Assembly (NCBI GenBank): GCA_963281255.1
Contig: OY725498.1
Location: forward strand, 2,356,001 to 2,420,000
Reading direction: 5' to 3'
Length of the DNA: 64,000 nt
Source: Aphrocallistes beatrix
Lineage: Eukaryota > Porifera > Hexactinellida > Sceptrulophora > Aphrocallistidae
Below the pieces are notes generated by a model, which saw only the letters and a program-made list of their open reading frames with translations, was not told where the DNA came from and did not search any database. Numbering within the stretch: position 1 is the first letter of the stretch; each line of letters opens with the position of its first letter. A program made the position numbers and the translations under genes. Positions 1 to 64,000 of the stretch are shown in pieces.

Positions 1-149
1 AACACAGTTCTAGGTCATAGACTCGATAAATCTTTAAGTCGTTGAAAATATTCTAATTACAATCTCTAAATACTATCATCACTAAGATTGTTTGAGTATA
101 AGAAATTTAAACCTAATGAAGTAACAAAACTTATTTGTCACCCTGTATA

Positions 150-563
150 CTTCCTGGACTAAATTATTCATACATTCCAAATTTACTATACAAATAGTTA
201 TACCACCAAGCTATTCAGCGAGTCAAGGACATTGTATTTCTAATAAATACGCATAATAACTTCAAATTCGAATTACTCATTTTATAATATTTCACCTCGA
301 TTACTCACTCACAAGATTAAGCACTTTCAAACTGTGTGTCACTTCGTACCATTAATACCATCATATAAAATGGTGATTACTAGTGATTGTGTCATAGGGT
401 AGCAAATGCCAAAATACTTAATCTAGAAGGATAGTAATTAAGTTTAAAGCATAAAAAAGTGAGTAATTACTGATTAAATATTATTTACTTCACAAAAGGA
501 ATAGGATGATAACAATATGGATGAAAAAAATTGAGATGTACAAGTAAATTTGTCCAGGGAGTG
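150..563. mobile_element. Mariner-type MITE (family M1), diverged copy
   Basis: The ends are inverted repeats: the left begins CTTCCTGGACTAAATTATTC and the right, read on the opposite strand, begins CACTCCCTGGACAAATTTAC. Each lies next to a TA dinucleotide. Length (~414 bp), inverted layout and central 'accattaataccatcatataaaatgg' type palindrome match the better-preserved copies at 15274-15721 and 30154-30619. It has no coding capacity. TA target use places it with Tc1/mariner by inference. Confidence 0.6.
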
Positions 564-1875
564 TATATTGGAGCGTGAAATTGTCACTAAAAAATTAACA
601 AAACCTGGGAAAGTCAGCCCTAGTGTACAGCTAAGAAATAAGAATTACTGATATAATTTCGAATAGTTGTTTTGTTAAGGCAGCAAAATGTGCCGCGAAG
701 CGAGGTTATTCAAATGATCACTGGAAATTGCGTTGTTGCGTGCTCGTTAGCTATCCAATAGTACACAATATTGCCCTGAAATACTAGTATTTTCATAGTA
801 TTTCCATCAATTTATTTATGTGAAACTCGTTTTCTAATAAAGAAAATTTTATATTGTATATCAAATAATAAATTTGAAGGCACAAGTTTTATGGCTTTAA
901 GATGTGAACTCAATTGATCAAAAGACATCTCAAAAGCAACGAAGTAATTTTTTAGAAACAACCAAGATAAAACTTAGCCCAAGCAAATTATTTATGAATG
1001 ATGCATAAAAGTTGCTAAATTTCCATCAAAATATTGCAATTACGAATTATGAAGCTAATCGATATTTTAACAAAATATATACCGTGTAAATACTAATATA
1101 TTAGAATGGAAATAATACAATCTTAAAATCTATTCTACATTCAAAGGCAACGCTAGATCGATCAATTAGGGGGGATTGCATGCTACATGAAGGGACCAAA
1201 TCGTAGGGTATTATGGTTGAATCAAATATTTCAAAGATATTATAAGACTTCTCAAATCGCAATTACATTCCTTTTTATCCCAAGCAATATCTAACCTATT
1301 TACCTCATTTGTGCCAAGCAACAGCCTATCTAAAAACAAGTTCATTGTTTCCTAATGTGTAAGAATTTCGTATGTCGCGAGGTTGTCGTACACATCGATC
1401 GTTTCCTCCATATATACCTTTGAAGTACATTCCAGATTGATGTAAAAGTACGGAGATCACCGATAGAAGAGTTTCTTTCAGCCAAAATTTCTGGTTAGCA
1501 CCCTTTTTTAACCCTCTGTACCTTCTTCCACAAAGTCTGAGTGAAACACCACATACTAGGTATATATACAAGGTTGATTTATGCATACTCGAACTCAGGA
1601 AGCCTAGTAGAGAATACAAAAGGTCACTCGATGCTGTAACTAAGAAATCCAATAATCAAATTTTGTCACGTTTGTGTTTACTATGGAAAAATATTCCCTA
1701 TAATGGTACTAAATATATGTAAAAATTTATGCAGAACAAATATCAATACTAATATGTGATCAGTGAAAAATTAAAATATTAAAGAAATTGATCAAATCTG
1801 CTATATAATAGGTATGTTTTGGATACGATTGCCTACTAGATAATATATATGCGTGATATACCAAACATAAATATA
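564..1875. other. Non-coding AT-rich stretch
   Basis: I see no gene, recognisable repeat or RNA. The 108-codon open frame on the minus strand at 1326-1652 has no domain I recognise and looks like chance. Confidence 0.5.
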
Positions 1876-2337
1876 CATTATCCGGACCAAAGTATTCGAC
1901 CACCACGAAACGCAAATACAAATAGTATTAAAATAGGTCTATTCCCAAAGGAATATGTCAAGCTGTAAGATATACTCTATTTCAAACTAAAATTCTTGAT
2001 CTACACATTCTAAATCATAATTGAGAGCCTCAAATCAATTACTAATTCCCGATTTCTAAAATATATACATTTGATACCTGATGCTACTTGTCTCAAGTCA
2101 TTGCCATTATATATTATAACGATTAGTGACACAAAATAGCACAAGTTGACACTTTTCTAAATTAGAACAAGTATTTATGAGAAAGCTTCAAAAATGAGTC
2201 ATTGGGGGGGGGGTGTAATTTGAAATGAAAAGTTGACTATTTCTTAAGGTTTGAGCACATATTCTTTTATGAATAGATCCACTTTTAAACTATTCATACG
2301 GAAAAATCCGTAGTGGTACAAAATTATCAGGGTAGTG
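1876..2337. mobile_element. Mariner-type MITE (family M1)
   Basis: Left end CATTATCCGGACCAAAGTAT and right end (reverse strand) CACTACCCTGATAATTTTG are flanked by TA. The length is ~462 bp. The core TGCCATTATATATTATAACG matches the palindromic centre of the other M1 copies. There is a G9 run near 2204. No ORF. Confidence 0.7.
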
Positions 2338-2656
2338 TATATTGCTATATACTTTCTTTCAGTATTGAATTAAGTTGTGAATTTATCTCTGATTTGGTTT
2401 TTAAAATATTTCATAGTCAAACAGAACAACACTTTGAAGGTAATTATATATATTTTCTTCAATAAATCACTTACTGACCAAAAATATGTTTTCACTACTA
2501 CAATCCAGTAAGGTAACACAATACTATCCAGTGAGGTATAGAAAAGTACTGGGCGCATTCGCTTATCTATATGGGTGCATGCGTCTACATATATTGGTGC
2601 ATGCGAATATCTACATGGGAGTGGGGTTACTTGACTTGGTTTTTTTTTGAGACATA

Positions 2657-2876
2657 TTAATATACGCATTGTATTAAAATTTCAGCCTCCATCACCAAAA
2701 ATGGCTGAGATATGGTCAAAAACTGATTTTTAATTATAAAAGAGGCATGACACATTTTGTTTCGAGGTCAAAATTAATGGAACCATAGCCAAAATACACA
2801 CAGCTGCCAAAGATCATCTTTCTGCGCGTCTGGCAGTTCTTCAATCAATTCGTTAAATATATATATATATATATAG
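2657..2876 (+). repeat. R1 dispersed repeat, 3' fragment
   Basis: It matches the distal part of R1: 'aaaatttcagcc', 'atggctgag', 'agccaaaat', then 'cagttcttcaatcaattcg' and a (TA)n tract. The 5' GC-rich head is missing. It abuts another R1 copy that starts at about 2876. Confidence 0.7.
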
Positions 2877-4245
2877 ACTTACTATTAAAACTCAATTAAT
2901 GTGTACATATATATATACACGTATATAAGCGCGCTTTGCTTGCTTGAGCTGAGCGGCAGGCAGACACTGTGTGTCCACCGGAGGCGCACTTCGAGCGTCT
3001 GAGCCTACATTGATTAATTAGAGCTAACATCTCCAAATATGTCTGTCCATAGCCTACTATATATAAGGTCTCAGAGTAACTTGACTAGGGATGCGCTAGA
3101 AGATGATTGAACTAATACATGAGCTGACTTAAATCATTAACAAAGCACAATAAAGCTTAGGAATGTATTACCAGCATATATAAAGATGGTGTCAAAGTAC
3201 CCATACCCGTTGCGCAATAGGGTATATTTGTGACAAAATTGGTGATTTTCAGAGGTCGTTTAAGGGCACTTCTAAGTGTTTTTATTATAAAACTTTTAGC
3301 ATCGAACTAAGATGTGAATGAGTTAATGCGAAAAATTTGGATTTTTTCATGGAATGTTGCTTCATTCCAGTGTTGTTATGGAAACGTGTTTTGGTCAGTT
3401 GGGGTCATATCTTGAAAACCGCGATAGCTAGACATTCAAATGTAATTCCATTTGATAGCGAATATACTACTTCCTATTAAGCAAAAATATAATTTCGACG
3501 TCTAAATTAAATGGTTTACGAGATATTCGACAAATTACCAAATGGGACCAATATGATAAATTATCTAATAACTCGTAAACCATTGAATTTAGACGTCGAA
3601 ATTTTACTATTACTTGATAGGAAATAGTCTATTGGCTATCAAATGGAATTACATTTGAATCTCTAGCTATTACGGTTTTCAAGATATGACCTCAATTAAC
3701 CAAAACACGTTTCCATAGTAACACTGGAATGTAGCAACATTCCATGAAAAAAATCCAAAATTTTCGCATTAACCCATTCACATCTTAGTTCTATGTGAAA
3801 AGTTTTAAAATAAAAACACTAAGAAGTGCCCTTAAACGACCTCCGAAAATCACCAATTTTGTCACAAATATACCGTATTGCGCAACCATATGGTGACTAA
3901 TCTAAATTTTAACAATGGGCATGGGTACTTTAACACCATATTTATATATGCTGGTAATACATTTATAAGTTCTATTGTGCTTTGTTAATGATTTAAGACA
4001 GCTCATGTATTATTTCAACCATGTTCTACCGCATCCATAGTCCCAAATCCACAAGTTACTCTGAGGCCTTATATATAGTAGGCTATGGTCTGTCTTACTG
4101 TTAAAATTGATATCACTCGAAAAATTAACAAATATGTCAATTTTTAATTTTTGGATGTGTATGATGACATCATAACAGAGTTATAACTCAATACTTTCGA
4201 TGATAGTTGTATCACACGTGAATGATATTAATATACACAATTTAT
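2876..4245 (+). repeat. R1 dispersed repeat split by a foldback element
   Basis: It starts with the R1 terminal motif ACTTACTATTAAAACTCAAT, then (TA)n, then the GC-rich head (GCGCGCTTTGCTTGCTTGAG and a GGCAGACACTGTGTGTCCACC hairpin-like block). The sequence is cut after AAATATGTCTGT at 3046 and resumes at 4089 with TCTGTCTTACTGTTAAAATT, which is the expected R1 continuation. The intervening 1042 bp is a separate foldback element. The distal part after about 4245 is missing. Confidence 0.75.
3047..4088. mobile_element. Foldback (long-palindrome) MITE FB1
   Basis: The two halves are inverted repeats of roughly 500 bp each. It starts CCATAGCCTACTATATATAA and ends TTATATATAGTAGGCTATGG. The arms match almost to the centre near 3540-3570, so the strand would fold into one long hairpin. 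It has no ORF. It sits in an R1 copy with a 5-bp direct repeat TCTGT on each side (3042-3046 and 4089-4093). A second, damaged copy lies at about 23595-25180. The superfamily is unknown to me. Confidence 0.85.
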
Positions 4246-4415
4246 TTTTCGAGTGATATGGATTATAATCGTGGACATACGTATTTAGAGATGTTGTCTA
4301 CCCTTTAATTAAACAATATATTTAAACAATATGAACATAGGCGCCCTAAGGGCGCCTCCGCAGACACAATATGTCCGCCAGCCGCGCAGCGTATGCAAGA
4401 GAAGCGCGCTTATAT
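4245..4415 (-). repeat. R1 dispersed repeat, 5' part, reversed
   Basis: Read on the minus strand this is the R1 head: GCGCGCTTC, the hairpin around GTCCGCC, the GGCGCCTTAGGGCGCC-like block, then 'ttaattaaag' and the TCGAGTGATATGGATTATAA motif. It faces the forward R1 copy that begins at about 4419, so the two GC-rich heads are back to back. Confidence 0.75.
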
Positions 4416-4418
4416 ATA

Positions 4419-4650
4419 CGTATACAAGCGCGCTTCGCTTGCTTGCGCTGCGCAGGTGGCGGACACTTTGAACCCGCCGGAGGCTCCCTTCGGTCGCCTG
4501 GGGTCACATTGGTTAATTATAAGGGAGATAACATCACTAAATATGTCTATCTTAGTGTTTAAAATCGATATCACTCGAAAAATCACAAAATTTGTCAATT
4601 GTTAATTTTTTGATGAGTAATGATGACGCCATAACAGAGTCAGGAGTCAT
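4419..4650 (+). repeat. R1 dispersed repeat, 5' part
   Basis: A well-preserved R1 head (ACAAGCGCGCTTCGCTTGCT), then GGCGGACACTTTG, GGAGGCTCCCTTCGGTCGCC, 'attataagggagataacatc', 'gatatcactcgaaaaatcac' and 'tgatgacgccataacagagt'. It stops where an unrelated block begins. The short open frames here are accidents of the GC-rich head. Confidence 0.8.
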
Positions 4651-5165
4651 CAATTTTACTGTGCTTCCTATAGTATTAGTATAGTATAGGATGCACAGTG
4701 TACTAAAATGAGGATGTTATGGTCGGCCGTCCGAAATTCGTGTCCTGACCGGAGTTTAAGAGATATCGTCTTGAAATTTTTACAGGAGGTGCAAAGTGAT
4801 ATGGAGATGTGCACCTCGGTGTTCACACCTCGCCGAGTTCACACCTCGCCGAGATAGGTGACAAAATGTGCTGGCCAATCAAATTCGATTATTTTATAAT
4901 GCGAATACATTGGAATAAAATAGTAGTGACTTATGCATACAATCAAAAGAACTATTTGTGATTGAAATTCATTGGTTCATGTGACAACAAATCAATTATC
5001 AGCCTTTTATCATGCCATTCACACGATTCTATTTCATATAAATGATTGAATACTGCTATTTTGAGTCTATAATTTGATTGTTAACAACAATCAAAGTGTG
5101 TTATATGCTACGATCAATCAATTCGATCATAAAATAACTTTTAACGACATGGACTGGAATTGATT
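4651..5165. other. Unclassified repeat-like block
   Basis: It contains GGCCGTCCGAAATTCGTGTC, a short tandem pair 'gttcacacctcgccga' (about 4820-4852) and AT-rich sequence. There is no ORF or RNA I can name. It may be a degenerate repeat fragment. Confidence 0.35.
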
Positions 5166-5169
5166 ATTT

Positions 5170-5690
5170 AAGTATAACAAGCGCGCTTCGCGCTTGCTTG
5201 CGCTGCGCGGCTGGCGGACACTTTGTGTCCGCCGGAGGCTCCCTTCGGTCGCCTGGAGTCACATTGGTTAATTATAAGGGAGATAACATCTCTAAATATG
5301 TCTGTTCTACTGTGCTAATCGATATCACTCGAAAAATCACCAAATTTGTCAAATTTAAAATTTTTGATGCGTAATGATGACGTCATAACAAAGTGATGAG
5401 TCATCATTTTTTGATGAAAGTCGCATCATATGTGAGGTATGTTAGTATACAGATTATATTACAATTTCAGCCTTCTATCTCCTATAATGGCTGAGTTATG
5501 CCCGAAGAACTGTGTTGCTTAACTTTCAAAAATGTGACAATGACGTCATAATTCCATGATGAGTCGACATTTTGCTCTGAGCTCAGAACTTACTGGAGCC
5601 ATAGCCAAAATACTCCCACATGCCAAAAATTAGCTTTCTATGACCGGCAGTTTCTTCAATCAATTCGTTACAGATATATATATATATATA

Positions 5691-5753
<63 letters not shown>

Positions 5754-5783
5754 CACAATAATCGAGTTTTAATAGTAAGGATA
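5170..5783 (+). repeat. R1 dispersed repeat, nearly full length
   Basis: This is the best forward copy for defining R1. It starts ACAAGCGCGCTTCGCGCTTG, then has the hairpin GGCGGACACTTTGTGTCCGCC, GGAGGCTCCCTTCGG, 'aagggagataacatctctaa', the CRE-like TGACGTCA near 5369 with the AP-1-like TGAGTCA near 5394, a second TGACGTCA near 5543, CAGTTTCTTCAATCAATTCG, a long (TA)n tract (about 5672-5747), and the terminal motif ATCGAGTTTTAATAGTAAGG. No coding frame. It could be a MITE because the ends of other copies are inverted repeats. Confidence 0.8.
5672..5748. repeat. (TA)n microsatellite inside R1
   Basis: An almost pure TA run of about 75 bp near the R1 3' end. Every long R1 copy carries a TA tract here with a different length. 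Confidence 0.9.
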
Positions 5784-5854
5784 AAGGTGACTTAAGGTGA
5801 CTTATGAGATTTGGAAGCACACTTCCATCCCGTCTGTGGGGGGTTTTAGTATTT

Positions 5855-5970
5855 ATTTGATGATAAAAATCGGCTTTCTGCGCCTGGCAGTTTCTTCAAT
5901 CAATTCGTTACAGATATATATACATATAATATAAACATTAATCGAGTTTTTATAGTAAGGATATATAAAT
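5855..5970 (+). repeat. R1 3'-end fragment
   Basis: It carries 'cggctttctgcgcctggcag', 'cttcaatcaattcgttacag', (TA)n and 'attaatcgagtttttatagtaaggata', the R1 terminus, without the head. Confidence 0.75.
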
Positions 5971-5984
5971 ATGCAAACATTAAT

Positions 5985-6530
5985 ATAGTATTAATATTAA
6001 GGATTTTGTAGAATTTTTGATATTATTCTATAAAATTTGATATAACTATTATTAACTTTTGTTTTTATAAAATTTAAAATTCCTAAAATTACATTGTACA
6101 TATTAACAGCCTAAAATTACGAAACAACAATCCTATCCTCAATGTCAATAAAAAATCTATGAAACCTAACAAGGAGAAAAACAAGAAATTCTATTTATGG
6201 ACAATAGACAATAAATAACACTGCCCTGCCAAAAATATTATTTTGTTTGCTGATTTTATTTGAAGAACTTATATTAGACCTTTGTGTGCTAATTTCGAAA
6301 ACGATCTCAAAATTTGCGTATCACGTCTAGTAGTTCTTTAGCGAAAATATTTCGATAGGTTCGAAAAATGCATACAATATATGTATTACAGTGTATAATT
6401 AGTTATAAATAAAATAGCTTTCACTATATTAAATTATCAAAGCCATTTAAATTTGCAAATTGCTAGCTCTTCATAACATGTATTCATTAACTGTATAATA
6501 GAAATTAATTAAAATGAATCAGGATTGAAT
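5985..6530. other. Non-coding AT-rich stretch
   Basis: I see no gene, repeat or RNA here. Confidence 0.45.
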
Positions 6531-6539
6531 TTTCGTTTC

Positions 6540-7264
6540 CCCACAGCCCCAATCAGATCATTGATATCGTGACAGAATACGAATTCGTCTTCCATCGTAA
6601 AATATCTCAAAAAGTCCGTTTCTCTTTTTCTATAGAAAAAAAATTTGTTCCTGGAACAAGCAGGATTTTCTCTTTTAGTCTGGAACCTAAAAGCTCTGCA
6701 AATTCCTTCGGTAAGTCCAAATCACGTACTAAATCATTTAATTCAGACTGATTGAATAACTGTGGTATCTATAAATCAGTTGTTGTGGCTGCAAAGAGAT
6801 CATCATCTTCAGCACTTAACGAATCTCGTTGATCACATTCATCTAAATAAACAGTTAATGAAGTAAAAACTGGGATTGGTACTTCATCAGAATGAGGTTG
6901 CGGTTGTATTGCTGATGGCAAGCTTGGATACACAATCGATGACTTTGTTTTAGCACTGAACCCGGAATGTTTACCATGCAAAAATAACAATCGTTTACAT
7001 GATTTTGAAGCTCTATCCATACCATTGGAATTCCGAAACTTAAACCTCTTCTCTTTCCTTTTGTCCACTGTCTTAAATTTTAAACAGAGCGGCAGACAAA
7101 GTGTGGCCCATGTCTTGATCACATAAACGGGTTCCAAAAAAGGTGAAATATGATCTTTTAACAAATTCATTTATTTTTGTTGTTTGTTTAGCAGTCATTA
7201 AACTCCAACAAATGTATAAAAATACATATGGACCATGTTTGCATCTTCTGCGATATGCCATCAT
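6540..7264 (-). pseudogene. Relic of an arthropod/cnidarian transposon-like protein family, N-terminal part
   Basis: Read downward from 7264, the frames contain NEFVKRSYFTFFGTRLCDQD, then GKHSGFSAKTKSSIVYPSLP and SAIQPQPHSDEVPIPVF, then, in another frame, LNDLVRDLDLPKEFAELLGS and PGTNFFSIEKEKRTF, then CHDINDLIGAVG. From memory this order (FGxKLGDQD, YPNLxSAIRPVPHxDE, DLxLPKxxAELLGSRL, CTDIxGLxxALG) is the N-terminal half of a large, unnamed protein family repeated in many arthropod and Hydra genomes and thought to be transposon-derived. Frames change at least twice (near 7080 and 6760), so it is dead. No DDE region follows at lower coordinates. The relic at 49740-50275 carries the C-terminal motifs of the same family. 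Confidence 0.65.
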
Positions 7265-7860
7265 AGAAAATTCAATGGAATAAATATGCTAATAGAAAAG
7301 ATCACTCAGTAATGTATTAAATCACGCATGTAGAAATCAATATATATAACTGAAAGTCAAAATAACAGAAAAACCCCCAAAACCCAGAATAAATTTTCTA
7401 TCGTGTGATGAAATTTGACGTGAAATTTTGATGCCAATTTTTGAAATCAGCACATTCGAATTAACCATAAACAACTCTCAGATTGTAGCCAGCAAATTTA
7501 ACGCAGGGCAGTGTAATGATTGAAATATATGAGAAATTTACTGACAAATAAAGGGGTCATTATAGTTCGATCAAAATACTATTAGAATGTAGGCATTTCA
7601 AATGTGTGCCTGTGATTCATAATAAAATGCTACTATTGCCTCATTTACTGAATGTTAAAGCTCAAAACTCTAATTTCTGATCATGACGTCATACAATTTC
7701 GTCATAAAAAAATTTATAATGAGATGACCTAGATATATTATTTCTGCAGAAATCGTTTTCTTGGGGTTGATATCCTATAGGGCAATAATAAATTATGTAT
7801 CTCTATCTCGCATAGCATTCCTACTCCCATTTCACCTCCAAAAATGCCACTGTGAAAGAG
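7265..7860. other. Non-coding stretch
   Basis: AT-rich with a TGACGTCA site near 7685. No gene or clear repeat. Confidence 0.4.
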
Positions 7861-7864
7861 CTAT

Positions 7865-7935
7865 TAAAAAGGATAATAGGAAGTTAGAGCAAGAGTCTAC
7901 GGCTTTCAGTTTCCAAGTAAGCATTTTGGACAATA
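7865..7935 (+). repeat. Fragment of the T-element terminal repeat
   Basis: The stretch 'aggaagttagagcaagagtc' and 'ggctttcagtttccaa' matches the terminal repeat of the element at 61630-62519. Only this end is recognisable. Confidence 0.5.
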
Positions 7936-8104
7936 CAGGGAGCTTAAATGAGGGGGTTTACAAAATATGTAAGGTCGGAGGCCAGAACAACCAAAATAAT
8001 TGTGGAAGAGTTCAAAATTCATATGCTCATTAATAATTATAATGATCATTTGCGACAGGGGTTCTTAACCATTTTGTCCTTACGCCCTCCTTTTATAACC
8101 ATTA

Positions 8105-8415
8105 AATCATTATTTCTACGCCTGGCTTTCTACTCCTGGCAGTTTCTTCAATCAATTCGTTACAGAGATATATATATATATATATATACACACACATTAA
8201 TCGAGTTTTAATATTAAGGCTATACTACAATATATTAAAATTTCAGCCTTCTATCAGCTAAAATGGCTAGATGTAGTCAAAAACTGAAATTTATAATTGT
8301 TAAAAAGGTGGCAATGATGTCATAATACCATGATAAGTCGACATTTTCGCCTAAGGACAGAGCTTAGTAGAGCCATATATACATACCTTAATCGACTTTT
8401 AAAAGTAAGGCTATC
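8105..8415 (+). repeat. R1 3' fragments
   Basis: 8125-8215 holds CAGTTTCTTCAATCAATTCG, (TA)n, 'cacacacattaatcgagttt' and 'aatattaagg'. 8225-8415 holds a second distal piece ('aaaatttcagccttctatc', 'aatgatgtcataataccatg', 'aatcgacttttaaaagtaagg'). Confidence 0.65.
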
Positions 8416-9070
8416 ATCATATACTATATCCTTTCATTTAAGATATTATGGAAATTAGATCTTGAATGGTTTTTAATCTATGTCATCGGCGTCATTTAGG
8501 ACCTAGAGAGGTTTCATAGCCAAACTTTAAATATAAAGTCAAAATTCAAGAACCAATGGTGAGATCTAAACACTTTCAAATGGTTGTAGTGTATCTACGT
8601 TTAAGCTTTGAAATTAATTTAAGATTTATACATTGTGTTTAATTGAGCCTTTGGGTCTGCAATGCGTAAAAGGTGAGTGAAGGGGCATTCCGAATGCTAG
8701 GAGGGAGAAGATTCCACTCAACAGGCGCAGCTAAAGTGAACGTACGAACACCCAGGGTTTTGGAAGATTCGATAGTAGGGTGTTCAAGGAGGATGGCATT
8801 GGATGATCGTAGAGTGCGATCGGATGTAATGAACTTGTATGAGCTGTATGATTACTCGAAGCAAAGGAAAGGATGGAATAAATTTTTTTGATTTTATGTC
8901 AAGCAAGGTTTTGTGGGCAGAATCCTTTTTGAGTGTTCAGATAGATTTCGGCGAAATAGGATATCACAGATCGTTAGATCTTTCACCAACCATCATTGTA
9001 CCGAATGACTACAAAAGATAATTATGCACAATATTTTAATACAAAGACAAATATGAACAAAACCATTAGG
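8416..9070. other. No gene recognised
   Basis: A 72-codon frame at 8673-8891 on the plus strand (ends RKGWNKFF) is less AT-rich than its surroundings, but I recognise no domain, start context or partner. It might be a decayed coding fragment. Confidence 0.3.
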
Positions 9071-9077
9071 GTTAAAC

Positions 9078-9436
9078 CAAGGCTGGATTCGGTTAACCGG
9101 CTAACCGCCGTTAATCTCGGTTAACGGTTAAGGAAATCTTAGATTGGTTAGCCGATCTGCTTTATTTTCTAAATATTCACATTAATTTCTTTGTTTTTCG
9201 AAGGAGATTCAAGAATATTACTTCTAAAAATCTGTAAATGTAATAGAATTCTATTTTCTAACCACAAAGTATATTTCGAGACCACTGAAAATTATCAATT
9301 TTTTCAATATCAGGTTAAAGCTTAGTCCAAAATCCATATTTCAACCAATTAATACTGGTATCGGTTAACCGGTTAATCGCCCTGAAGGAAACCAAAATAA
9401 CCGAACCATAAAATCGGTTAACCAACCCCAGCCCTG
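9078..9436. mobile_element. hAT-type MITE
   Basis: The left end CAAGGCTGGATTCGGTTAAC and the right end (reverse strand) CAGGGCTGGGGTTGGTTAAC are near-identical TIRs. The flanks are GTTAAACC (9071-9078, overlapping the first base) and GTTAAACT (9437-9444), a 7/8 match to an 8-bp target duplication as hAT elements make. The 359-bp interior has internal ggttaaccgg repeats and no ORF. Confidence 0.7.
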
Positions 9437-9690
9437 GTTAAACTAAGGAGTGAGAATATTTTACAGTAATTCTTCAAAAAGATTCCCAGAAGAAGTAATA
9501 ATTTACATATATTCAACAAAAAGGGTCAAAAAATATGGATACATGTGTGGTTTTAACAGAAAATTTCATATTTTCCTTGAGTATGCTATTTTTTAATATA
9601 ACAAGTGATAAATTTTAGTCTTAGATTCCAATTTAAGAAGATTTTTCATTGATAAAACGTTATGATATGGTATAATAGAACTTAACTGTA

Positions 9691-10481
9691 CAGGATGATC
9701 CAAAAATTCTGCAACAAATACTGTTGATGTATTATACTTACATAAGTGGATCTACAGTCTGTCACACAATTATTAGCACTATAGTGAATAATATTAACAA
9801 GCCATATTTCGAGTTCAGGTGTACTTTAGTGCATTAGAATTGATTAGGCCATATTATGACAGTAAATAAAACAAATTCAATCAATAAAAACATGGTTTCC
9901 CTTCTATTGATTTTTTTGGTGTTTGACCTAAATTTCATGCTGATTTTGTTGTGATTTCTTCCATTAAGGTAGATTTTTGATTGAGATTTTGTTCTATTCC
10001 CAAGAAAACTGTGCAAAATGCAGCGAGAGCGTAGATAGAGAGTTGCTGAACTTATTTCAAACACGGAGCTTTCAAATAAAGCAATAGCAAAAAGGTGTGA
10101 TGTTTTTAAGAGGACTGTCTTATATACAAAATCTAGGCTCGCTAAAGGAGAAATATGGAACATATAGAAGGGCTCAAAAGTGTAAAGTTACTCAAAACGA
10201 TAATATCTCTTTGTCTTTATCTATTAAAATAACCTGAGGGTCTCATTACGATCGATGGTAAATAATTTGTGAACAATTCTGGAGGTCTGAATGTGTCCCA
10301 AGAAACCGTCAAGAGAACCTTTATTAAAATGGGATATTCAAAAAAGTCTGCAGTCAGAGGACCTAATATCAGGCCCACCCATGCGTAAAAGAGTCGATTG
10401 GGCAAAAAACATCGATTCATACATTTGCAGAAAGTCTTTTTTACGGACGAATGTCCTATTTGGCAATTTGAACATCTGGGA
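9691..10481 (+). mobile_element. Tc1-like transposon relic
   Basis: It begins CAGGATGATCCAAAAATTCT after TA, a Tc1-like end. Fragments of a Tc1-like transposase can be read in several frames on the plus strand: KAIAKRCDVFKRTV (helix-turn-helix) near 10075-10120, VSQETVKRTFIKMGYSKK-like sequence near 10290-10345, KKRVDWAKK near 10387-10412, and FFTDEC (first catalytic Asp) near 10437. The reading frame is broken repeatedly. The 3' half of the transposase is lost where the MITE at 10482 begins. Confidence 0.6.
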
Positions 10482-10757
10482 CCTCATTTACTAAAGTTAT
10501 CAGAATTTTACTTAATTAAATTCTAAATGCCATTCTAAGAATATTTCTTAGAATTGCAATGAAATTCTTAATCCATAAAAAATTATGTGACATCAAATTC
10601 CTTACATTCTAAGAATTATTCTTAGAAATTGGTCAAATCTTGAATAATTCTTAGAATCGGATTTTTTCTTAGAATTCTGCAACTTGGTATTCTATACGGA
10701 TTATAAGAAATATACTAAAATTCGAAGAATTTCAGTTTAGAACTTTAGTGAATGAGG
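10482..10757. mobile_element. Harbinger-like MITE (CCTCATTYACTAAAGTT ends)
   Basis: Left end CCTCATTTACTAAAGTTATC, right end (reverse strand) CCTCATTCACTAAAGTTCTA. The interior repeats 'ttcttagaat' about eight times on both strands, making many small stems. No ORF. The TTCACTAA part of the ends is shared with the PIF/Harbinger element at 50808. Confidence 0.6.
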
Positions 10758-10769
10758 CACCTGGACTAA

Positions 10770-11090
10770 AGGGTCTCAGAAACTAATCCAAAATCCAAAT
10801 ATCCCAAAGGATACACACAAATTCCACATTTAGGGTGGACTCTCCTCTCGTAGGGCTACACCCATTGTCGACTATACATATGGCCTTATAAGTGCCTGAA
10901 ATAGCCCATAAAATAGCAGGACATCGTATTTAATGTTTAATAATTAACCATCGCATGCCTAGGAATGTTGAAATGAAAGTGAAAATTAATTGAAAGTAAA
11001 CTTAAAGTGGAAATGAAAGTGGGGTCATTTCTACCTTTGCCCTCAAGGCATTACAGAGTTTTAAACTAATATTTTAAAATTGACTATATA
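10770..11090. other. No gene recognised
   Basis: A short purine-rich stretch (gaaagt repeats, 10970-11025) is the only structure seen. Confidence 0.35.
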
Positions 11091-11119
11091 TACAAGGATT
11101 TTTTGTGTGTGTTTGTTTG

Positions 11120-11185
11120 AATTGATTGAAGAATTGGCAAATCGTAGAGAAATGAAAATTGGCATGTAGCCGTCAAATGACAAGA
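11120..11185 (-). repeat. R1 3' fragment, reversed
   Basis: 'gaattgattgaagaattggc' followed by 'atgaaaattggcatgtag' is the reversed R1 distal sequence, diverged. Confidence 0.5.
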
Positions 11186-11267
11186 CTTCGATTATCTAAG
11201 ATCTAAGGGAATTTTTCACACCTGTACAAAAAAATGGAGAACAATTTTTTACATCTTTTTTATACAA

Positions 11268-11766
11268 CAAGCGCGCTTCGATTCCACGCTGCGCGGCAGA
11301 CGGACAATTTGTGTCCGCCTGAGGCGTCCTGTGGGCACCTCAGGTCACATTGATTAATTATAAGGGAGAAAACATCCCTAAATACGTCTGTCCTACTGCT
11401 ATAATCGATATCGCACGAAATATCACCAAATTTGACCTTTTTAAAATTTTGATGCGTAATGATGACGTTATAACAGAGTGATGAGTCATCATTGTTTTAT
11501 GATAATTGCATCATATGTGAGCTATATTAATATACACATTCTATTAAATTTTCAGTCTTCTATCTCCTCAAGATGGATGAGTTATGGTCGAGGAATTTCT
11601 AATTATAAAAAGGTGACAATGACGATATAATTCCATGATGAGTCGACATTTTGATCTGAGATCAGAACTTAGTTGAGCCATAGCCACAAGATTCCCAAAT
11701 ACCAAAAATCAGCTTCTGTGCCTAGCAGTTTCTTCAATCAATTCGTTACAGATATATATATACGAA
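11268..11766 (+). repeat. R1 dispersed repeat, cut by a retroelement
   Basis: Head (ACAAGCGCGCTTCG), GGACAATTTGTGTCCG hairpin, 'gatatcgcacgaaatatcac', 'gatgacgttataacagagtg' plus TGAGTCA, then CAGTTTCTTCAATCAATTCG and (TA)n. The copy is interrupted in the TA tract by the Penelope-like element. A (TA)n tract follows that element at 15247-15273. Confidence 0.75.
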
Positions 11767-14700
11767 ACTATATTAGAGGCTAACCATAATTTACTTAATA
11801 TTGACGCATTTCTGTTTGTATTGAAAAAGCTACAAAGCTGAAAGCATTTATGTAATGTGTGCTCTACTATCATTAAACGACTATTGCTATTTGAATTCTT
11901 TTCTACATATATATCGCCTGCGAAAGCACTATGGCAGCAGATACTGCTTCCCACGATACAGAGATTCTCTCGGCTACCTCTGACCAAGAAATGGGCGAAG
12001 GCCTATCTCCCACATATCACGAGGAAACTCTCACCCTGAACTCAGTGATCCCAGTTTGCCCTCTTAAAACTTACCTTGAAGGAGACGCTCAATCGCTACT
12101 TGAATTTGTCTTAGCACATATTCAAATTCATAAAGGAACGCAACAATCCAGCTCCCAATCCCTAACTCAAAGCACCATTGGTAAAGATGAACATTACCCG
12201 GTGATCTCCATTCACTTAGTTCCTTAATTAATAATGTTCTGAAATCAAATCCACACTCCGTACTAAATTTTTATACGGACCTAATCGCTGCCCTGATCTG
12301 CAGTAACACAAACGATAGTATACCAGATAAATATGCATATACGGCATCAAACGGTAAATACGCTTCGCAAGTAACCTCAAACGGTCTCGATAGGTTATTG
12401 AACCCTGACTCAGTAAATACCCGTATCCCACTATTAGCGCATCCAGGCTTTGACTTGGAATCATTTCATGCCCTACTCATTCTAACCGGTCATAATAAGA
12501 CTACACTCTATATGAATATGCTCTTACGAGCTCTGACCCCCCCGCCTTGTCGCTCACGACACATTCGTCCTTCCCAAAAGAAGGCTCCGAAATCGCTCAC
12601 ATACGCAGCCGCGACTGCCGAACGTGAACCAATACGACCCAAACCCAAACGATCCCAGAAAGTACAGGCCATCCAACCTACCCCCCTCCCATGCGCAAAA
12701 TGCTTAGCATCTGCTACGATTCTAACTACCACTGAGAAGAAATACACGCATCAATTGAATGTGAAAACTCGTGGTTGCACTCTTGACGAATATATTAAAA
12801 CGCTCCCGGCCCCTCTGCGGACTACCTTTAAAGGTATAATCAATGCCCTAACTCAGGGAACCCCTAATCACACTGAACGACAGGAATACCCCTGCTCTAA
12901 CTCTTCTGACAGGAGAGAATTGTTCGCTACCTCATCTGCCGCACGACCTACCCAGGTCCAGCGCGAAAACGCCCAGAAAGCAGTCCTTATCGCGTGTAAG
13001 GCTCATGGACTGTGCATGAAATGCGGACGTGCTCGTACGTCAAATTCTGCCATAAACCACCTACACTGCAACCCAAGACCCAAAGCATGCCCCCCCGCAG
13101 ATCCGAAGCTTGCTTCGCAGGAACCTGCACTCACCAAGTGATTACACAACCTTCCTTTTGGAGGGTTAAAGGACAGTTCACTATTACTCCAAGAGCGGAT
13201 AATATTGGACAAGCTACACTCCCAAATTTTCACTAAGGGAGGGCGGCCTTGGCCTCATCCCACCCTCCCTACCCCGAATCGCTTACGACTCACATTTTTG
13301 CGAGATTTGTTCCTACCTACCCGCTCAACACATGAGGTATTTATATCATCATTATACGATGTCACCAGGATCCCCATGCAAGAATATCCTCCCACCACAA
13401 GAATTTCCACAAGAGTTCCCTCATAGTCTTCCATCAGTATTTTTTGCCGAATACATATCCCCCAAACTCGCTCACAAGGTTCAAAGGATTTTAGGATTCG
13501 GACCTGACTTTCAATACGTTAATACTCAATTGGAAGAAACCTTTACGTCCCCATTCCACTTTTCATTATACTTGGAACACAACACCCCCCACTTACATTT
13601 TTCCCACTACCCAAATGGAAACGAGACCTGCAAAAGGAAAATAGATTCCTCATTCAACAAGTTCGCACTCAAATACACAAAGAGAACCTGTGTATTTTCT
13701 CAGTCGATAAAGGTCACGTACTGGTAATTCTCCATTAGTCAGATTTATAAACTCTGGTTAGACAGACATGCTCATCGGGCTCCCGGTTACGTATATCATG
13801 ACGCTATCAAAAAATTGAAGTAATCGCGAACCTATCCCATTCGTCTATCAACTTGACCACCATTTACACATACGATATTAAGAATTTCTACACCTCTGTT
13901 CCTCACAGCTTAATATTAGAAGCGTTTGATCACTATAACCCAGATAACCTCTATACACCCATTGTAGCAGCATTGCTACCCCTAAACTATATCACGGACG
14001 GATCCAAGTATTATACCCTAGGTGCAACTGGAATCCCAACGGGACTGGCACCCGAATTGGCCCGAATGACCACAGCATATCTACTACTCACCTATAACGC
14101 TCCCCCCCAATGTGCTCTGATAATATATTTTGATGATTTGGCTTCCAATTTCCCACTACCCCTCGACCTGATAGCATCTTACGTAATGGAACGCGGACAG
14201 GATAATGTTACGCAGGATGTCCTATACGATTCAACCAATAACATGTTTACACAGATATCTCAGGTTCACAAAGAACCGTGTCCACTGCACATAGCAAGTA
14301 ACCTTCTCTCACGCAACATGCTCACTAGCACATGGAAAGCAGGAGCACTACGCTCTGCCATGATTTCCACCGAACCTCACATAGCCCTGAACAATCATTA
14401 CCTGAGATATATGCCACAGTACATGCGAGCCGGATACTCGTTATCCGTCCTGACATACGCGATAGCTGATTTGTTGTATTTCCCCCGGAATAACCCAAAG
14501 AAACCGCAGCCAGAAACGACAGGATTTTTTAATAATTATTCCCAAACAAGACCAACTAAGCGACAGTTGGCCCCGATCACAAAGCAGGATATTCATCTTG
14601 TACCCATTATTCCCGCACTCCCACTGATCTCTACATTACAATTCTCCTTCCCCCAGCGAAAGCTGGAACACAGAGTGACAATATGTCGAGATCGCTGCAA

Positions 14701-15240
14701 GATTTGCCTCGCATACGACCAACGTTTCGCGATTCTCACCCCCATCCCTCTCGAACCATGTGCACAATTAAGATGTGTCATCTTACTCCATCACTCATAT
14801 ATACCTGACCAAATCTATATAGGACAAACCAGGGCGACCCGGAGAGTCGCTCAAACGACCGCATAAGGCAGCATTTGCGGTGCTGCCCTGACCTGCTTTG
14901 GCAGGTGTGGAAATTTTTTCTACCGTCTTACAAGCCTCATTCAAGACTGGAAACCACCCAAGAACTCCAGGCCGCAAAGATTCTGAGATCCAAATACCCA
15001 CAATACAACATTCATATAGATCACCCAAACAAGTTCTACAATTCACTCAACACCCATGTTGCTCCCATCCCTCTGTAAACCAATGAGGACGATGACCCTT
15101 AGATATCTCACTCTCGGGAAGATACGTTACTATATTAGAGGCTAACCATATTTACTTAATATTGACCCATTTCTGTTTGTATTGAAAAAGCTACAAAGCT
15201 GAAAGCATCTCTGTAATGTGTGCTCTACTATCGTTAAAGA
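11767..15240 (+). mobile_element. Penelope-like retroelement, broken, with terminal direct repeats
   Basis: Two direct repeats of about 110 bp flank it: 11767-11880 and 15129-15240, both starting ACTATATTAGAGGCTAACCA. Between them, in order: a first ORF from 11931 (no known domain); a basic, Cys-containing ORF (12398-13141) with CMKCGRARTSN; a reverse-transcriptase domain (13853-14866) with YTYDIKNFYTSVPH, a GIPTG box and YFDDL; then a Cys cluster (CRDRCKIC) and an IYIGQT motif of GIY-YIG nucleases. RT plus C-terminal GIY-YIG and terminal direct repeats are hallmarks of Penelope-like elements. Base composition is less AT-rich than the surroundings. It looks old and carries several breaks. The repeats differ at a few positions. 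Confidence 0.65.
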
Positions 15241-15245
15241 ATTCT

Positions 15246-15246
<1 letters not shown>

Positions 15247-15273
<27 letters not shown>
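15247..15273. repeat. (TA)n tract
   Basis: A pure TA run at the 3' side of the Penelope-like element and directly before an M1 MITE, probably the rest of the R1 TA tract. Confidence 0.7.
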
Positions 15274-15276
<3 letters not shown>

Positions 15277-15721
15277 TGCCTGAACAAAAGTATTCGTACC
15301 CCCATTATTCCCCATACAAATAGTTATAATACTGATTTATTTAGCGAGTCAAGGTATTTAATTGGTAAGAGATACGCTTAATTTAACTTCAAATTCATAT
15401 TCTCCACATTCAAATGACCCACTTTATAAGTTTTCAACTTAATTACTCTTCTTCAGTAGCATTTGCTTTTCTATGCCACAAGCCGCGAGTGATCGCCATT
15501 GTATATGATGGCATTGGTGGTATGAGGTGGCACAGTTTGAAAATCTTTAACCTTGTGGGAGTGTAAACAAGTTGAAAGATGAAAAAGTGAGTAATTCGAA
15601 TTTGAAGTTAAATTAAGCGTATCTCTTACCAATTAAATACCTTGACTCGCTAAATAAATCAGTATTATAACTATTTGTATGGGGAATTATGGAGTGTACG
15701 AATACTTTTGTTCACGCAGTG
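15274..15721. mobile_element. Mariner-type MITE (family M1), best copy
   Basis: TIRs of about 124 bp: the left starts CACTGCCTGAACAAAAGTAT and the right (reverse strand) CACTGCGTGAACAAAAGTAT, almost identical down to AATTTGAAGTTAAATTAAGC. TA flanks at 15272-15273 and 15722-15723. The centre has a second palindrome around CGCCATTGTATATGATGGCA. No ORF, 448 bp. It defines family M1, with other copies at 150, 1876, 30154, 31630 and 38555. Confidence 0.9.
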
Positions 15722-15734
15722 TATATATATATAC

Positions 15735-15777
15735 GACTACAACATCACAATATAAATCTATTGTGATGTTGTAGTGT
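15735..15777. repeat. Perfect short hairpin
   Basis: ACTACAACATCACAATA, a 6-base loop, then TATTGTGATGTTGTAGT: a 17-bp perfect stem directly after a TA run. Confidence 0.8.
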
Positions 15778-16021
15778 ATTATAATGTATAGCAATAAAAA
15801 AGATTATGTGCATATTTTCACACCTTTATATACATATTTTCACGTCATTTGACTTTTAAAATATACTAGAGACTAGCTTTCAACGGTTGACATGTGGTTT
15901 TCTGGGGTGTAGATTTAGAATATTATATTTTCGGATTGAATTGAGAAATCATTCGTTACTTTTGTTTACAATATTTACATATATAAAGTAAAATAATACC
16001 CAAAATAGGTTAGATTGAGTA

Positions 16022-16112
16022 ACTCCAGGCGCCCGCAGGCGACTCTGCGGACACGCAGTATCTGCAAGTCGCGCAGCGCAAGCAAGCGAAGTGCGCTTGT
16101 ATATATAATTAA
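16022..16112 (-). repeat. R1 head fragment, reversed
   Basis: 'aggcgcccgcaggcgac', 'gcggacacgcagtatctgc', 'cgcgcagcgcaagcaagcga' and 'gcgcttgtatatata' are the R1 head on the minus strand. Confidence 0.75.
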
Positions 16113-16199
16113 TGGAATAAATGATTTCTTGTGTCCAGAACGTTATTGGGATCATTTTTACACACAGACTAGCAAATGTCAAATCATAGATGAGAACAT

Positions 16200-16805
16200 G
16201 TTTAATATGTATTAAGTCATTTTTAGGCGTTTAGTCGATTTGAAGGCTACTCTACTTGGTCTTTTCGTAATGTTTCATTGAGACCTTTACGCTAGTTGTT
16301 GTAATAGATGTTTGTAATGATTATGTTGACAATTCTTTGGGATTGTTCTGATTGCGAGCTGCAGGCGAAAGCACTATCCCAGCTCTGTAAGTCTTCATGC
16401 AATGATCGTAAACTTACTTGTTTTCAAGGAAAGTAGTATGGATTATTTCCGTTTCGCTATATTCTAAAACACAAAAGGCAGATTCTACGTAATGATTAAG
16501 GGTAGAAGAAGGTAGAGTAAGACTACTTATATCCAAATTTTGGATTTATTCAGTTAGGATAGGATCTTGTTGCAATCGGGTTATGCAATTTAAGCATGAT
16601 GTATCTTTGAGTGAAATATAGCCGGAAATATATGTTACAACTTGATGCGATTTCTCTGATAAAACAAGGTTTTCGAAATTAATACATTGAAGCTTGACAA
16701 TAAGTTCTTCAAGTCACTCTGCTGAATCTCTTCTGTTGCCAGCGCACTTATTTCAAGTTCATGTTGGAGAAGTGATTTCATCTTAATTATACTATATATT
16801 CTGAA
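16200..16805. other. Possible 3' part of the P-like element; otherwise no gene
   Basis: Some minus-strand frames here (for example LHEDLQSWDSAFAC near 16350-16400) might be the decayed C-terminal part of the P-element-like transposase. I cannot support more. Confidence 0.3.
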
Positions 16806-16809
16806 TGAA

Positions 16810-17640
16810 TCACTTCACTGAGACTAACAAGAAAACGTACCTTACCAATTTGATGTTATTGCGAAAATCTTCTAAGGCATCCGTTTGTATTCTACCAGTT
16901 AAAACGAATTGGAATCCTTCAGAGAGTAAATCAGAGGATATATCTGAAATAGCATTATTTGTTCGCCGGAGCACAGAGAAAGTTTGTATTGATAAACCAA
17001 ATTTTGTAGAAGTCTCCCATTTACATAGCCAGTATTCATTGAATCTAAAGGTTAAGTTTGTGATCATTTACAATTATTGCATTTCCTCTTGCGTCGGGAT
17101 GAAAGGCTCTTTAGCACTAACAATCAACCACCATGTGTAAATCAGATCTAAAAGGTTAGGTGTAGTTTTATCTCAGGTAGATAGTCTAAAAGCAGTCGAC
17201 GTTGTTTCTTCGAAGATAGCTAATGCAAGAGGAACTGACTTTTTTTGTTTCCTGGATGTATAACTGGATAGTTAATTTCCGGTGCAGCGCGAAGGTGTGC
17301 AAATAGCCGAAGATCTTCTTCGTGAAGCTTTTGAAAAGATGCCCAAGATACTAAGCCAGCAGAAATTGAGAGGTTAATATGGGGAGATTAAAACTTAAAT
17401 TCTGGGATTTAAGCATTTTATGGCTAATATATTATTGCGAATATCATTTAACAGAAGCACAGTATCAAATTGAATGTAAATAGTCTTTCCAGCACAATAT
17501 GGGTTGCGGATAACATGAGTATTATCGCTAATTCCATGTAAGTGTCTAAGTTGCTTGAAAGCATTGACGTTTGTGGTATGATTATCAGCTACTATCGCAC
17601 GAAGGCTATAATCTGTTTGAGATAGCACAGATATACATTT
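16810..17640 (-). pseudogene. P-element/THAP9-like transposase relic
   Basis: Read down from 17640: LRAIVADNHTTNVNAFKQL, VIRNPYCAGKTIYIQFD and VLLLNDIRNNILAIKCLNP (17395-17628), then SVLRRTNNAISDISSDLLSE and GFQFVLTGRIQTDALEDF (16810-17067). These match remembered motifs of P-element and THAP9 transposases: the VxDNxxxN and FDxVHLxKNIRNN region of the RNase H core, and the YVLTGRFQTDPLE segment nearer the C-terminus. The THAP zinc finger and N-terminal half were not found. The two readable pieces are in different frames with about 300 bp of broken frame between them. No 31-bp P-type TIR was recognised. Confidence 0.65.
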
Positions 17641-17649
17641 GTCTAAGTT

Positions 17650-18250
17650 TGAATGACTAGATTACCTGAAATCCTTAAGATAGGTACTACTGATACTACG
17701 AATGGTATTGACTGGTTAGCGAAATACCCATAAAACAGAGGATACTCTTAAAAAAGTCGAGATCTTGATCACAGCCAATTAAAGTTTTACGATCAAAATG
17801 CAGTTGAGGATGTAAGTACATTTTATCTAAGAGTATGACAATATAGTTCCCGATTAATTCGCTGTCCCAAAGTCCTAGAACCGTGTATCATGCAGTTTAA
17901 CTACTGATTCGCGAAAACATAGCAACTGACATCATGAGGCTGACGACTGGACGACGCTCGTCAACTTATACGAATCAACCAAGGACCTAGCTGCAAGGAA
18001 TGAACCCTCCCATGGAGTCCCCTAAGCTCGGTCTAAGGGGTGCTTCCAGTTGGGGACTCAAACACCGGTACGAGACAGACGAGCAGAGAGAGCAACCAAG
18101 GAAAGTAACTATTGAATAAATTTTACTTCCAATGCATAGTTACAATGAGGGTGTCAACACAGTATAATTAAATCTAGATTCTCTCCTTTTCATTATTATG
18201 ATTATTTTAATTATTTTACAAAACAAATGCATGTATTTCATAATATATTT
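17650..18250. other. No gene recognised
   Basis: 17930-18095 is less AT-rich (CGTCAACTTATACGAATCAA and CCCCTAAGCTCGGTCTAAGG) but shows no ORF, TIR or RNA structure I can defend. Confidence 0.3.
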
Positions 18251-18253
18251 GCT

Positions 18254-19495
18254 AAGGTGGATCAAAATGTTTGCGTGTTTGGAAAAGAATTACAAAATTC
18301 AGAAAAAATCTCGAATGCTAGGTACATTCTGAACTATACCAACAAAAGTTGTTTTTATTTTTGATTACCGGCANNNNNNNNNNNNNNNNNNNNNNNNNNN
18401 NNNNNNNNNNNNNNNNNNNNNNNNNNNNNNNNNNNNNNNNNNNNNNNNNNNNNNNNNNNNNNNNNNNNNNNNNNNNNNNNNNNNNNNNNNNNNNNNNNNN
18501 NNNNNNNNNNNNNNNNNNNNNNNNNNNNNNNNNNNNNNNNNNNNNNNNNNNNNNNNNNNNNNNNNNNNNNNNNGGGTGAGTTTCGAGGTGTGGGCAGGTG
18601 CACCATCCTGTTGAAATAAAAAAGACTCCCCAGAGAACATGGACTGGCTTAGATCTTTCAGTACAGGCTCTAATATAAGCTCGCGATACGAGATTGAATT
18701 GATTTTAGCTCCTGGCGGAACAAAAACCAGGGATGTCCGACCAATGCCCGAAACCCCAGCCCAAACCATGACAGAGAGTGGTTTCTGAACTCTCGCAACG
18801 TAATGCAACTCTTCTGGGATTGAATGAGCACTAGATGATATTATTCTGTCATTTTGAGCATTACTAGCTTCTTCTATCGTGAATAATTTCTCGTCTGAAA
18901 AAAGAATGTTGTTCATTCCATGAATAGCGTGCCGCTTTAACAGACCCTTGCTCTTAACCAGTCTCTTTCCCTTGATCTTGTCAGTAAGGAAGTGCACCTT
19001 CTTCCTTTTGAATGATTTCATTCCTAAATGGTCCCTAACGATCCTTTGAACAGATCGGCGAGATATTTTAATGACTGATGCCATTTACGCATAGATCGCC
19101 GGGGATTTCTTCGAATTTGTTCCCGCACCGTCTTCTGCACCTTTGGGGTCACAACAGTACACGGACGTCCACTCCTGGCCCTATCCTCAACATTTCCAGT
19201 CTCCAGATATCTCTTAATGGCCCTAACAACAAACATTCTTCTTCCCCTGGGCATTTTGAGCATTTTGGAAAGTTCCTTCGGTTTATACCCCGCTTGAAAT
19301 AATCCAACTACAGCACATCGATCACGCTCCATTAGCTACACAATACTAAAATGGAATTTTATGTGAAAATTACTAATGAAAAACTGAAGTTGAATATCTA
19401 GTGATAAAATAAATTTGATTAACTGTCTTATTATCCAAATCAAAATTAAAATTAATGGGTATGAAAAAATGTCACAGAACTTATGAGCCACCCTG
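18254..19495 (-). mobile_element. Tc1-like transposon, broken, with an assembly gap
   Basis: The right end reads, on the minus strand, CAGGGTGGCTCATAAGTTCT next to TA (19496-19497). The left end is uncertain; 18254 (AAGGTGGATC) is a guess. The transposase runs on the minus strand from 19332: MERDRCAVVGLFQAGYKPKE (helix-turn-helix), GNVEDRARSGRPCTV (linker with GRP box), then after a frame change near 19080, SVIKISRRSVQRIVRDHLGM, NILFSDEKLFTIE (first Asp) and FLFQQDGAPAHTS (second Asp). The third acidic residue lies inside the 200-base N gap. Confidence 0.8.
18374..18573. other. Assembly gap (200 N)
   Basis: Exactly 200 N, probably a fixed-size scaffold gap. It removes the C-terminal catalytic part of the Tc1-like transposase. 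Confidence 1.
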
Positions 19496-19574
19496 TAAGT
19501 AGTAAGGATATTTTAGTAAATGAATTAATAACTGAATATTGGAAGATAGAGATATATTTAATCAGGAGAAAATA

Positions 19575-21639
19575 CAGTGAAGATTGGATATAACGACAAA
19601 TCGCAAATAGCGACTATTTTTCCTTGCCCAGAGCGAAATCCTACTTGACTGCATACAAAAAACATCGAAAATAACGACAATCCGAATAACGACAAATCGA
19701 AAATAACGACACATTTATTGTGCCCGGTGGCCTAAATGTATCGTCTATAACGACCTCACGGAGGGTTAAACGAGCTTTAGCTCCAAACGAAAGTAGAAAT
19801 TAATGTTTTAATCTCCGCGACTTTCTTGAGTTTAGAGCTAGCAATTCGAATAGGTGGCGTGTTCTTCTGTTTGTGTAAAGATGGCACAGCCAGTTGGAAA
19901 GCGGAAGCGCTTCTCTTTTTCCGAGAAGTACACTATTTTGCAAGAGCTGGAAAAGGGTGAAAAGAGACCGTGCGTGCAAGAGAAGTATGGAATTACTCAC
20001 GGAACTTTGTCTGGTTTCATAAAAGACCACATTAAGATCGAGGCAACTGTCAAAACGCCTACTTCTATGGAAGCAAAGAGCAGCCGACAGTCCAGCTATC
20101 CGGAGCTGGATTCAGCGCTCCTTGAGTGGTTTCGCCAGGTGAGAAGTCAGTCATCGGATACTAGCATCAGTGGTGCAGATCTTCTTTTGAAAGCAGAAGA
20201 GATTGTGTCCAAACTGAAAGAGCGTTATATTGATGGCTATGACGAGTCAAACGTTGACAAAAACTGGATCGACAGGTGGAAGAAGCTCCATGGGGTATCC
20301 AGCAAGTTGATTGTGGGAGAAAGCGCATCTGCTGATCAAACCAGTGTCAGTAATTGGTTAGATACGTAGGTTGCCCTGATTCGACAGACGTAAGGAGAGA
20401 AGGGTATCTTTAACGCGGACGAGACCGGTATGTTCTGGAGAATGATGCCCGATAAAACACTAGCTTTCCGTGGACAAGTGTGTAAGGGTGGGAAACATTC
20501 AAAGGAAAGAGTCACTATTCTCGTTGCTGCTAGTACATCTGGCAAACGTCTTCCACTGTTCGTGATAGGTAAGAGCAAACGGCCACACTGCTTCAGTGGT
20601 GTTCTCAACTTGCCTGTGAAGTATGACGCCAATAAAAATGATTGGATGACATCTGAACTATTTGAGCAATGGTGTAGTCGACTGAACAATTCGATGAAGT
20701 TGGAGAATAGAAAGATTGCTCTGATATTGGACAATTTCTCTGGGCATCCATCTCTTGAATTATCCAATGTGGAGATGTTCTTCCTCCCTCCCAACACAAC
20801 ATCACTGACGCAACCAATGGATGCTGGGATCATTAAAATATCAAGCACAACTACAGGCGATTCCTAGTGAAGAAGCGTCTCAGCTGTTTCGACTCTGGGA
20901 TGGCTTTCAAAATCAACTCACTGCAAGCATTGGAATTGTTGGAGAAAGCATGGGAACTTGTCAAACAAGACACAATTCGCAACTGCTATCCTCATGTCGG
21001 TTTTGGAGACGGTCCACCACAGGCAGCATCAGATAACGCCACTGAGACAGAGAAGCCCTCTGCTGACTCCGCTGACTTTCTTCAATGGGGCATTGCTAAA
21101 CGTGCAGGAATTGCTGGTGCAGACGTCACATTTGATGACTTTGTGGCAATAGACGATGAAGTCCTAACCGGTGCTGCAGCTGCAGGTCAAGCTGTAGATA
21201 AATTACTAGATACTGTTCTGCATTCTAATGAAGCAGTTGACGAGGAGAGTAGTGATGAGGAATGTGTAGTTCAACTTGTACCAAAGTTCAGGGAGGCAAT
21301 GGAAGGATTAGAGACAGCTCTGTTGTACCACCAAAACTCAGACGTCCACTGTCAAGCTGTATTAAATGCTCAGGAATGCTGCATAGATACACAGCTTAGT
21401 CTCCTGTCACAGAGAACAATTACTAGCTATTTCAAGCCCACATAAATTACATTAAAATAATTATTCAAATCATATACATCAGCATATCATATATCATATA
21501 CTATTGTGTTTGTTTCATTTTGGCGGGTATACTAAGCGTATATTATGTGTGTGACCCTAAGATCGGATATAGTGACAGATCGCAAATAACGACATTTTTC
21601 TCTTGCCCGATGGTACGTCGTTATATCCAATCTTTACTG
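19575..21639 (+). mobile_element. pogo/Tigger-type transposon, near complete
   Basis: TIRs: left CAGTGAAGATTGGATATAAC, right (reverse strand) CAGTAAAGATTGGATATAAC, each beside TA (19573-19574, 21640-21641). Length 2065 bp. Both subterminal regions repeat 'aaataacgaca'. It holds one transposase gene in the same orientation. CAGT ends, TA target and a CENP-B-type protein fix the family. Confidence 0.9.
19881..21445 (+). pseudogene. pogo/Tigger transposase (CENP-B HTH plus DDE_1), lightly broken
   Basis: It starts MAQPVGKRKRFSFSEKYTIL at 19881, a CENP-B-type helix-turn-helix, followed by a second HTH (LLEWFRQVRSQ to WIDRWKKLHGVSSK). The DDE domain has FNADETGMFWRMMPDKTL (first Asp), IALILDNFSGHPS (second Asp) and TTSLTQPMDAGI (third Asp), so all three catalytic Asp codons survive. 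The C-terminal acidic tail ends SQRTITSYFKPT at 21445. Breaks: two in-frame stops at 20367-20369 and 20391-20393 between the HTH and DDE parts, and one frame change near 20835. The first ATG lies at 19854, but the KRKR start at 19881 fits the family better. Few breaks imply fairly recent activity. Confidence 0.88.
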
Positions 21640-21641
21640 TA

Positions 21642-22830
21642 GTTATTTTCGAACTTTATACTTTTGAGAACAGGTTATGGAGTCCCGGGTATTTAATAAT
21701 TTCAGAAATTTAGGATAAATATTTTGTGTAATGAATAGAATTAATTTAAACTCGAAGGATGATAGATTCCATAGATGTAAACAGATTTAAATTTCAACTA
21801 AATTATCTTAGTCAAATCAATGAAGTAAAATTTAATGTTGCAGAACTAGTGTTGTACGATTTATTTGAGCAATGCCTGTGCCAAACTATATTCACTTTGT
21901 GGGAATTCTGGATGGCGACTAAATTATAAAGATGGAGACAAACTGGGGTATCTTCTTGATATTTTTTTTATACATTATGCCAAGGTATGAAAATTAGAAA
22001 TTTCTTTGAGGAACCCTTTTTGGACAGCATAGGATAGCATTTTTAAGCAAATTACATTTAATTTTTTGATTAGCCATCGTCGCATGACTACATATATATA
22101 CATTCATTAATAGTTACTAAGATAAATAATGAATATTTAACTAGTGAGAGATTTCTTCTATCTTGTTTCATTATGAGATTATTAAGTTTAAACATTTGTA
22201 AATATTTTATCCTTATATGGATATGAATCATATTAATCTTGAGTAGGATAATTATTGAATAATATAACTCTACTCCACATTAATAGTCACACGTCTAATC
22301 TCGGTTTTATTGGTTGTGAACTCGTATCATTCAAACTCGCTCATAATCTCACTAGCTTCTGGTAATTAGAGTTAAATTTGAGACAATAGAATCTGGATTG
22401 CATTGGATAGTGTGAGTTAAAAATAAATATTTAAATAAAGATTGTAAAAAATGGTACGTCATAGAAAAGATCTGCAACTGCGGCAGGTGTTAAAATAATA
22501 TTTTGTACCTTAAGCGTCAAAGAAATTAGAGCATAGCATTCATGGATCCTGAGTTCACACCGTGTCTAGCCGTTCAAGTGTCTCATTTTGTCCAAGATCT
22601 TATAGAATCATAGATGTCGGACTCAACGGCTAGTATAGGTTGAATATTTTGTACCCTGATGATACTTCAAATTGTAACATGTTTTATTATATAATTTGAA
22701 CACATTCCAGGACGCATTTAATACTGTATATTCAGTATATTCATTAAATAAAAAGTCTGAAAAGATAAATGATACAACAAATCGGATTTCAAACAGGAAA
22801 ACTGCACATTAGAGTTAGTCATTGTAGAAT
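21642..22830. other. Non-coding AT-rich stretch
   Basis: No gene, RNA or repeat recognised across about 1.2 kb. Confidence 0.5.
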
Positions 22831-22989
22831 ATATCTAATCAATTATTAATTTTTGACGTTTTCAAATTATCAATCAATGCAACCTTGTGCCACAAATGTC
22901 GTTATTTCCACTATACATGGTGATGAATAACCACTTGTGCAACTGGTTAATGATTTACTTATTGTGTAGAGTAATTTGTTGGAAACATA

Positions 22990-23235
22990 CGTGCTTCGCT
23001 TTATTGCCGTGTGCGGCTGGCTTTGTGTGGGCAGGAGGCCCTTTGGGCATTTAGGCTCATATTGATTAATTATAAGGTAAATAACATCTCTAAATAAATA
23101 TGTCTTACTGTTATAAGCGATATCACTCGAAAAATCACAAAATTTGACAATTTTTAAAATTTTTGATGCGTAATGATGACGTCATAACAGAATGATGAGT
23201 CATCATTTTTGATGATAGTTGTATCATATTCGAGA
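22990..23235 (+). repeat. R1 dispersed repeat, 5' part, diverged
   Basis: 'gtgcttcgctttattgccgtg', 'ggaggccctttgggcattta', 'gcgatatcactcgaaaaatc', 'gatgcgtaatgatgacgtca' and TGAGTCATCAT keep R1 order. The head is more decayed than in other copies. Confidence 0.7.
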
Positions 23236-23272
23236 TAAATTAATCCATTGGAACACCGCATAACGATCGAAT

Positions 23273-23508
23273 GGCGGATGTTTCGTCGCTGATATTTCTT
23301 TGAATGAAATTATTGGAATATTTACTTTCATTCTCCAATTCATTCTAACAAATAATAAATGACAATCACCCACCCCTCACGAAATAAAAATACCACTCTC
23401 ACGTGCCATTTGATAATATTTCAAACCGATAATGTCCACTTTCTCTTTGTTCATATACATAATACTATCCATTCGAAGGCATATCAGCGACGAAACATCC
23501 GTTTACCA
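23273..23508. mobile_element. Small TIR element (GGATGTTTCGTCGCTGATAT)
   Basis: A perfect 20-bp inverted repeat, GGATGTTTCGTCGCTGATAT at about 23277-23296 and its reverse complement at about 23482-23501, with weaker matching outside. About 230 bp, no ORF. It interrupts the distal part of an R1 copy. Superfamily unknown. Confidence 0.6.
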
Positions 23509-24154
23509 TCAAGATCACCCCGGAATAGCTGCCACCCCGATTTTCCGGGCACTTTTTAAAATCCCGTCGTACTTCACAGTTACTGCGAATTTTGGACTTG
23601 GGATGCGGTAGAAGATGGTTGAACTAATAAATGAGATGCCTTGAATCATTAACCACGCACAATAGAGCTTAGGAATGTATTACTATCAGCAGATATACTA
23701 AATATGGTATCCAAGTATATCCGTTGTTAAAATTTAGAAAGGCATCATATGATTGCGCAATAGATTATATTTGTGACAAATTTAGAGATTTTCAGTGGCC
23801 GTTTAAGGGCACTTCTAAGTGTTTTTATTATAAAGTTTTCGCATAGACCTAAGCAATGGAATGTTGCCACATTCCAGTGTTGCTATGGAGACGTATTTTG
23901 GTCAGTTGGGGTCATATCTTGAAAACGGTACGAACTAGACATTCAATGTAATTCCATTTGATAGCCAAAAGACTAATTCTTATTAAGCGGTAATATAATT
24001 TCTACGTCTAAATTCAATGGTTTATGAGTTATTAGACAATTTATCAAATTGGTTATATTTGGTAATTTGTCGAATATCTCATAAACCGAGGGTGGGCAAA
24101 CGGTGGCCCGCGGATAATTCGCTTGTTTTCATTATTCATATATATACAGTAGAT

Positions 24155-24618
24155 CAGAGTGGACCATGGGTCACTTACAGTGACCCATGACCCATCTGAC
24201 CCATTGCATGAGTGACCCAGTGACCCAGTGACCCAGTACTTGACCCAGTGACCCAGTACGTGACCCAGTGACCCAGTACGTGACCCAGTGACCCAGTGAC
24301 CCAGTGCGTGACCCAGTGACCCAGTATGTGACCCAGTGACCCAGCACGTGACCCAGTGTAATACTCAATCACATAAATTTGTTGTGGTTACCTACAAACA
24401 CTTTAATTATAAAGAAGTTTTCGAATCGTTTGTTTGCGACTATACAATAGTATAGTCGCCAACTATAAAAATGAGCGGCTATATATTATATATTATATAT
24501 ATAGGTCACTGGGTCAAGGGGTTGTGACCCATGACCCATCGACTTATGTAGCCCATGTGACCCATGACCCAACTAACCTAGCGATTTATGTGACCCAAGT
24601 GACCCATGGTCCACTCTG
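24155..24618. mobile_element. TIR element built of GTGACCCA repeats
   Basis: TIRs CAGAGTGGACCATGGGTCAC (left) and, on the reverse strand, the same 20 bases at the right end. Exact 8-bp flanks CAGTAGAT at 24147-24154 and 24619-24626. The interior is dominated by an 8-base unit GTGACCCA, often as GTGACCCAGTGACCCAGTAC, on the plus strand from both sides. 24360-24500 is plain AT-rich sequence. The TIR itself contains the repeat unit. 8-bp target and CAG start suggest hAT. The long open frames here (TGSLGHW repeats) are translations of the repeat and not genes. Confidence 0.85.
24188..24358. repeat. GTGACCCA tandem array
   Basis: About twenty copies of GTGACCCA or GTGACCCAGTAC, some with CGTGACCCAGT spacing. 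The sequence is regular enough to be recently amplified. Confidence 0.9.
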
Positions 24619-25532
24619 CAGTAGATTGACGTGCTTCAATCGTCAGATAATAATTGTTTTTTCTAAACACCATATAGAAATAATTATAGATACTCTACAA
24701 ATGCATCAATGTTCCTAGTATGAATACAGGATTTGGTTAGTACATAGTATACCCCAAATCTAGGTTTAGTACTATTGTCCACTTGCTAGAAAACAAGCTG
24801 AGTTCAAAAGAGACATCAAATTATTTGAATCCATTCAAAAGATTATAATTTAAGTCAATAACCTGAATTTACAAGTAGAATCCATTGTTAATGCAATATG
24901 AGGTCAAATAGTATACTTAGCTTGAAAATTGATTAGACTAAAGCCAGAGGCGATCTATGATTTGTGGCCGGTAAGGCGGAGCCTAATTTTTAAAGTGGCC
25001 TGTAGATTTAAAAATTTGAGCACTCCTGTCATAAACCATTGAATTTATACAGAGAAAGTATATTATTGCTTAATAGGAAGTAGGATATTGGCTATTAAAT
25101 GGAATTAAATTTGAATGTCTAGCTCGTACAGTTTTCAGGATATGACCCTAACTGACCAACTACGTTTCCATAGCAACACATTCCTATAAATATGGGGGGT
25201 GAGTTTTGAAATTTATTGCGAATTAACTATTTTCCTCTCTATTATATCAATGTGTGTTAATAAATACCGGATTGTTTAATTGAATAGCTACAAGTAATAT
25301 TGAAAACAATATCAGAAATGAGAATCTATTAGGTATTTGGTCCAAATCTTTTCCTCGTTTGAGCAGTCGGATAAATTAACTCTCAATGAGTGGGTCAATA
25401 TCCAAGGAATCTGTTAACTCCTTATGAATGGCTAAAATTCAACAATGATTCAATCTCTCTTGTGGTTGAGAAATTCGAATGAAAGTATAGATTCTTCGTA
25501 GCATGCTAAAATATCTCTCCGTCTCGCAAGTA

Positions 25533-26916
25533 CAGGGTCACCCAAAAGTCACATAGCACTTTTTGAAATAATTTTTTTGTTGTTAATATCGACTTTATTG
25601 ATAATGTGTGATATATCAAAATGATCCTTACAAGATGTTCTTCCGATTTGTGTACCTTGTTTGTATATAATAAATTCAAAAGTTATTTTTGTAGATATTC
25701 TAGTTTTCCAAACTAAATATGGTTTACACATTGGCTGAAAAAGTTTTCTTGATTAAACACTTCTACAAAAGCAACGATAGATATTCGAAATGTGTGCAAG
25801 ACGGGTTTAGAGAGCGGTTCAACAAGGAACCTATGAACCGGAATGTGCTGAAGCAGTTGGTTAGCAAATTTGAGGCGACAGGAAGTGTGAGCGATGCACC
25901 TCGATGTGGACGTCCAAAAGTGATTACTCCAAGAAAGATTGCGAAAGTGAAAAAGTGCATTGAAAAGAGTCCCAGGAAATCTCTGAAACGTTTCTCCAGC
26001 AAATGCATATACGAAAGTTATCTATTGAATCCGTCAGACGCATTTTACGATTCGAATTGAAGAAGAATCCGTACAAAGTGAAAAAAATGCACCAATTACG
26101 CCCGGGCGATGCTGGAACTCGATTGACGTTTTGCCGCTGGTTTAAATGTTTTCTTCAACGTAATGGCAACAGCATATTGGACAAGACATTTTTCAGCGAT
26201 GAAGCGTGGTTTCACTTGTCTGGTTATGTCAACAAGCAAAATGATTTGGTCAAACGATAATCCGCACTTGACGCATGAAGTACCACTTCATGATCAAAAG
26301 TTGGGCGTTTGGGTTGCAATGTCCAGAAAAAGGATTATTGTTCTTTTCTTCAATGAAATCGTCAATGGGGACATTTACCGAAACCAATTGCTTAAACCGT
26401 TCTTTAAAAAGCTGACTTCAGATGAGAAAGCCACAGGATGGTTCCAGCAAGACGGGGCCACCTGTCATACTGCGAATCTGACAAAGAAAATGCTGGATGA
26501 AGTATTTAACATCCGACTGATATCCAAACCCAAATGGCCCGCCCGTAGTCCCGACTTTACTCCGCCAGACTTTTTCCTTTGGGGAATGTTAAAGGGACGT
26601 GTATACGAGGATAAACCAACTGATTTGAGAGCTTTGAAATCGAAGATTAAACGTGAAATTTCCAAAATTACCGAAGTCCAATTGAGTGATGTTTTTGAAA
26701 ATCTGAAAAAACGAGTGAAAATGTGTGAAAGCGAAAATGGAAAACATTTTCAACATCTTTTGTAACCAGGTTAATAATGATTTTATTTTTTGTTTTTAGT
26801 TTAATTTGTAGAGTATTCATTTATCTTTAATTTGAGTGTAAAAACATAATATATAAATGCATGGGTAAAAAACTGTAGTATTTAAAAAAGTGCTATGTGA
26901 ATTTTGGGTGACCCTG
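25533..26916 (+). mobile_element. Mariner/Tc1-superfamily transposon, near complete
   Basis: TIRs CAGGGTCACCCAAAAGTCAC (left) and, reverse strand, CAGGGTCACCCAAAATTCAC (right), extending about 32 bp (ACATAGCACTTTTT follows). TA on both sides (25531-25532, 26917-26918). 1384 bp with one transposase gene. It interrupts the minus-strand hAT relic. Confidence 0.92.
25719..26765 (+). pseudogene. Mariner-like transposase (DUF4817-type HTH), two frame changes
   Basis: It starts MVYTLAEKVFLIKHFYKSND, a DUF4817-like N-terminal helix-turn-helix, then FEATGSVSDAPRCGRPKV with the GRP box. The frame changes near 25990 (SVRRILRFELKKNPYKVKKM follows) and again near 26240. The catalytic motifs are FFSDEAWFHLSGYV (first Asp), WFQQDGATCHTANL (second Asp) and PDFTPPDFFLWGMLKG (third). 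There are 38 residues between the second Asp and the Asp of PPDFF, so the spacing is longer than the DD34D of classical mariner. It ends KHFQHLL at 26765. The many insect relatives I remember have the same WPARSPDFTPPDFFLWG block. Confidence 0.85.
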
Positions 26917-28633
26917 TAGTAACGGGAAGACAAACATATATGACACAAATCATGTGCATAGTTGGGGTTATTAGCTTAAGTGCATCTTCTTTGACTAGTT
27001 TTTCCCTCAATGTTGCAATGGTATGCTGGTACTGTATTCCTTTACATCGGGCGAACCAGATATTTCTCTCAATGCGGAGGATATCAAGCATAGAACTTAG
27101 CAAAAATGTTCAACTCTGAGTCTGTCATGCAGGTGCTTCCAGAACTCATCACAATAATTCGACAATATCGAGATCGTTCTTATTTATCCAAAAGGGCTTT
27201 CGCACTAGTTTCCAACACCAAAGAGTAAAGATCTTTGTAAAATGTCCTTAGTTGTTCCTCGGCAACATGTAATGAAGCTCCAACCGTCCCACGAGAGCGA
27301 GCAATACAATTTTTCCTAGGCAATTGCGCCAGGCGCAAGGATAGCTCTTTACACAGCAATCTTTAGACATTCGTACAGCGCCTTGGGAGTTTTTTTTATT
27401 CTGTCCATCGGCGGTTAAGGTTAAATTAGAGTGTTTGTCCATGAACTGACCCCGCCGGCTGTCGCTTTTCTTCCTTGGCATTGCATGTTGATAGGGTGAA
27501 CAATTTGCAAAAGCCTCTGGATAACTCGTAGGTTGAAGTAATTCTGAAAAGACTCAAGACCATGTAAATAGGACTCAGTTTCCCCCTACTCTTTTCTGGC
27601 TCACTCCGATCGTTAATATAGCCTCAAGAAACTCAAGTATTGCTGGATAGCGAATTAGGAACGCGTCCGGGCAGTCTCATACCCCAAAGCGTGGGACAAA
27701 GTGGACGTAATACATATTTGTCGCGCGGATTTTCGCCTCTTTTCTCTATCTCACCCATCATTGTCTGAAATCGAGCCAACTTCTTAGGAGATTTTTTTAT
27801 AAAGTGAACGACCGCATTCATTCGTTCGAGTGACTTGAGGATTTGATGAAGTTCAGCTGGTGAACAATCAATACAAATACAAAGCCTTTGGATTTCAGCA
27901 ATAACCATGGCTGCAGACCATTATTCTTCCTAGGCATATTTGAAGCACCATCGTACCCTTGACCACGAATTCCAGTAAATAGAAAGCCAAAACTCAGAAA
28001 CAAGATTTTCCAGGTTTAGCATTGGTACTGCTGGCGAGGTGGAAACCAAAGAAAACATCTTCACTTTGCATGTAAGCATTGCAAAAGCAAATACAAAATG
28101 AAACTTGCCCCCTTTCGGTTTATGTCAGTGGTTTCGTCCAAAATAATTGAAAATAATGGTTCTTTATTGAACCCAACATATTCAGGCTGTATCCAATTAA
28201 TTAAGTTCATTTGTAAGAATGGGTAAGTGATTTAAGTACTTCATTCTGGAATCCGGGAGAAAGGTACTTCATTTTACACTCAACCGTCAGATATTGATTG
28301 ACCATTATATAACTATGCAGTTAAGGTTTGCAGTGTTGTTTTCATCACGATGTCCATGTAGAGGCAGTCCCTGATGTCCGCACAACCTCATACTTTCGAA
28401 TACAGCTCTAAGTCCCATTCGAGCTCAAATTCACTAATCGTTTCTGCACCCCCAATAAAACTTTATGTTTTGCAGCATTCCTGGCGAGGTTTATAGCATA
28501 TTCTTCATTGCGGTAATACCGCTCTCATTATGCTCCCTGATACCATCACGACCCTTCTCGAAATTGTGTACACATAATCATATCTGCAGGTTTTAGGCGA
28601 CGTTACTCGAATGCCAAATAGCAGCTAATAGAA

Positions 28634-28699
28634 TATAATGACTTCGCATTTTTGGTAAGTCTTAGTTAGGAAAACTGCCAAAAATGCGAAGTCATTATA
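28634..28699. repeat. 22-bp perfect hairpin
   Basis: TATAATGACTTCGCATTTTTGG at 28634-28655 and its exact reverse complement at 28678-28699, loop of 22 bases. It lies in the decayed hAT N-terminal region and is not explained by the transposase. Confidence 0.85.
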
Positions 28700-29387
28700 T
28701 GCTTTCGTCCTTTGGCATGGTGTTTGGTAAATCTTGGATTAATTGTCATTCTAGAATAGGAAGTTTAATTAGTTCAGTCTGCTCCACAAATGAAGTGGTT
28801 GGTTCAGCTATATACGAAGTCATAGGTTTTTGTTGAGGAACAGTGTGATTTCTGTCTGTTCTTCTCGGGCTCTACTTTTCGGACAAAATATACGTACTTT
28901 ATCTACATGAAATCACAAATAGTGAATTTATATACCCCAAGTCACACAGTGTTTACGAAAAAAGAGAGAATCACAAGTTGCGAAATTGAATAAAGCTTAC
29001 TAAATAATACTTTTAAAGGTTTCATTAATTAGATTGCAAACAGTAACCTTTGAATTCTTAGTAGTTAGTAAAGCAATGTGGTGATTCGCACAGTTTGGTT
29101 TCTCTTAATTGGTTTTCGCTTTATCACAGGTAGACAAATTCTAACTGGAAAAATAATGGCCACAAAATTGGGTATCATTGCTCCAAAAAGTGGTGGGCAT
29201 ACCCCACTCGGCCCCTAGTTTTCCACGCCTATGGTACTAGTACTTAAAAGACCTTCCAATCTTGAAGATAAAATCAACGCAAAAACCATTTCCATACATT
29301 TTTAGATCAACAGAAGCAATCAAAATTAGATGCGAATTTTAACTAGCAATTATGTATAGTAGTATGTTCAGATTGGTATAGTACAAG

Positions 29388-29660
29388 CATGCTCTGCTTG
29401 CTTGAGATATATTAATATACATAGTTTATTAAAATTTCAGCCACCTAGCACCTAATGACTGATTTATAGTCGAAAAACTGAAATTTCTAATTATAAAAGG
29501 TGGCAATGACGTCATAATTCCACGCTGAATGGACATTTTCGTGCGAGGTTAGAACTTAGTGGAGCCATAGCTAAAAGACTCCAACATGCCCAAATTCAGC
29601 CTTCTGTGCTAGGCAGTTACTACAATCAATTCGTTACTGAGATATAAATATATATTAGGG
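29388..29660 (+). repeat. R1 dispersed repeat, internal deletion
   Basis: A short head remnant ('acaagcatgctctgcttgct') is joined directly to the distal half ('gatatattaatatacatag', 'aatgacgtcataattccacg', 'ctacaatcaattcgttactg'). Confidence 0.7.
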
Positions 29661-30150
29661 TGCTCGCCTAGTGTTTCCCGCTAAACGCGTTAAGTGCGCT
29701 ATTTAGCACGCTTTGCTTGTCGAATAACGAGATTTTGTCGTGAAATAATGCAATTTACCCGAATAAACTGCACAGAAAAATCAAAATTAACGCGCTTTCC
29801 AATAATCCTGAGGGAAACAATGGAACGTGCTCCTAAAAAATCGAAACATGGAATCTTTAGATGCACATTATTCTAATAGTTTACTTTGATCAGCAGATAT
29901 CAACCATAAAAGTTTCGAGCAGTGATTTTACCAATATCTACGAACCGGTAGATTTTAAGTCATTAAAATGTATTATTAACTGAGATACTAAAACCAGGTT
30001 CAAATATTTCAAAAATAAAGTCACTAATTGATTTGAAAATAGCAGAAGTACTCCTTTCAAAACTACTAGCCCCAACCCGACATATCCCATTATAAATCTG
30101 CACGTGGGGGAGCCTACTTTGCGTGACCTCTAATCACCTCTAAATTCAAT
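29661..30150. other. No gene recognised
   Basis: Only short random frames; a 60-codon plus frame at 29694-29876 has no recognisable domain. Confidence 0.35.
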
Positions 30151-30153
30151 GTA

Positions 30154-30619
30154 CACTACCCGGACGAAAGTATTCAAACTTCCATCCAAATAGTATTAAA
30201 TTGGAACTATTCAAAAAAGGAACATGTCCTCAAACAGTAGAAAAACTCTATTTTTATTCCGAATTCATAATCTACACATTCTAATTACTCGTAATTCAGA
30301 GTCTCAACTCAAATACCTATTCGTATGTTGAAAATTATCAACCTCTGCCACTTTGTGTCACTAATCGCCATCATATATAATGGCTGTGACTTGGGACAAG
30401 TAGTATCAAGTATCAAATATTGATATTAATTACCTTGGGAGTTAGTAATTGAGTTGAGGCTATCAATTAGGAGTAATTAGAAAGTGTAGTTTAAGATTTT
30501 GAAATAAAAAATAGAGTATTCCTTACGGTTTGAGTACATATTCTTTAATGAATATACCCACTTTAATACGATTTGTATGGAGGTTTCTGTGGTGGTCGAA
30601 TATTTTTGTCCGGGTACTG
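30154..30619. mobile_element. Mariner-type MITE (family M1)
   Basis: Ends CACTACCCGGACGAAAGTAT and, reverse strand, CAGTACCCGGACAAAAATAT with TA flanks (30152-30153, 30620-30621). The centre is CGCCATCATATATAATGGC. 466 bp, no ORF. Confidence 0.8.
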
Positions 30620-30639
30620 TATATATATATATATACAAG

Positions 30640-31205
30640 CGCGCTTCGCTTGCTTGCGCTGCGCGGCTGGTGGACACTTTGTGTACACCGGAGGGGCCCT
30701 TTGGGCGCCTGGGGTCTCATTGATTAATCATAAGGGAAATAACATCTCTGAATACGTCTGTCTCAATGTTATAATCGATATCGCACGAAAAATCTCCAAA
30801 TTTATCAATTTTTAAAATTTTGATGAGTAATGATGACGTCATAACAAAGAGATGAGTAATCCTTTTTTAATAATAGTTGTATCATATGTGAGGCATGTTA
30901 GTATACAGATTTTATTAAAATTTCAGCCTTATAACTCCAATAATGGATGAGTTATGCTCGAATAACTGTATTGCTTAACTTTTAAAAAATGTGACAATGA
31001 CGTCATAATTCCATGATGAGTCGACATTTTGCTCTGAGCTCAGAACTTAGTGGTGCCATAGCCAAAAGATTCCCACATGCTAAAATTCAGCTTTCTGCGC
31101 CCGGCAGTTTCTTCAATCAATTCGGTACAGATATAGATATATATACTACACACATACATATATACACATTAATCGAGTTTTAATACGTAGTAAGGATATA
31201 CGTAT
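30640..31205 (+). repeat. R1 dispersed repeat, full length
   Basis: Head ACAAGCGCGCTTCGCTTGCT, 'ggtggacactttgtgtacacc', body with TGACGTCA near 30835 and near 31004, 'cttcaatcaattcggtacag', TA tract and 'attaatcgagttttaatacg'. It follows directly after an M1 MITE and is followed by an inverted R1 copy, so the two R1 tails face each other. Confidence 0.85.
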
Positions 31206-31629
31206 ATATATCTGTAACGAATTGATTGAAGAAACTGCAAGGCCTAGAAAGCTGATTTTTGGCATGTGGGAGTCTTTTGGCTATGGATCCAACAACTTCT
31301 GAACTCAAAATAAAATGTTGACTCATCATAGAATTATGGCGTCATTGTCACCTTCTTTATAATTAGAAATTTCAGTTTTTCGACCATAACTCAGCCATTT
31401 TGTGTGATAAGAGCCTGAAATTTTAATAGAATGTGTATACTAATACCTCACATGTGATGTAACTATCATAAAAAAAATGATGACTCATCACTTTGTCATG
31501 ACGTCATCATTTCGCATCAAAATTTAAAAATTGACAAATTTGATGATTTTTCGTGCGATATCGATTATAACAGTAGGACAGATGTATTTAGAGATGTTAT
31601 CTCCCTTATAATTAATCAATGTGACCCTA
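31206..31629 (-). repeat. R1 dispersed repeat, reversed, head missing
   Basis: Reversed R1 from 'ctgtaacgaattgattgaag' to 'attaatcaatgtgacccta'. The GC-rich head is replaced by an M1 MITE that begins at about 31630. Confidence 0.8.
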
Positions 31630-32097
31630 GGCGGTCATAAGTATTCGAAGACCATATTGCTTTGCATCATGACTAGTACTAAAATAGGTCTACCTATGGA
31701 GGTCAATTCATTCAAACCACGATAGTTGCCGAAGATCTAACATCAAATTCGAAATCTACAAACTCGACTTACGCTGTTTAGAAGCTTTTCATATATTAAT
31801 CCTTTCTAAAGCGCAATTCATACAAACGGTGTCACCCTGTGCCACTTTCCACTACCATTAAATAAAATGAGAACAAGTGGATCAAGATGGTACAAACATT
31901 ATACATTTACTTTGAGGCATAATTGATTAATAGAAAACTTCTAAACAGAGTAATTCTAGTATGTAGGTATCAAATTTGATATCAGATTTTCAGTAGCCAT
32001 CGTGGATTGAATAAATTGGCCCCTTTAGGTAGATCCATTCTAGTAATATTTATGATGCAAACTAATATGGTGTCCGAATACTTATGGCCGGAAAGTG
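31630..32097. mobile_element. Mariner-type MITE (family M1), diverged
   Basis: The left inner part 'gtcataagtattcgaagacc' pairs with the right (reverse) 'gccataagtattcggacacc', with longer inverted matching inside. The right flank is TA (32098-32099). The exact left terminus, at the junction with R1, is uncertain. Confidence 0.65.
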
Positions 32098-32101
32098 TAT
32101 A

Positions 32102-32127
32102 CTTACTATTATAACTCAATTAATGTT

Positions 32128-32159
<32 letters not shown>

Positions 32160-32692
32160 GAATTGATTGAAGAAACTGACAGGCACAGAAAGCTGAATTT
32201 TGGCATGAGGGAGTCTTTTGGCTATGGCTTCATTAAGTTCTGAGCTCAGACAAAATATCGACTCATCATGGAATTATGACGTCTTTGTCACCGTTTTCAT
32301 AATTAGAAATTTCATTCTTTAACCATAACTCAGCCGTTTTAAGTGATAGAAGGCTGAAATTTCAAAAGAATGTGTATATTAAGATATCTCACATGTGATG
32401 CAACTATCATGAAAAAAATGATGACTCATCACTTTGTTATGACATCATCATTTCGCATCAAAATTTAAAAAATTGACAAATTTGGTGATTTTTCGTGCGA
32501 TATCGATTATAGCTGTAGGACAGACGCATTTAGAGATGTTGTTTCCTTTATAATTAATTAATGTGGCCCCAGGCGACCGAAGGGAGCTTCTGGCGGACAC
32601 AAAGTGTCCCCTAGCAGTGCAGCGCAAGTAAGCGAAGCACACTTGTATATATATGTACATAAATCATAATACAGTTTTAATTGTAAGGATAA
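32102..32692 (-). repeat. R1 dispersed repeat, full length, reversed
   Basis: It carries both termini, CTTACTATTATAACTCAATT at the left and, reverse strand, CCTTACAATTAAAACTG at the right. This shows that R1 ends are inverted repeats and argues for a TIR element and against a SINE. Order on the minus strand is head, hairpin, body and TA tract as in the other copies. Confidence 0.85.
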
Positions 32693-33152
32693 TAATAATA
32701 ATAAGGTTGAAAGGGATTGAACCGAATATCAGTATTTATGAATAGTATGTTTTGACAAAATTGGTCCCCCCTACAAAATCCCCACCCTATATATGCTGTA
32801 AAGTAACCACTATATTCAAAATTAATCTCTTAGTTTCTAATTTTTGTTCACAATATTTGCTGTCTAAGTATTCCCATTTTAAAGAATTATCTCTGACTAT
32901 ATAAACTCGAAATTATACCCTTTCATACTAAGCACAAAAGAGGATCATTCGTAAAAGGCTGTTAATTACGAGTTTGAAGCGGGTAAATTGGTTCGAGCAT
33001 CACAAGGAAAACGTCTGATAGTCATAAGAGACCGTGAGTTGAAAGGCATTCTCGAAGAAATTCACGATAATTCTGGACACCAATTTCCTAGATATTCTTA
33101 TATTTCAAAGACCGTTACTACTGGCCAAGCATGTATAAAGACATGAAACGTA

Positions 33153-34350
33153 CAGTCTGTCAAAAACTTATTTGGAAAATCCACTTTGATAATAAAACCT
33201 TATAGCTATCTCATAGCAGTTTATTTACTTATTCCAACAGTTTGAGCTGGGATTTTAGAGTATATTCTTTAGGCTTGCACAGTATATTGTGTATTTTGTT
33301 AAATTCAGTCTCATTATTCTTGTTATATCATAGTGACGTCATAATTCTTCTATTTTTAGCTGTCTTGTACTTTATCGGGTGTTTAAACTATTTCTTTCTT
33401 AGGATTAGACTGATTTAATGTCTCAATTAGCTAATAGAGAAAAAATCGAGAAATATCTAAGATTCAATTCGCTTACATGTGCTCGAATTTCAAAAAAAGT
33501 TGCTGTCAGCCTTGCTACAATGTACAACGTTAAGAGGCGGGCAAAAAATGGGTCAAGCCTTCGCCATAACCTTGGCGTTGGGAGACCACGTACCCTACGA
33601 AATTCAATAAAAAGGAATATTAGTGCCTATATTAGACATAAACCCCACTTATCTCTCCGCTGTATCGCTTCGAATCTTCAACCAAGGGTCTCACATGAGA
33701 CTGTACGAAGTAGCCTACGGGATATAAACTACAGCAAACCCTACCCTACTCAATCTCCACTGCTTACGGAGAATCATAAACAATGCACGTGAAATGGGCT
33801 AAAAACAATTTTTGTTGACGAAATGTCGGTTTGGCTTTCGAAAGAGAAAATTAGGATGTGGACAAAAAAAGGTCAAAAAAGAATCAGTCCTACTACTAAA
33901 CATTCCCCGAAGATAAATGTCTGGGCTGCTTTCTGCTCAATGGGAGTTTTCTCAATTTGCATTTTTAAGGAGAATATGGATATCAGATTGTTTATCCAAA
34001 TAATGGAGGGGTATTTCTAAAGCAGACTAACGTATTTTTTTAGAGCAACTTGAGATTAGTCATGGACAACGATCCAAGGCACACTTCGCGGCTAACCCGT
34101 GATTAGATTGCGTCTAAAGTCCCTAAATATACCTTGGCATTCACAAAGCCCCGATTTAAATCTGTTTAGTTGGGTAAAGCAAAAACTAACGAAAAAAGGA
34201 CCAAAATCGATAAAAGAATTAAAATATATGCTTGAAGAAATTTGGGGACTTGTAGAACCAGAGTTTCTGAAACCATTTTGGGAGTTAATGCCACACCGTT
34301 GCAAAATGGTATTAGAGATCTAAAATTCTAAATAATTACTTGACAGACTG
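33153..34350 (+). mobile_element. Tc1-like transposon inserted in the integrase element
   Basis: Ends CAGTCTGTCAAAAACTTATT and, reverse strand, CAGTCTGTCAAGTAATTATT with TA on both sides (33151-33152, 34351-34352). 1198 bp. It carries one transposase gene in the plus direction. Confidence 0.9.
33418..34323 (+). pseudogene. Tc1-like transposase, broken
   Basis: MSQLANREKIEKYLRFNSLT begins a helix-turn-helix domain, followed by GVGRPRTLRNSIKR (GRP box) and SLRCIASNLQPRVSHETVRS. The catalytic part shows IFVDEMSVWLSKE (first Asp, 33810-33850), LVMDNDPRHTSRL in another frame (second Asp, about 34055-34093), and WHSQSPDLNLFSWVKQKL (34132-34185), where the usual SPDLNPIE has NLFSW, so the third acidic residue looks lost. 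There is a stop after NHKQCT and at least two frame changes. Confidence 0.8.
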
Positions 34351-36148
34351 TACGTTAATACGCGCATAAGTTGCCAGAAGAATCAACCAACCTTGAAAGC
34401 GCGGATAATTCAGTTAAAACCTTTAGCTATTATCACCAAGGTTTTGTATAGTGTTGGCATTGACTTAACGGGGCCACTCATAGAATCTAATGGGTACAGG
34501 TACAACTTGACGATGATAGATCACTTCACAAGATGGATTGAAACACGTGCACTACACTCTAAGAAAGCTGTTGAAGTTGCTAGAGGTATAGTATATTCTA
34601 TATATTGTAGGCAAGGGATACCGGTTCAAATCATTAGCGATAATGGTCGCGAATTTACATAAAAATATCCAAAGCATTGCATGACATAATAACTGTAAAC
34701 TTATATTTTGAGCCCCCTATCATCCACAAACCAACGGGTTAGTCGAGTCTTCTCATAAGTCTATCAAGAGGTCATTGGTCAAGTCTTTGGATAAAAAATT
34801 GAAAATTGGTCAAATTGTCTTGAAGAGATAACATTTATCATCAATATCAGGTCAAGAAATACTACATCTTTCTCAGCTATTGAGCTGATGCATTGTTCGC
34901 GAAAACATCGGCTTCCACTCCAAGCGTAAAATCTGGCTCATCAGAAGACACATCTTTATATGAGTGGGCTGGAGATGAGCAGTTAGAAGAATTGATGGAT
35001 TTCGTGCAAAAGCTCAAGACTCAAATAGCAACAGAGCTGAAGAATGTCTTACTCATTCACAAAAACTCATGAAACAGCAATACGATAAAAAGTTAAACTC
35101 GGTCACTTCTAGTAAATTGGAGAATGGAGATAATGTTATGATCGAAAATATGCATCGTAGCAAAAAAGGAGGAAACTTCAAGATATATGGCTCGGTCCGT
35201 TTCCTATTACAAAAGTGAATCGTGCTACAGTCCTTCGAAATGAATCGATAAAACGTGTAAAACGATCTAAAGTAAAACCTTTGAAAAGGCAAGACAGCAT
35301 ACAGAAACATCACCTAGCAAGTATCAGCGTTTGGATATCCAAACTGAAGACGATTCTTCCAATGAAAATACAAACATTGCATCATCTTCGTTTGGCGGCA
35401 TTGAAAAATCTATTGTTCAAACCAACTACATAATAAAGACAAGAGAAGATATATTTGATTTTCATAACTCAATGAAAAATTCAGATCATAAACTCTATTA
35501 AAACTCAAACACCACTCTCCAAATTTCATAGCGAACTTGACAAAAGGTTGGACCTCTCTTTCCGTGAGTTATTCGACTGGAGACGCAAAAGTTCCCACCG
35601 ACTGAAATCCCGGAAATGAGATCAATGGGATTTGACACAAGTCAGGAGATGGTTGAAATATTATGTCAATGGTATTTAGAGGCTCATAGTGTCAAATTGC
35701 CTTATTATTATTTTACTAACGACAATTTTGAATTTTCCGCCCACTGGAGTAGGGTTGCAAAATTCCCGGGAATTTTCAAATGTGGAAACTTTCCGGGAAT
35801 TTATAAGACCTGGAAATTTCTGCATAGTGTTTAAATATATCTGATTGTTTCCGAGATATTTCTCTGGGAAAAATAAATTGATTTCAATTAAAACTTTTTT
35901 TATTTGCCTCTAAATACTCAAAGAATAAAGGAAAAATCAATGTAAAAAAATGTAAATTATACAATCAGTGCCGAACTGATTCAAAATGGATCAATAACAA
36001 ATGTAATACAAAATCGAATACTAGTTGTAAGTACGTACTCATTTCTCTGAACGAAAATTCATTTATTATATAGATTCCTATGTAATATCAACTCGGTTAG
36101 TACGTACTTACGGATAGTACGTACTTTTTTCCGCTTCCCAGAGGGGTA

Positions 36149-36506
36149 CAGTACACCCTCGGTTATCCGAACACCTCCGTTTGTTAGTTCAAAGATTGGT
36201 GTTCGGATAAGTGAAATCGTTCGGATAAGCGAAATACGTATTTTACGCTCTTAAATGCACATGTACCAACTTAGATGTTATTAAAGAACGTATTATGATT
36301 TGAATACTACTTACACGTATGTATAGCCAAACAAATTGACAATGCTACGCACAATTTTGGAACATATATTTTTAAGGAATTGATTTATTAAACATTATTT
36401 CAGTTATCCGAACACATCATTTCAGTTATCCGAACACAGATAAAATGAGTGGTACTCGAACACACTGTTCGGATAATCGAGGTGTCGGATAATCGAGGGT
36501 CTACTG
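36149..36506. mobile_element. pogo-type MITE
   Basis: Ends CAGTACACCCTCGGTTATCC and, reverse strand, CAGTAGACCCTCGATTATCC, TA flanks (36147-36148, 36507-36508). 358 bp. 'gttcggataa' is repeated inside. It sits within a larger inverted pair: AACTCGGTTAGTACGTAC upstream and TACTAACCGAGTT just downstream. Confidence 0.85.
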
Positions 36507-36539
36507 TACATACTAACCGAGTTCTACTGGATAAGTTAT

Positions 36540-37380
36540 CCGATTCTTCTATATACGTATAACAATCGGGAAACCTATCAAATAGTCTAGCAATACGTTT
36601 CTGACTAGTTATTAAGTTAAAACTGATATGAGATAAACAGAAGCTTATAGCTTATAATAATAATATACTGGCTACAGCTCTAGTCAATAAATATCTGACA
36701 AATTTTAACCGAGTTTTATTTAACTTCATTGAAATGAAAAGTATATTGGCTATAATTATACTGAATCTTGTGATTCTCGTGAATGACATTACAATTCAAA
36801 ATATTGAATACAAAAATTGTGGCTGGTTGGAAAATTGTATACCGAGATGCAAGTTAGATGGACTTTTCATATCTGCTTGCTAACGCTCCCGTATACTACT
36901 ATTATTTGTATATAAATAAATTTTTTTAAAATTTTCAAGTTTATTTTCCTTTTGAAGGAAGGTTAGAAAAGGAGTCCTTAAGGATTTACAAGGGGTTTGG
37001 AGTTAAATCTTCATTATATTTATACTAATAATGAATGAAAAGATCATTCACATACAGAAGCGAGAAATATAATCTAAGGCATTTATCCATGGTCCAATGA
37101 CGAATGATGATAAAGTAAAACACTTTCCAAAGCCAATTGTTCTTATCCATGGTCAAAAATGCTTCACATATGAGAGATCAATATTATTTCTAACCAATTG
37201 ATTGTAGATTATTTGGCTTTGAGACGGCAATGATATATGAAGATCATTTATTTATACATCTGATATCTGCATTTTGGATGAATCGGAGCTCCCTGTACTG
37301 TTTAGAGGTAAACTGTACTCCAAGCATGGTCTAGTAACGAACATTGATACCGTAATTGAAATTTATGTTCCTTTCATTTG
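36540..37380. other. No gene recognised
   Basis: AT-rich. No repeat or domain seen. Confidence 0.35.
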
Positions 37381-37399
37381 GAATTACAGTGGAACTGAG

Positions 37400-37620
37400 A
37401 AAATGTGACTGCAGCACGTCCCTCTGTCTGCAGGACGCACTCCAGCCGTGCGAAACTCTCCGGCCAAACCGGCCAGATACACAACCAGCCACTTGGGGTA
37501 TTCACAGCCCCCGGTGTCTATAACCCCACACCTTCAACTCCACAAGGGCATTTCTTCCACCAAAATTATTCGCCTCCCCATGGAGTTTCTCACACCCTCC
37601 CAATGGTCAAGTGATTAATT
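37400..37620. other. GC-richer island, possible decayed exon
   Basis: A Pro/His/Ser-rich 69-codon frame (37405-37614, plus) stands out from the AT-rich background but matches no domain I know. It might be exon-derived sequence lying near the glycosyltransferase-like exon. Confidence 0.3.
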
Positions 37621-37758
37621 ACTTTTGATAGAAGTTTTTGCCTAATAACAAATAGAGAAACCAGTCCACCGCCTGGAGCAAGTCTCGGAGGAGAGGGGGC
37701 GAGGGGGTCGGGATTGGGGGTATGGGACAGGGAGTGACACTCTGGTACTCAGCTCTGA

Positions 37759-38118
37759 TCAGCCGAACCCATTCTGAATCATCTGTGAATATGACGAAGT
37801 TGACGAAGGCAGGAGAGACGGGAACTGAGTTGTTAGGAGAAAGTTGAGCTGTGCGTTGTGGCGGTACAGCTTCTCTAGGTCGGAGAGACGATCTGAAGTT
37901 GCAATGAAGGAGGTAGCTAGAGTTACGAGCTTACTGCTACTGCCATTCAGAAGGCAGTCAGGATGCAGGTAAAAGGTGTTGTAGTTAGATGGTAGGGGAT
38001 GCAGAATTAGGTTCAGAGATCGCTGTGGATCTCTCTTACCAATGAAAAAACATGTAAATATATAATATAAGGCCAGAACAAATATAAAATATTTCAAATA
38101 TTTTCTTAGCCTCATCAC
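37759..38118 (-). CDS. Type II membrane protein N-terminus, glycosyltransferase-like exon
   Basis: Minus strand from 38118: MMRLRKYLK, then a hydrophobic segment at residues 10-26 (YFIFVLALYYIFTCFFI), then a lumenal stem. This layout is a signal anchor of a Golgi type II enzyme. The following HPDCLLNGSSSKLVTLATSF and RLSDLEKLYRHNAQ recall the conserved start of beta-1,3-galactosyltransferase catalytic domains (CxxxxxLLIxVxS, RxxIRxTW), but weakly. The frame ends at a stop after SQMIQNGFG; a GT in ATGGGTTCGG just before it could be a splice donor, making this a first coding exon. No further exon was recognised. It lies inside the 9.76-kb transposon-like unit, so it may be captured. It is intact over 119 codons. 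Confidence 0.4.
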   Translation of the reverse strand: MMRLRKYLKYFIFVLALYYIFTCFFIGKRDPQRSLNLILHPLPSNYNTFYLHPDCLLNGSSSKLVTLATSFIATSDRLSDLEKLYRHNAQLNFLLTTQFPSLLPSSTSSYSQMIQNGFG

Positions 38119-38290
38119 TAATTTTAATTAGTATACTTCTCTTGGATCAAGACAGTGCATATCCTCGGTTATCCGAACACTTTGGTTCCTTGGAAAGTTA
38201 CTATATATTAAAACTATTAGAAACGAGTGTTCGGTTGATAGAAATTTATTTGCTTGCTATTCCGTATTAAATATTTATTTTTTATCTAGA

Positions 38291-38408
38291 AACAGATTCT
38301 TGAATTTGGGGAGGGAGGCGGCGGTGGAGATGACAGATACGGCAGAGGCAGCAGCGGCGGCGGCGGATGCGGCAGAGGTGGAAGAGGGGGGGAGGAGGGG
38401 AAGAATGT
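38291..38408 (+). other. Gly-rich low-complexity sequence, possible exon
   Basis: GGAGGCGGCGGTGGAG and (GGC)n-like repeats encode a Gly/Arg-rich run (GEGGGGGDDRYGRGSSGGG). It is preceded by an acceptor-like TTTTTATCTAG (38279-38290) and followed by AATGTGAG, donor-like. It could be an exon or a simple repeat. Confidence 0.3.
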
Positions 38409-38554
38409 GAGTTTTTAATTTTCTAAATTAAGCAATAAATTTTATATTTACTGCAACTCCTAGTATAGTAGTTGTCATGATCAATATGTAACGTCGTACT
38501 TCACTCGTTATTGGAAATTATATTGAACTAATTTGGACCAATTTGGGCCATATA

Positions 38555-38815
38555 CACGAAGCGGACAAAAGTATTCAACACTTGATTCTTTCCCATACAA
38601 TTAAAACTAAAATGTGTCTATTCATGAAGAGGGTTACTTCTACATAAACGGTATGGGATACAGCTAATTGGATTCCAGATTCGAATAATACGCATTCAAA
38701 TTAATTAATCATTAATTCCTAACTTTTTGTAATTATCAATCAGCACCACCTTATGCCACATAAACCCATTTTGCCCAATATACATGATGGCAATGAATTG
38801 CCTGTAGTAGCTGAG
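38555..38815. mobile_element. Mariner-type MITE (family M1), left half
   Basis: TA then CACGAAGCGGACAAAAGTAT and the M1 centre CCCAATATACATGATGGCAA. The right arm is missing. A similarly decayed M1 centre lies near 22860-22930. Confidence 0.65.
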
Positions 38816-38829
38816 GCTGATAAGATTGC

Positions 38830-40630
38830 GAATATATTGATGCTTTAATGATATTTTTGTTGTGTTATAGGTGATCTACGTATGATCTTATAGAGAAGTA
38901 TAAAAGTACAGTTATTAAGTCGATCATCATTTTCTCGTCAGGTCAATATCTCGCCAATAAGAAAAGAGAAGTGAACTTATGATTCATCAACTGTTGTTGA
39001 GTACGATGGGTGAGTCTACGATATAATGCTACATATTATTATATTGTGAATTAGTATTTGAGTTAAATGGTTTGTAATTAGACGATGAAAGAACAAAGGT
39101 AGTTACCATTAATCCAACCCTGATACTACCAAAGTCAACAAAATAAGAAGTTAGAGGCAGATCTATTATGAGTAAACAATGCAAAGAAATACTTCAATCC
39201 ATATTCAGTTGATAAAGTGCCAAGCCATGTATTGCACGCACACTATCTACTAACTGCAACAAGACATCCAATATACCAATTAACCTTCCTCAAATTTCTC
39301 ACAAACACTACTTGCTGTGCTGTAAGGTTATCACATCACAATTGAATATACACCACCGCTTCGTAGCTCTATTTTGCATGGAGAGGACCAGGGGGATGGC
39401 TATTAGGGGAGGAGGAGGCCATCATAGTAAATCCACTTCTCTTAGAGAGGAAAGAGAAGCTGGAAGGAAGATTACAGACTCTGCATAGCTTTACTTATAT
39501 ATTCACCTTTGTATGTATTTTATAATTGTATAATAATTGATTATTATTACGGCACAGAAGTTAAAGTATATATTGTACAGAAACCTCTGGTGATAAAATC
39601 AACGCACATAGTCAACGCACATAGTCACATGCGATTTGAGGATAAAAAGTATATACCAGATCGAGTTTTACCAAGAATCGGCATTACATTTATACAATGA
39701 TCCAATGTCTACTGTATTCATTCGAAATGGGCTTTATTGGGGAGTCTTGTTTCACAACCATGTGCTCCTGGTTCCATGTTTTTCCAAATTTTCGAGTTGA
39801 GGTTGAGTTGAGGTTGAAAAATAGAAAACTTGACAATTGATCCAGAATGAAAATCTCCCATTTGAACTTGGTTTACGCCATTTCAATGCCTATTTTTAAC
39901 ATATGTGCGTAACTTAAAATTAAATATTTTTTGTATATATACACATAAATAGATATGTAGATAGTATATAGATATAATCTTTCTCTGTCACCAGGATTCA
40001 ACAATTAGTTAATTCGCTGTATCAATTTGCTATGATCCAGACAACTAAATGAAAGCGATCACTTTATGTCTTGGACACCTGTGACTTGCCTACTAGCAAG
40101 AACGTAAGCTTAATCTATTAATAAAACTATTGCTATGTGTACTGAAAAAATCCCAAATTCCAATGTTAGGACAAATTCTAAAATTCTAATTGCAAGTATG
40201 GACAAATTCCAATTTTAGAGATGTACAGGAAAATCACAAAAATCACAATCTTCCCCCCTGCGGCCTCCTGCTGCTGTGATGCACTTGTATTGTTTTGAGA
40301 ATTCTCATTTCTAGTGCAGCTCCTATTATAGGAGAGTCTTTATTGTATGGACGGTGTTGAACGCACGTCTGCTTATCATATCATAAAATTTTATCATATT
40401 TTCACACCTTTTTGTGTAGACGTGTATTTTCTGCTAGAAAAGAAATCACAGCGGCTAATAAGCCTGTATTGTAATTTAGTAAAAGTAGATTTCGATATTC
40501 GCACTTGTATAATGTTGATATCAAAATTGAAAGGTGTAATAGCACACATATATCAATATGTACAGTCAGGGTCGCTTATTATGACAAATCCTCAGGTTTG
40601 ACCGGTTCTATAGAATTTCTATTATTTCGA
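38830..40630. other. No gene recognised
   Basis: About 1.8 kb of mainly AT-rich sequence. A short direct duplication 'caacgcacatagtca' lies near 39600-39627. No domain-bearing frame. Confidence 0.4.
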
Positions 40631-40644
40631 TTTCGCTTACTACA

Positions 40645-41131
40645 AGCGGAATTCGCTTGCTTGCGCTGCGCGGCTGGCAGACACTTTGTGTCCGCCGGAG
40701 GCTCCCTTCGGTCGCCTGGGGTCACCATTGATTAATTATAAGGGGGATAAGATATCTAAATATGTCTGTCCTACTGTGATCATCTACTATATCGCACGAA
40801 AAATCACAAAATTTATCAATATTGAAAATTTTGATGCGTAATGATGACATCATAACAGAGTGATGAGTCATCATTTTTCGATGATAGTTGCATCATATGT
40901 GAGGTATGTTAGTATACAGATTCTATCAAAATATCAGCCTTATATCTCCTATAATGGCTGAGTTATGCTCGAATAATTGTATTGCATAACTTTTAAAAAT
41001 GTGACAATGACGTCATAATTCCATGATGAGTCGAAATTTTGCTCTGAGCTCAGAACTTACTGGAGCCATAGCCAAAAGACTCTCACATGCCAAAAATTAG
41101 CTTTTTATGACCGGCATTTTCTTTAATCAAT
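40645..41131 (+). repeat. R1 dispersed repeat, 3' end cut
   Basis: Head ('acaagcggaattcgcttgct'), GGCAGACACTTTGTGTCCGCC hairpin, GGAGGCTCCCTTCGGTCGCC, TGACATCA near 40845 with TGAGTCA near 40863, and TGACGTCA near 41011. It stops within 'ttctttaatcaatt' where the Mutator-like transposase fragment begins. TA tract and terminus are absent. Confidence 0.8.
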
Positions 41132-41138
41132 TGATCCG

Positions 41139-42065
41139 TCAAAGCTCAAAAGATCCGTCAAAGCTCACCGCGCATACCTTGCAACCAGGAATGTTAGATG
41201 ACTCAGCTTTGACTCTCACTTCTTTTGCTGTCATGGACATGGATTGCTGGCATATTTTATCTGTAGAAAGGACCAATTGCGCGAGTAGAGACTTGGACAT
41301 TCTATGCCAGGTATTTTGTATATCAAGGAGGTTGCAGGTCAGTCGAAAATCACTCCAGCTCATAGAAGTACAGTGTGCTGCTAGTAAAGCTCTAACGTTG
41401 ACTTCCGACTTTTTCCGGCAAAGCATTTGAGGATCGTTCACAGCTTCATTAGGTTTCATTCCAACCGGACAGGATGTGGGAAATTCAGCAAGCACAAGAT
41501 GGCAGCGACTGCATTTCAACAAGAGATATGATTGTAACCCATCACGAAAAGCGTATTGATACAGATTCAATTTACCAGTGCAGTGTGCCTCAGTGATCTT
41601 AATAGAGAAAATACCGTACTCAGTATATTGATATCAATTATTTGCGAGCCATGAGGAACGTAGAAATCACGAAATGATTGAGCTCCATCCTTCTGTACCA
41701 TAATACTGAGGCGTTTATTGGGCTGAGGAAACTTCACTTGCTGTAATATGTAGTGTTTTAGATTTCGGAGTACTAGTAGGAAGGGGTAATCGCTTTGTGG
41801 TGGATGGTGTGAAAGTAGATTTTCTTTTGACTCCCTCACCCTTCCGAAACCTCCCAGTGTTGAGTTTATGTCCTCGCTTTTTAGTATGAACTGGGGTAGC
41901 TGGTGCCGTGTTATCCGATTCTTCGGATGTCTGCGAAGAGAGGGCTACTTGAGAGAGAGTAGATCCGAGCTCAGTAGGTGTGGGTGTAGCTGGTGTTAAA
42001 TCAGTTGGGGTTGTTGGGACTTTGAATATGAAATCACCTTCACTGTTAGACCCACTTGACTCCAT
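41139..42065 (-). pseudogene. Mutator-like transposase (PF20700 type), N-terminal part, broken
   Basis: Minus strand from 42065: MESSGSNSEGDFIFKVPTTP, a Ser/Thr/Pro-rich start with a basic KKRGHKLNTGRFRKGEGVKR segment. Then in other frames FYVPHGSQIIDINILSTVFS (41639-41698) and DGLQSYLLLKCSRCHLVLAE, MLCRKKSEVNVRALLAA, DKICQQSMSMTAKEVR and GCKVCAVSFDGSFEL (41139-41570). This order (RIIDxxxL, GLxxxLxxxCxxC, NxRxVxA, CxxSMxxAxxE, VSxDGxW) is what I remember of the 'Mutator-like transposase' domain found in arthropod and cnidarian repeats. Two frame changes. The catalytic C-terminal half is missing where the R1 copy adjoins. Confidence 0.6.
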
Positions 42066-42188
42066 GCTAGATTCAAAATCAGCCGGAATGCAAACCTTGG
42101 AACCTTATGGATCGAACCTTGAATGGGGCACCTCCCACTAAAGCGCACCCTTATGTGGTCTGTAAAGAACCTTTTTGTTCGCATAAAA

Positions 42189-42389
42189 CAGTGGTTCCCA
42201 ACCCCTTTTACCTCGTGCACCTCCTGACACCTAAAAATTATTTTGTGCACCCCAGGACCTATGCCAGGATCTAGGAGTAATGTGCATATAACTTCAAAAA
42301 TAATTCTGTTAAAAATGCTCAATACTCAGTTCTAATCCTTGTCCCGTGCACCCCTAGGGGGTTCATGCACCCCAGTTTGGGAATCGCTG
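42189..42389. mobile_element. hAT-type MITE (CAGTGGTTCCCAA ends)
   Basis: Left CAGTGGTTCCCAACCCCTTT, right (reverse) CAGCGATTCCCAAACTGGGG, exact 8-bp flanks GCATAAAA (42181-42188 and 42390-42397). 201 bp, no ORF. Confidence 0.9.
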
Positions 42390-42399
42390 GCATAAAATA

Positions 42400-43498
42400 T
42401 GTTGAAAGTACTGTTAATCCAAACACCATCAAGGATATTTATCTATATATTTTTGTTGATTATATTTGTAAACGCCTAAATTTTAAACTCGTTGATGTGT
42501 AGCCATTTGTAGTCTAGTGACTTTTGATCATTGTTTGTGGAAATGAGCACGGTTGGACATGTTTAGCATGCTTTTTGTAGTGATTATGTAGACCAAAAGG
42601 GATGAGTTTGAAATAGACGACATTTATTCTGAGAAAGTCTCTCGACCTTGTGCCTGTGGATCAAAACAAATCATTGCAATCTTGCTATTTGGACGAAATA
42701 CCCTATTCACAAATCATTGTCAAATTTAGACCGAGCGGAGTCGCAAGAGGGATCACTCGATAGGGTTCAAACAAGTTTTAAGAATGGGATGTTGTTACAT
42801 TCCTATGCTGCTATGATGTTGCTAGACGGCTAAGTTTTCCGAATAAGACGACTTGTATACAAAGTCATTTGTCGCATTTGTGGCTGCAAATATCTGATGG
42901 GTCTACACTAGGTGTCCGAATAAACTGACCCCCGCTTATTAATTAATGTTTTTTTTCTAGCACCCCTCCACCGTTTATTAAATCTCGTAAATTGACTTTG
43001 AAAGTTTTACCCAAAAATGTTTTTTATCGCATGTAGTATTTCATCAATTATCTTCTATTTAAATCAATAGAATATTTTATTTCTTATTCTAGTTAATATG
43101 TTGAGTATTACTCTGTGATACATCAACTAATTTCAAATCAACACTCCCGTATAACCACTCGAGTATACTTACAAGCTCCTCTCAAAAATGTTCTAGATTT
43201 AAAATGCGAATTCCATGGAAAATCCAGGGAAATTAGTGATGTCTTTTATACTCAGGTGTATGCATGATGCCACTTGCGCCAGGCCGGACTCCAGCACTCA
43301 TTTTAGAACTGTGCTACAATATTACATAGGATCATAGATCCAATATAATAATATATGAAGCAGACAAATGGTATTATGTACGTCTAGTGTTATTATTTAT
43401 TTATCAACAAGTAATTTATTATAATAATAGTTATACTATGTACTAATAGTTGTAAAGTAATAGCAATGAATCACATGACTGTTACATACATTCAAAAT
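42400..43498. other. No gene recognised
   Basis: About 1.1 kb with only short frames and no repeat I can name. Confidence 0.4.
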
Positions 43499-44008
43499 CT
43501 ACTCCAAGTTAGTGAGTATCTCTATTTGTGGGTAGTCGAGCATTATATCTGCTGGCAAATACTGTTGCTTGAATTTTTCTTCCCTTTGCTCGAATGTTAG
43601 CTTCGGTGGATTCCACCGGAAAGCTTTACCATATTGTTTAACATGCTCTTTGTATGCATGAAACTGGTCACATCCAAATTCTTGCATGAATTGTTCATCA
43701 GTGTAGGACGCGAAGATGTCTAGCCAATAATCAGAATTATGGCGTCTACGACGGATATGGGTAGTCAGTGTATTTCGTTCTGTTCGGAATGTAAGCTGGA
43801 GCTGTTTGCTCTCGCCTCCACTCCAGATGTGCTCGATGACGTCTCTGCACAAGTGAATATTCTTTTGGCCGGCTCTCTTCTCAATTATTATGTTCTGATT
43901 GCACTCCCCAATTCGTAACTTTCCTGGCACGAACTGGATACCATCACTAGGAAGGAAGTTACATGCACGTTGATATGTACTCATTTTTCCCAACATTTTA
44001 TTAGACAA
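43499..44008 (-). CDS. Orphan ORF, 169 codons, unknown function
   Basis: An uninterrupted frame on the minus strand starting MSNKMLGKMSTYQRACNFLP and ending PQIEILTNLE. It is less AT-rich than the flanks and looks coding: charged, with RRRRHNSDYWLDIFASYTDE, EQFMQEFGCDQFHAYKEHV and EQREEKFKQQYLPADI. I recognise no domain. No signal peptide or membrane segment. It lies inside the 9.76-kb unit, about 1.5 kb from its right end, so it might be that element's own protein, a captured exon, or an accessory protein of another transposon. Confidence 0.45.
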   Translation of the reverse strand: MSNKMLGKMSTYQRACNFLPSDGIQFVPGKLRIGECNQNIIIEKRAGQKNIHLCRDVIEHIWSGGESKQLQLTFRTERNTLTTHIRRRRHNSDYWLDIFASYTDEQFMQEFGCDQFHAYKEHVKQYGKAFRWNPPKLTFEQREEKFKQQYLPADIMLDYPQIEILTNLE

Positions 44009-44253
44009 TTTCAGATTTATTTTGTAGAATGACGTTTATTATTTTACTTCTTCTGGAGGCGTAATTTGAGCAAATTTATTGTATTTATCTCTATTTAATA
44101 GCTATCCATTTGCAGTTGTAATTGTACGTTGTGTGTCTGTGTATGAGTGTTGCTAAATTTAGACATGTTCTATAGATGTAATATATCTATTTTTAGACTA
44201 AACTAGCGTTTGTCATTAATTTCAATGCGTAGATTGTGAATATAAATGTAATA

Positions 44254-44692
44254 GGGTTTCATTTAGGGGATGGCTCCCGCCATCCCTTGGATCTCATTCG
44301 CCATCCCTTGACATCCGTTGAAGTGTTGGAAAAAGTTAGTTTATTTTGTACAATATTGAAACACAAAAACTGAAACTTCACAATAAAAATAATGACCTAA
44401 TGTACATGCACTGTCAGTACTACTAAATGTAAGTAAGCAAAATACTAAAACTTTTAACAAGCCACAAACGCTTTTGATAATGCAGATATACCACAAAGCT
44501 ACAATTTCAGAAAAATGCATTTTTGCATCACAGATTGTACTAGATTCGATCTCAGAGACCCTAACCCTTCTTATTTCCAGGGGGAGGATGCTCCCAGACA
44601 ACCCTATCTCACGCAGTTACGGCCTCGCCACCCCTTATTCCTCAAAACCCAAATTTTGCCATCCCTTGAGTCAATGTTTAAATGAAACCCTG
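44254..44692. mobile_element. MITE with AGGGTTTCATTTA ends
   Basis: The left GGGTTTCATTTAGGGGATGG pairs with the right (reverse) CAGGGTTTCATTTAAACATT. 'gccatccctt' blocks recur at both ends. The flanks share TGTAATA (44247-44253 and 44693-44699). 439 bp. Probably hAT by target length, with the first two bases of the left end altered. Confidence 0.65.
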
Positions 44693-44699
44693 TGTAATA

Positions 44700-45420
44700 T
44701 TGTTTTGAACCATGGATAAATGACTTAGTGTTGTATGCGGTCTTCACTTATAGTTAAAATGACAATCCTCACAAACTTTTATAATTTCGTTCTCAGAATT
44801 TGTTCATTCTATAAACTTTATGTTACCATAATATAAGCTCTAAGCCTAATGCTTTAAATATTACCGTACAGATTTTCAAATTGATTACCCTCTTCAAAGT
44901 TTTAGATGAATACGTCAAAAAAAAGTCAAAAATATACTAAATTTTGAATAAATTAAGTAAATCAGGTGGCAATGTAAAAATTTGCACTTTTTAACGAAAA
45001 ACAGTCGGGCGAAATTAAGAATATATATCAATTAAGAGATATTCGATGTTAAATGAAGTTTCTTAAGATACCAAATAGTTGAATTCGAGGAAAGTTGAAG
45101 TATTATTACCTATAGCAACGGAGATTTTGAATTTTAAAAAATAAATCGGGTTCAAATAGTGGTGTCACTGATGTTAGAAGCTCATTTTAACTATATTGAT
45201 ATACCCGAGTTGACATATATCACAGTTTATGATAATAATTGAGCACAAACCATTTTTCCATTCATACGTAATACAATGGATGTATACGGAAGCGTTAATG
45301 TATAATGGTGTAGCCAGGACAGGTCTATTGACAAATACAAACAAACAAACAAAATAATGCATTTCAGAACTGGGCCACTATACTATATTATAGTCGGCAA
45401 AGTAAAATCTTTGAATATTT
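44700..45420. other. No gene recognised
   Basis: AT-rich, inside the right part of the 9.76-kb unit. No domain or repeat. Confidence 0.4.
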
Positions 45421-46439
45421 CTCATTATTAAAGAAAAACGAAAATTTCCGGGTCTTATAAATTCCCGGGAATATTCCCGGAAAGTTTCCCACCCTTTACA
45501 ACCCTACACTGGAGACAAGAAAGTTTTACTATACTACAAAGGTACTACACCTAGTAATAAGCTAGCTGATAATAAATTCTCTTCCAAAAGAAAATCGACC
45601 AAGTAAACTAAGCAATCCAATTGCTTCAGGACATTCTCTGGGGGACTTTTGTGTTAAATGGGGTGGACAATGTGATGCATTTGAATTGGTAAACACCTGC
45701 CCTGGACCTGTAGACAATATCATAACTTTGCTCAGTTTACACGAAAAAACAATTTGTTCTACTTTTGAGCGAATACAATATTCTCCTAATTACATCTCCT
45801 GAAGACGTTCTCTTTCATACAGACACGCCAATTTGAACTTAGGGTGTGGACAACTGAAATGCTTGGAATTTCGCTAACAAATTCTGCCTACAATCTCTTG
45901 GGTCATGACTCATGAGGGCCAAATAATTCAATTCCTATGTAAAAATTTATCTCTATGTTGAGACAGGTACAATATCTCTTTTCAGTGCATGGGCGTGTTG
46001 CCATGAGTCTGAGAAAAATATTGATATTACTTGCTTCACAACGTTCAATTCCAACTGTCAAACTTCTATCAGTTTCGACTGCCTAAAATGCCGAGATTCA
46101 GGCGCAAATATCGAGCGATTATCATTTGGCTTTACTAAACTTTTGCCTATGTTGGTAATTGAAGTTGGACATCTCGATGATTTAATTAAAGTGGAGGATA
46201 TTTCTGACTCAATTTCAATAGCAAACAAAGATGAAATGCTATACTATTCACTCATCGGCTTCACTATCCATGTCGGGACACATTTCTCTATGAGAGTAAA
46301 ACTCGATGATGGGTGGTATACTTATGATGGGATGGAAATATCGAAACTAAACAAAGTCAATGACAAAATAATGAAAATCCTTGGCCGTATAAATTGCATT
46401 ATTTACGTCCTTGCTGACATTTCGAGATTATAGTATACA

Positions 46440-46885
46440 CTGGTGGGTTTTACATCACTACACTGAGACAGACCTAACTACATACTCATACTGAAGAAAC
46501 TGCTTCACTCACTAATCTAACTAATTAGATATTTCATATAGTAATATTTTAAAGAACTTGAACCCTTGTATTTCGCAAAGTGGCAAAGAGTGCACTTTTG
46601 CTGAATATTGTGTTAATATGGGAAAATTGGCCCCCCTGAACACTTTCTGTATAGGGGGGGAGTATTTTGTAGAGGGACCTATTTTGTTCAACACCATGGA
46701 TATTTGACAAAAATGCCCCCCCCCCAGACCATTTTGTGGGGGGGGGGGGCATTTTTGACAATACAAGTTTCCTAACCGAATATCTATGATATTCGGCTAC
46801 TCTAACCGAATGCGAATACTGATATTATTCGGTTCTTTTTTGCAAATTTAAGTTTTTCGAACATTAATCAACAATTTTAGGTGAA
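46440..46885. other. Low-complexity G/C runs and short palindromes
   Basis: 46706-46757 forms a hairpin: CAAAAATGCCCCCC opposite GGGGGGCATTTTTG. 46778-46842 has 'ccgaatat' style inverted repeats, perhaps a MITE end. No gene. Confidence 0.5.
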
Positions 46886-46887
46886 AT

Positions 46888-47152
46888 TTAATAGAAAATG
46901 TATATTAATATTCTTCAAAAAATGATGACTCATCACTTTGTTATAACATCATCATTACGCATCCAAAAAAAAGAAAAATGGGTTATTTTCGAGTGATATC
47001 GATTATAACGGTAAAAAAGACGTACAAGTATTTAGAGATGATATCCACCTTATTTTAATCAATATGAGCCTAAGCGCCCAAAGGACGCCTCTAGCGGACT
47101 CAAAGTATTTGACATCCGCGCAGTGTAATCAAGTGAATTGCGGCTTCTAACA
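46888..47152 (-). repeat. R1 dispersed repeat, reversed, proximal half
   Basis: 'gatgactcatcactttgtta', 'gagtgatatcgattataacg' and 'agcgcccaaaggacgcctct' are R1 on the minus strand, ending in the decayed head. Confidence 0.7.
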
Positions 47153-47396
47153 CTGAAAATTGAATATAACATTTAAAAAGGTACTCATTAAATCAAGTAC
47201 TAATGAGAAACACAGTATCTATTACATAATATTTGTCAAATTGTGTTGTTTTAATAGGAATTTTATGAAAAGTCCCGAACCCTTGTACAGGTTGGCATGA
47301 TTTAATTTCGAATCAGACCAAAATTCATTAAGTTATTAATATGTAAGTGCGATACGGTGAATCTGTTGCTAAAGTAACTAGATTCAACAATACTTT

Positions 47397-47704
47397 CAGG
47401 GTTGGGTTTAAGTACTTAAGTACAAGTATTTATATTACGAATTTTAATATATTTTATGTAAATTTAGATAAATATACTAAGTACGTACCAAGGTTCAATT
47501 ATTTAGATTAACACAACTGTAAAGGTAAAAGGATTATACTATTCATTACTTTACTTATTAATATTCGGCAAGAATATCCAAATACTTTTGATGACCAATG
47601 CACGCACAATGGAAGTACTTGAAATTTTAACCATTTTAGCAAAGTACTTAAGTACAAGTACAAGTACTCACAAAATTGTACTTAAGTACTTGAACCCAAC
47701 CCTG
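47397..47704. mobile_element. MITE with CAGGGTTGGGTTTAAGTA ends
   Basis: Left CAGGGTTGGGTTTAAGTACT, right (reverse) CAGGGTTGGGTTCAAGTACT. 'gtacttaagtac' is repeated near both ends. The 8-base flanks AATACTTT and ATTACATT match at 6/8, so hAT is likely but the duplication is decayed. Confidence 0.7.
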
Positions 47705-47732
47705 ATTACATTACTATTAGTTTTGAAAGTAA

Positions 47733-48242
47733 ACCAGGTCAGAACATGGTCATTGACCAGGTTGATCTGGTTAGATTCTTTTTCAAATGGCCTAGTCAAC
47801 CTAGTCAAATGACTAGGTCGACCTAATTAAAACCTGGTTGACCTGGTTAAAACCAGGTCACAGACCAGCAGGAGCGCCTCCAGAGTGACTGGAGGCTCCA
47901 ATGCTGGTCTGTCAAAATATATTTTGTCTCTCACACACCTCATTACTACCGTTCAGGGGTGTATTTCTAAAAGTATAGAAACGCTCCGAATTACAACGCC
48001 CCTTTTCAAAAGATTGAGCCTCTTATGTAGCACAATCTGTACTTTATTTGATGTCCTGGCATTCAAAAACGTAGGAGCAGATATAAGCCCCTATTATTTA
48101 TAGACTTTGAAGGACGATTAATTCCATCATCAAACTTTTAAAATGTTTGTAATGTGTCACCTCGTGAGATGCAGTGATGCAAATGCGCCACCTTGCGGCG
48201 CACCTGCAAGACCAGGTTGACCCGGCCAAAATCTGGTCAGGA
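47733..48242. repeat. Repeat rich in ACCAGGT/ACCTGGT, probable MITE
   Basis: CCAGGTC/GACCTGG motifs recur at both ends (47733-47855 and 48210-48242) in inverted order, and 47861-47911 forms a hairpin CAGACCAGCA...TGCTGGTCTG with a second stem CCTCCAG/CTGGAGG inside. The ends are not defined. Confidence 0.5.
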
Positions 48243-48481
48243 AAAATTCTGCCGAGTTTGGCATGTCAGTTTGCATTACTGTATGGCCTTGGAATATGTG
48301 GTGAAAGGGGGGTTTAAAAAGAACCCATAAATAATCATTTTGGTGAATGCCACAGTAAAATTATACAATCGAAATATTGGTCATCAAAACTATTTTGCTG
48401 CGCATTTTATGCGGAACATATTTGTTAAAATACTCCCAAAATCAAAATCACCTTACTATGTATTGGAAATATAGTTTTAAT

Positions 48482-48985
48482 TCAAAGAATAGAATTATTA
48501 AAGTCTAAATAACTAAATAACACAAAACTGTTGAATACCTTTTCTATATCCATATTAGAATAAATAAAATTATCTTCTAGTATCATAGATTTACATTCAT
48601 TTTGTTCAGGTTTATTAGCCACATCAGAATTTATAAATACATCATCACACGATAGAAGAATGAAGTTGATAAAATCAGCATTAGTTTTTATTGCATCCCT
48701 CAACCAAGTTAATCTTTCTGGAAAATCTGGTATCATAAGTTGGTGTTGAGGATTTAATTTCAAAATATTTACCTCAAATCTATTAATAACAGAAAACATG
48801 TGCTCGGGATAACTTTGGAATGCATACATGACTTTACAAACATTCATTCTCTCTTGCTTATACTCTTCAGAAGTCAATGTGAATCTTTTAGGATTTGCAT
48901 AAGAAAGTTCCTTAGATATAACCTTTGGAAAATTATCACTTAAATTAGTATTAGTGGCTAGAACTGCATCTTGAATATTTAACAT
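48482..48985 (-). CDS. Carnosine N-methyltransferase-like N-terminal exon or fragment
   Basis: A 167-codon minus-strand frame, MLNIQDAVLATNTNLSDNFP onward. KVMYAFQSYPEHMFSVINRF, NPQHQLMIPDFPERLTWLRD and AIKTNADFINFILLSCDDVF resemble the N-terminal helical region of N2227/CARNMT1 proteins (a phenylalanine-aligned FxxYxxH, LPxxHxxMxPxFxERLxxLRxxIxxN). SNMDIEKVF matches the FDMDKLKS position just before the SAM-binding fold. A donor-like site, AAAAG/GTATTC, at 48538-48539 would end the exon after DIEK; the last 18 codons would then be intron. The Rossmann-fold domain was not found in the next 2 kb downstream, so this is a first exon with a long intron, or a fragment. Confidence 0.5.
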   Translation of the reverse strand: MLNIQDAVLATNTNLSDNFPKVISKELSYANPKRFTLTSEEYKQERMNVCKVMYAFQSYPEHMFSVINRFEVNILKLNPQHQLMIPDFPERLTWLRDAIKTNADFINFILLSCDDVFINSDVANKPEQNECKSMILEDNFIYSNMDIEKVFNSFVLFSYLDFNNSIL

Positions 48986-48989
48986 TTAA

Positions 48990-49735
48990 AAATTCACAGA
49001 ATTTATTGCTGAATACAAAATAAAAATATTAATAAATCAAATTCAAAAAAGTATAACATTAAATTATAATAATAAAATATTGTACTGTTTGTTGCTAAAT
49101 TCGGAGCAAGGAGCAGTAGCACGAAATTGTGGAATCTGGAAATTGCTATCCAAGCAGGTCAGGCGCAACCGGGGTGTCCTGGGTGTCCAGACACCCATTG
49201 CGTCTTGTTTTATCATATTGTACAATATGTATCCCTCCATAAATGGACATCCACTTTCAGGGAAATCCCTCTTAGGACACCCACTGCCGATAAAACATGG
49301 CGCCGGCCATGCCAATTTACAAATATTCAAAAAACATTATTGATCAATATGTTTTTACCCTAAGAAAGCGATGGATGCCATCAGTTTTTTATATGGCTTC
49401 ATGAAGCATGGTGTCATTATCAATTATCATAAAATGACGATAGAAATAACACTGGTCAACACATATTTTAGTGCCCTGGAAATTAGACCTATTTTCGGGT
49501 ATTTTTTCTGCGCAGATTAAAACAATGCTATCAGTTTTTACCCAGGTCTTGTTTTTAAGGTGCAAGCAGATTAATGGCCTACAACTGGGTCAAATTTTTA
49601 GACAAAACAACAATATTAATGTTGCGAATAATTTATCATAATGATGTATTTAATTAGTATGAGAAGTTATACAATACAGAGCATTAACATGAACAATAGT
49701 CAAGAATTAGTAAACACATAAGAAGCTTCTTTTAC
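48990..49735. other. No gene recognised
   Basis: 49080-49340 is less AT-rich with overlapping short frames on both strands, none with a known domain. Confidence 0.35.
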
Positions 49736-49739
49736 GAAC

Positions 49740-50275
49740 TTCTTTGAGTGAGATTTGCTAGGACAGCATCGCTAAAGTTTCAATAAGTAATCCACCATCA
49801 TATGAATATCCTCTTCCTCGGTATCTCTCTTCCATTACTTTGATATCCTGATGAAACTTTTCTCCTTGTTCTTCACTTAGACTACCAAGGTTTTCGGAAA
49901 GTATTCTCAGTGCTTCTGGAGGAAATGAACCTTGATGCTCATTTTACAGCCAAGATCCTTGATTTTAGAGAGCATTGTTGTTTACTAATTCAGAGTAATT
50001 GTAGGCTTGATAGTTGCACAAAATTTTTTGTAGAACGAAAACAAATGCAGACCAGACACCAGATTCAGTTTCATTTATGGAATTGAAAATGCTTGCGTAT
50101 TTTATGAACTTTCTTATATTGGGGTCCATCATAAAATCCTGCTTTGAGCTTTTCGGTGCCCAGTTCAGGGAATGAACTGCATAGATCGCAGAAGTAGGAA
50201 CCATCCTTTTACAAAGCCTTGACGAATTGCTTCATGAGGCCGAGTTTGATATGCACAGGGTGTAACAAAAGTGTT
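49740..50275 (-). pseudogene. Relic of an arthropod/cnidarian transposon-like protein family, C-terminal part
   Basis: Minus strand from 50275: LHPVHIKLGLMKQFVKAL, then DGSYFCDLCSSFPELG and AGFYDGPQYKKVHKIRK-like sequence in mixed frames, then VWSAFVFVLQKILCNYQAYN, and at 49760-49915 SENLGSLSEEQGEKFHQDIK followed by VMERRYRGR. I remember this order (LHIKLGLMKNFVKAMD, GxFVGPQIRxLxxD, SxEQGERFHQDIxxMExRYQGRW) as the C-terminal half of the unnamed family whose N-terminal half appears at 6540-7264. Several frame changes and stops. Confidence 0.65.
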
Positions 50276-51497
50276 GTCACCCTAGATTATTCATCATTAT
50301 GCTTGATTGATATCGAACAAATAGCAATCAAATACAAAACTCTTGCAACTGAACCTATTGTTTTGCTGAAAAAAATCGGACCCTGAGATTTTATCTATTT
50401 TTATTACAGAATTTCATGCTGATGCACAATCTGTGCTAAAAAATAATTCTGTGTGGAGAATTTTCGACAATTGCGGAATTATACTCCTTATTTATTTTAC
50501 TAATATTAATAGCCCATTTCTGCTAAATTATGGCTAATAGCTTCCCATAATTTCCATTTATTTTCACGGATAGTCGAACGTACTTTCAATTTATTTCCTA
50601 TTGTTGTTTTTACTAGTTTACTTATCTCATTATCGGATTTCGGAATAATATACTCTACTATGGCAACTGAAAACAGACACGATAGGGCGAGATTTCAGAT
50701 TTCTAGGTGGTGTTGTGTAAAGGTGGGTCATAGGGGAAGGATTACAGCTCTCACTGGACAGACTAGGCATCAGTATATCGAGCACTTTGAACCTATAGAT
50801 GATTCAGCAGCCGTATTCACTAAGATCTTAAGCACTAAGATCGATCTTAAGTCTTAAGATCGATCTTAGTTAAGATCGATCTTAAGATCGAACTTAGTGG
50901 TATTCCCTAAGAATTAAGATCGATCTTAAGATCGAACTTAGAAATAACTTTAGGGTTAATATTATTAGAATATAGCTTTATACTAATCAAATACAAAACT
51001 AAAGTATAATATTGGTAATGGTAAGTAGTCATTTAGTATTGATCTAGTAAAAATAAACTATATTTCTTCTTTTTGAGCAAAATTGAGGCCATTAATGTCA
51101 ATATTAGGAGCAAATAAGATTGATTAACCCACTCCTGTAAGACATAGCTTCTAACTATGTAGTTGTACCGCCTGGAATGCCTGGTGAGTGTCTTAGAATA
51201 TCTGTGGTTAAAGATTGTTTTGACTTGATTGAATTCTATTATGAAAATGCATTGTTTTATGTATGTAATCTATAATTATTCTACACTAGCCAATATAAAA
51301 GGAAGCAAGGAATCTTTATGGCAACCAACACATCTTTTGAATGTGGAATGTACATTGCAAAACTTATACTAGTGAAATACCAGTGTGATCTTACTTGCAC
51401 TCCGATGAAATTACTCTAGTATAATTAGGTTTATAATGAAAAAATTATATCCATTTCTTATTAATATTATCATATACCTTTCTCGGCTCATCTAAAT

Positions 51498-52538
51498 GGC
51501 AGGAATGATCCCATTGTTTTTAGCAGAAGATTCGGAAGAGTCACTCGAGAGAGAGAGAGTGTTCAGAGATCGTAGTGATCCTCTGGAATTCTATGATGAT
51601 CTAGAATTGTTGAGCGTTTTCGCTTCTCAAGGTCAGCAATATTAAAGATTACAGAGATCATAGTTGATCATCTTAATACAACTGATAGATCTCATGCTGC
51701 ACATCCACACGTACAAGTTTGTGTTGCTCTCCAATTTTTTGCATCTGGTACTTTTCAGATTATTTGTGGTGATGGAGTTCACGTGAGCCAACCCTCAGCT
51801 TGCAGGTACATCAGAGCCGTTGCACTTGGACTGCAATCGATATATTCAAAGTTCATTAGCATGCCCGGTTCTGCTGACAAGGCTACGATTAAGTCACAGT
51901 TTTATGAGCTCGCGAACCTCCCCGGCGTTCTTGGACTTGTAGATGGAACGCATGTTCGTATTCAAAAGCCTTCTGAAAATGAGGCAGATTATGTAAACAG
52001 ACATTTCTACCACTCCATAAACGTCCAAGCTATCTGTCTACCTGATGGTAGATTTTCCGATGTATTGGCAAGATTCCCCGGTTCAGTTCATGATTCACGT
52101 ATTTGGAAGCTCTCTCAGGTCGGAACATATGTGGAGAATAACTTCTTGGCTGGTGAGCATATATTAGGTGATAGTGGGTATATGCTGAAACCCTATTTAT
52201 TAACTCCATACAGGCAACCTGCTTCAAATGCCCAAGAGAATTATAATTACTCCCACAAAAAAACGCGTGTATTGATCGAGCAAACCTTTGGGAGATGGAA
52301 GAGAAGATTTCATTGCCTTCACGGCGAGATCCGGATGGCTCCAGATAAAGTCTGCACTATTATTCTTGCCTGTGCTGTTCTTCATAATATGGCTATTGTT
52401 TGGAAGCAGCCCATGTTGGAAGATTCCACTATTGACCATCATACAAGCATTATGGATGAACCGTTTACATTTGAGGAAACTGGACATATTGCTGCGAAAC
52501 ACTACAGGGATCAGTTTGCTATTCATAACTTTAGTTGA
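51498..52538 (+). CDS. PIF/Harbinger transposase (HARBI1-like)
   Basis: Likely start ATG at 51498: MAGMIPLFLAEDSEESLERE and RDRSDPLEFYDDLELLSVF are typical Harbinger N-termini. That frame ends at 51645; the next frame continues ILKITEIIVDHLNTTDRSHA and VALQFFASGTFQIICGDGVH into the long frame MSQPSACRYIRAVALGLQSI (51783-52538). The change near 51640 could be a one-base lesion or a mini-intron (CTCAAG/GTCAGC is donor-like). The catalytic triad is present: LGLVDGTHVRIQKP (Asp), EHILGDSGYML (Asp) and VLIEQTFGRWKRRFH (Glu), with the VHDSRIW motif between. The C-terminus ends AIHNFS. About 350 residues, normal for the family. It acts by cutting the TIRs together with the Myb-like partner. Confidence 0.88.
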
Positions 52539-52835
52539 ATTAATCTAAATTTAGGAGCTATCAAAGAGCATAAGTTGTATCTCATGCATTCATAATATTA
52601 TATTAAACAAAACATATAAACAACAAGTGTCTTTGTATATTGTAACATGAAAACCTCTCTAAGACAAAATATAAACACTGGATATGAGAAGTAAAATAAA
52701 TTTCTATCGACGCTAAGATTTCTGCGTCATTTGGTGTTACGAAAATAAATGGTGTCATTAGTGGTTATGGTAAGTCGGCGTCTTCCCGTGTATATAAATT
52801 GCTGCTGAGTACTTGCATTAACAATACCGAAACAA

Positions 52836-53575
52836 ATGGAAAAAACACGAAAATCAAATTGGACCAGAGAAGAAGAGTGCAGTCTCATTAATGAAATTGA
52901 GTCAGCAGGTGATATATTGAGAGGGTCAGGAAATTCTGCCGACAAAAACAAAAGGAGGAAACAAATCTGGAGAGACATCGCAGCCAAACTCAACTCAATA
53001 AATGGCAATGCCAGAGCTGTAGAGGATATCAGAAAAAAATGGAACAACCTAAAGCTAAACGCAAAGTCCAAAGTTGATGCCAGCTTTAGGGAAGCCAGAA
53101 AGACTGGAGGGGTACAAACAGTGCTGGACAGGTAGAAGACGAAGATATGCAAATCCTATCAGCAGATAGAAGTATTTTTGCTGACTCTGCAGATCGGGTA
53201 ACAGAGATGTTCCAAAACACTCCTGCTTTCAGTGGAATTTCAGGTACTGCTGATCTTTTTCTAGCACCAGCAATAGCGTCAACAGTATCAGCTGCAGGTC
53301 CAGATGAATCTGAAGATACTCCAATTTTAGAGTCTCCAGAAATTGAAATACCGACAACATATAAGGCATCAAAAAAAAGTCGGAAGAGAAGGCGAACTGT
53401 TGATGAACGAGATGATTCTTTCGAACTCTTGAAGGCTGCAGACTTACTTCCGTTACAGCAGGAAGTTTTGTTCCAGCAGATGGCTGTATTCTCAGCACAG
53501 CTGCAGTTAATAGAAGAACAGAGGGACTATTATCGATTAAAACGTCAGAGACTGCTGGAAAATCATTGTAAATAG
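52836..53575 (+). CDS. Myb/SANT-like DNA-binding protein of Harbinger
   Basis: MEKTRKSNWTREEECSLINE begins a Myb/SANT (MADF-like) trihelix: IWRDIAAKLNSINGNARAVE then DIRKKWNNLKLNAKSK. The first frame ends at 53135. A one-base change in a G run near 53110 (GTNSAGQVEDEDMQIL is the expected continuation) leads into the second frame to 53575. That frame has an acidic middle, a nuclear-localisation-like KKSRKRRRTVDER, and a Leu/Gln-rich coiled segment (LLPLQQEVLFQQMAVFSAQL) ending LKRQRLLENHC. In the family (NAIF1-like) this partner binds the TIRs and brings the transposase into the nucleus. Confidence 0.8.
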
Positions 53576-55929
53576 GAAAATAGGATCAAAGTAATTATCA
53601 TCAGTCATGTAAATCAAATATAAAGCCGTCTCTATAATTATGCATTTTAGAATTAGTGTAAGATGATACAATCAAAGAATGTATGCTTGTTTATTCATAC
53701 AAACCCAAGAAGAATATGCCACGAACTATAGCATGTGATATATGTTGCGATGTTACACACAATAAGAGAAATGTTTAAAAAATATTAAAATTTTATTTGA
53801 AGTCTAATATCAAACAAGGTAGATTCAATGTTCGATAGAAGTAAGTTTTAACAACATTTATGGAGTAATTAGTGAAAATCGAATCAATTCCAATACTTAA
53901 GACACCTCCCTAGGTTGCTTAAAGTTCGGTCTTAAGTTCGGTCTTAAGATCGAACTTAAATCTTAGTGAATACCAATCTTAGTGAATACGACTTAAGATC
54001 GAACTTAAGACTTAAGCACTAAGATCGATCTTAAGATCGATCTTAAGTTCTTAGTGAATACGGCCGCAGATTATTATCGCCCTTTAGTCGTTTGTACAGC
54101 ATGCAAAATATACTTGGCAAAAGCTTCACGAGGTAGCCCACCAAAGAAAGTTCCTTCGAGATTTCCGTGGTCAACTAGAACTGCCACTAGAACTAACGAC
54201 TGTAGCGCCTTGAAAAATGGAAATGGTGTAGGTAAAATGTGTCTTATGTGCACAGAAGCAACACGGTTAGGAACACGGAAGAAAGCAGCACTATTGATTC
54301 GTGATTCAAGGGTAGGACGACCTCTTGAGAAATCCCCTCAGAAGTAAATTCTTCGATGCAACAAATGTGCCAGAGCCACTTCTCGAGGCATTCGACATCG
54401 ATGTAATAATATTTCCCTTATTTCAAATGTTCGCTCGGTACTTCAATATAAGACCTGTCTAAACCGATTTCTAGCGGATGATATTACCCGAAAATTTCGT
54501 TTTGAAAAGTCACCCAAATATTGTACTACCTTAGCACGTCCACTAGGGGGTCATCCTCTACAAATTACAGTGTCCACTTCTAAACTTCCTAGTGAATCGC
54601 AAAATTCTCAAGGACAATCATACAAATTCAATATGACCCATATCGCGAGTTTAAAAAGAGCTGGTTCTGGGATGAGAAACAATAAGCAAGTCACCCAAAT
54701 CATTCGCAAAACTGGGATAAAATGCCCAACCACATCACATTATTACATTGAACGCGAAGCTCTATTTCAGGGCTGTATGGAATATACAAAATTGGAACTT
54801 GATACTGGGAAGAAGCATAAAGAAACCTGGAGTTAATTTGGACAGTACGTTGTATTGACGTAAAAACATTGCTAGAACGCATTTACAACCTTTACAACCC
54901 CCAAGGAAATATTAATGTTACTCTACTCCATTTCAAGTTAGGGTTGGATTATGGGAGAAGTTTTTTAAAGCTGCTTATCTCTAAGCGACTGGAAAACACG
55001 GTGAATGCTGTTTACTATCTCTGGGTTGCTCTGGTCCCTGAAACATATCATAACTTCCGGGTAATATTTGATCATGAACAGATGAAACTGTTATTTTCGG
55101 AATATAATATTTCACTTACCGTTGACCTCAAGGCAGCATCCATTGCATGCAGAGTGATGCTCGGGCGTTGCCCTTGCATTTGGTGCAATTGGGATGTAAA
55201 TGATCATTTCAATCAAAGCTCTACGAATAAGATTAGAAACAGTGACCATCATATGGAAATATGGAATCAGCTCCAATTGAAATTTAAAGGAAACTCAAAT
55301 CATTCCAAAGAGTGTGATGGTGTCGAAAATCTGCCAGTGCTAGATAGTTGGCTTGTTAATAACATGGAAATCTGGAATATTTCCGAACTTCACCTTCTCC
55401 TAGGTATAGGGCAGAAATTGTATGAAATCTTCGATACTATGTCAGTAAATGAGCAAAATCAGCACACTGAGCTGTTGAAAAAATATGGAATCATGAAAAG
55501 CGACTACCAAAGCAAGGCTTTTGAGGGAAATGCCATGAGCAAACTCCTAAAAAACATCCCAAACTTGGGAATGAATCCTAATAATTCTTGTGTGATCGCA
55601 TTAAAACGTTTCTCTGAAGTCGTAGAAAGTTGCTTTGGCACTGTTCTCACTGGTGATTATTCCCAAGCATTACTGAATATTGAGGAAGCCTACAAACAAA
55701 CTGGACTAAGCTGTACTGTGAAAGTACATTGCCTCTGTCGTCATGTCAGAACATTTATCAAAGAATTTTTGCCCCAAGGAGCAGGTATTGGTGCAGTATC
55801 TGAACAGGGGTTTGAGAGCTCTCTTTCCAGATTTAAAAATGTTTGGGAGAGACAATACAAGTGCAATCAACATAGCCCTTCTCTACGCCAATAATATATA
55901 CTTCACAGTTTGTGAGCTCATGTACTGCA

Positions 55930-56026
55930 ATTTTATGACGAACAACTAGTCTTGCGTACTAATCAGCTATTAGATTAGGTATACGTAATTACGTATGTAT
56001 TGTGAACATTATTTATTCTTTCATAC
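55930..56026. other. Non-coding spacer
   Basis: Short AT-rich spacer after the central coding part, before a MITE. Confidence 0.4.
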
Positions 56027-56373
56027 TTGCCAACCGTCCCGTTTTTTGGACATATGATGAGAGGTACGTCCCACGAAAACGTTCCAAAAAGTGTAATTGT
56101 CCCGCTTTTTCAGTCTATAGGACTAATACTAATATACTATGTCCCGCTAAGATATTACTTATGTCCCTTTTTGTTCCTTGCAGACAGTGGCGGATCTCTC
56201 TTAAATTCTTGGGGGCTCAAGATCTCTTTTTCGTCTCGAATATTAGAGCACTGTTGATATTAAATACAATATTTACAATAGGGAGTAAAATTATTGGAGG
56301 GGGTCAATTGCCGCCCCCTGACCCCCCCCCCCCCCCGGTTGTCCGCCACTGCTGGCAGAGGTTAGCATGTATG
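56027..56373. mobile_element. MITE with CATACTTGCCAACC ends
   Basis: Left CATACTTGCCAACCGTCCCG, right (reverse) CATACATGCTAACC. 'gtcccg' and 'gtcccac' recur inside. It is interrupted by the hAT MITE at 56185-56351. Confidence 0.5.
56185..56351. mobile_element. hAT-type MITE (CAGTGGCGGA ends)
   Basis: Left CAGTGGCGGATCTCTCTTAA, right (reverse) CAGTGGCGGACAACCGGGGG. The flanks CTTGCAGA (56177-56184) and CTGGCAGA (56352-56359) match at 7/8. A C14 run near 56325-56338. 167 bp. Confidence 0.8.
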
Positions 56374-56569
56374 TTCTTTCGACAATTAATTATTGCTAAT
56401 ACAGTTGAAACCAATTTTTATACCTGTGTATACCTGTGCTTTTTCACAATAAGCAGACTTCAAAAGAATAGTCTAAATACAAAACCTACATATGTAGACT
56501 GTTAAATTCATACCATGAGTTAGTTTAAGACAAGAGAATGTTCACAATAACCGGATTAAATACATAACT

Positions 56570-57013
56570 TTATTTCGCATTCGTTAGGATACCAGCTGTA
56601 CTTGAGTCCCGGGGCCGTCCTACCCTTGCATGACGAATCAATAGTGCTGCATTTTTCCTTGAACCAAACCGTATTGCTTCTGTGCACATAAGACACATTT
56701 TGACTACACTATTTCCATTTTTCAAGGCGCTACAGTCGTTAGTTCTAGTGGCAGTTCTAGCTGGCCACGGAAATCTCGAAGGAACTTTCTTTGGTGGGCT
56801 ACCTCGTGAAGCTTTTGCCAAGTATATTTTGCATGCTGTACAAACGACTAAAGGGCGATAATAATCTGAATCATCTATAGGTTCAAAGTGCTCGATATAC
56901 TGATTCCTAGTCTGTCCAGTGAGAGATGTAATCCTTCCCCTATGACCCACCTTTACACAACACCACCTAGAAATCTGAAATCTCGCCCTATCGTGTCTGT
57001 TTTCAGTTGCCAT
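56570..57013 (-). CDS. Cys-rich N-terminal domain protein, right-arm copy, intact short ORF
   Basis: MATENRHDRARFQISRWCCV from 57013, 147 codons, no break. Cys pairs: C18 C19, C58xxC61, C94, C107xxC110, a likely zinc-binding domain, with basic GSPPKKVPSRFPWPARTATR between. It ends RPRDSSTAGILTNAK. The stop overlaps an AATAAA poly(A) signal (TTTATT at 56569-56574 on the plus strand). The left arm encodes nearly the same domain but goes on into more protein. This copy would give only the putative DNA-binding part, which might act as a competitor of the full protein (inference). Confidence 0.55.
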   Translation of the reverse strand: MATENRHDRARFQISRWCCVKVGHRGRITSLTGQTRNQYIEHFEPIDDSDYYRPLVVCTACKIYLAKASRGSPPKKVPSRFPWPARTATRTNDCSALKNGNSVVKMCLMCTEAIRFGSRKNAALLIRHARVGRPRDSSTAGILTNAK

Positions 57014-57264
57014 AGTAGAGTATATTATTCCGAAATCCAATAATGAGAAATAAATTGAAAGTACGTTCGACTATCCTTGAAAATAAATGGAAATTATGGG
57101 AAGCTATTAGACATAATTTAGCTAAAATGGGCTATTAATATTAGTAAAATAAATAAGGAGTATAATTCTGCAATTGTAGAAAATTCACCACACAGAATTA
57201 TTTTTTTAGCACAGATTGTGCATCAGCATGAAATTCTGAAATAAAAATAGATATAATCTTTTAG

Positions 57265-58330
57265 GACATACCAAGGAAACAAACTTTCAAAATAATTATT
57301 AAAAGTTCTCCAATTTTTCTGCACACATCATTAACGACAATTTTATCCATTATTTAGAATAATAGCCACATTTGGATACATATTTAGTGATTAGATTCGC
57401 CATGTTCTAATATATTCATCGTTCTCCATATAATTTGCATTACAATCAAATCAATGATAAGTCGATAAATATTTATTCTTTGACAAAGGAATGTTTGAAG
57501 AACCTATATCATTTCGCATAAATCCTTTTATTTAAGAGTATAATAGATTATATCTCTTCAATAGTTTTTAAGGTGAGACTAATCTCAAAAATCAATATTA
57601 TAGTAGCGCTAATTGAATGGTACAAAATCATCACTCTATACTAAGTACACATAAAACGTGCGAGAGTATACTGCTCATAGTTTTACTATGAATCCATACT
57701 TAGTATGATCCATATCAATTACAGCCACAACTTATGTTGAGCATAACTCAACTTCAGTACTACATAGAGTCAAAATCAAAATTGCGTTATGAAGCATATT
57801 CAATAAGGAACAAATTGGCTAATTAGAATGTTTTAAAAAGTGATTATATTTTTAATTTTTGAAATAATTTTGTCAACTCGTTGCAGCGGATTTTTTTTCA
57901 TATTGTTAAATTAATTAGAAATATTTTATCATTAAATAAATGATCAGCATACATTTTACTTTGTTCAAGCAACAATACCATCCATTATAAAACAAAGAGC
58001 TAAGTTCTATCTCTACTACAACCTTATAACTTTGTGACACAATATACTTGTCGTAAAAATTTTTTTTTGGAATTTTTGTACAAAATTATAAAATGACGTC
58101 ATCTTTGAAGCCATATAATCGCATGAATAATCGAAATTTTTCTTAAAAACTTACAGATAAGCTAGTTCGGATATCAGACTATAGAAATATATCAATTTAA
58201 AACAAATCTAATATTCATTCCAAATTTCCAATTTTGAGATTAGCCTCACCTTAAGATATGACATCGGCATCTTTCCTGACTATAGAGATATTATGCCCGA
58301 ACTTTACCTATAATAAGCGATATCTCACGA
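57265..58330 (+). repeat. T element, partial copy
   Basis: 57285-57571 and 58251-58330 match 61893-62365 in the same orientation ('tttttctgcacacatcatta', 'aatagccacatttggatac', 'agatatgacatcggc', 'gcccgaactttac'), interrupted by the 679-bp element at 57572-58250. 'aggacataccaagga' at 57263 recurs at 61036. Confidence 0.7.
57572..58250. mobile_element. TIR element with GGTGAGACTAATCTC ends
   Basis: Left GGTGAGACTAATCTCAAAAA, right (reverse) GGTGAGGCTAATCTCAAAAT. The flanks are TTAA on both sides (57568-57571, 58251-58254), and the other T-element copy gives the empty site 'gtttttaagatatgac'. TTAA suggests piggyBac-like, but TA (mariner) with one more base in each end fits equally well. No ORF. 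Confidence 0.75.
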
Positions 58331-58581
58331 ACGAATGGTCGGATCCGAACAAATTTGTTTTGAAACGATCAGAATTTTATTTCTGATCCAGTGATTGCTA
58401 GATATCTGATATCAAGCTGGCGATTTCCCGCTGGTATCCTTAATCAGAGGTTCGGTATGATTTTGTTTCAAGGTCAATCTTTTCTTGTCCGGTGGTTATT
58501 TCTGGCTCTGCAGTCCAAAAAAGACAATAAGCATGGATATTTCGAGCAGCCACTTTCTTGGGGCCTTATTCACTAAACTTC

Positions 58582-61001
58582 GGTTGGCCTTTCCTATGGG
58601 CATTTTGTTTTTTATCAAAAATTTGCAAAAATACCATTTTAAACATTTTTAGATCCCTAAAGGGGTTCTAAACATTTATTTCGATTTTAGAATTTCAATG
58701 CTAATATTTCGCCACTTAGAGCCACTTGTCAAATCACCTGGTGTCGCCCAAAAAAGGACACATTTTTGAAGCGAAATGTCTCATATCTATAACTTCTTTG
58801 AACTATGTCAGATCATCTTTTTAATGCTAAATTCGTGCTCAGCACTAAATTTCCAGCAATTTGATATATATATATTGGACACATTTGGAGAAATCTTTTG
58901 GCTGCGGGTTCTTAGCAACGGCCAGGAATGTGAAAAAATTCCGGGCCGTTGCTAAGTACGGAATTCAGAAGAATTCTCCAAATATGGTCAATATATATAT
59001 CAAATTGCTGGAAATTCAATGGGGGACACGAATTCAGATGATGATCTGACATGGTTCAAAGAAGTTATTGATCTGGGAATCCAGCGGATAATATCGAATG
59101 TGGTTATTTTTGCGTGGCCAGTCATCAATAACCAGTTTTTCACTCTTTTAATGGTGAAAATTTTTGATATACCATATTTTGAAGTTGAGTACTGCTATAA
59201 GTTGTCGAATATGGATATTCGCATGTTATTTAATATTCCAAAGCAGTTAAAACTAATGGAAATTGAGGAACATATACAAATATTTTCTAAATCCTAATTT
59301 CTGAGACTTTTTTTCAGCAATTATAAAGGTGATAACCTTTTGTAAATTCAACATATGGGCGAAAACTCAACGGTTTTTAATAGATCTCGAAGAGTAGAAC
59401 ATAATGAACAGACATAATTTATATATTAGGAATGAAAAAAGAATTATGAAAAAAATAGTGTCAAAATTACTAAAAATAAAATTCCTCGGGTTTTTTGGTG
59501 TGAATTTTTAACAATTTTCAATATTTCAAAAATCTGTCTTTTCATTAGATAGATCATCCATTTATGAAAGAATTTGAAAAGTTTCTAAAGAGTTGGAAAC
59601 ATATTGTGTCCGAATTCTTCCTTGTAAATTTACCAATTTTTTAAAAGAAATTTATATCTGTTGAATTATTTCGATTATTAATGCAGTTTTGCAGATAACT
59701 CTGCGATTCAAATCTGCGATGAAAAAATTAAATGAATCGGTTGAAAAAGTCAAAAGTTGGCTATTATAGGAAAGGCAAACTTAACTTAAGTATTTACTTA
59801 AACTTAAGGTTGGCCTTTCCTATAATAGCTAAATCTTGACTTTTTCAACCTATTCATTAATTTTTTTCAGTGCAGATTTGAAACAGAGAGTTATCTGCAA
59901 AACTGCATTAATAATTGAAATATTGTAAAAGATAAAAAATTTTTGTAAAATTTGGCATTTTACAAGTAAGAAATCGAACACAATATGCTTACAATCCTTT
60001 AGAAACTTTTCAAATTCATTCATAAATCGATGATCTAACTATTGAACAGACAGATTTTGAAAATTTGAATATTGTTATAAATTCACACCAAAACACCTCG
60101 AGGAATTATATTTTTAGTATTTTGGCACTATTTTTATCATAATTCACTTTTCATTCCTAATATCAAAAATATGTCTGTTCATTATGTTTTACTCTTCGAG
60201 ATCTATCAAAATCCGTTGAGTTTTCGCATCTATGTTGAATCTACAAAAAGTTATTACCTTTATTATTGCTGAAAAAAAAGTGTCAGAAAATAGGATTTAG
60301 AAAATATTTATACAAGCCCCTCAATTTCCATTAGTTTTAACTGCTTTGGAATATTAAATACATGCAAATATCCTTATTCGACAACTTATAGCAGCACTTA
60401 ACTTCAAAATATGGTATATCAAAATTTTTCACCATCAAAAGTGTAAAAACTGGTCATTGATGACTGACCACACAAAAATAACCACATTCGATAGTATCCG
60501 CCGGAATCCCAGATCAATTCCTTCTTTGAACCATGTCAGAACATCATTTTAATGCTAAATTCAGGCTCAGGAGTAAACCTCCAGCAATTTGATATATATA
60601 TTGACCATATTCGGAGATTTTTTTTATGTCCGTGCATTGCAACGGCCAGGAATTTTTTCAAATTCCTGGCCGTTGCTAGGAACACGCAGCCAAAGAATTT
60701 ATCCAAATGTGTCCAATATATATATCAAATTGCTGGAAATTTGGTGCTGAGCACAAATTTAACATTAGAATGATGATCTGACATGGTTCTAAGAAGTTAT
60801 GGATATGAGACATTTCGGTTCAAAAATGTGTCATTTTTGAGCGACACCAGGTGGTACAAGTGGCTCTAAGTGGCGAAATATTACCATTGAAATTCTAAAA
60901 ATCGAGATCAGTTTAGAACCCCTTTAGGGATCTAAAAATGATTAAAAAGCCCTTTGGCAAATTTTTGATAAAAAACAAAATGCCTATAGGAAAGGCCAAC
61001 C
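58582..61001. mobile_element. 2.42-kb palindrome FB2: two inverted copies of a 1.2-kb TIR element
   Basis: The outer ends GGTTGGCCTTTCCTATGGGC and (reverse) GGTTGGCCTTTCCTATAGGC, with symmetry centre at about 59791 in CTTAAGTATTTACTTAAACT. At the centre each arm again ends in the same sequence (CTATTATAGGAAAGGCAAAC and GGTTGGCCTTTCCTATAATA), so each arm is itself a TIR element. The arms are imperfect, with many single differences. Each arm also carries a hairpin with 'caatttgatatatata' ends and GGCCAGGAAT/CCTGGCCGTTGC cores (58853-59012 and 60582-60742). The plus frames (up to 92 codons) show no domain. Confidence 0.85.
58853..59012. repeat. Nested hairpin in FB2 left arm
   Basis: CCAGCAATTTGATATATATA at the left and its reverse complement at the right enclose GCAACGGCCAGGAATGTG and AATTCCGGGCCGTTGC, two inverted cores. 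The counterpart at 60582-60742 is similar. It may be a small element that was present before the arms duplicated. Confidence 0.7.
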
Positions 61002-61035
61002 TAATGGTAGAAATTCGGGCACTCAAGGAATTGTT

Positions 61036-61629
61036 TAGGACATACCAAGGAATCAAATGCTTCCAAAATCGAATCATAGATAGTCTACCATATTTGCAAC
61101 TTCATAGGACCAGAAGAAAGCTAAAATGACAAAAATTGTAAATTTTATCAGTGTCCGAAAAAAAAGGCCAAAAAAGGGCCAAAAATGTCTTTTTTTTTGG
61201 GAAATCATGAATAAAATCACCAAGTTAAAAGATAAAGAAAAAATGGTGGTCCTACGTCATCGCCAAATAATATGAAACAACTCTTTTTTTTTTCAAACCT
61301 CTATCTCAAACCAATTTAGAGTTAAAATTCTGTAAAGACGGTCAATTTTGAAATATTAAAGTCACGAGATATAGAGATTTTAAGTTTAGATGTTAAGAAG
61401 AATGTAGAATGAGTAATTAATAATGAACAAGAGCATTCACAGACATTTATTCTCATTTATACTGCCGATTTAAGTATATTTGAACCAAATATTTACAAAA
61501 AATAGCAAGAGTACCCTGAAAATCCACAATTTTCCTTGAAGCCCCTAACCCCGAATGTTTTGGGATAATTTTGAATAATAATTCATATTCCTAGCACTAC
61601 GAAGTATAATCTATCAGTTTATAATGGTT
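61036..61629. other. No gene recognised
   Basis: Starts with the shared 'aggacataccaagga' block; contains A/G-rich 'gaaaaaaaaggccaaaaaagggcc' near 61157. Nothing else recognised. Confidence 0.35.
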
Positions 61630-62519
61630 AAAGAGCTTCCGAAAAGTATATTAGGAAGTTAGAGCGAAAGTCTACGACTTTTAGTTTCCAATTTAAGATT
61701 TTCGAAAAATGCTACGTCATCATATGGCAAAAATCTAAAACTTAACATTCCATAGGGTGAAGTGCAATTATTATCAAAGAATCATATATGTACACTACTA
61801 AGAATTTGGACTTATATTTGAGATAGATAGATCTCTTTTTGGACCCTAAATGGGGGTTTTTGACCGAATCTGCGAGGTCAAAGGCCAGATTTTTCAAAAT
61901 AATTTTCAAAAGTTCACCAATTTTTCTGCACACATTATTACCGACAATTGTATTCACTATTTTGCATAATAGCCACATTTGGACACCTATTTAATGATTA
62001 GATTCGCCATTTTCTAATATATTCAAAGTTCTCCATATAATTTGTATGACAATTAAATCAATGATAAGCCGAGAATTATTTATTTTTTGCCAAAGGAATG
62101 TTCGAGGAACCTATATATTTCCGCATACCGTATTTCCCTGAATAAGCGCCGGGTCTTGAATAAGCGCCGGTTTGAATAAGCGCCGGGTCTAAAGGGTGCA
62201 CGAAATAAATAAGCGCCCGGGCGCTTATTCGAAGCAATACGGTATATCCTTTTAGTTAAGAATATAATAGATTATATATCTTCAATAGTTTTTAAGATAT
62301 GACATCGCCCTCTTTCGGGATCATAGAGAGATATTATGCCCGAACTTTACTTATAATAGTGTATATACGATTTTTGATAATAATTGTACTACATACAATG
62401 GAATGTTAAGTTTAAATTTATCACATGATAACATAGCATTTTTCGAAAATCGTAACTTGAAAACTCAAAGTCGTAGATTCTCGCTCTAACTTCCTAATAT
62501 ACTTTTTAGAAGCTCTTTA
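61630..62519. mobile_element. T element, copy with both ends
   Basis: Inverted ends of about 125 bp: left AAAGAGCTTCCGAAAAGTAT and right (reverse) AAAGAGCTTCTAAAAAGTAT, continuing through GGAAGTTAGAGCG and AACTTAACATTCCAT. 890 bp including a 115-bp MITE at 62128. No ORF of note. Another end fragment is at 7865. Superfamily unknown. Confidence 0.75.
62128..62242. mobile_element. 115-bp MITE with CCGTATTTCCCTGAATAAGC ends
   Basis: Left CCGTATTTCCCTGAATAAGC, right (reverse) CCGTATTGCTTCGAATAAGC. TA flanks 62126-62127 and 62243-62244. The interior repeats 'gaataagcgccgg' three times. The T copy at 57265 lacks it ('cgcataaatcc'), giving the empty site. Confidence 0.85.
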
Positions 62520-62635
62520 CTCTTTAGTTACAACTATAGTAATGCACACCTTAAGGATTTCTTTAAGTTGGCGTAAAATGGTTCACCAAAATCGGGCAAA
62601 AATTGACAAAGTTACATTGTTTTTCCGTTTTAAGC

Positions 62636-62737
62636 ATGTTGTCGATAGCTCGACTCCGTTTTGTGTATGTTGTCGATAGCTCGACTCCGTTTTGTGCTCG
62701 ACTTCGTTTTTGTGTATGTTATCGATAGCTCGACTCC
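62636..62737 (+). repeat. Short tandem repeat (TGTTGTCGATAGCTCGACTC)
   Basis: Three and a half units of about 30 bases, core GTCGATAGCTCGACTCCGTT, separated by 'ttgtgtat'. The core contains the palindrome TCGAGC/GCTCGA. Confidence 0.85.
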
Positions 62738-62884
62738 TTCATTAGTATGGCTGTTGTCAATGGGAAATAATTGCTGAATAGGTTTGTTTTGAAAAATCAC
62801 ATTTTATGTGAATTCCAAACAACTTGCTACACTGGTTACTAAATAGCTTATTATTATTATTGTTATATATTTACCTCTTCAATA

Positions 62885-64000
62885 ATGGAATACATATCAG
62901 ACAGCTATAGGCGTAGTAATGGAAAAATTGTTACAACAAACGATGGGTTTAAGTATTCTAAATATAAAGTGAAAGAAAATACAACATACCTCAGATGTGT
63001 TTTATCAAAAAATGGGTGTAAAGGGACAGCTAAACTAAAGTTAGAAACTAATTTGATATATCCCAATTCAAATCATAACCATGGCATTGAGGAGTACAAA
63101 TCAGGAGTGTATGAATTGAAAACTAAATGCAAGAAAATGGCGGAAAGTACTGCAACCTAAGATCCCCCTTACAGCTATAGAATTCTCAGTTATGTTGCCA
63201 GAATCTACTTTTGCAAAGCACCACAAATTTACCGTCACGACTGATAACCATACTGCTGTTGTCTTTTATTCTCAACACATGAAGAATTACATATCAGAAA
63301 TTTCCAAAATTCAATATGATGGGACATTTTATACAGTGCCAGCCCAATTCTCCCAATTATGGACAATATTCGTGGTAATTGATAGACATGCACTCCCAGC
63401 AATACATTGTTTAATGACCTCTAAGGAACGAGAACTCTATACTGCAATAATAGCTAAGATCCATTCTCTCATTCCAGATTTCATACCGAAAATCTCTATT
63501 TCTGACTGGGAACCAGCGCCGCGAAATTCTATGAAAGAAATTTATCCCGCCATTAAAAATCAGGGATGTTGGCTTCACTTTACCCAACGTATCTGGGCCA
63601 AAACTCAGAAGCTCGGCTTTGTTCAGAATTTTCATGCTAATCCTGAAACTGCCAAATTCATAAGAAATCTCATGGCAATACCATTTCTCCCAGCAAGTTT
63701 AATTCGTCCAACCTATGCATTCCTCCAAGTACCGGATCTTACAAATCTAGAATCAGGCAAATTGGAGCAACTTCACTAAAAAATACTTCCGAAATACTTC
63801 AAGAAGAGGTGGATTACTCAAATAGATCCAGAGGAACTATCTATCTATGAAGCTGAAATTACTACCAATAATGCTGCGGAAAGCTACCATGCAAAGCTCA
63901 AATCCATCATTAAAACTCCTCATCCAAGAGTATGGAATTTTCTAACAGCTCTGAACAATATAATAGAAGACATAGATAACGAATTAGGAAGATTGAGACA
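62885..64000 (+). pseudogene. MULE transposase with FLYWCH finger, 5' part, runs off the window
   Basis: MEYISDSYRRSNGKIVTTND starts a FLYWCH-type zinc finger: YLRCVLSKNGCKGTAKL then NHNHGIEE. The frame shifts near 63150; LQPKIPLTAIEFSVMLPEST continues. The MULE domain has ISKIQYDGTFYTVPAQFSQL (first Asp), PKISISDWEPAPRNSMKEIY (second Asp) and NQGCWLHFTQRIWAKTQKLG. A second shift near 63775 leads to YFKKRWITQIDPEELSIYEA and ITTNNAAESYHAKLKS, the usual C-terminal MULE motif, open to the window edge. Two frame changes in about 1.1 kb make it a recent relic. No TIR was recognised upstream. Confidence 0.8.

Follow-up and report, generated by a model that had tools for sequence, protein, structure and literature searches.

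The window, a stretch of 64,000 nucleotides, contains a putative CMCT-type DNA transposon, hereafter family A (50340..57259, forward strand; about 3.66 kb without a nested insertion), whose terminal inverted repeats (TIRs) carry the beginning of its own transposase gene. We consider it very probable that this feature is an old, inactive cut-and-paste element of the CMCT clade, in which the TIRs grew inward over the 5' side of the gene and the open reading frame (ORF) on the right arm arose as a by-product.

Self-alignment of the window revealed two inward-pointing arms with 619 of 646 aligned bases identical (95.8%, plus gaps, where the first-pass annotation had given about 97%). Besides the mismatches, the right arm lacks 29 bp, there is one further gap of 1 bp, and three bases belong to the target duplication of a nested element. 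Two aligned pieces of the arms, 423 and 256 bases long, gave E values of 1.9e-171 and 1.0e-111, and chance can therefore be excluded as the source of the match. An ATG and a Cys-rich N-terminus were present on each arm, both in the window's ORFs and in the self-alignment, and only the left arm was found to run on into the large gene with its GHPLQITV, KLGLDYGRSFLK and SEQGFESS blocks. The right-arm ORF (56570..57013, reverse strand) begins with an ATG at 57013, ends at 56570 in its own stop overlapping AATAAA, and encodes 147 aa, comprising the N-terminal domain only and a 13-residue private tail. The inward arms, the gene start on each, the continuation on the left only and the right-arm stop overlapping AATAAA agree with the first-pass annotation, which had also taken the feature for an inverted-arm transposon, but with ends at 50386 and 57259. 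In a second copy on contig 15 the repeat extends about 46 bp beyond these positions on both sides. In the window the left end, though diverged in sequence, can be followed to about 50340, and the right TIR (56613..57259, reverse strand) is cut off at 57259, with its outer ~46 bp missing. Since 50386 and 57259 are not true element ends, no target duplication is to be expected there.

The two arms are real, but the left one is not continuous, being split by a previously overlooked PIF/Harbinger transposon of 3,259 bp (50808..54066, forward strand) with ORFs at 51783-52538 (DDE_Tnp_4; E 3.5e-44 in a Pfam profile search) and 53147-53575. A CAG duplication flanks this nested element (50805-50807 and 54067-54069), and its left end, CAGCCGTATTCACTAAG, was preceded by TCAG in three of the four other distinct loci checked. 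The outer part of the left TIR (50340..50807, forward strand) contains the 5' region and the transposase ATG (50660). The inner part resumes at 54070 and ends near 54322 (forward strand); it holds the remainder of the N-terminal domain and is 94% complementary to 56613-56868. The gene's N-terminal domain, interrupted by the nest, spans 50660..54347 (forward strand), with an in-frame stop near 54345. The catalytic core (54869..55894, forward strand) displays D1 (GLDYG), D2 (TVDLKAA), C(2)C (CPCIWC), LHxxLG, H(4)H (HCLCRH) and E (SEQ). It is followed by a short non-coding MITE-like insert with ends CAGTGGCGGA..TCCGCCACTG (56185..56351, forward strand).

The contig-15 copy was the only other family A copy found in the genome. 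It is 94% identical to the window copy, lies in different flanks, lacks the nest, carries the N-terminal ORF on both arms and has the same inner junction. The same arms in other flanks indicate that the two-arm architecture was inherited and was transposed. The arms are thus the TIRs of one DNA transposon, with coding sequence inside, as had been proposed on first reading; no copy without the right arm was encountered. The main transposase gene is disrupted in both copies. The MITE-like insert occupies the same site in each, implying that both copies derive from a single transposing ancestor in which the insert was already present. A shared insert would also be seen if the two copies were one segmental duplication, which would deprive the second copy of its value as an independent witness; we regard this as very improbable, because the two copies cease to resemble each other at 50347 and 57259, where the TIRs end or nearly so, and their 1-kb flanks gave no alignment with each other. 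Two separate insertions, with a truncated copy inverted beside a full one, might also mimic a single element, and nested insertion does happen in this very transposon, as the PIF/Harbinger element shows. This reading is exceedingly improbable and is largely contradicted by the contig-15 copy, where the same inner junction recurs despite unrelated flanks. The inner end of the right arm, moreover, falls within coding sequence with no CAC[AG]GGT terminus there, and private mutations are common to both arms, copy by copy.

The history of the TIRs was traced using a site-pattern test, in which informative sites in the aligned arms were scored as grouping by copy or by arm. For family A, where only two copies were found and the history rests on 11 informative sites, all six two-against-two sites in columns 85-706 grouped by copy and all five in columns 710-743 grouped by arm. 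The related subfamily C behaved likewise: before column 807, 10/10 informative sites grouped by copy, and from column 852 onwards 21/21 grouped by arm. Within copies of this subfamily there were 2-3 left/right differences in about 809 positions, as against 5-12 between copies. In both groups, then, mutations private to a copy are found on both of its arms, up to an abrupt change of pattern close to the inner end. Arm homogenisation is not general, since among 25 informative sites in subfamily D, 15 followed side, one followed copy and nine were mixed.

Searching the same genome, we found 72 stretches matching the catalytic core, the window's own included; viral contigs gave 51 pattern matches, with no relatives among them. 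The relatives include long-TIR elements with CAC[AG]GGT ends, 4-bp target site duplications (TSDs) and a D-D-C(2)C-H(4)H-E transposase, and TIR length ranges from about 145 to 915 bp across the elements read. One relative, on contig 8, retains an open frame of 769 aa. In two sister elements (~50% aa identity) the TIRs are ~145 bp long and free of coding sequence, so that inward TIR growth looks derived. Subfamily C is the mirror-image case, in which the gene's 3' end, not its start, lies inside the TIR: its TIRs measure about 889-915 aligned bp, and the right one holds the last 52 codons in all three elements measured. CAC[AG]GGT..ACC[CT]GTG termini (5'-CA..TG-3') were present in eight of the nine elements for which both ends were read, the exception being the contig-15 copy of family A, in which one terminus is altered. 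An exact 4-bp TSD was observed in five of these nine (AAGT, ATCC, AGTT, ATTA, ACTT). It was absent in four, by script in C4_C, C15_D and C15_B, and by eye in C15_A, whose ends the script had left unpaired.

Members of the CMCT clade (EnSpm/CACTA, Mirage, Chapaev, Transib, Plavaka, ESTA and Lanisha, together with RAG1) have a DDE transposase with C(2)C and H(3-4)H between D2 and E, CA..TG termini and a TSD of 2-5 bp (PMC12730594). The 5'-CA..TG-3' ends and 4-bp TSD of our elements agree with this description. In all 19 rows compared (16 distinct elements), a PCxxC motif follows D2 at a distance of 17 or 19 residues; these rows were chosen by D2, C(2)C and SEQ, and so show spacing and not frequency. 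H(4)H, followed 20 or 21 residues on by the E of SEQ, is present in 16 of the 19 rows (14 of the 16 distinct elements) and absent in L024 and L031, and C103 and C106 are invariant across nine aligned proteins. Comparison of the core with Transib/RAG1 C-termini by hhalign, with motifs in register, gave a score of 23.6 (P 0.025), which exceeded all 100 column shuffles, at a probability of only 2%. A PDB search with the 9-row core alignment yielded one match (E 0.18) and one with L041 yielded another (E 2.3), neither being RAG1 or Transib; an AlphaFold2 model of the core alone had a pLDDT of 36. The first-pass annotation had called the protein family unnamed, and indeed no Pfam or NCBIfam model matched the core at cut-off; the best sub-threshold matches, WAC_Acf1 (E 0.014) and Lipoprotein_11 (E 0.058), were taken as chance. 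Its signature, termini and TSD nevertheless point to CMCT, and we would place the family there mainly on motif order and spacing, the likeness by profile comparison being weak in absolute terms. The N-terminal domain is a candidate zinc-binding domain, judging from its conserved Cys pairs and from zf-AD (PF07776) matches listed for three of seven proteins, the best of which (11.9 bits, E 0.27) is below the cut-off of 28 bits. The best PDB match to the N-terminal alignment, TFIIE (E 0.37), was taken as chance.

Truncated P-element proteins damp transposition, and the right arm could similarly be a built-in repressor gene, its N-terminal domain alone binding the ends or dimerising with the transposase. 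The right-arm ORF is uninterrupted in the window copy (147 aa) and in the contig-15 copy (152 aa), though the main gene is broken in both; its stop overlaps AATAAA, and the promoter of the gene is presumably included in the arm. The coding part of the arm also has fewer variable sites than the non-coding part (16/333 vs 24/244, Fisher p 0.021). The substitutions themselves speak against such a role: the residue varies in 13/13 substituted arm-ORF codons (two also with a silent change), dN exceeds dS in five of six arm pairs, and in the window copy Ser replaces the first Cys of a CxxC pair on both arms. The contig-15 ORF has suffered an 11-bp and two 1-bp deletions and reads past the stop into a different tail. 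The domain gave 15 matches, none of them as distant as subfamilies C-E, and within this set its presence on both arms was confined to the two family A copies. The arm ORFs of both copies showed no purifying selection since insertion, and the repressor suggested on first reading is unsupported and, in our judgement, unlikely. We think it quite unlikely, too, that this is a RAG1-related lineage in which TIRs repeatedly absorb parts of the transposase gene, conversion between arms keeps those of each copy alike, and an N-terminal-only gene at the transposon end co-evolves with the transposase as its putative self-matching repressor.

We favour an origin in which, in an ancestor, the upstream region, start codon and Cys-rich N-terminal domain would have been copied from the 5' side to the opposite end; template switching between the arms, during break repair after excision, is the most likely route. 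Later copying from arm to arm may then have prevented the arms of each copy from diverging, save in the last ~50 bp. The right-arm ORF would most likely be a passive by-product which, if transcribed, would give a truncated N-terminal protein. The window copy has lost its right terminus and gene frame, and has taken the PIF/Harbinger insertion. In this one genome, TIRs have extended into the transposase gene from one side or the other, and the two arms of a single copy evolve in concert up to a sharp boundary. The origin of long TIRs thereby becomes open to testing in a clade to which the ancestor of V(D)J recombination belongs. The family may also offer a natural example of how an element could come to express, from each of its ends, an N-terminal domain that possibly binds those ends. 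The architecture is unusual; nothing observed indicates a function for the spare gene start.

The family has in common with CMCT members the DDE core with C(2)C and H(4)H, the CA..TG ends and a TSD within 2-5 bp, but differs from them in its TIRs of about 145-915 bp and a D1-D2 spacing of 59 or 70. It did not match the RAG1, DUF1280 or Transposase_21 models; the last of these (PF02992, EnSpm/CACTA) had no match in any control genome either. Chapaev has a 4-bp TSD. Our family resembles it in this and in a Cys-rich N-terminal region ahead of the core. The DUF1280 profile (PF06918) is said to represent Chapaev transposases (PMC3985635). It was not among the matches at E<=10 in seven family proteins, though the model may be narrow, with no match in 14 control genomes; its only match in the same genome (C2:3741410, E 0.0043, below cut-off) was not among the family matches. 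Homology of the N-terminus to that of RAG1 is unsupported, as against mouse RAG1 110-313 (Chapa zinc domain) 14/60 full shuffles and 26/60 Cys-fixed shuffles scored as well in hhalign. Transib and RAG1 have a 5-bp TSD (PMC4411706). Transib was rejected, since the TSD here is 4 bp and none of the genome's 19 PF12940 matches, all below the Pfam cut-off, fell on family loci; only one such locus, L053, is tied to Transib, and the D2-C(2)C stretch of L054 retrieved no Transib from the PDB (best E 1.4). Kolobok, raised by a TTAA inside the subfamily C TIR, was also rejected, as the outer ends are CACGGGT with a 4-bp non-TTAA TSD in place of a TTAA TSD with RR..YY termini. KolobokP (PMC9587614) resembles our elements in having a DDE transposase bounded by long terminal repeats (~450 or ~660 bp), but these are direct and not inverted, the TSD is the TTAA of Kolobok, and there is an extra endonuclease. 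The long TIRs of Galileo, a P superfamily element of Drosophila, recruit internal sequence, and one D. willistoni copy has the final 69 bp of its ORF inside the 3' TIR, with an inverted repeat of them at the 5' TIR (PMC4168063, PMC3573991). Galileo differs in its superfamily, in its 7-bp TSD and in having absorbed the ORF's 3' end, whereas in family A it is the beginning of the gene that was absorbed, with its start codon and about 133 N-terminal-domain codons. Galileo already provides an example of coding sequence recruited into TIRs; what those of family A contain is the start codon and a Cys-rich domain.

A DNA search of the 100.5-Mb genome with 422 bp of the arm, in which very common words were skipped and all four candidates were scored, returned four arms: the two terminal inverted repeats (TIRs) of the window copy (50340-57259) and two on contig 15. 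The contig-15 copy of this transposon family (family A) spans about 3.7 kb without the nested element of the window copy and is about 94% identical to it, the similarity ending at or close to the TIR ends. It carries the N-terminal ORF on either arm, alone on one (152 aa) and running on into the transposase gene on the other. The short arm has one and the same inner junction in both copies, which also have in common a short insert with CAGTGGCGGA ends (window 56185-56351). Since the copies share this junction, the insert and an N-terminal ORF on both arms, the two-arm architecture already existed in a common ancestor that could still transpose. The first-pass annotation had named other copies lacking the right arm, or a right arm inserted separately, as findings that would speak against it; the contig-15 copy, which has both arms with the same inner junction, speaks in its favour. 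The insert is MITE-like and has a nearly exact 8-bp duplication (CTTGCAGA/CTGGCAGA, 7/8 matching); a search with it matched only the two family A copies.

The window arms match in pieces at blastn E values of 1.9e-171 and 1.0e-111, far above chance. The inverted arms proposed earlier are thus real, but the left one is not continuous, being interrupted at 50808-54066 by a nested element. With the nest omitted, 619/646 aligned positions are identical between the arms, the right arm having a 29-bp gap. The nested element codes for a PIF/Harbinger nuclease (DDE_Tnp_4, E 3.5e-44) and has CAG on either side; the same left end, CAGCCGTATTCACTAAG, follows TCAG at three of a further four distinct loci examined (L005 and L010, being one place, were counted once). 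Its left ~250 bp recurs at 36 further places when 40 of 383 candidates are scored, which makes it a member of an abundant family. The fetched loci L006-L008 have an interior unlike that of the nest. The positions 50386 and 57259, formerly taken as element boundaries, had to be given up, as the contig-15 inverted repeat extends about 46 bp further. In the window the left end is still present in diverged form and the right end is cut off; this copy is broken both in its gene and at one end. Nearby, 59639-59950 holds a candidate foldback MITE, an inverted repeat whose 142-nt halves are 85% complementary and enclose a 28-nt loop.

The catalytic core of the gene (54869-55891) matches 72 stretches across the genome, a count that takes in its own locus and fragments. 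Thirty loci (L011-L040) were taken with 1.5-kb flanks and thirteen elements, the window and contig-15 copies among them, were read further out; several relatives have long open frames of 761-795 aa. TIRs of sister family B (two elements read, ~50% aa identity) measure about 145 bp and those of subfamily D (three elements) about 340 bp, with no coding sequence inside either. For subfamily E (two elements, outer ends not fixed), 196 and 248 bp of repeat were detected. In subfamily C the aligned TIRs are about 889-915 bp long, with the last 52 codons lying inside the right TIR in 3/3 elements measured. A search with the right-arm protein (57013-56570, minus strand, 147 aa) gave 15 matches, none of them in subfamilies C-E; of the elements matched, only the two family A copies carry the domain at either end. 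In subfamily C (contigs 3, 4 and 8) the TIRs also contain a second copy of the terminal motif, CACAGGTG[TC]CATTA, 144 bp inside each end on both arms of 3/3 elements. A subfamily C transposase frame (L021, about 1-600, contig 20) is open for 1116 aa, with an in-frame expansion of the unit [AP]TQLVVER to a long tandem array running past the fetched locus.

At sites dividing the four family A arms two against two, 6/6 in columns 85-706 grouped the arms by copy and 5/5 in columns 710-743 grouped them by side; columns before 85, where the window right arm is cut, were omitted. Among the three subfamily C copies, 10/10 informative sites before column 807 were common to both arms of one copy and 21/21 from column 852 on split left from right, with 2-3 left/right differences over ~809 sites within a copy vs 5-12 between copies. 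The concerted pattern was absent from subfamily D, whose 25 informative sites fell 15 by side, 1 by copy and 9 mixed. Arm-to-arm copying inside an element accounts for its homogenised arms and, where a copied tract overshoots the old inner boundary, for growth of the TIR into the gene; the enzymatic route of such copying is one that we infer.

It had also been suggested that the right-arm ORF acts as a built-in repressor. Substitutions were found in 13 of 113 codons aligned across the four arms, and the residue varies in all 13 (two with a silent change as well); dN exceeds dS in 5/6 arm pairs, and both arms of the window copy have lost the first Cys of a CxxC pair. These observations argue against a repressor, and although variable sites are rarer in the coding part of the arm than upstream of it (16/333 vs 24/244, p 0.021), which may reflect constraint predating these insertions, we consider such a role quite unlikely.

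Elements of the CACTA-Mirage-Chapaev-Transib/RAG1 (CMCT) clade, as outlined in PMC12730594 (2025), carry two motifs in the D2-to-E interval, C(2)C and H(3-4)H, and have mostly CA..TG termini and TSDs of 2-5 bp. Set against that outline, our family has all of these traits: C(2)C, H(4)H, CA..TG termini and TSD size. Termini of the form CAC[AG]GGT..ACC[CT]GTG were present in 8/9 elements with both ends read, and an exact 4-bp duplication in 5/9 (AAGT, ATCC, AGTT, ATTA, ACTT; absent in 4/9); with an end missing or unread, the window copy, C13_C of subfamily C and the two subfamily E elements did not enter this count. Across the 19 rows of the motif-spacing table (16 distinct elements), D1 and D2 lie 59 or 70 residues apart in 14, while for the remaining 5 the pattern missed D1; PCxxC is placed 17 or 19 residues past D2, and H(4)H is followed 20 or 21 residues later by the E of SEQ in 16/19. 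The invariant LHxxLG/LHILLG resembles PLHxxLR of two PF12940 loci in this genome, and the figure legend text of PMC12730594 names three conserved His. When the profile of the core was compared with that of Transib/RAG1 C-termini, the same motifs fell into line (P 0.025, probability only 2%) and the score was higher than for all 100 column shuffles. Neither RAG1 nor Transib came up when the PDB was searched with the core, the Pfam models RAG1 and DUF1280 (the latter described as Chapaev transposases in PMC3985635) had no match on the family, and comparison of the N-terminal domain with that of RAG1 gave homology no support. The Transposase_21 model matched neither the family nor anything else in that search. 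Since signature, termini and TSDs fit while the PDB, RAG1, DUF1280 and N-terminal comparisons lack support, we assign the family to the CMCT clade but to none of the named superfamilies. Separate RAG1-profile loci exist in the genome (L052-L055; contigs 2, 13 and 14; 19 matches, all under the Pfam cut-off), and because L053 matches solved HzTransib at E 7.6e-13, a Transib family seems to be present.

Family A is a real case of TIRs that have grown into the transposase gene, and its CMCT lineage was not placed further. No description of start-codon absorption into TIRs was found in a literature search directed mostly at other questions, with most subscription journals and Repbase Reports outside its scope, which is no proof of absence. 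KolobokP (PMC9587614) and the RAG1/Chapaev comparison (PMC4411706) serve as contrasts. According to PMC4168063 and PMC3573991, Galileo of Drosophila draws internal sequence into its TIRs, and because one D. willistoni copy has 69 bp of the ORF end inside its 3' TIR, absorption of coding sequence as such is already known. Galileo thus resembles family A in taking coding sequence into its TIRs; from the same descriptions, it differs in belonging to another superfamily and in absorbing the 3' end of its gene, whereas family A has absorbed the start codon.
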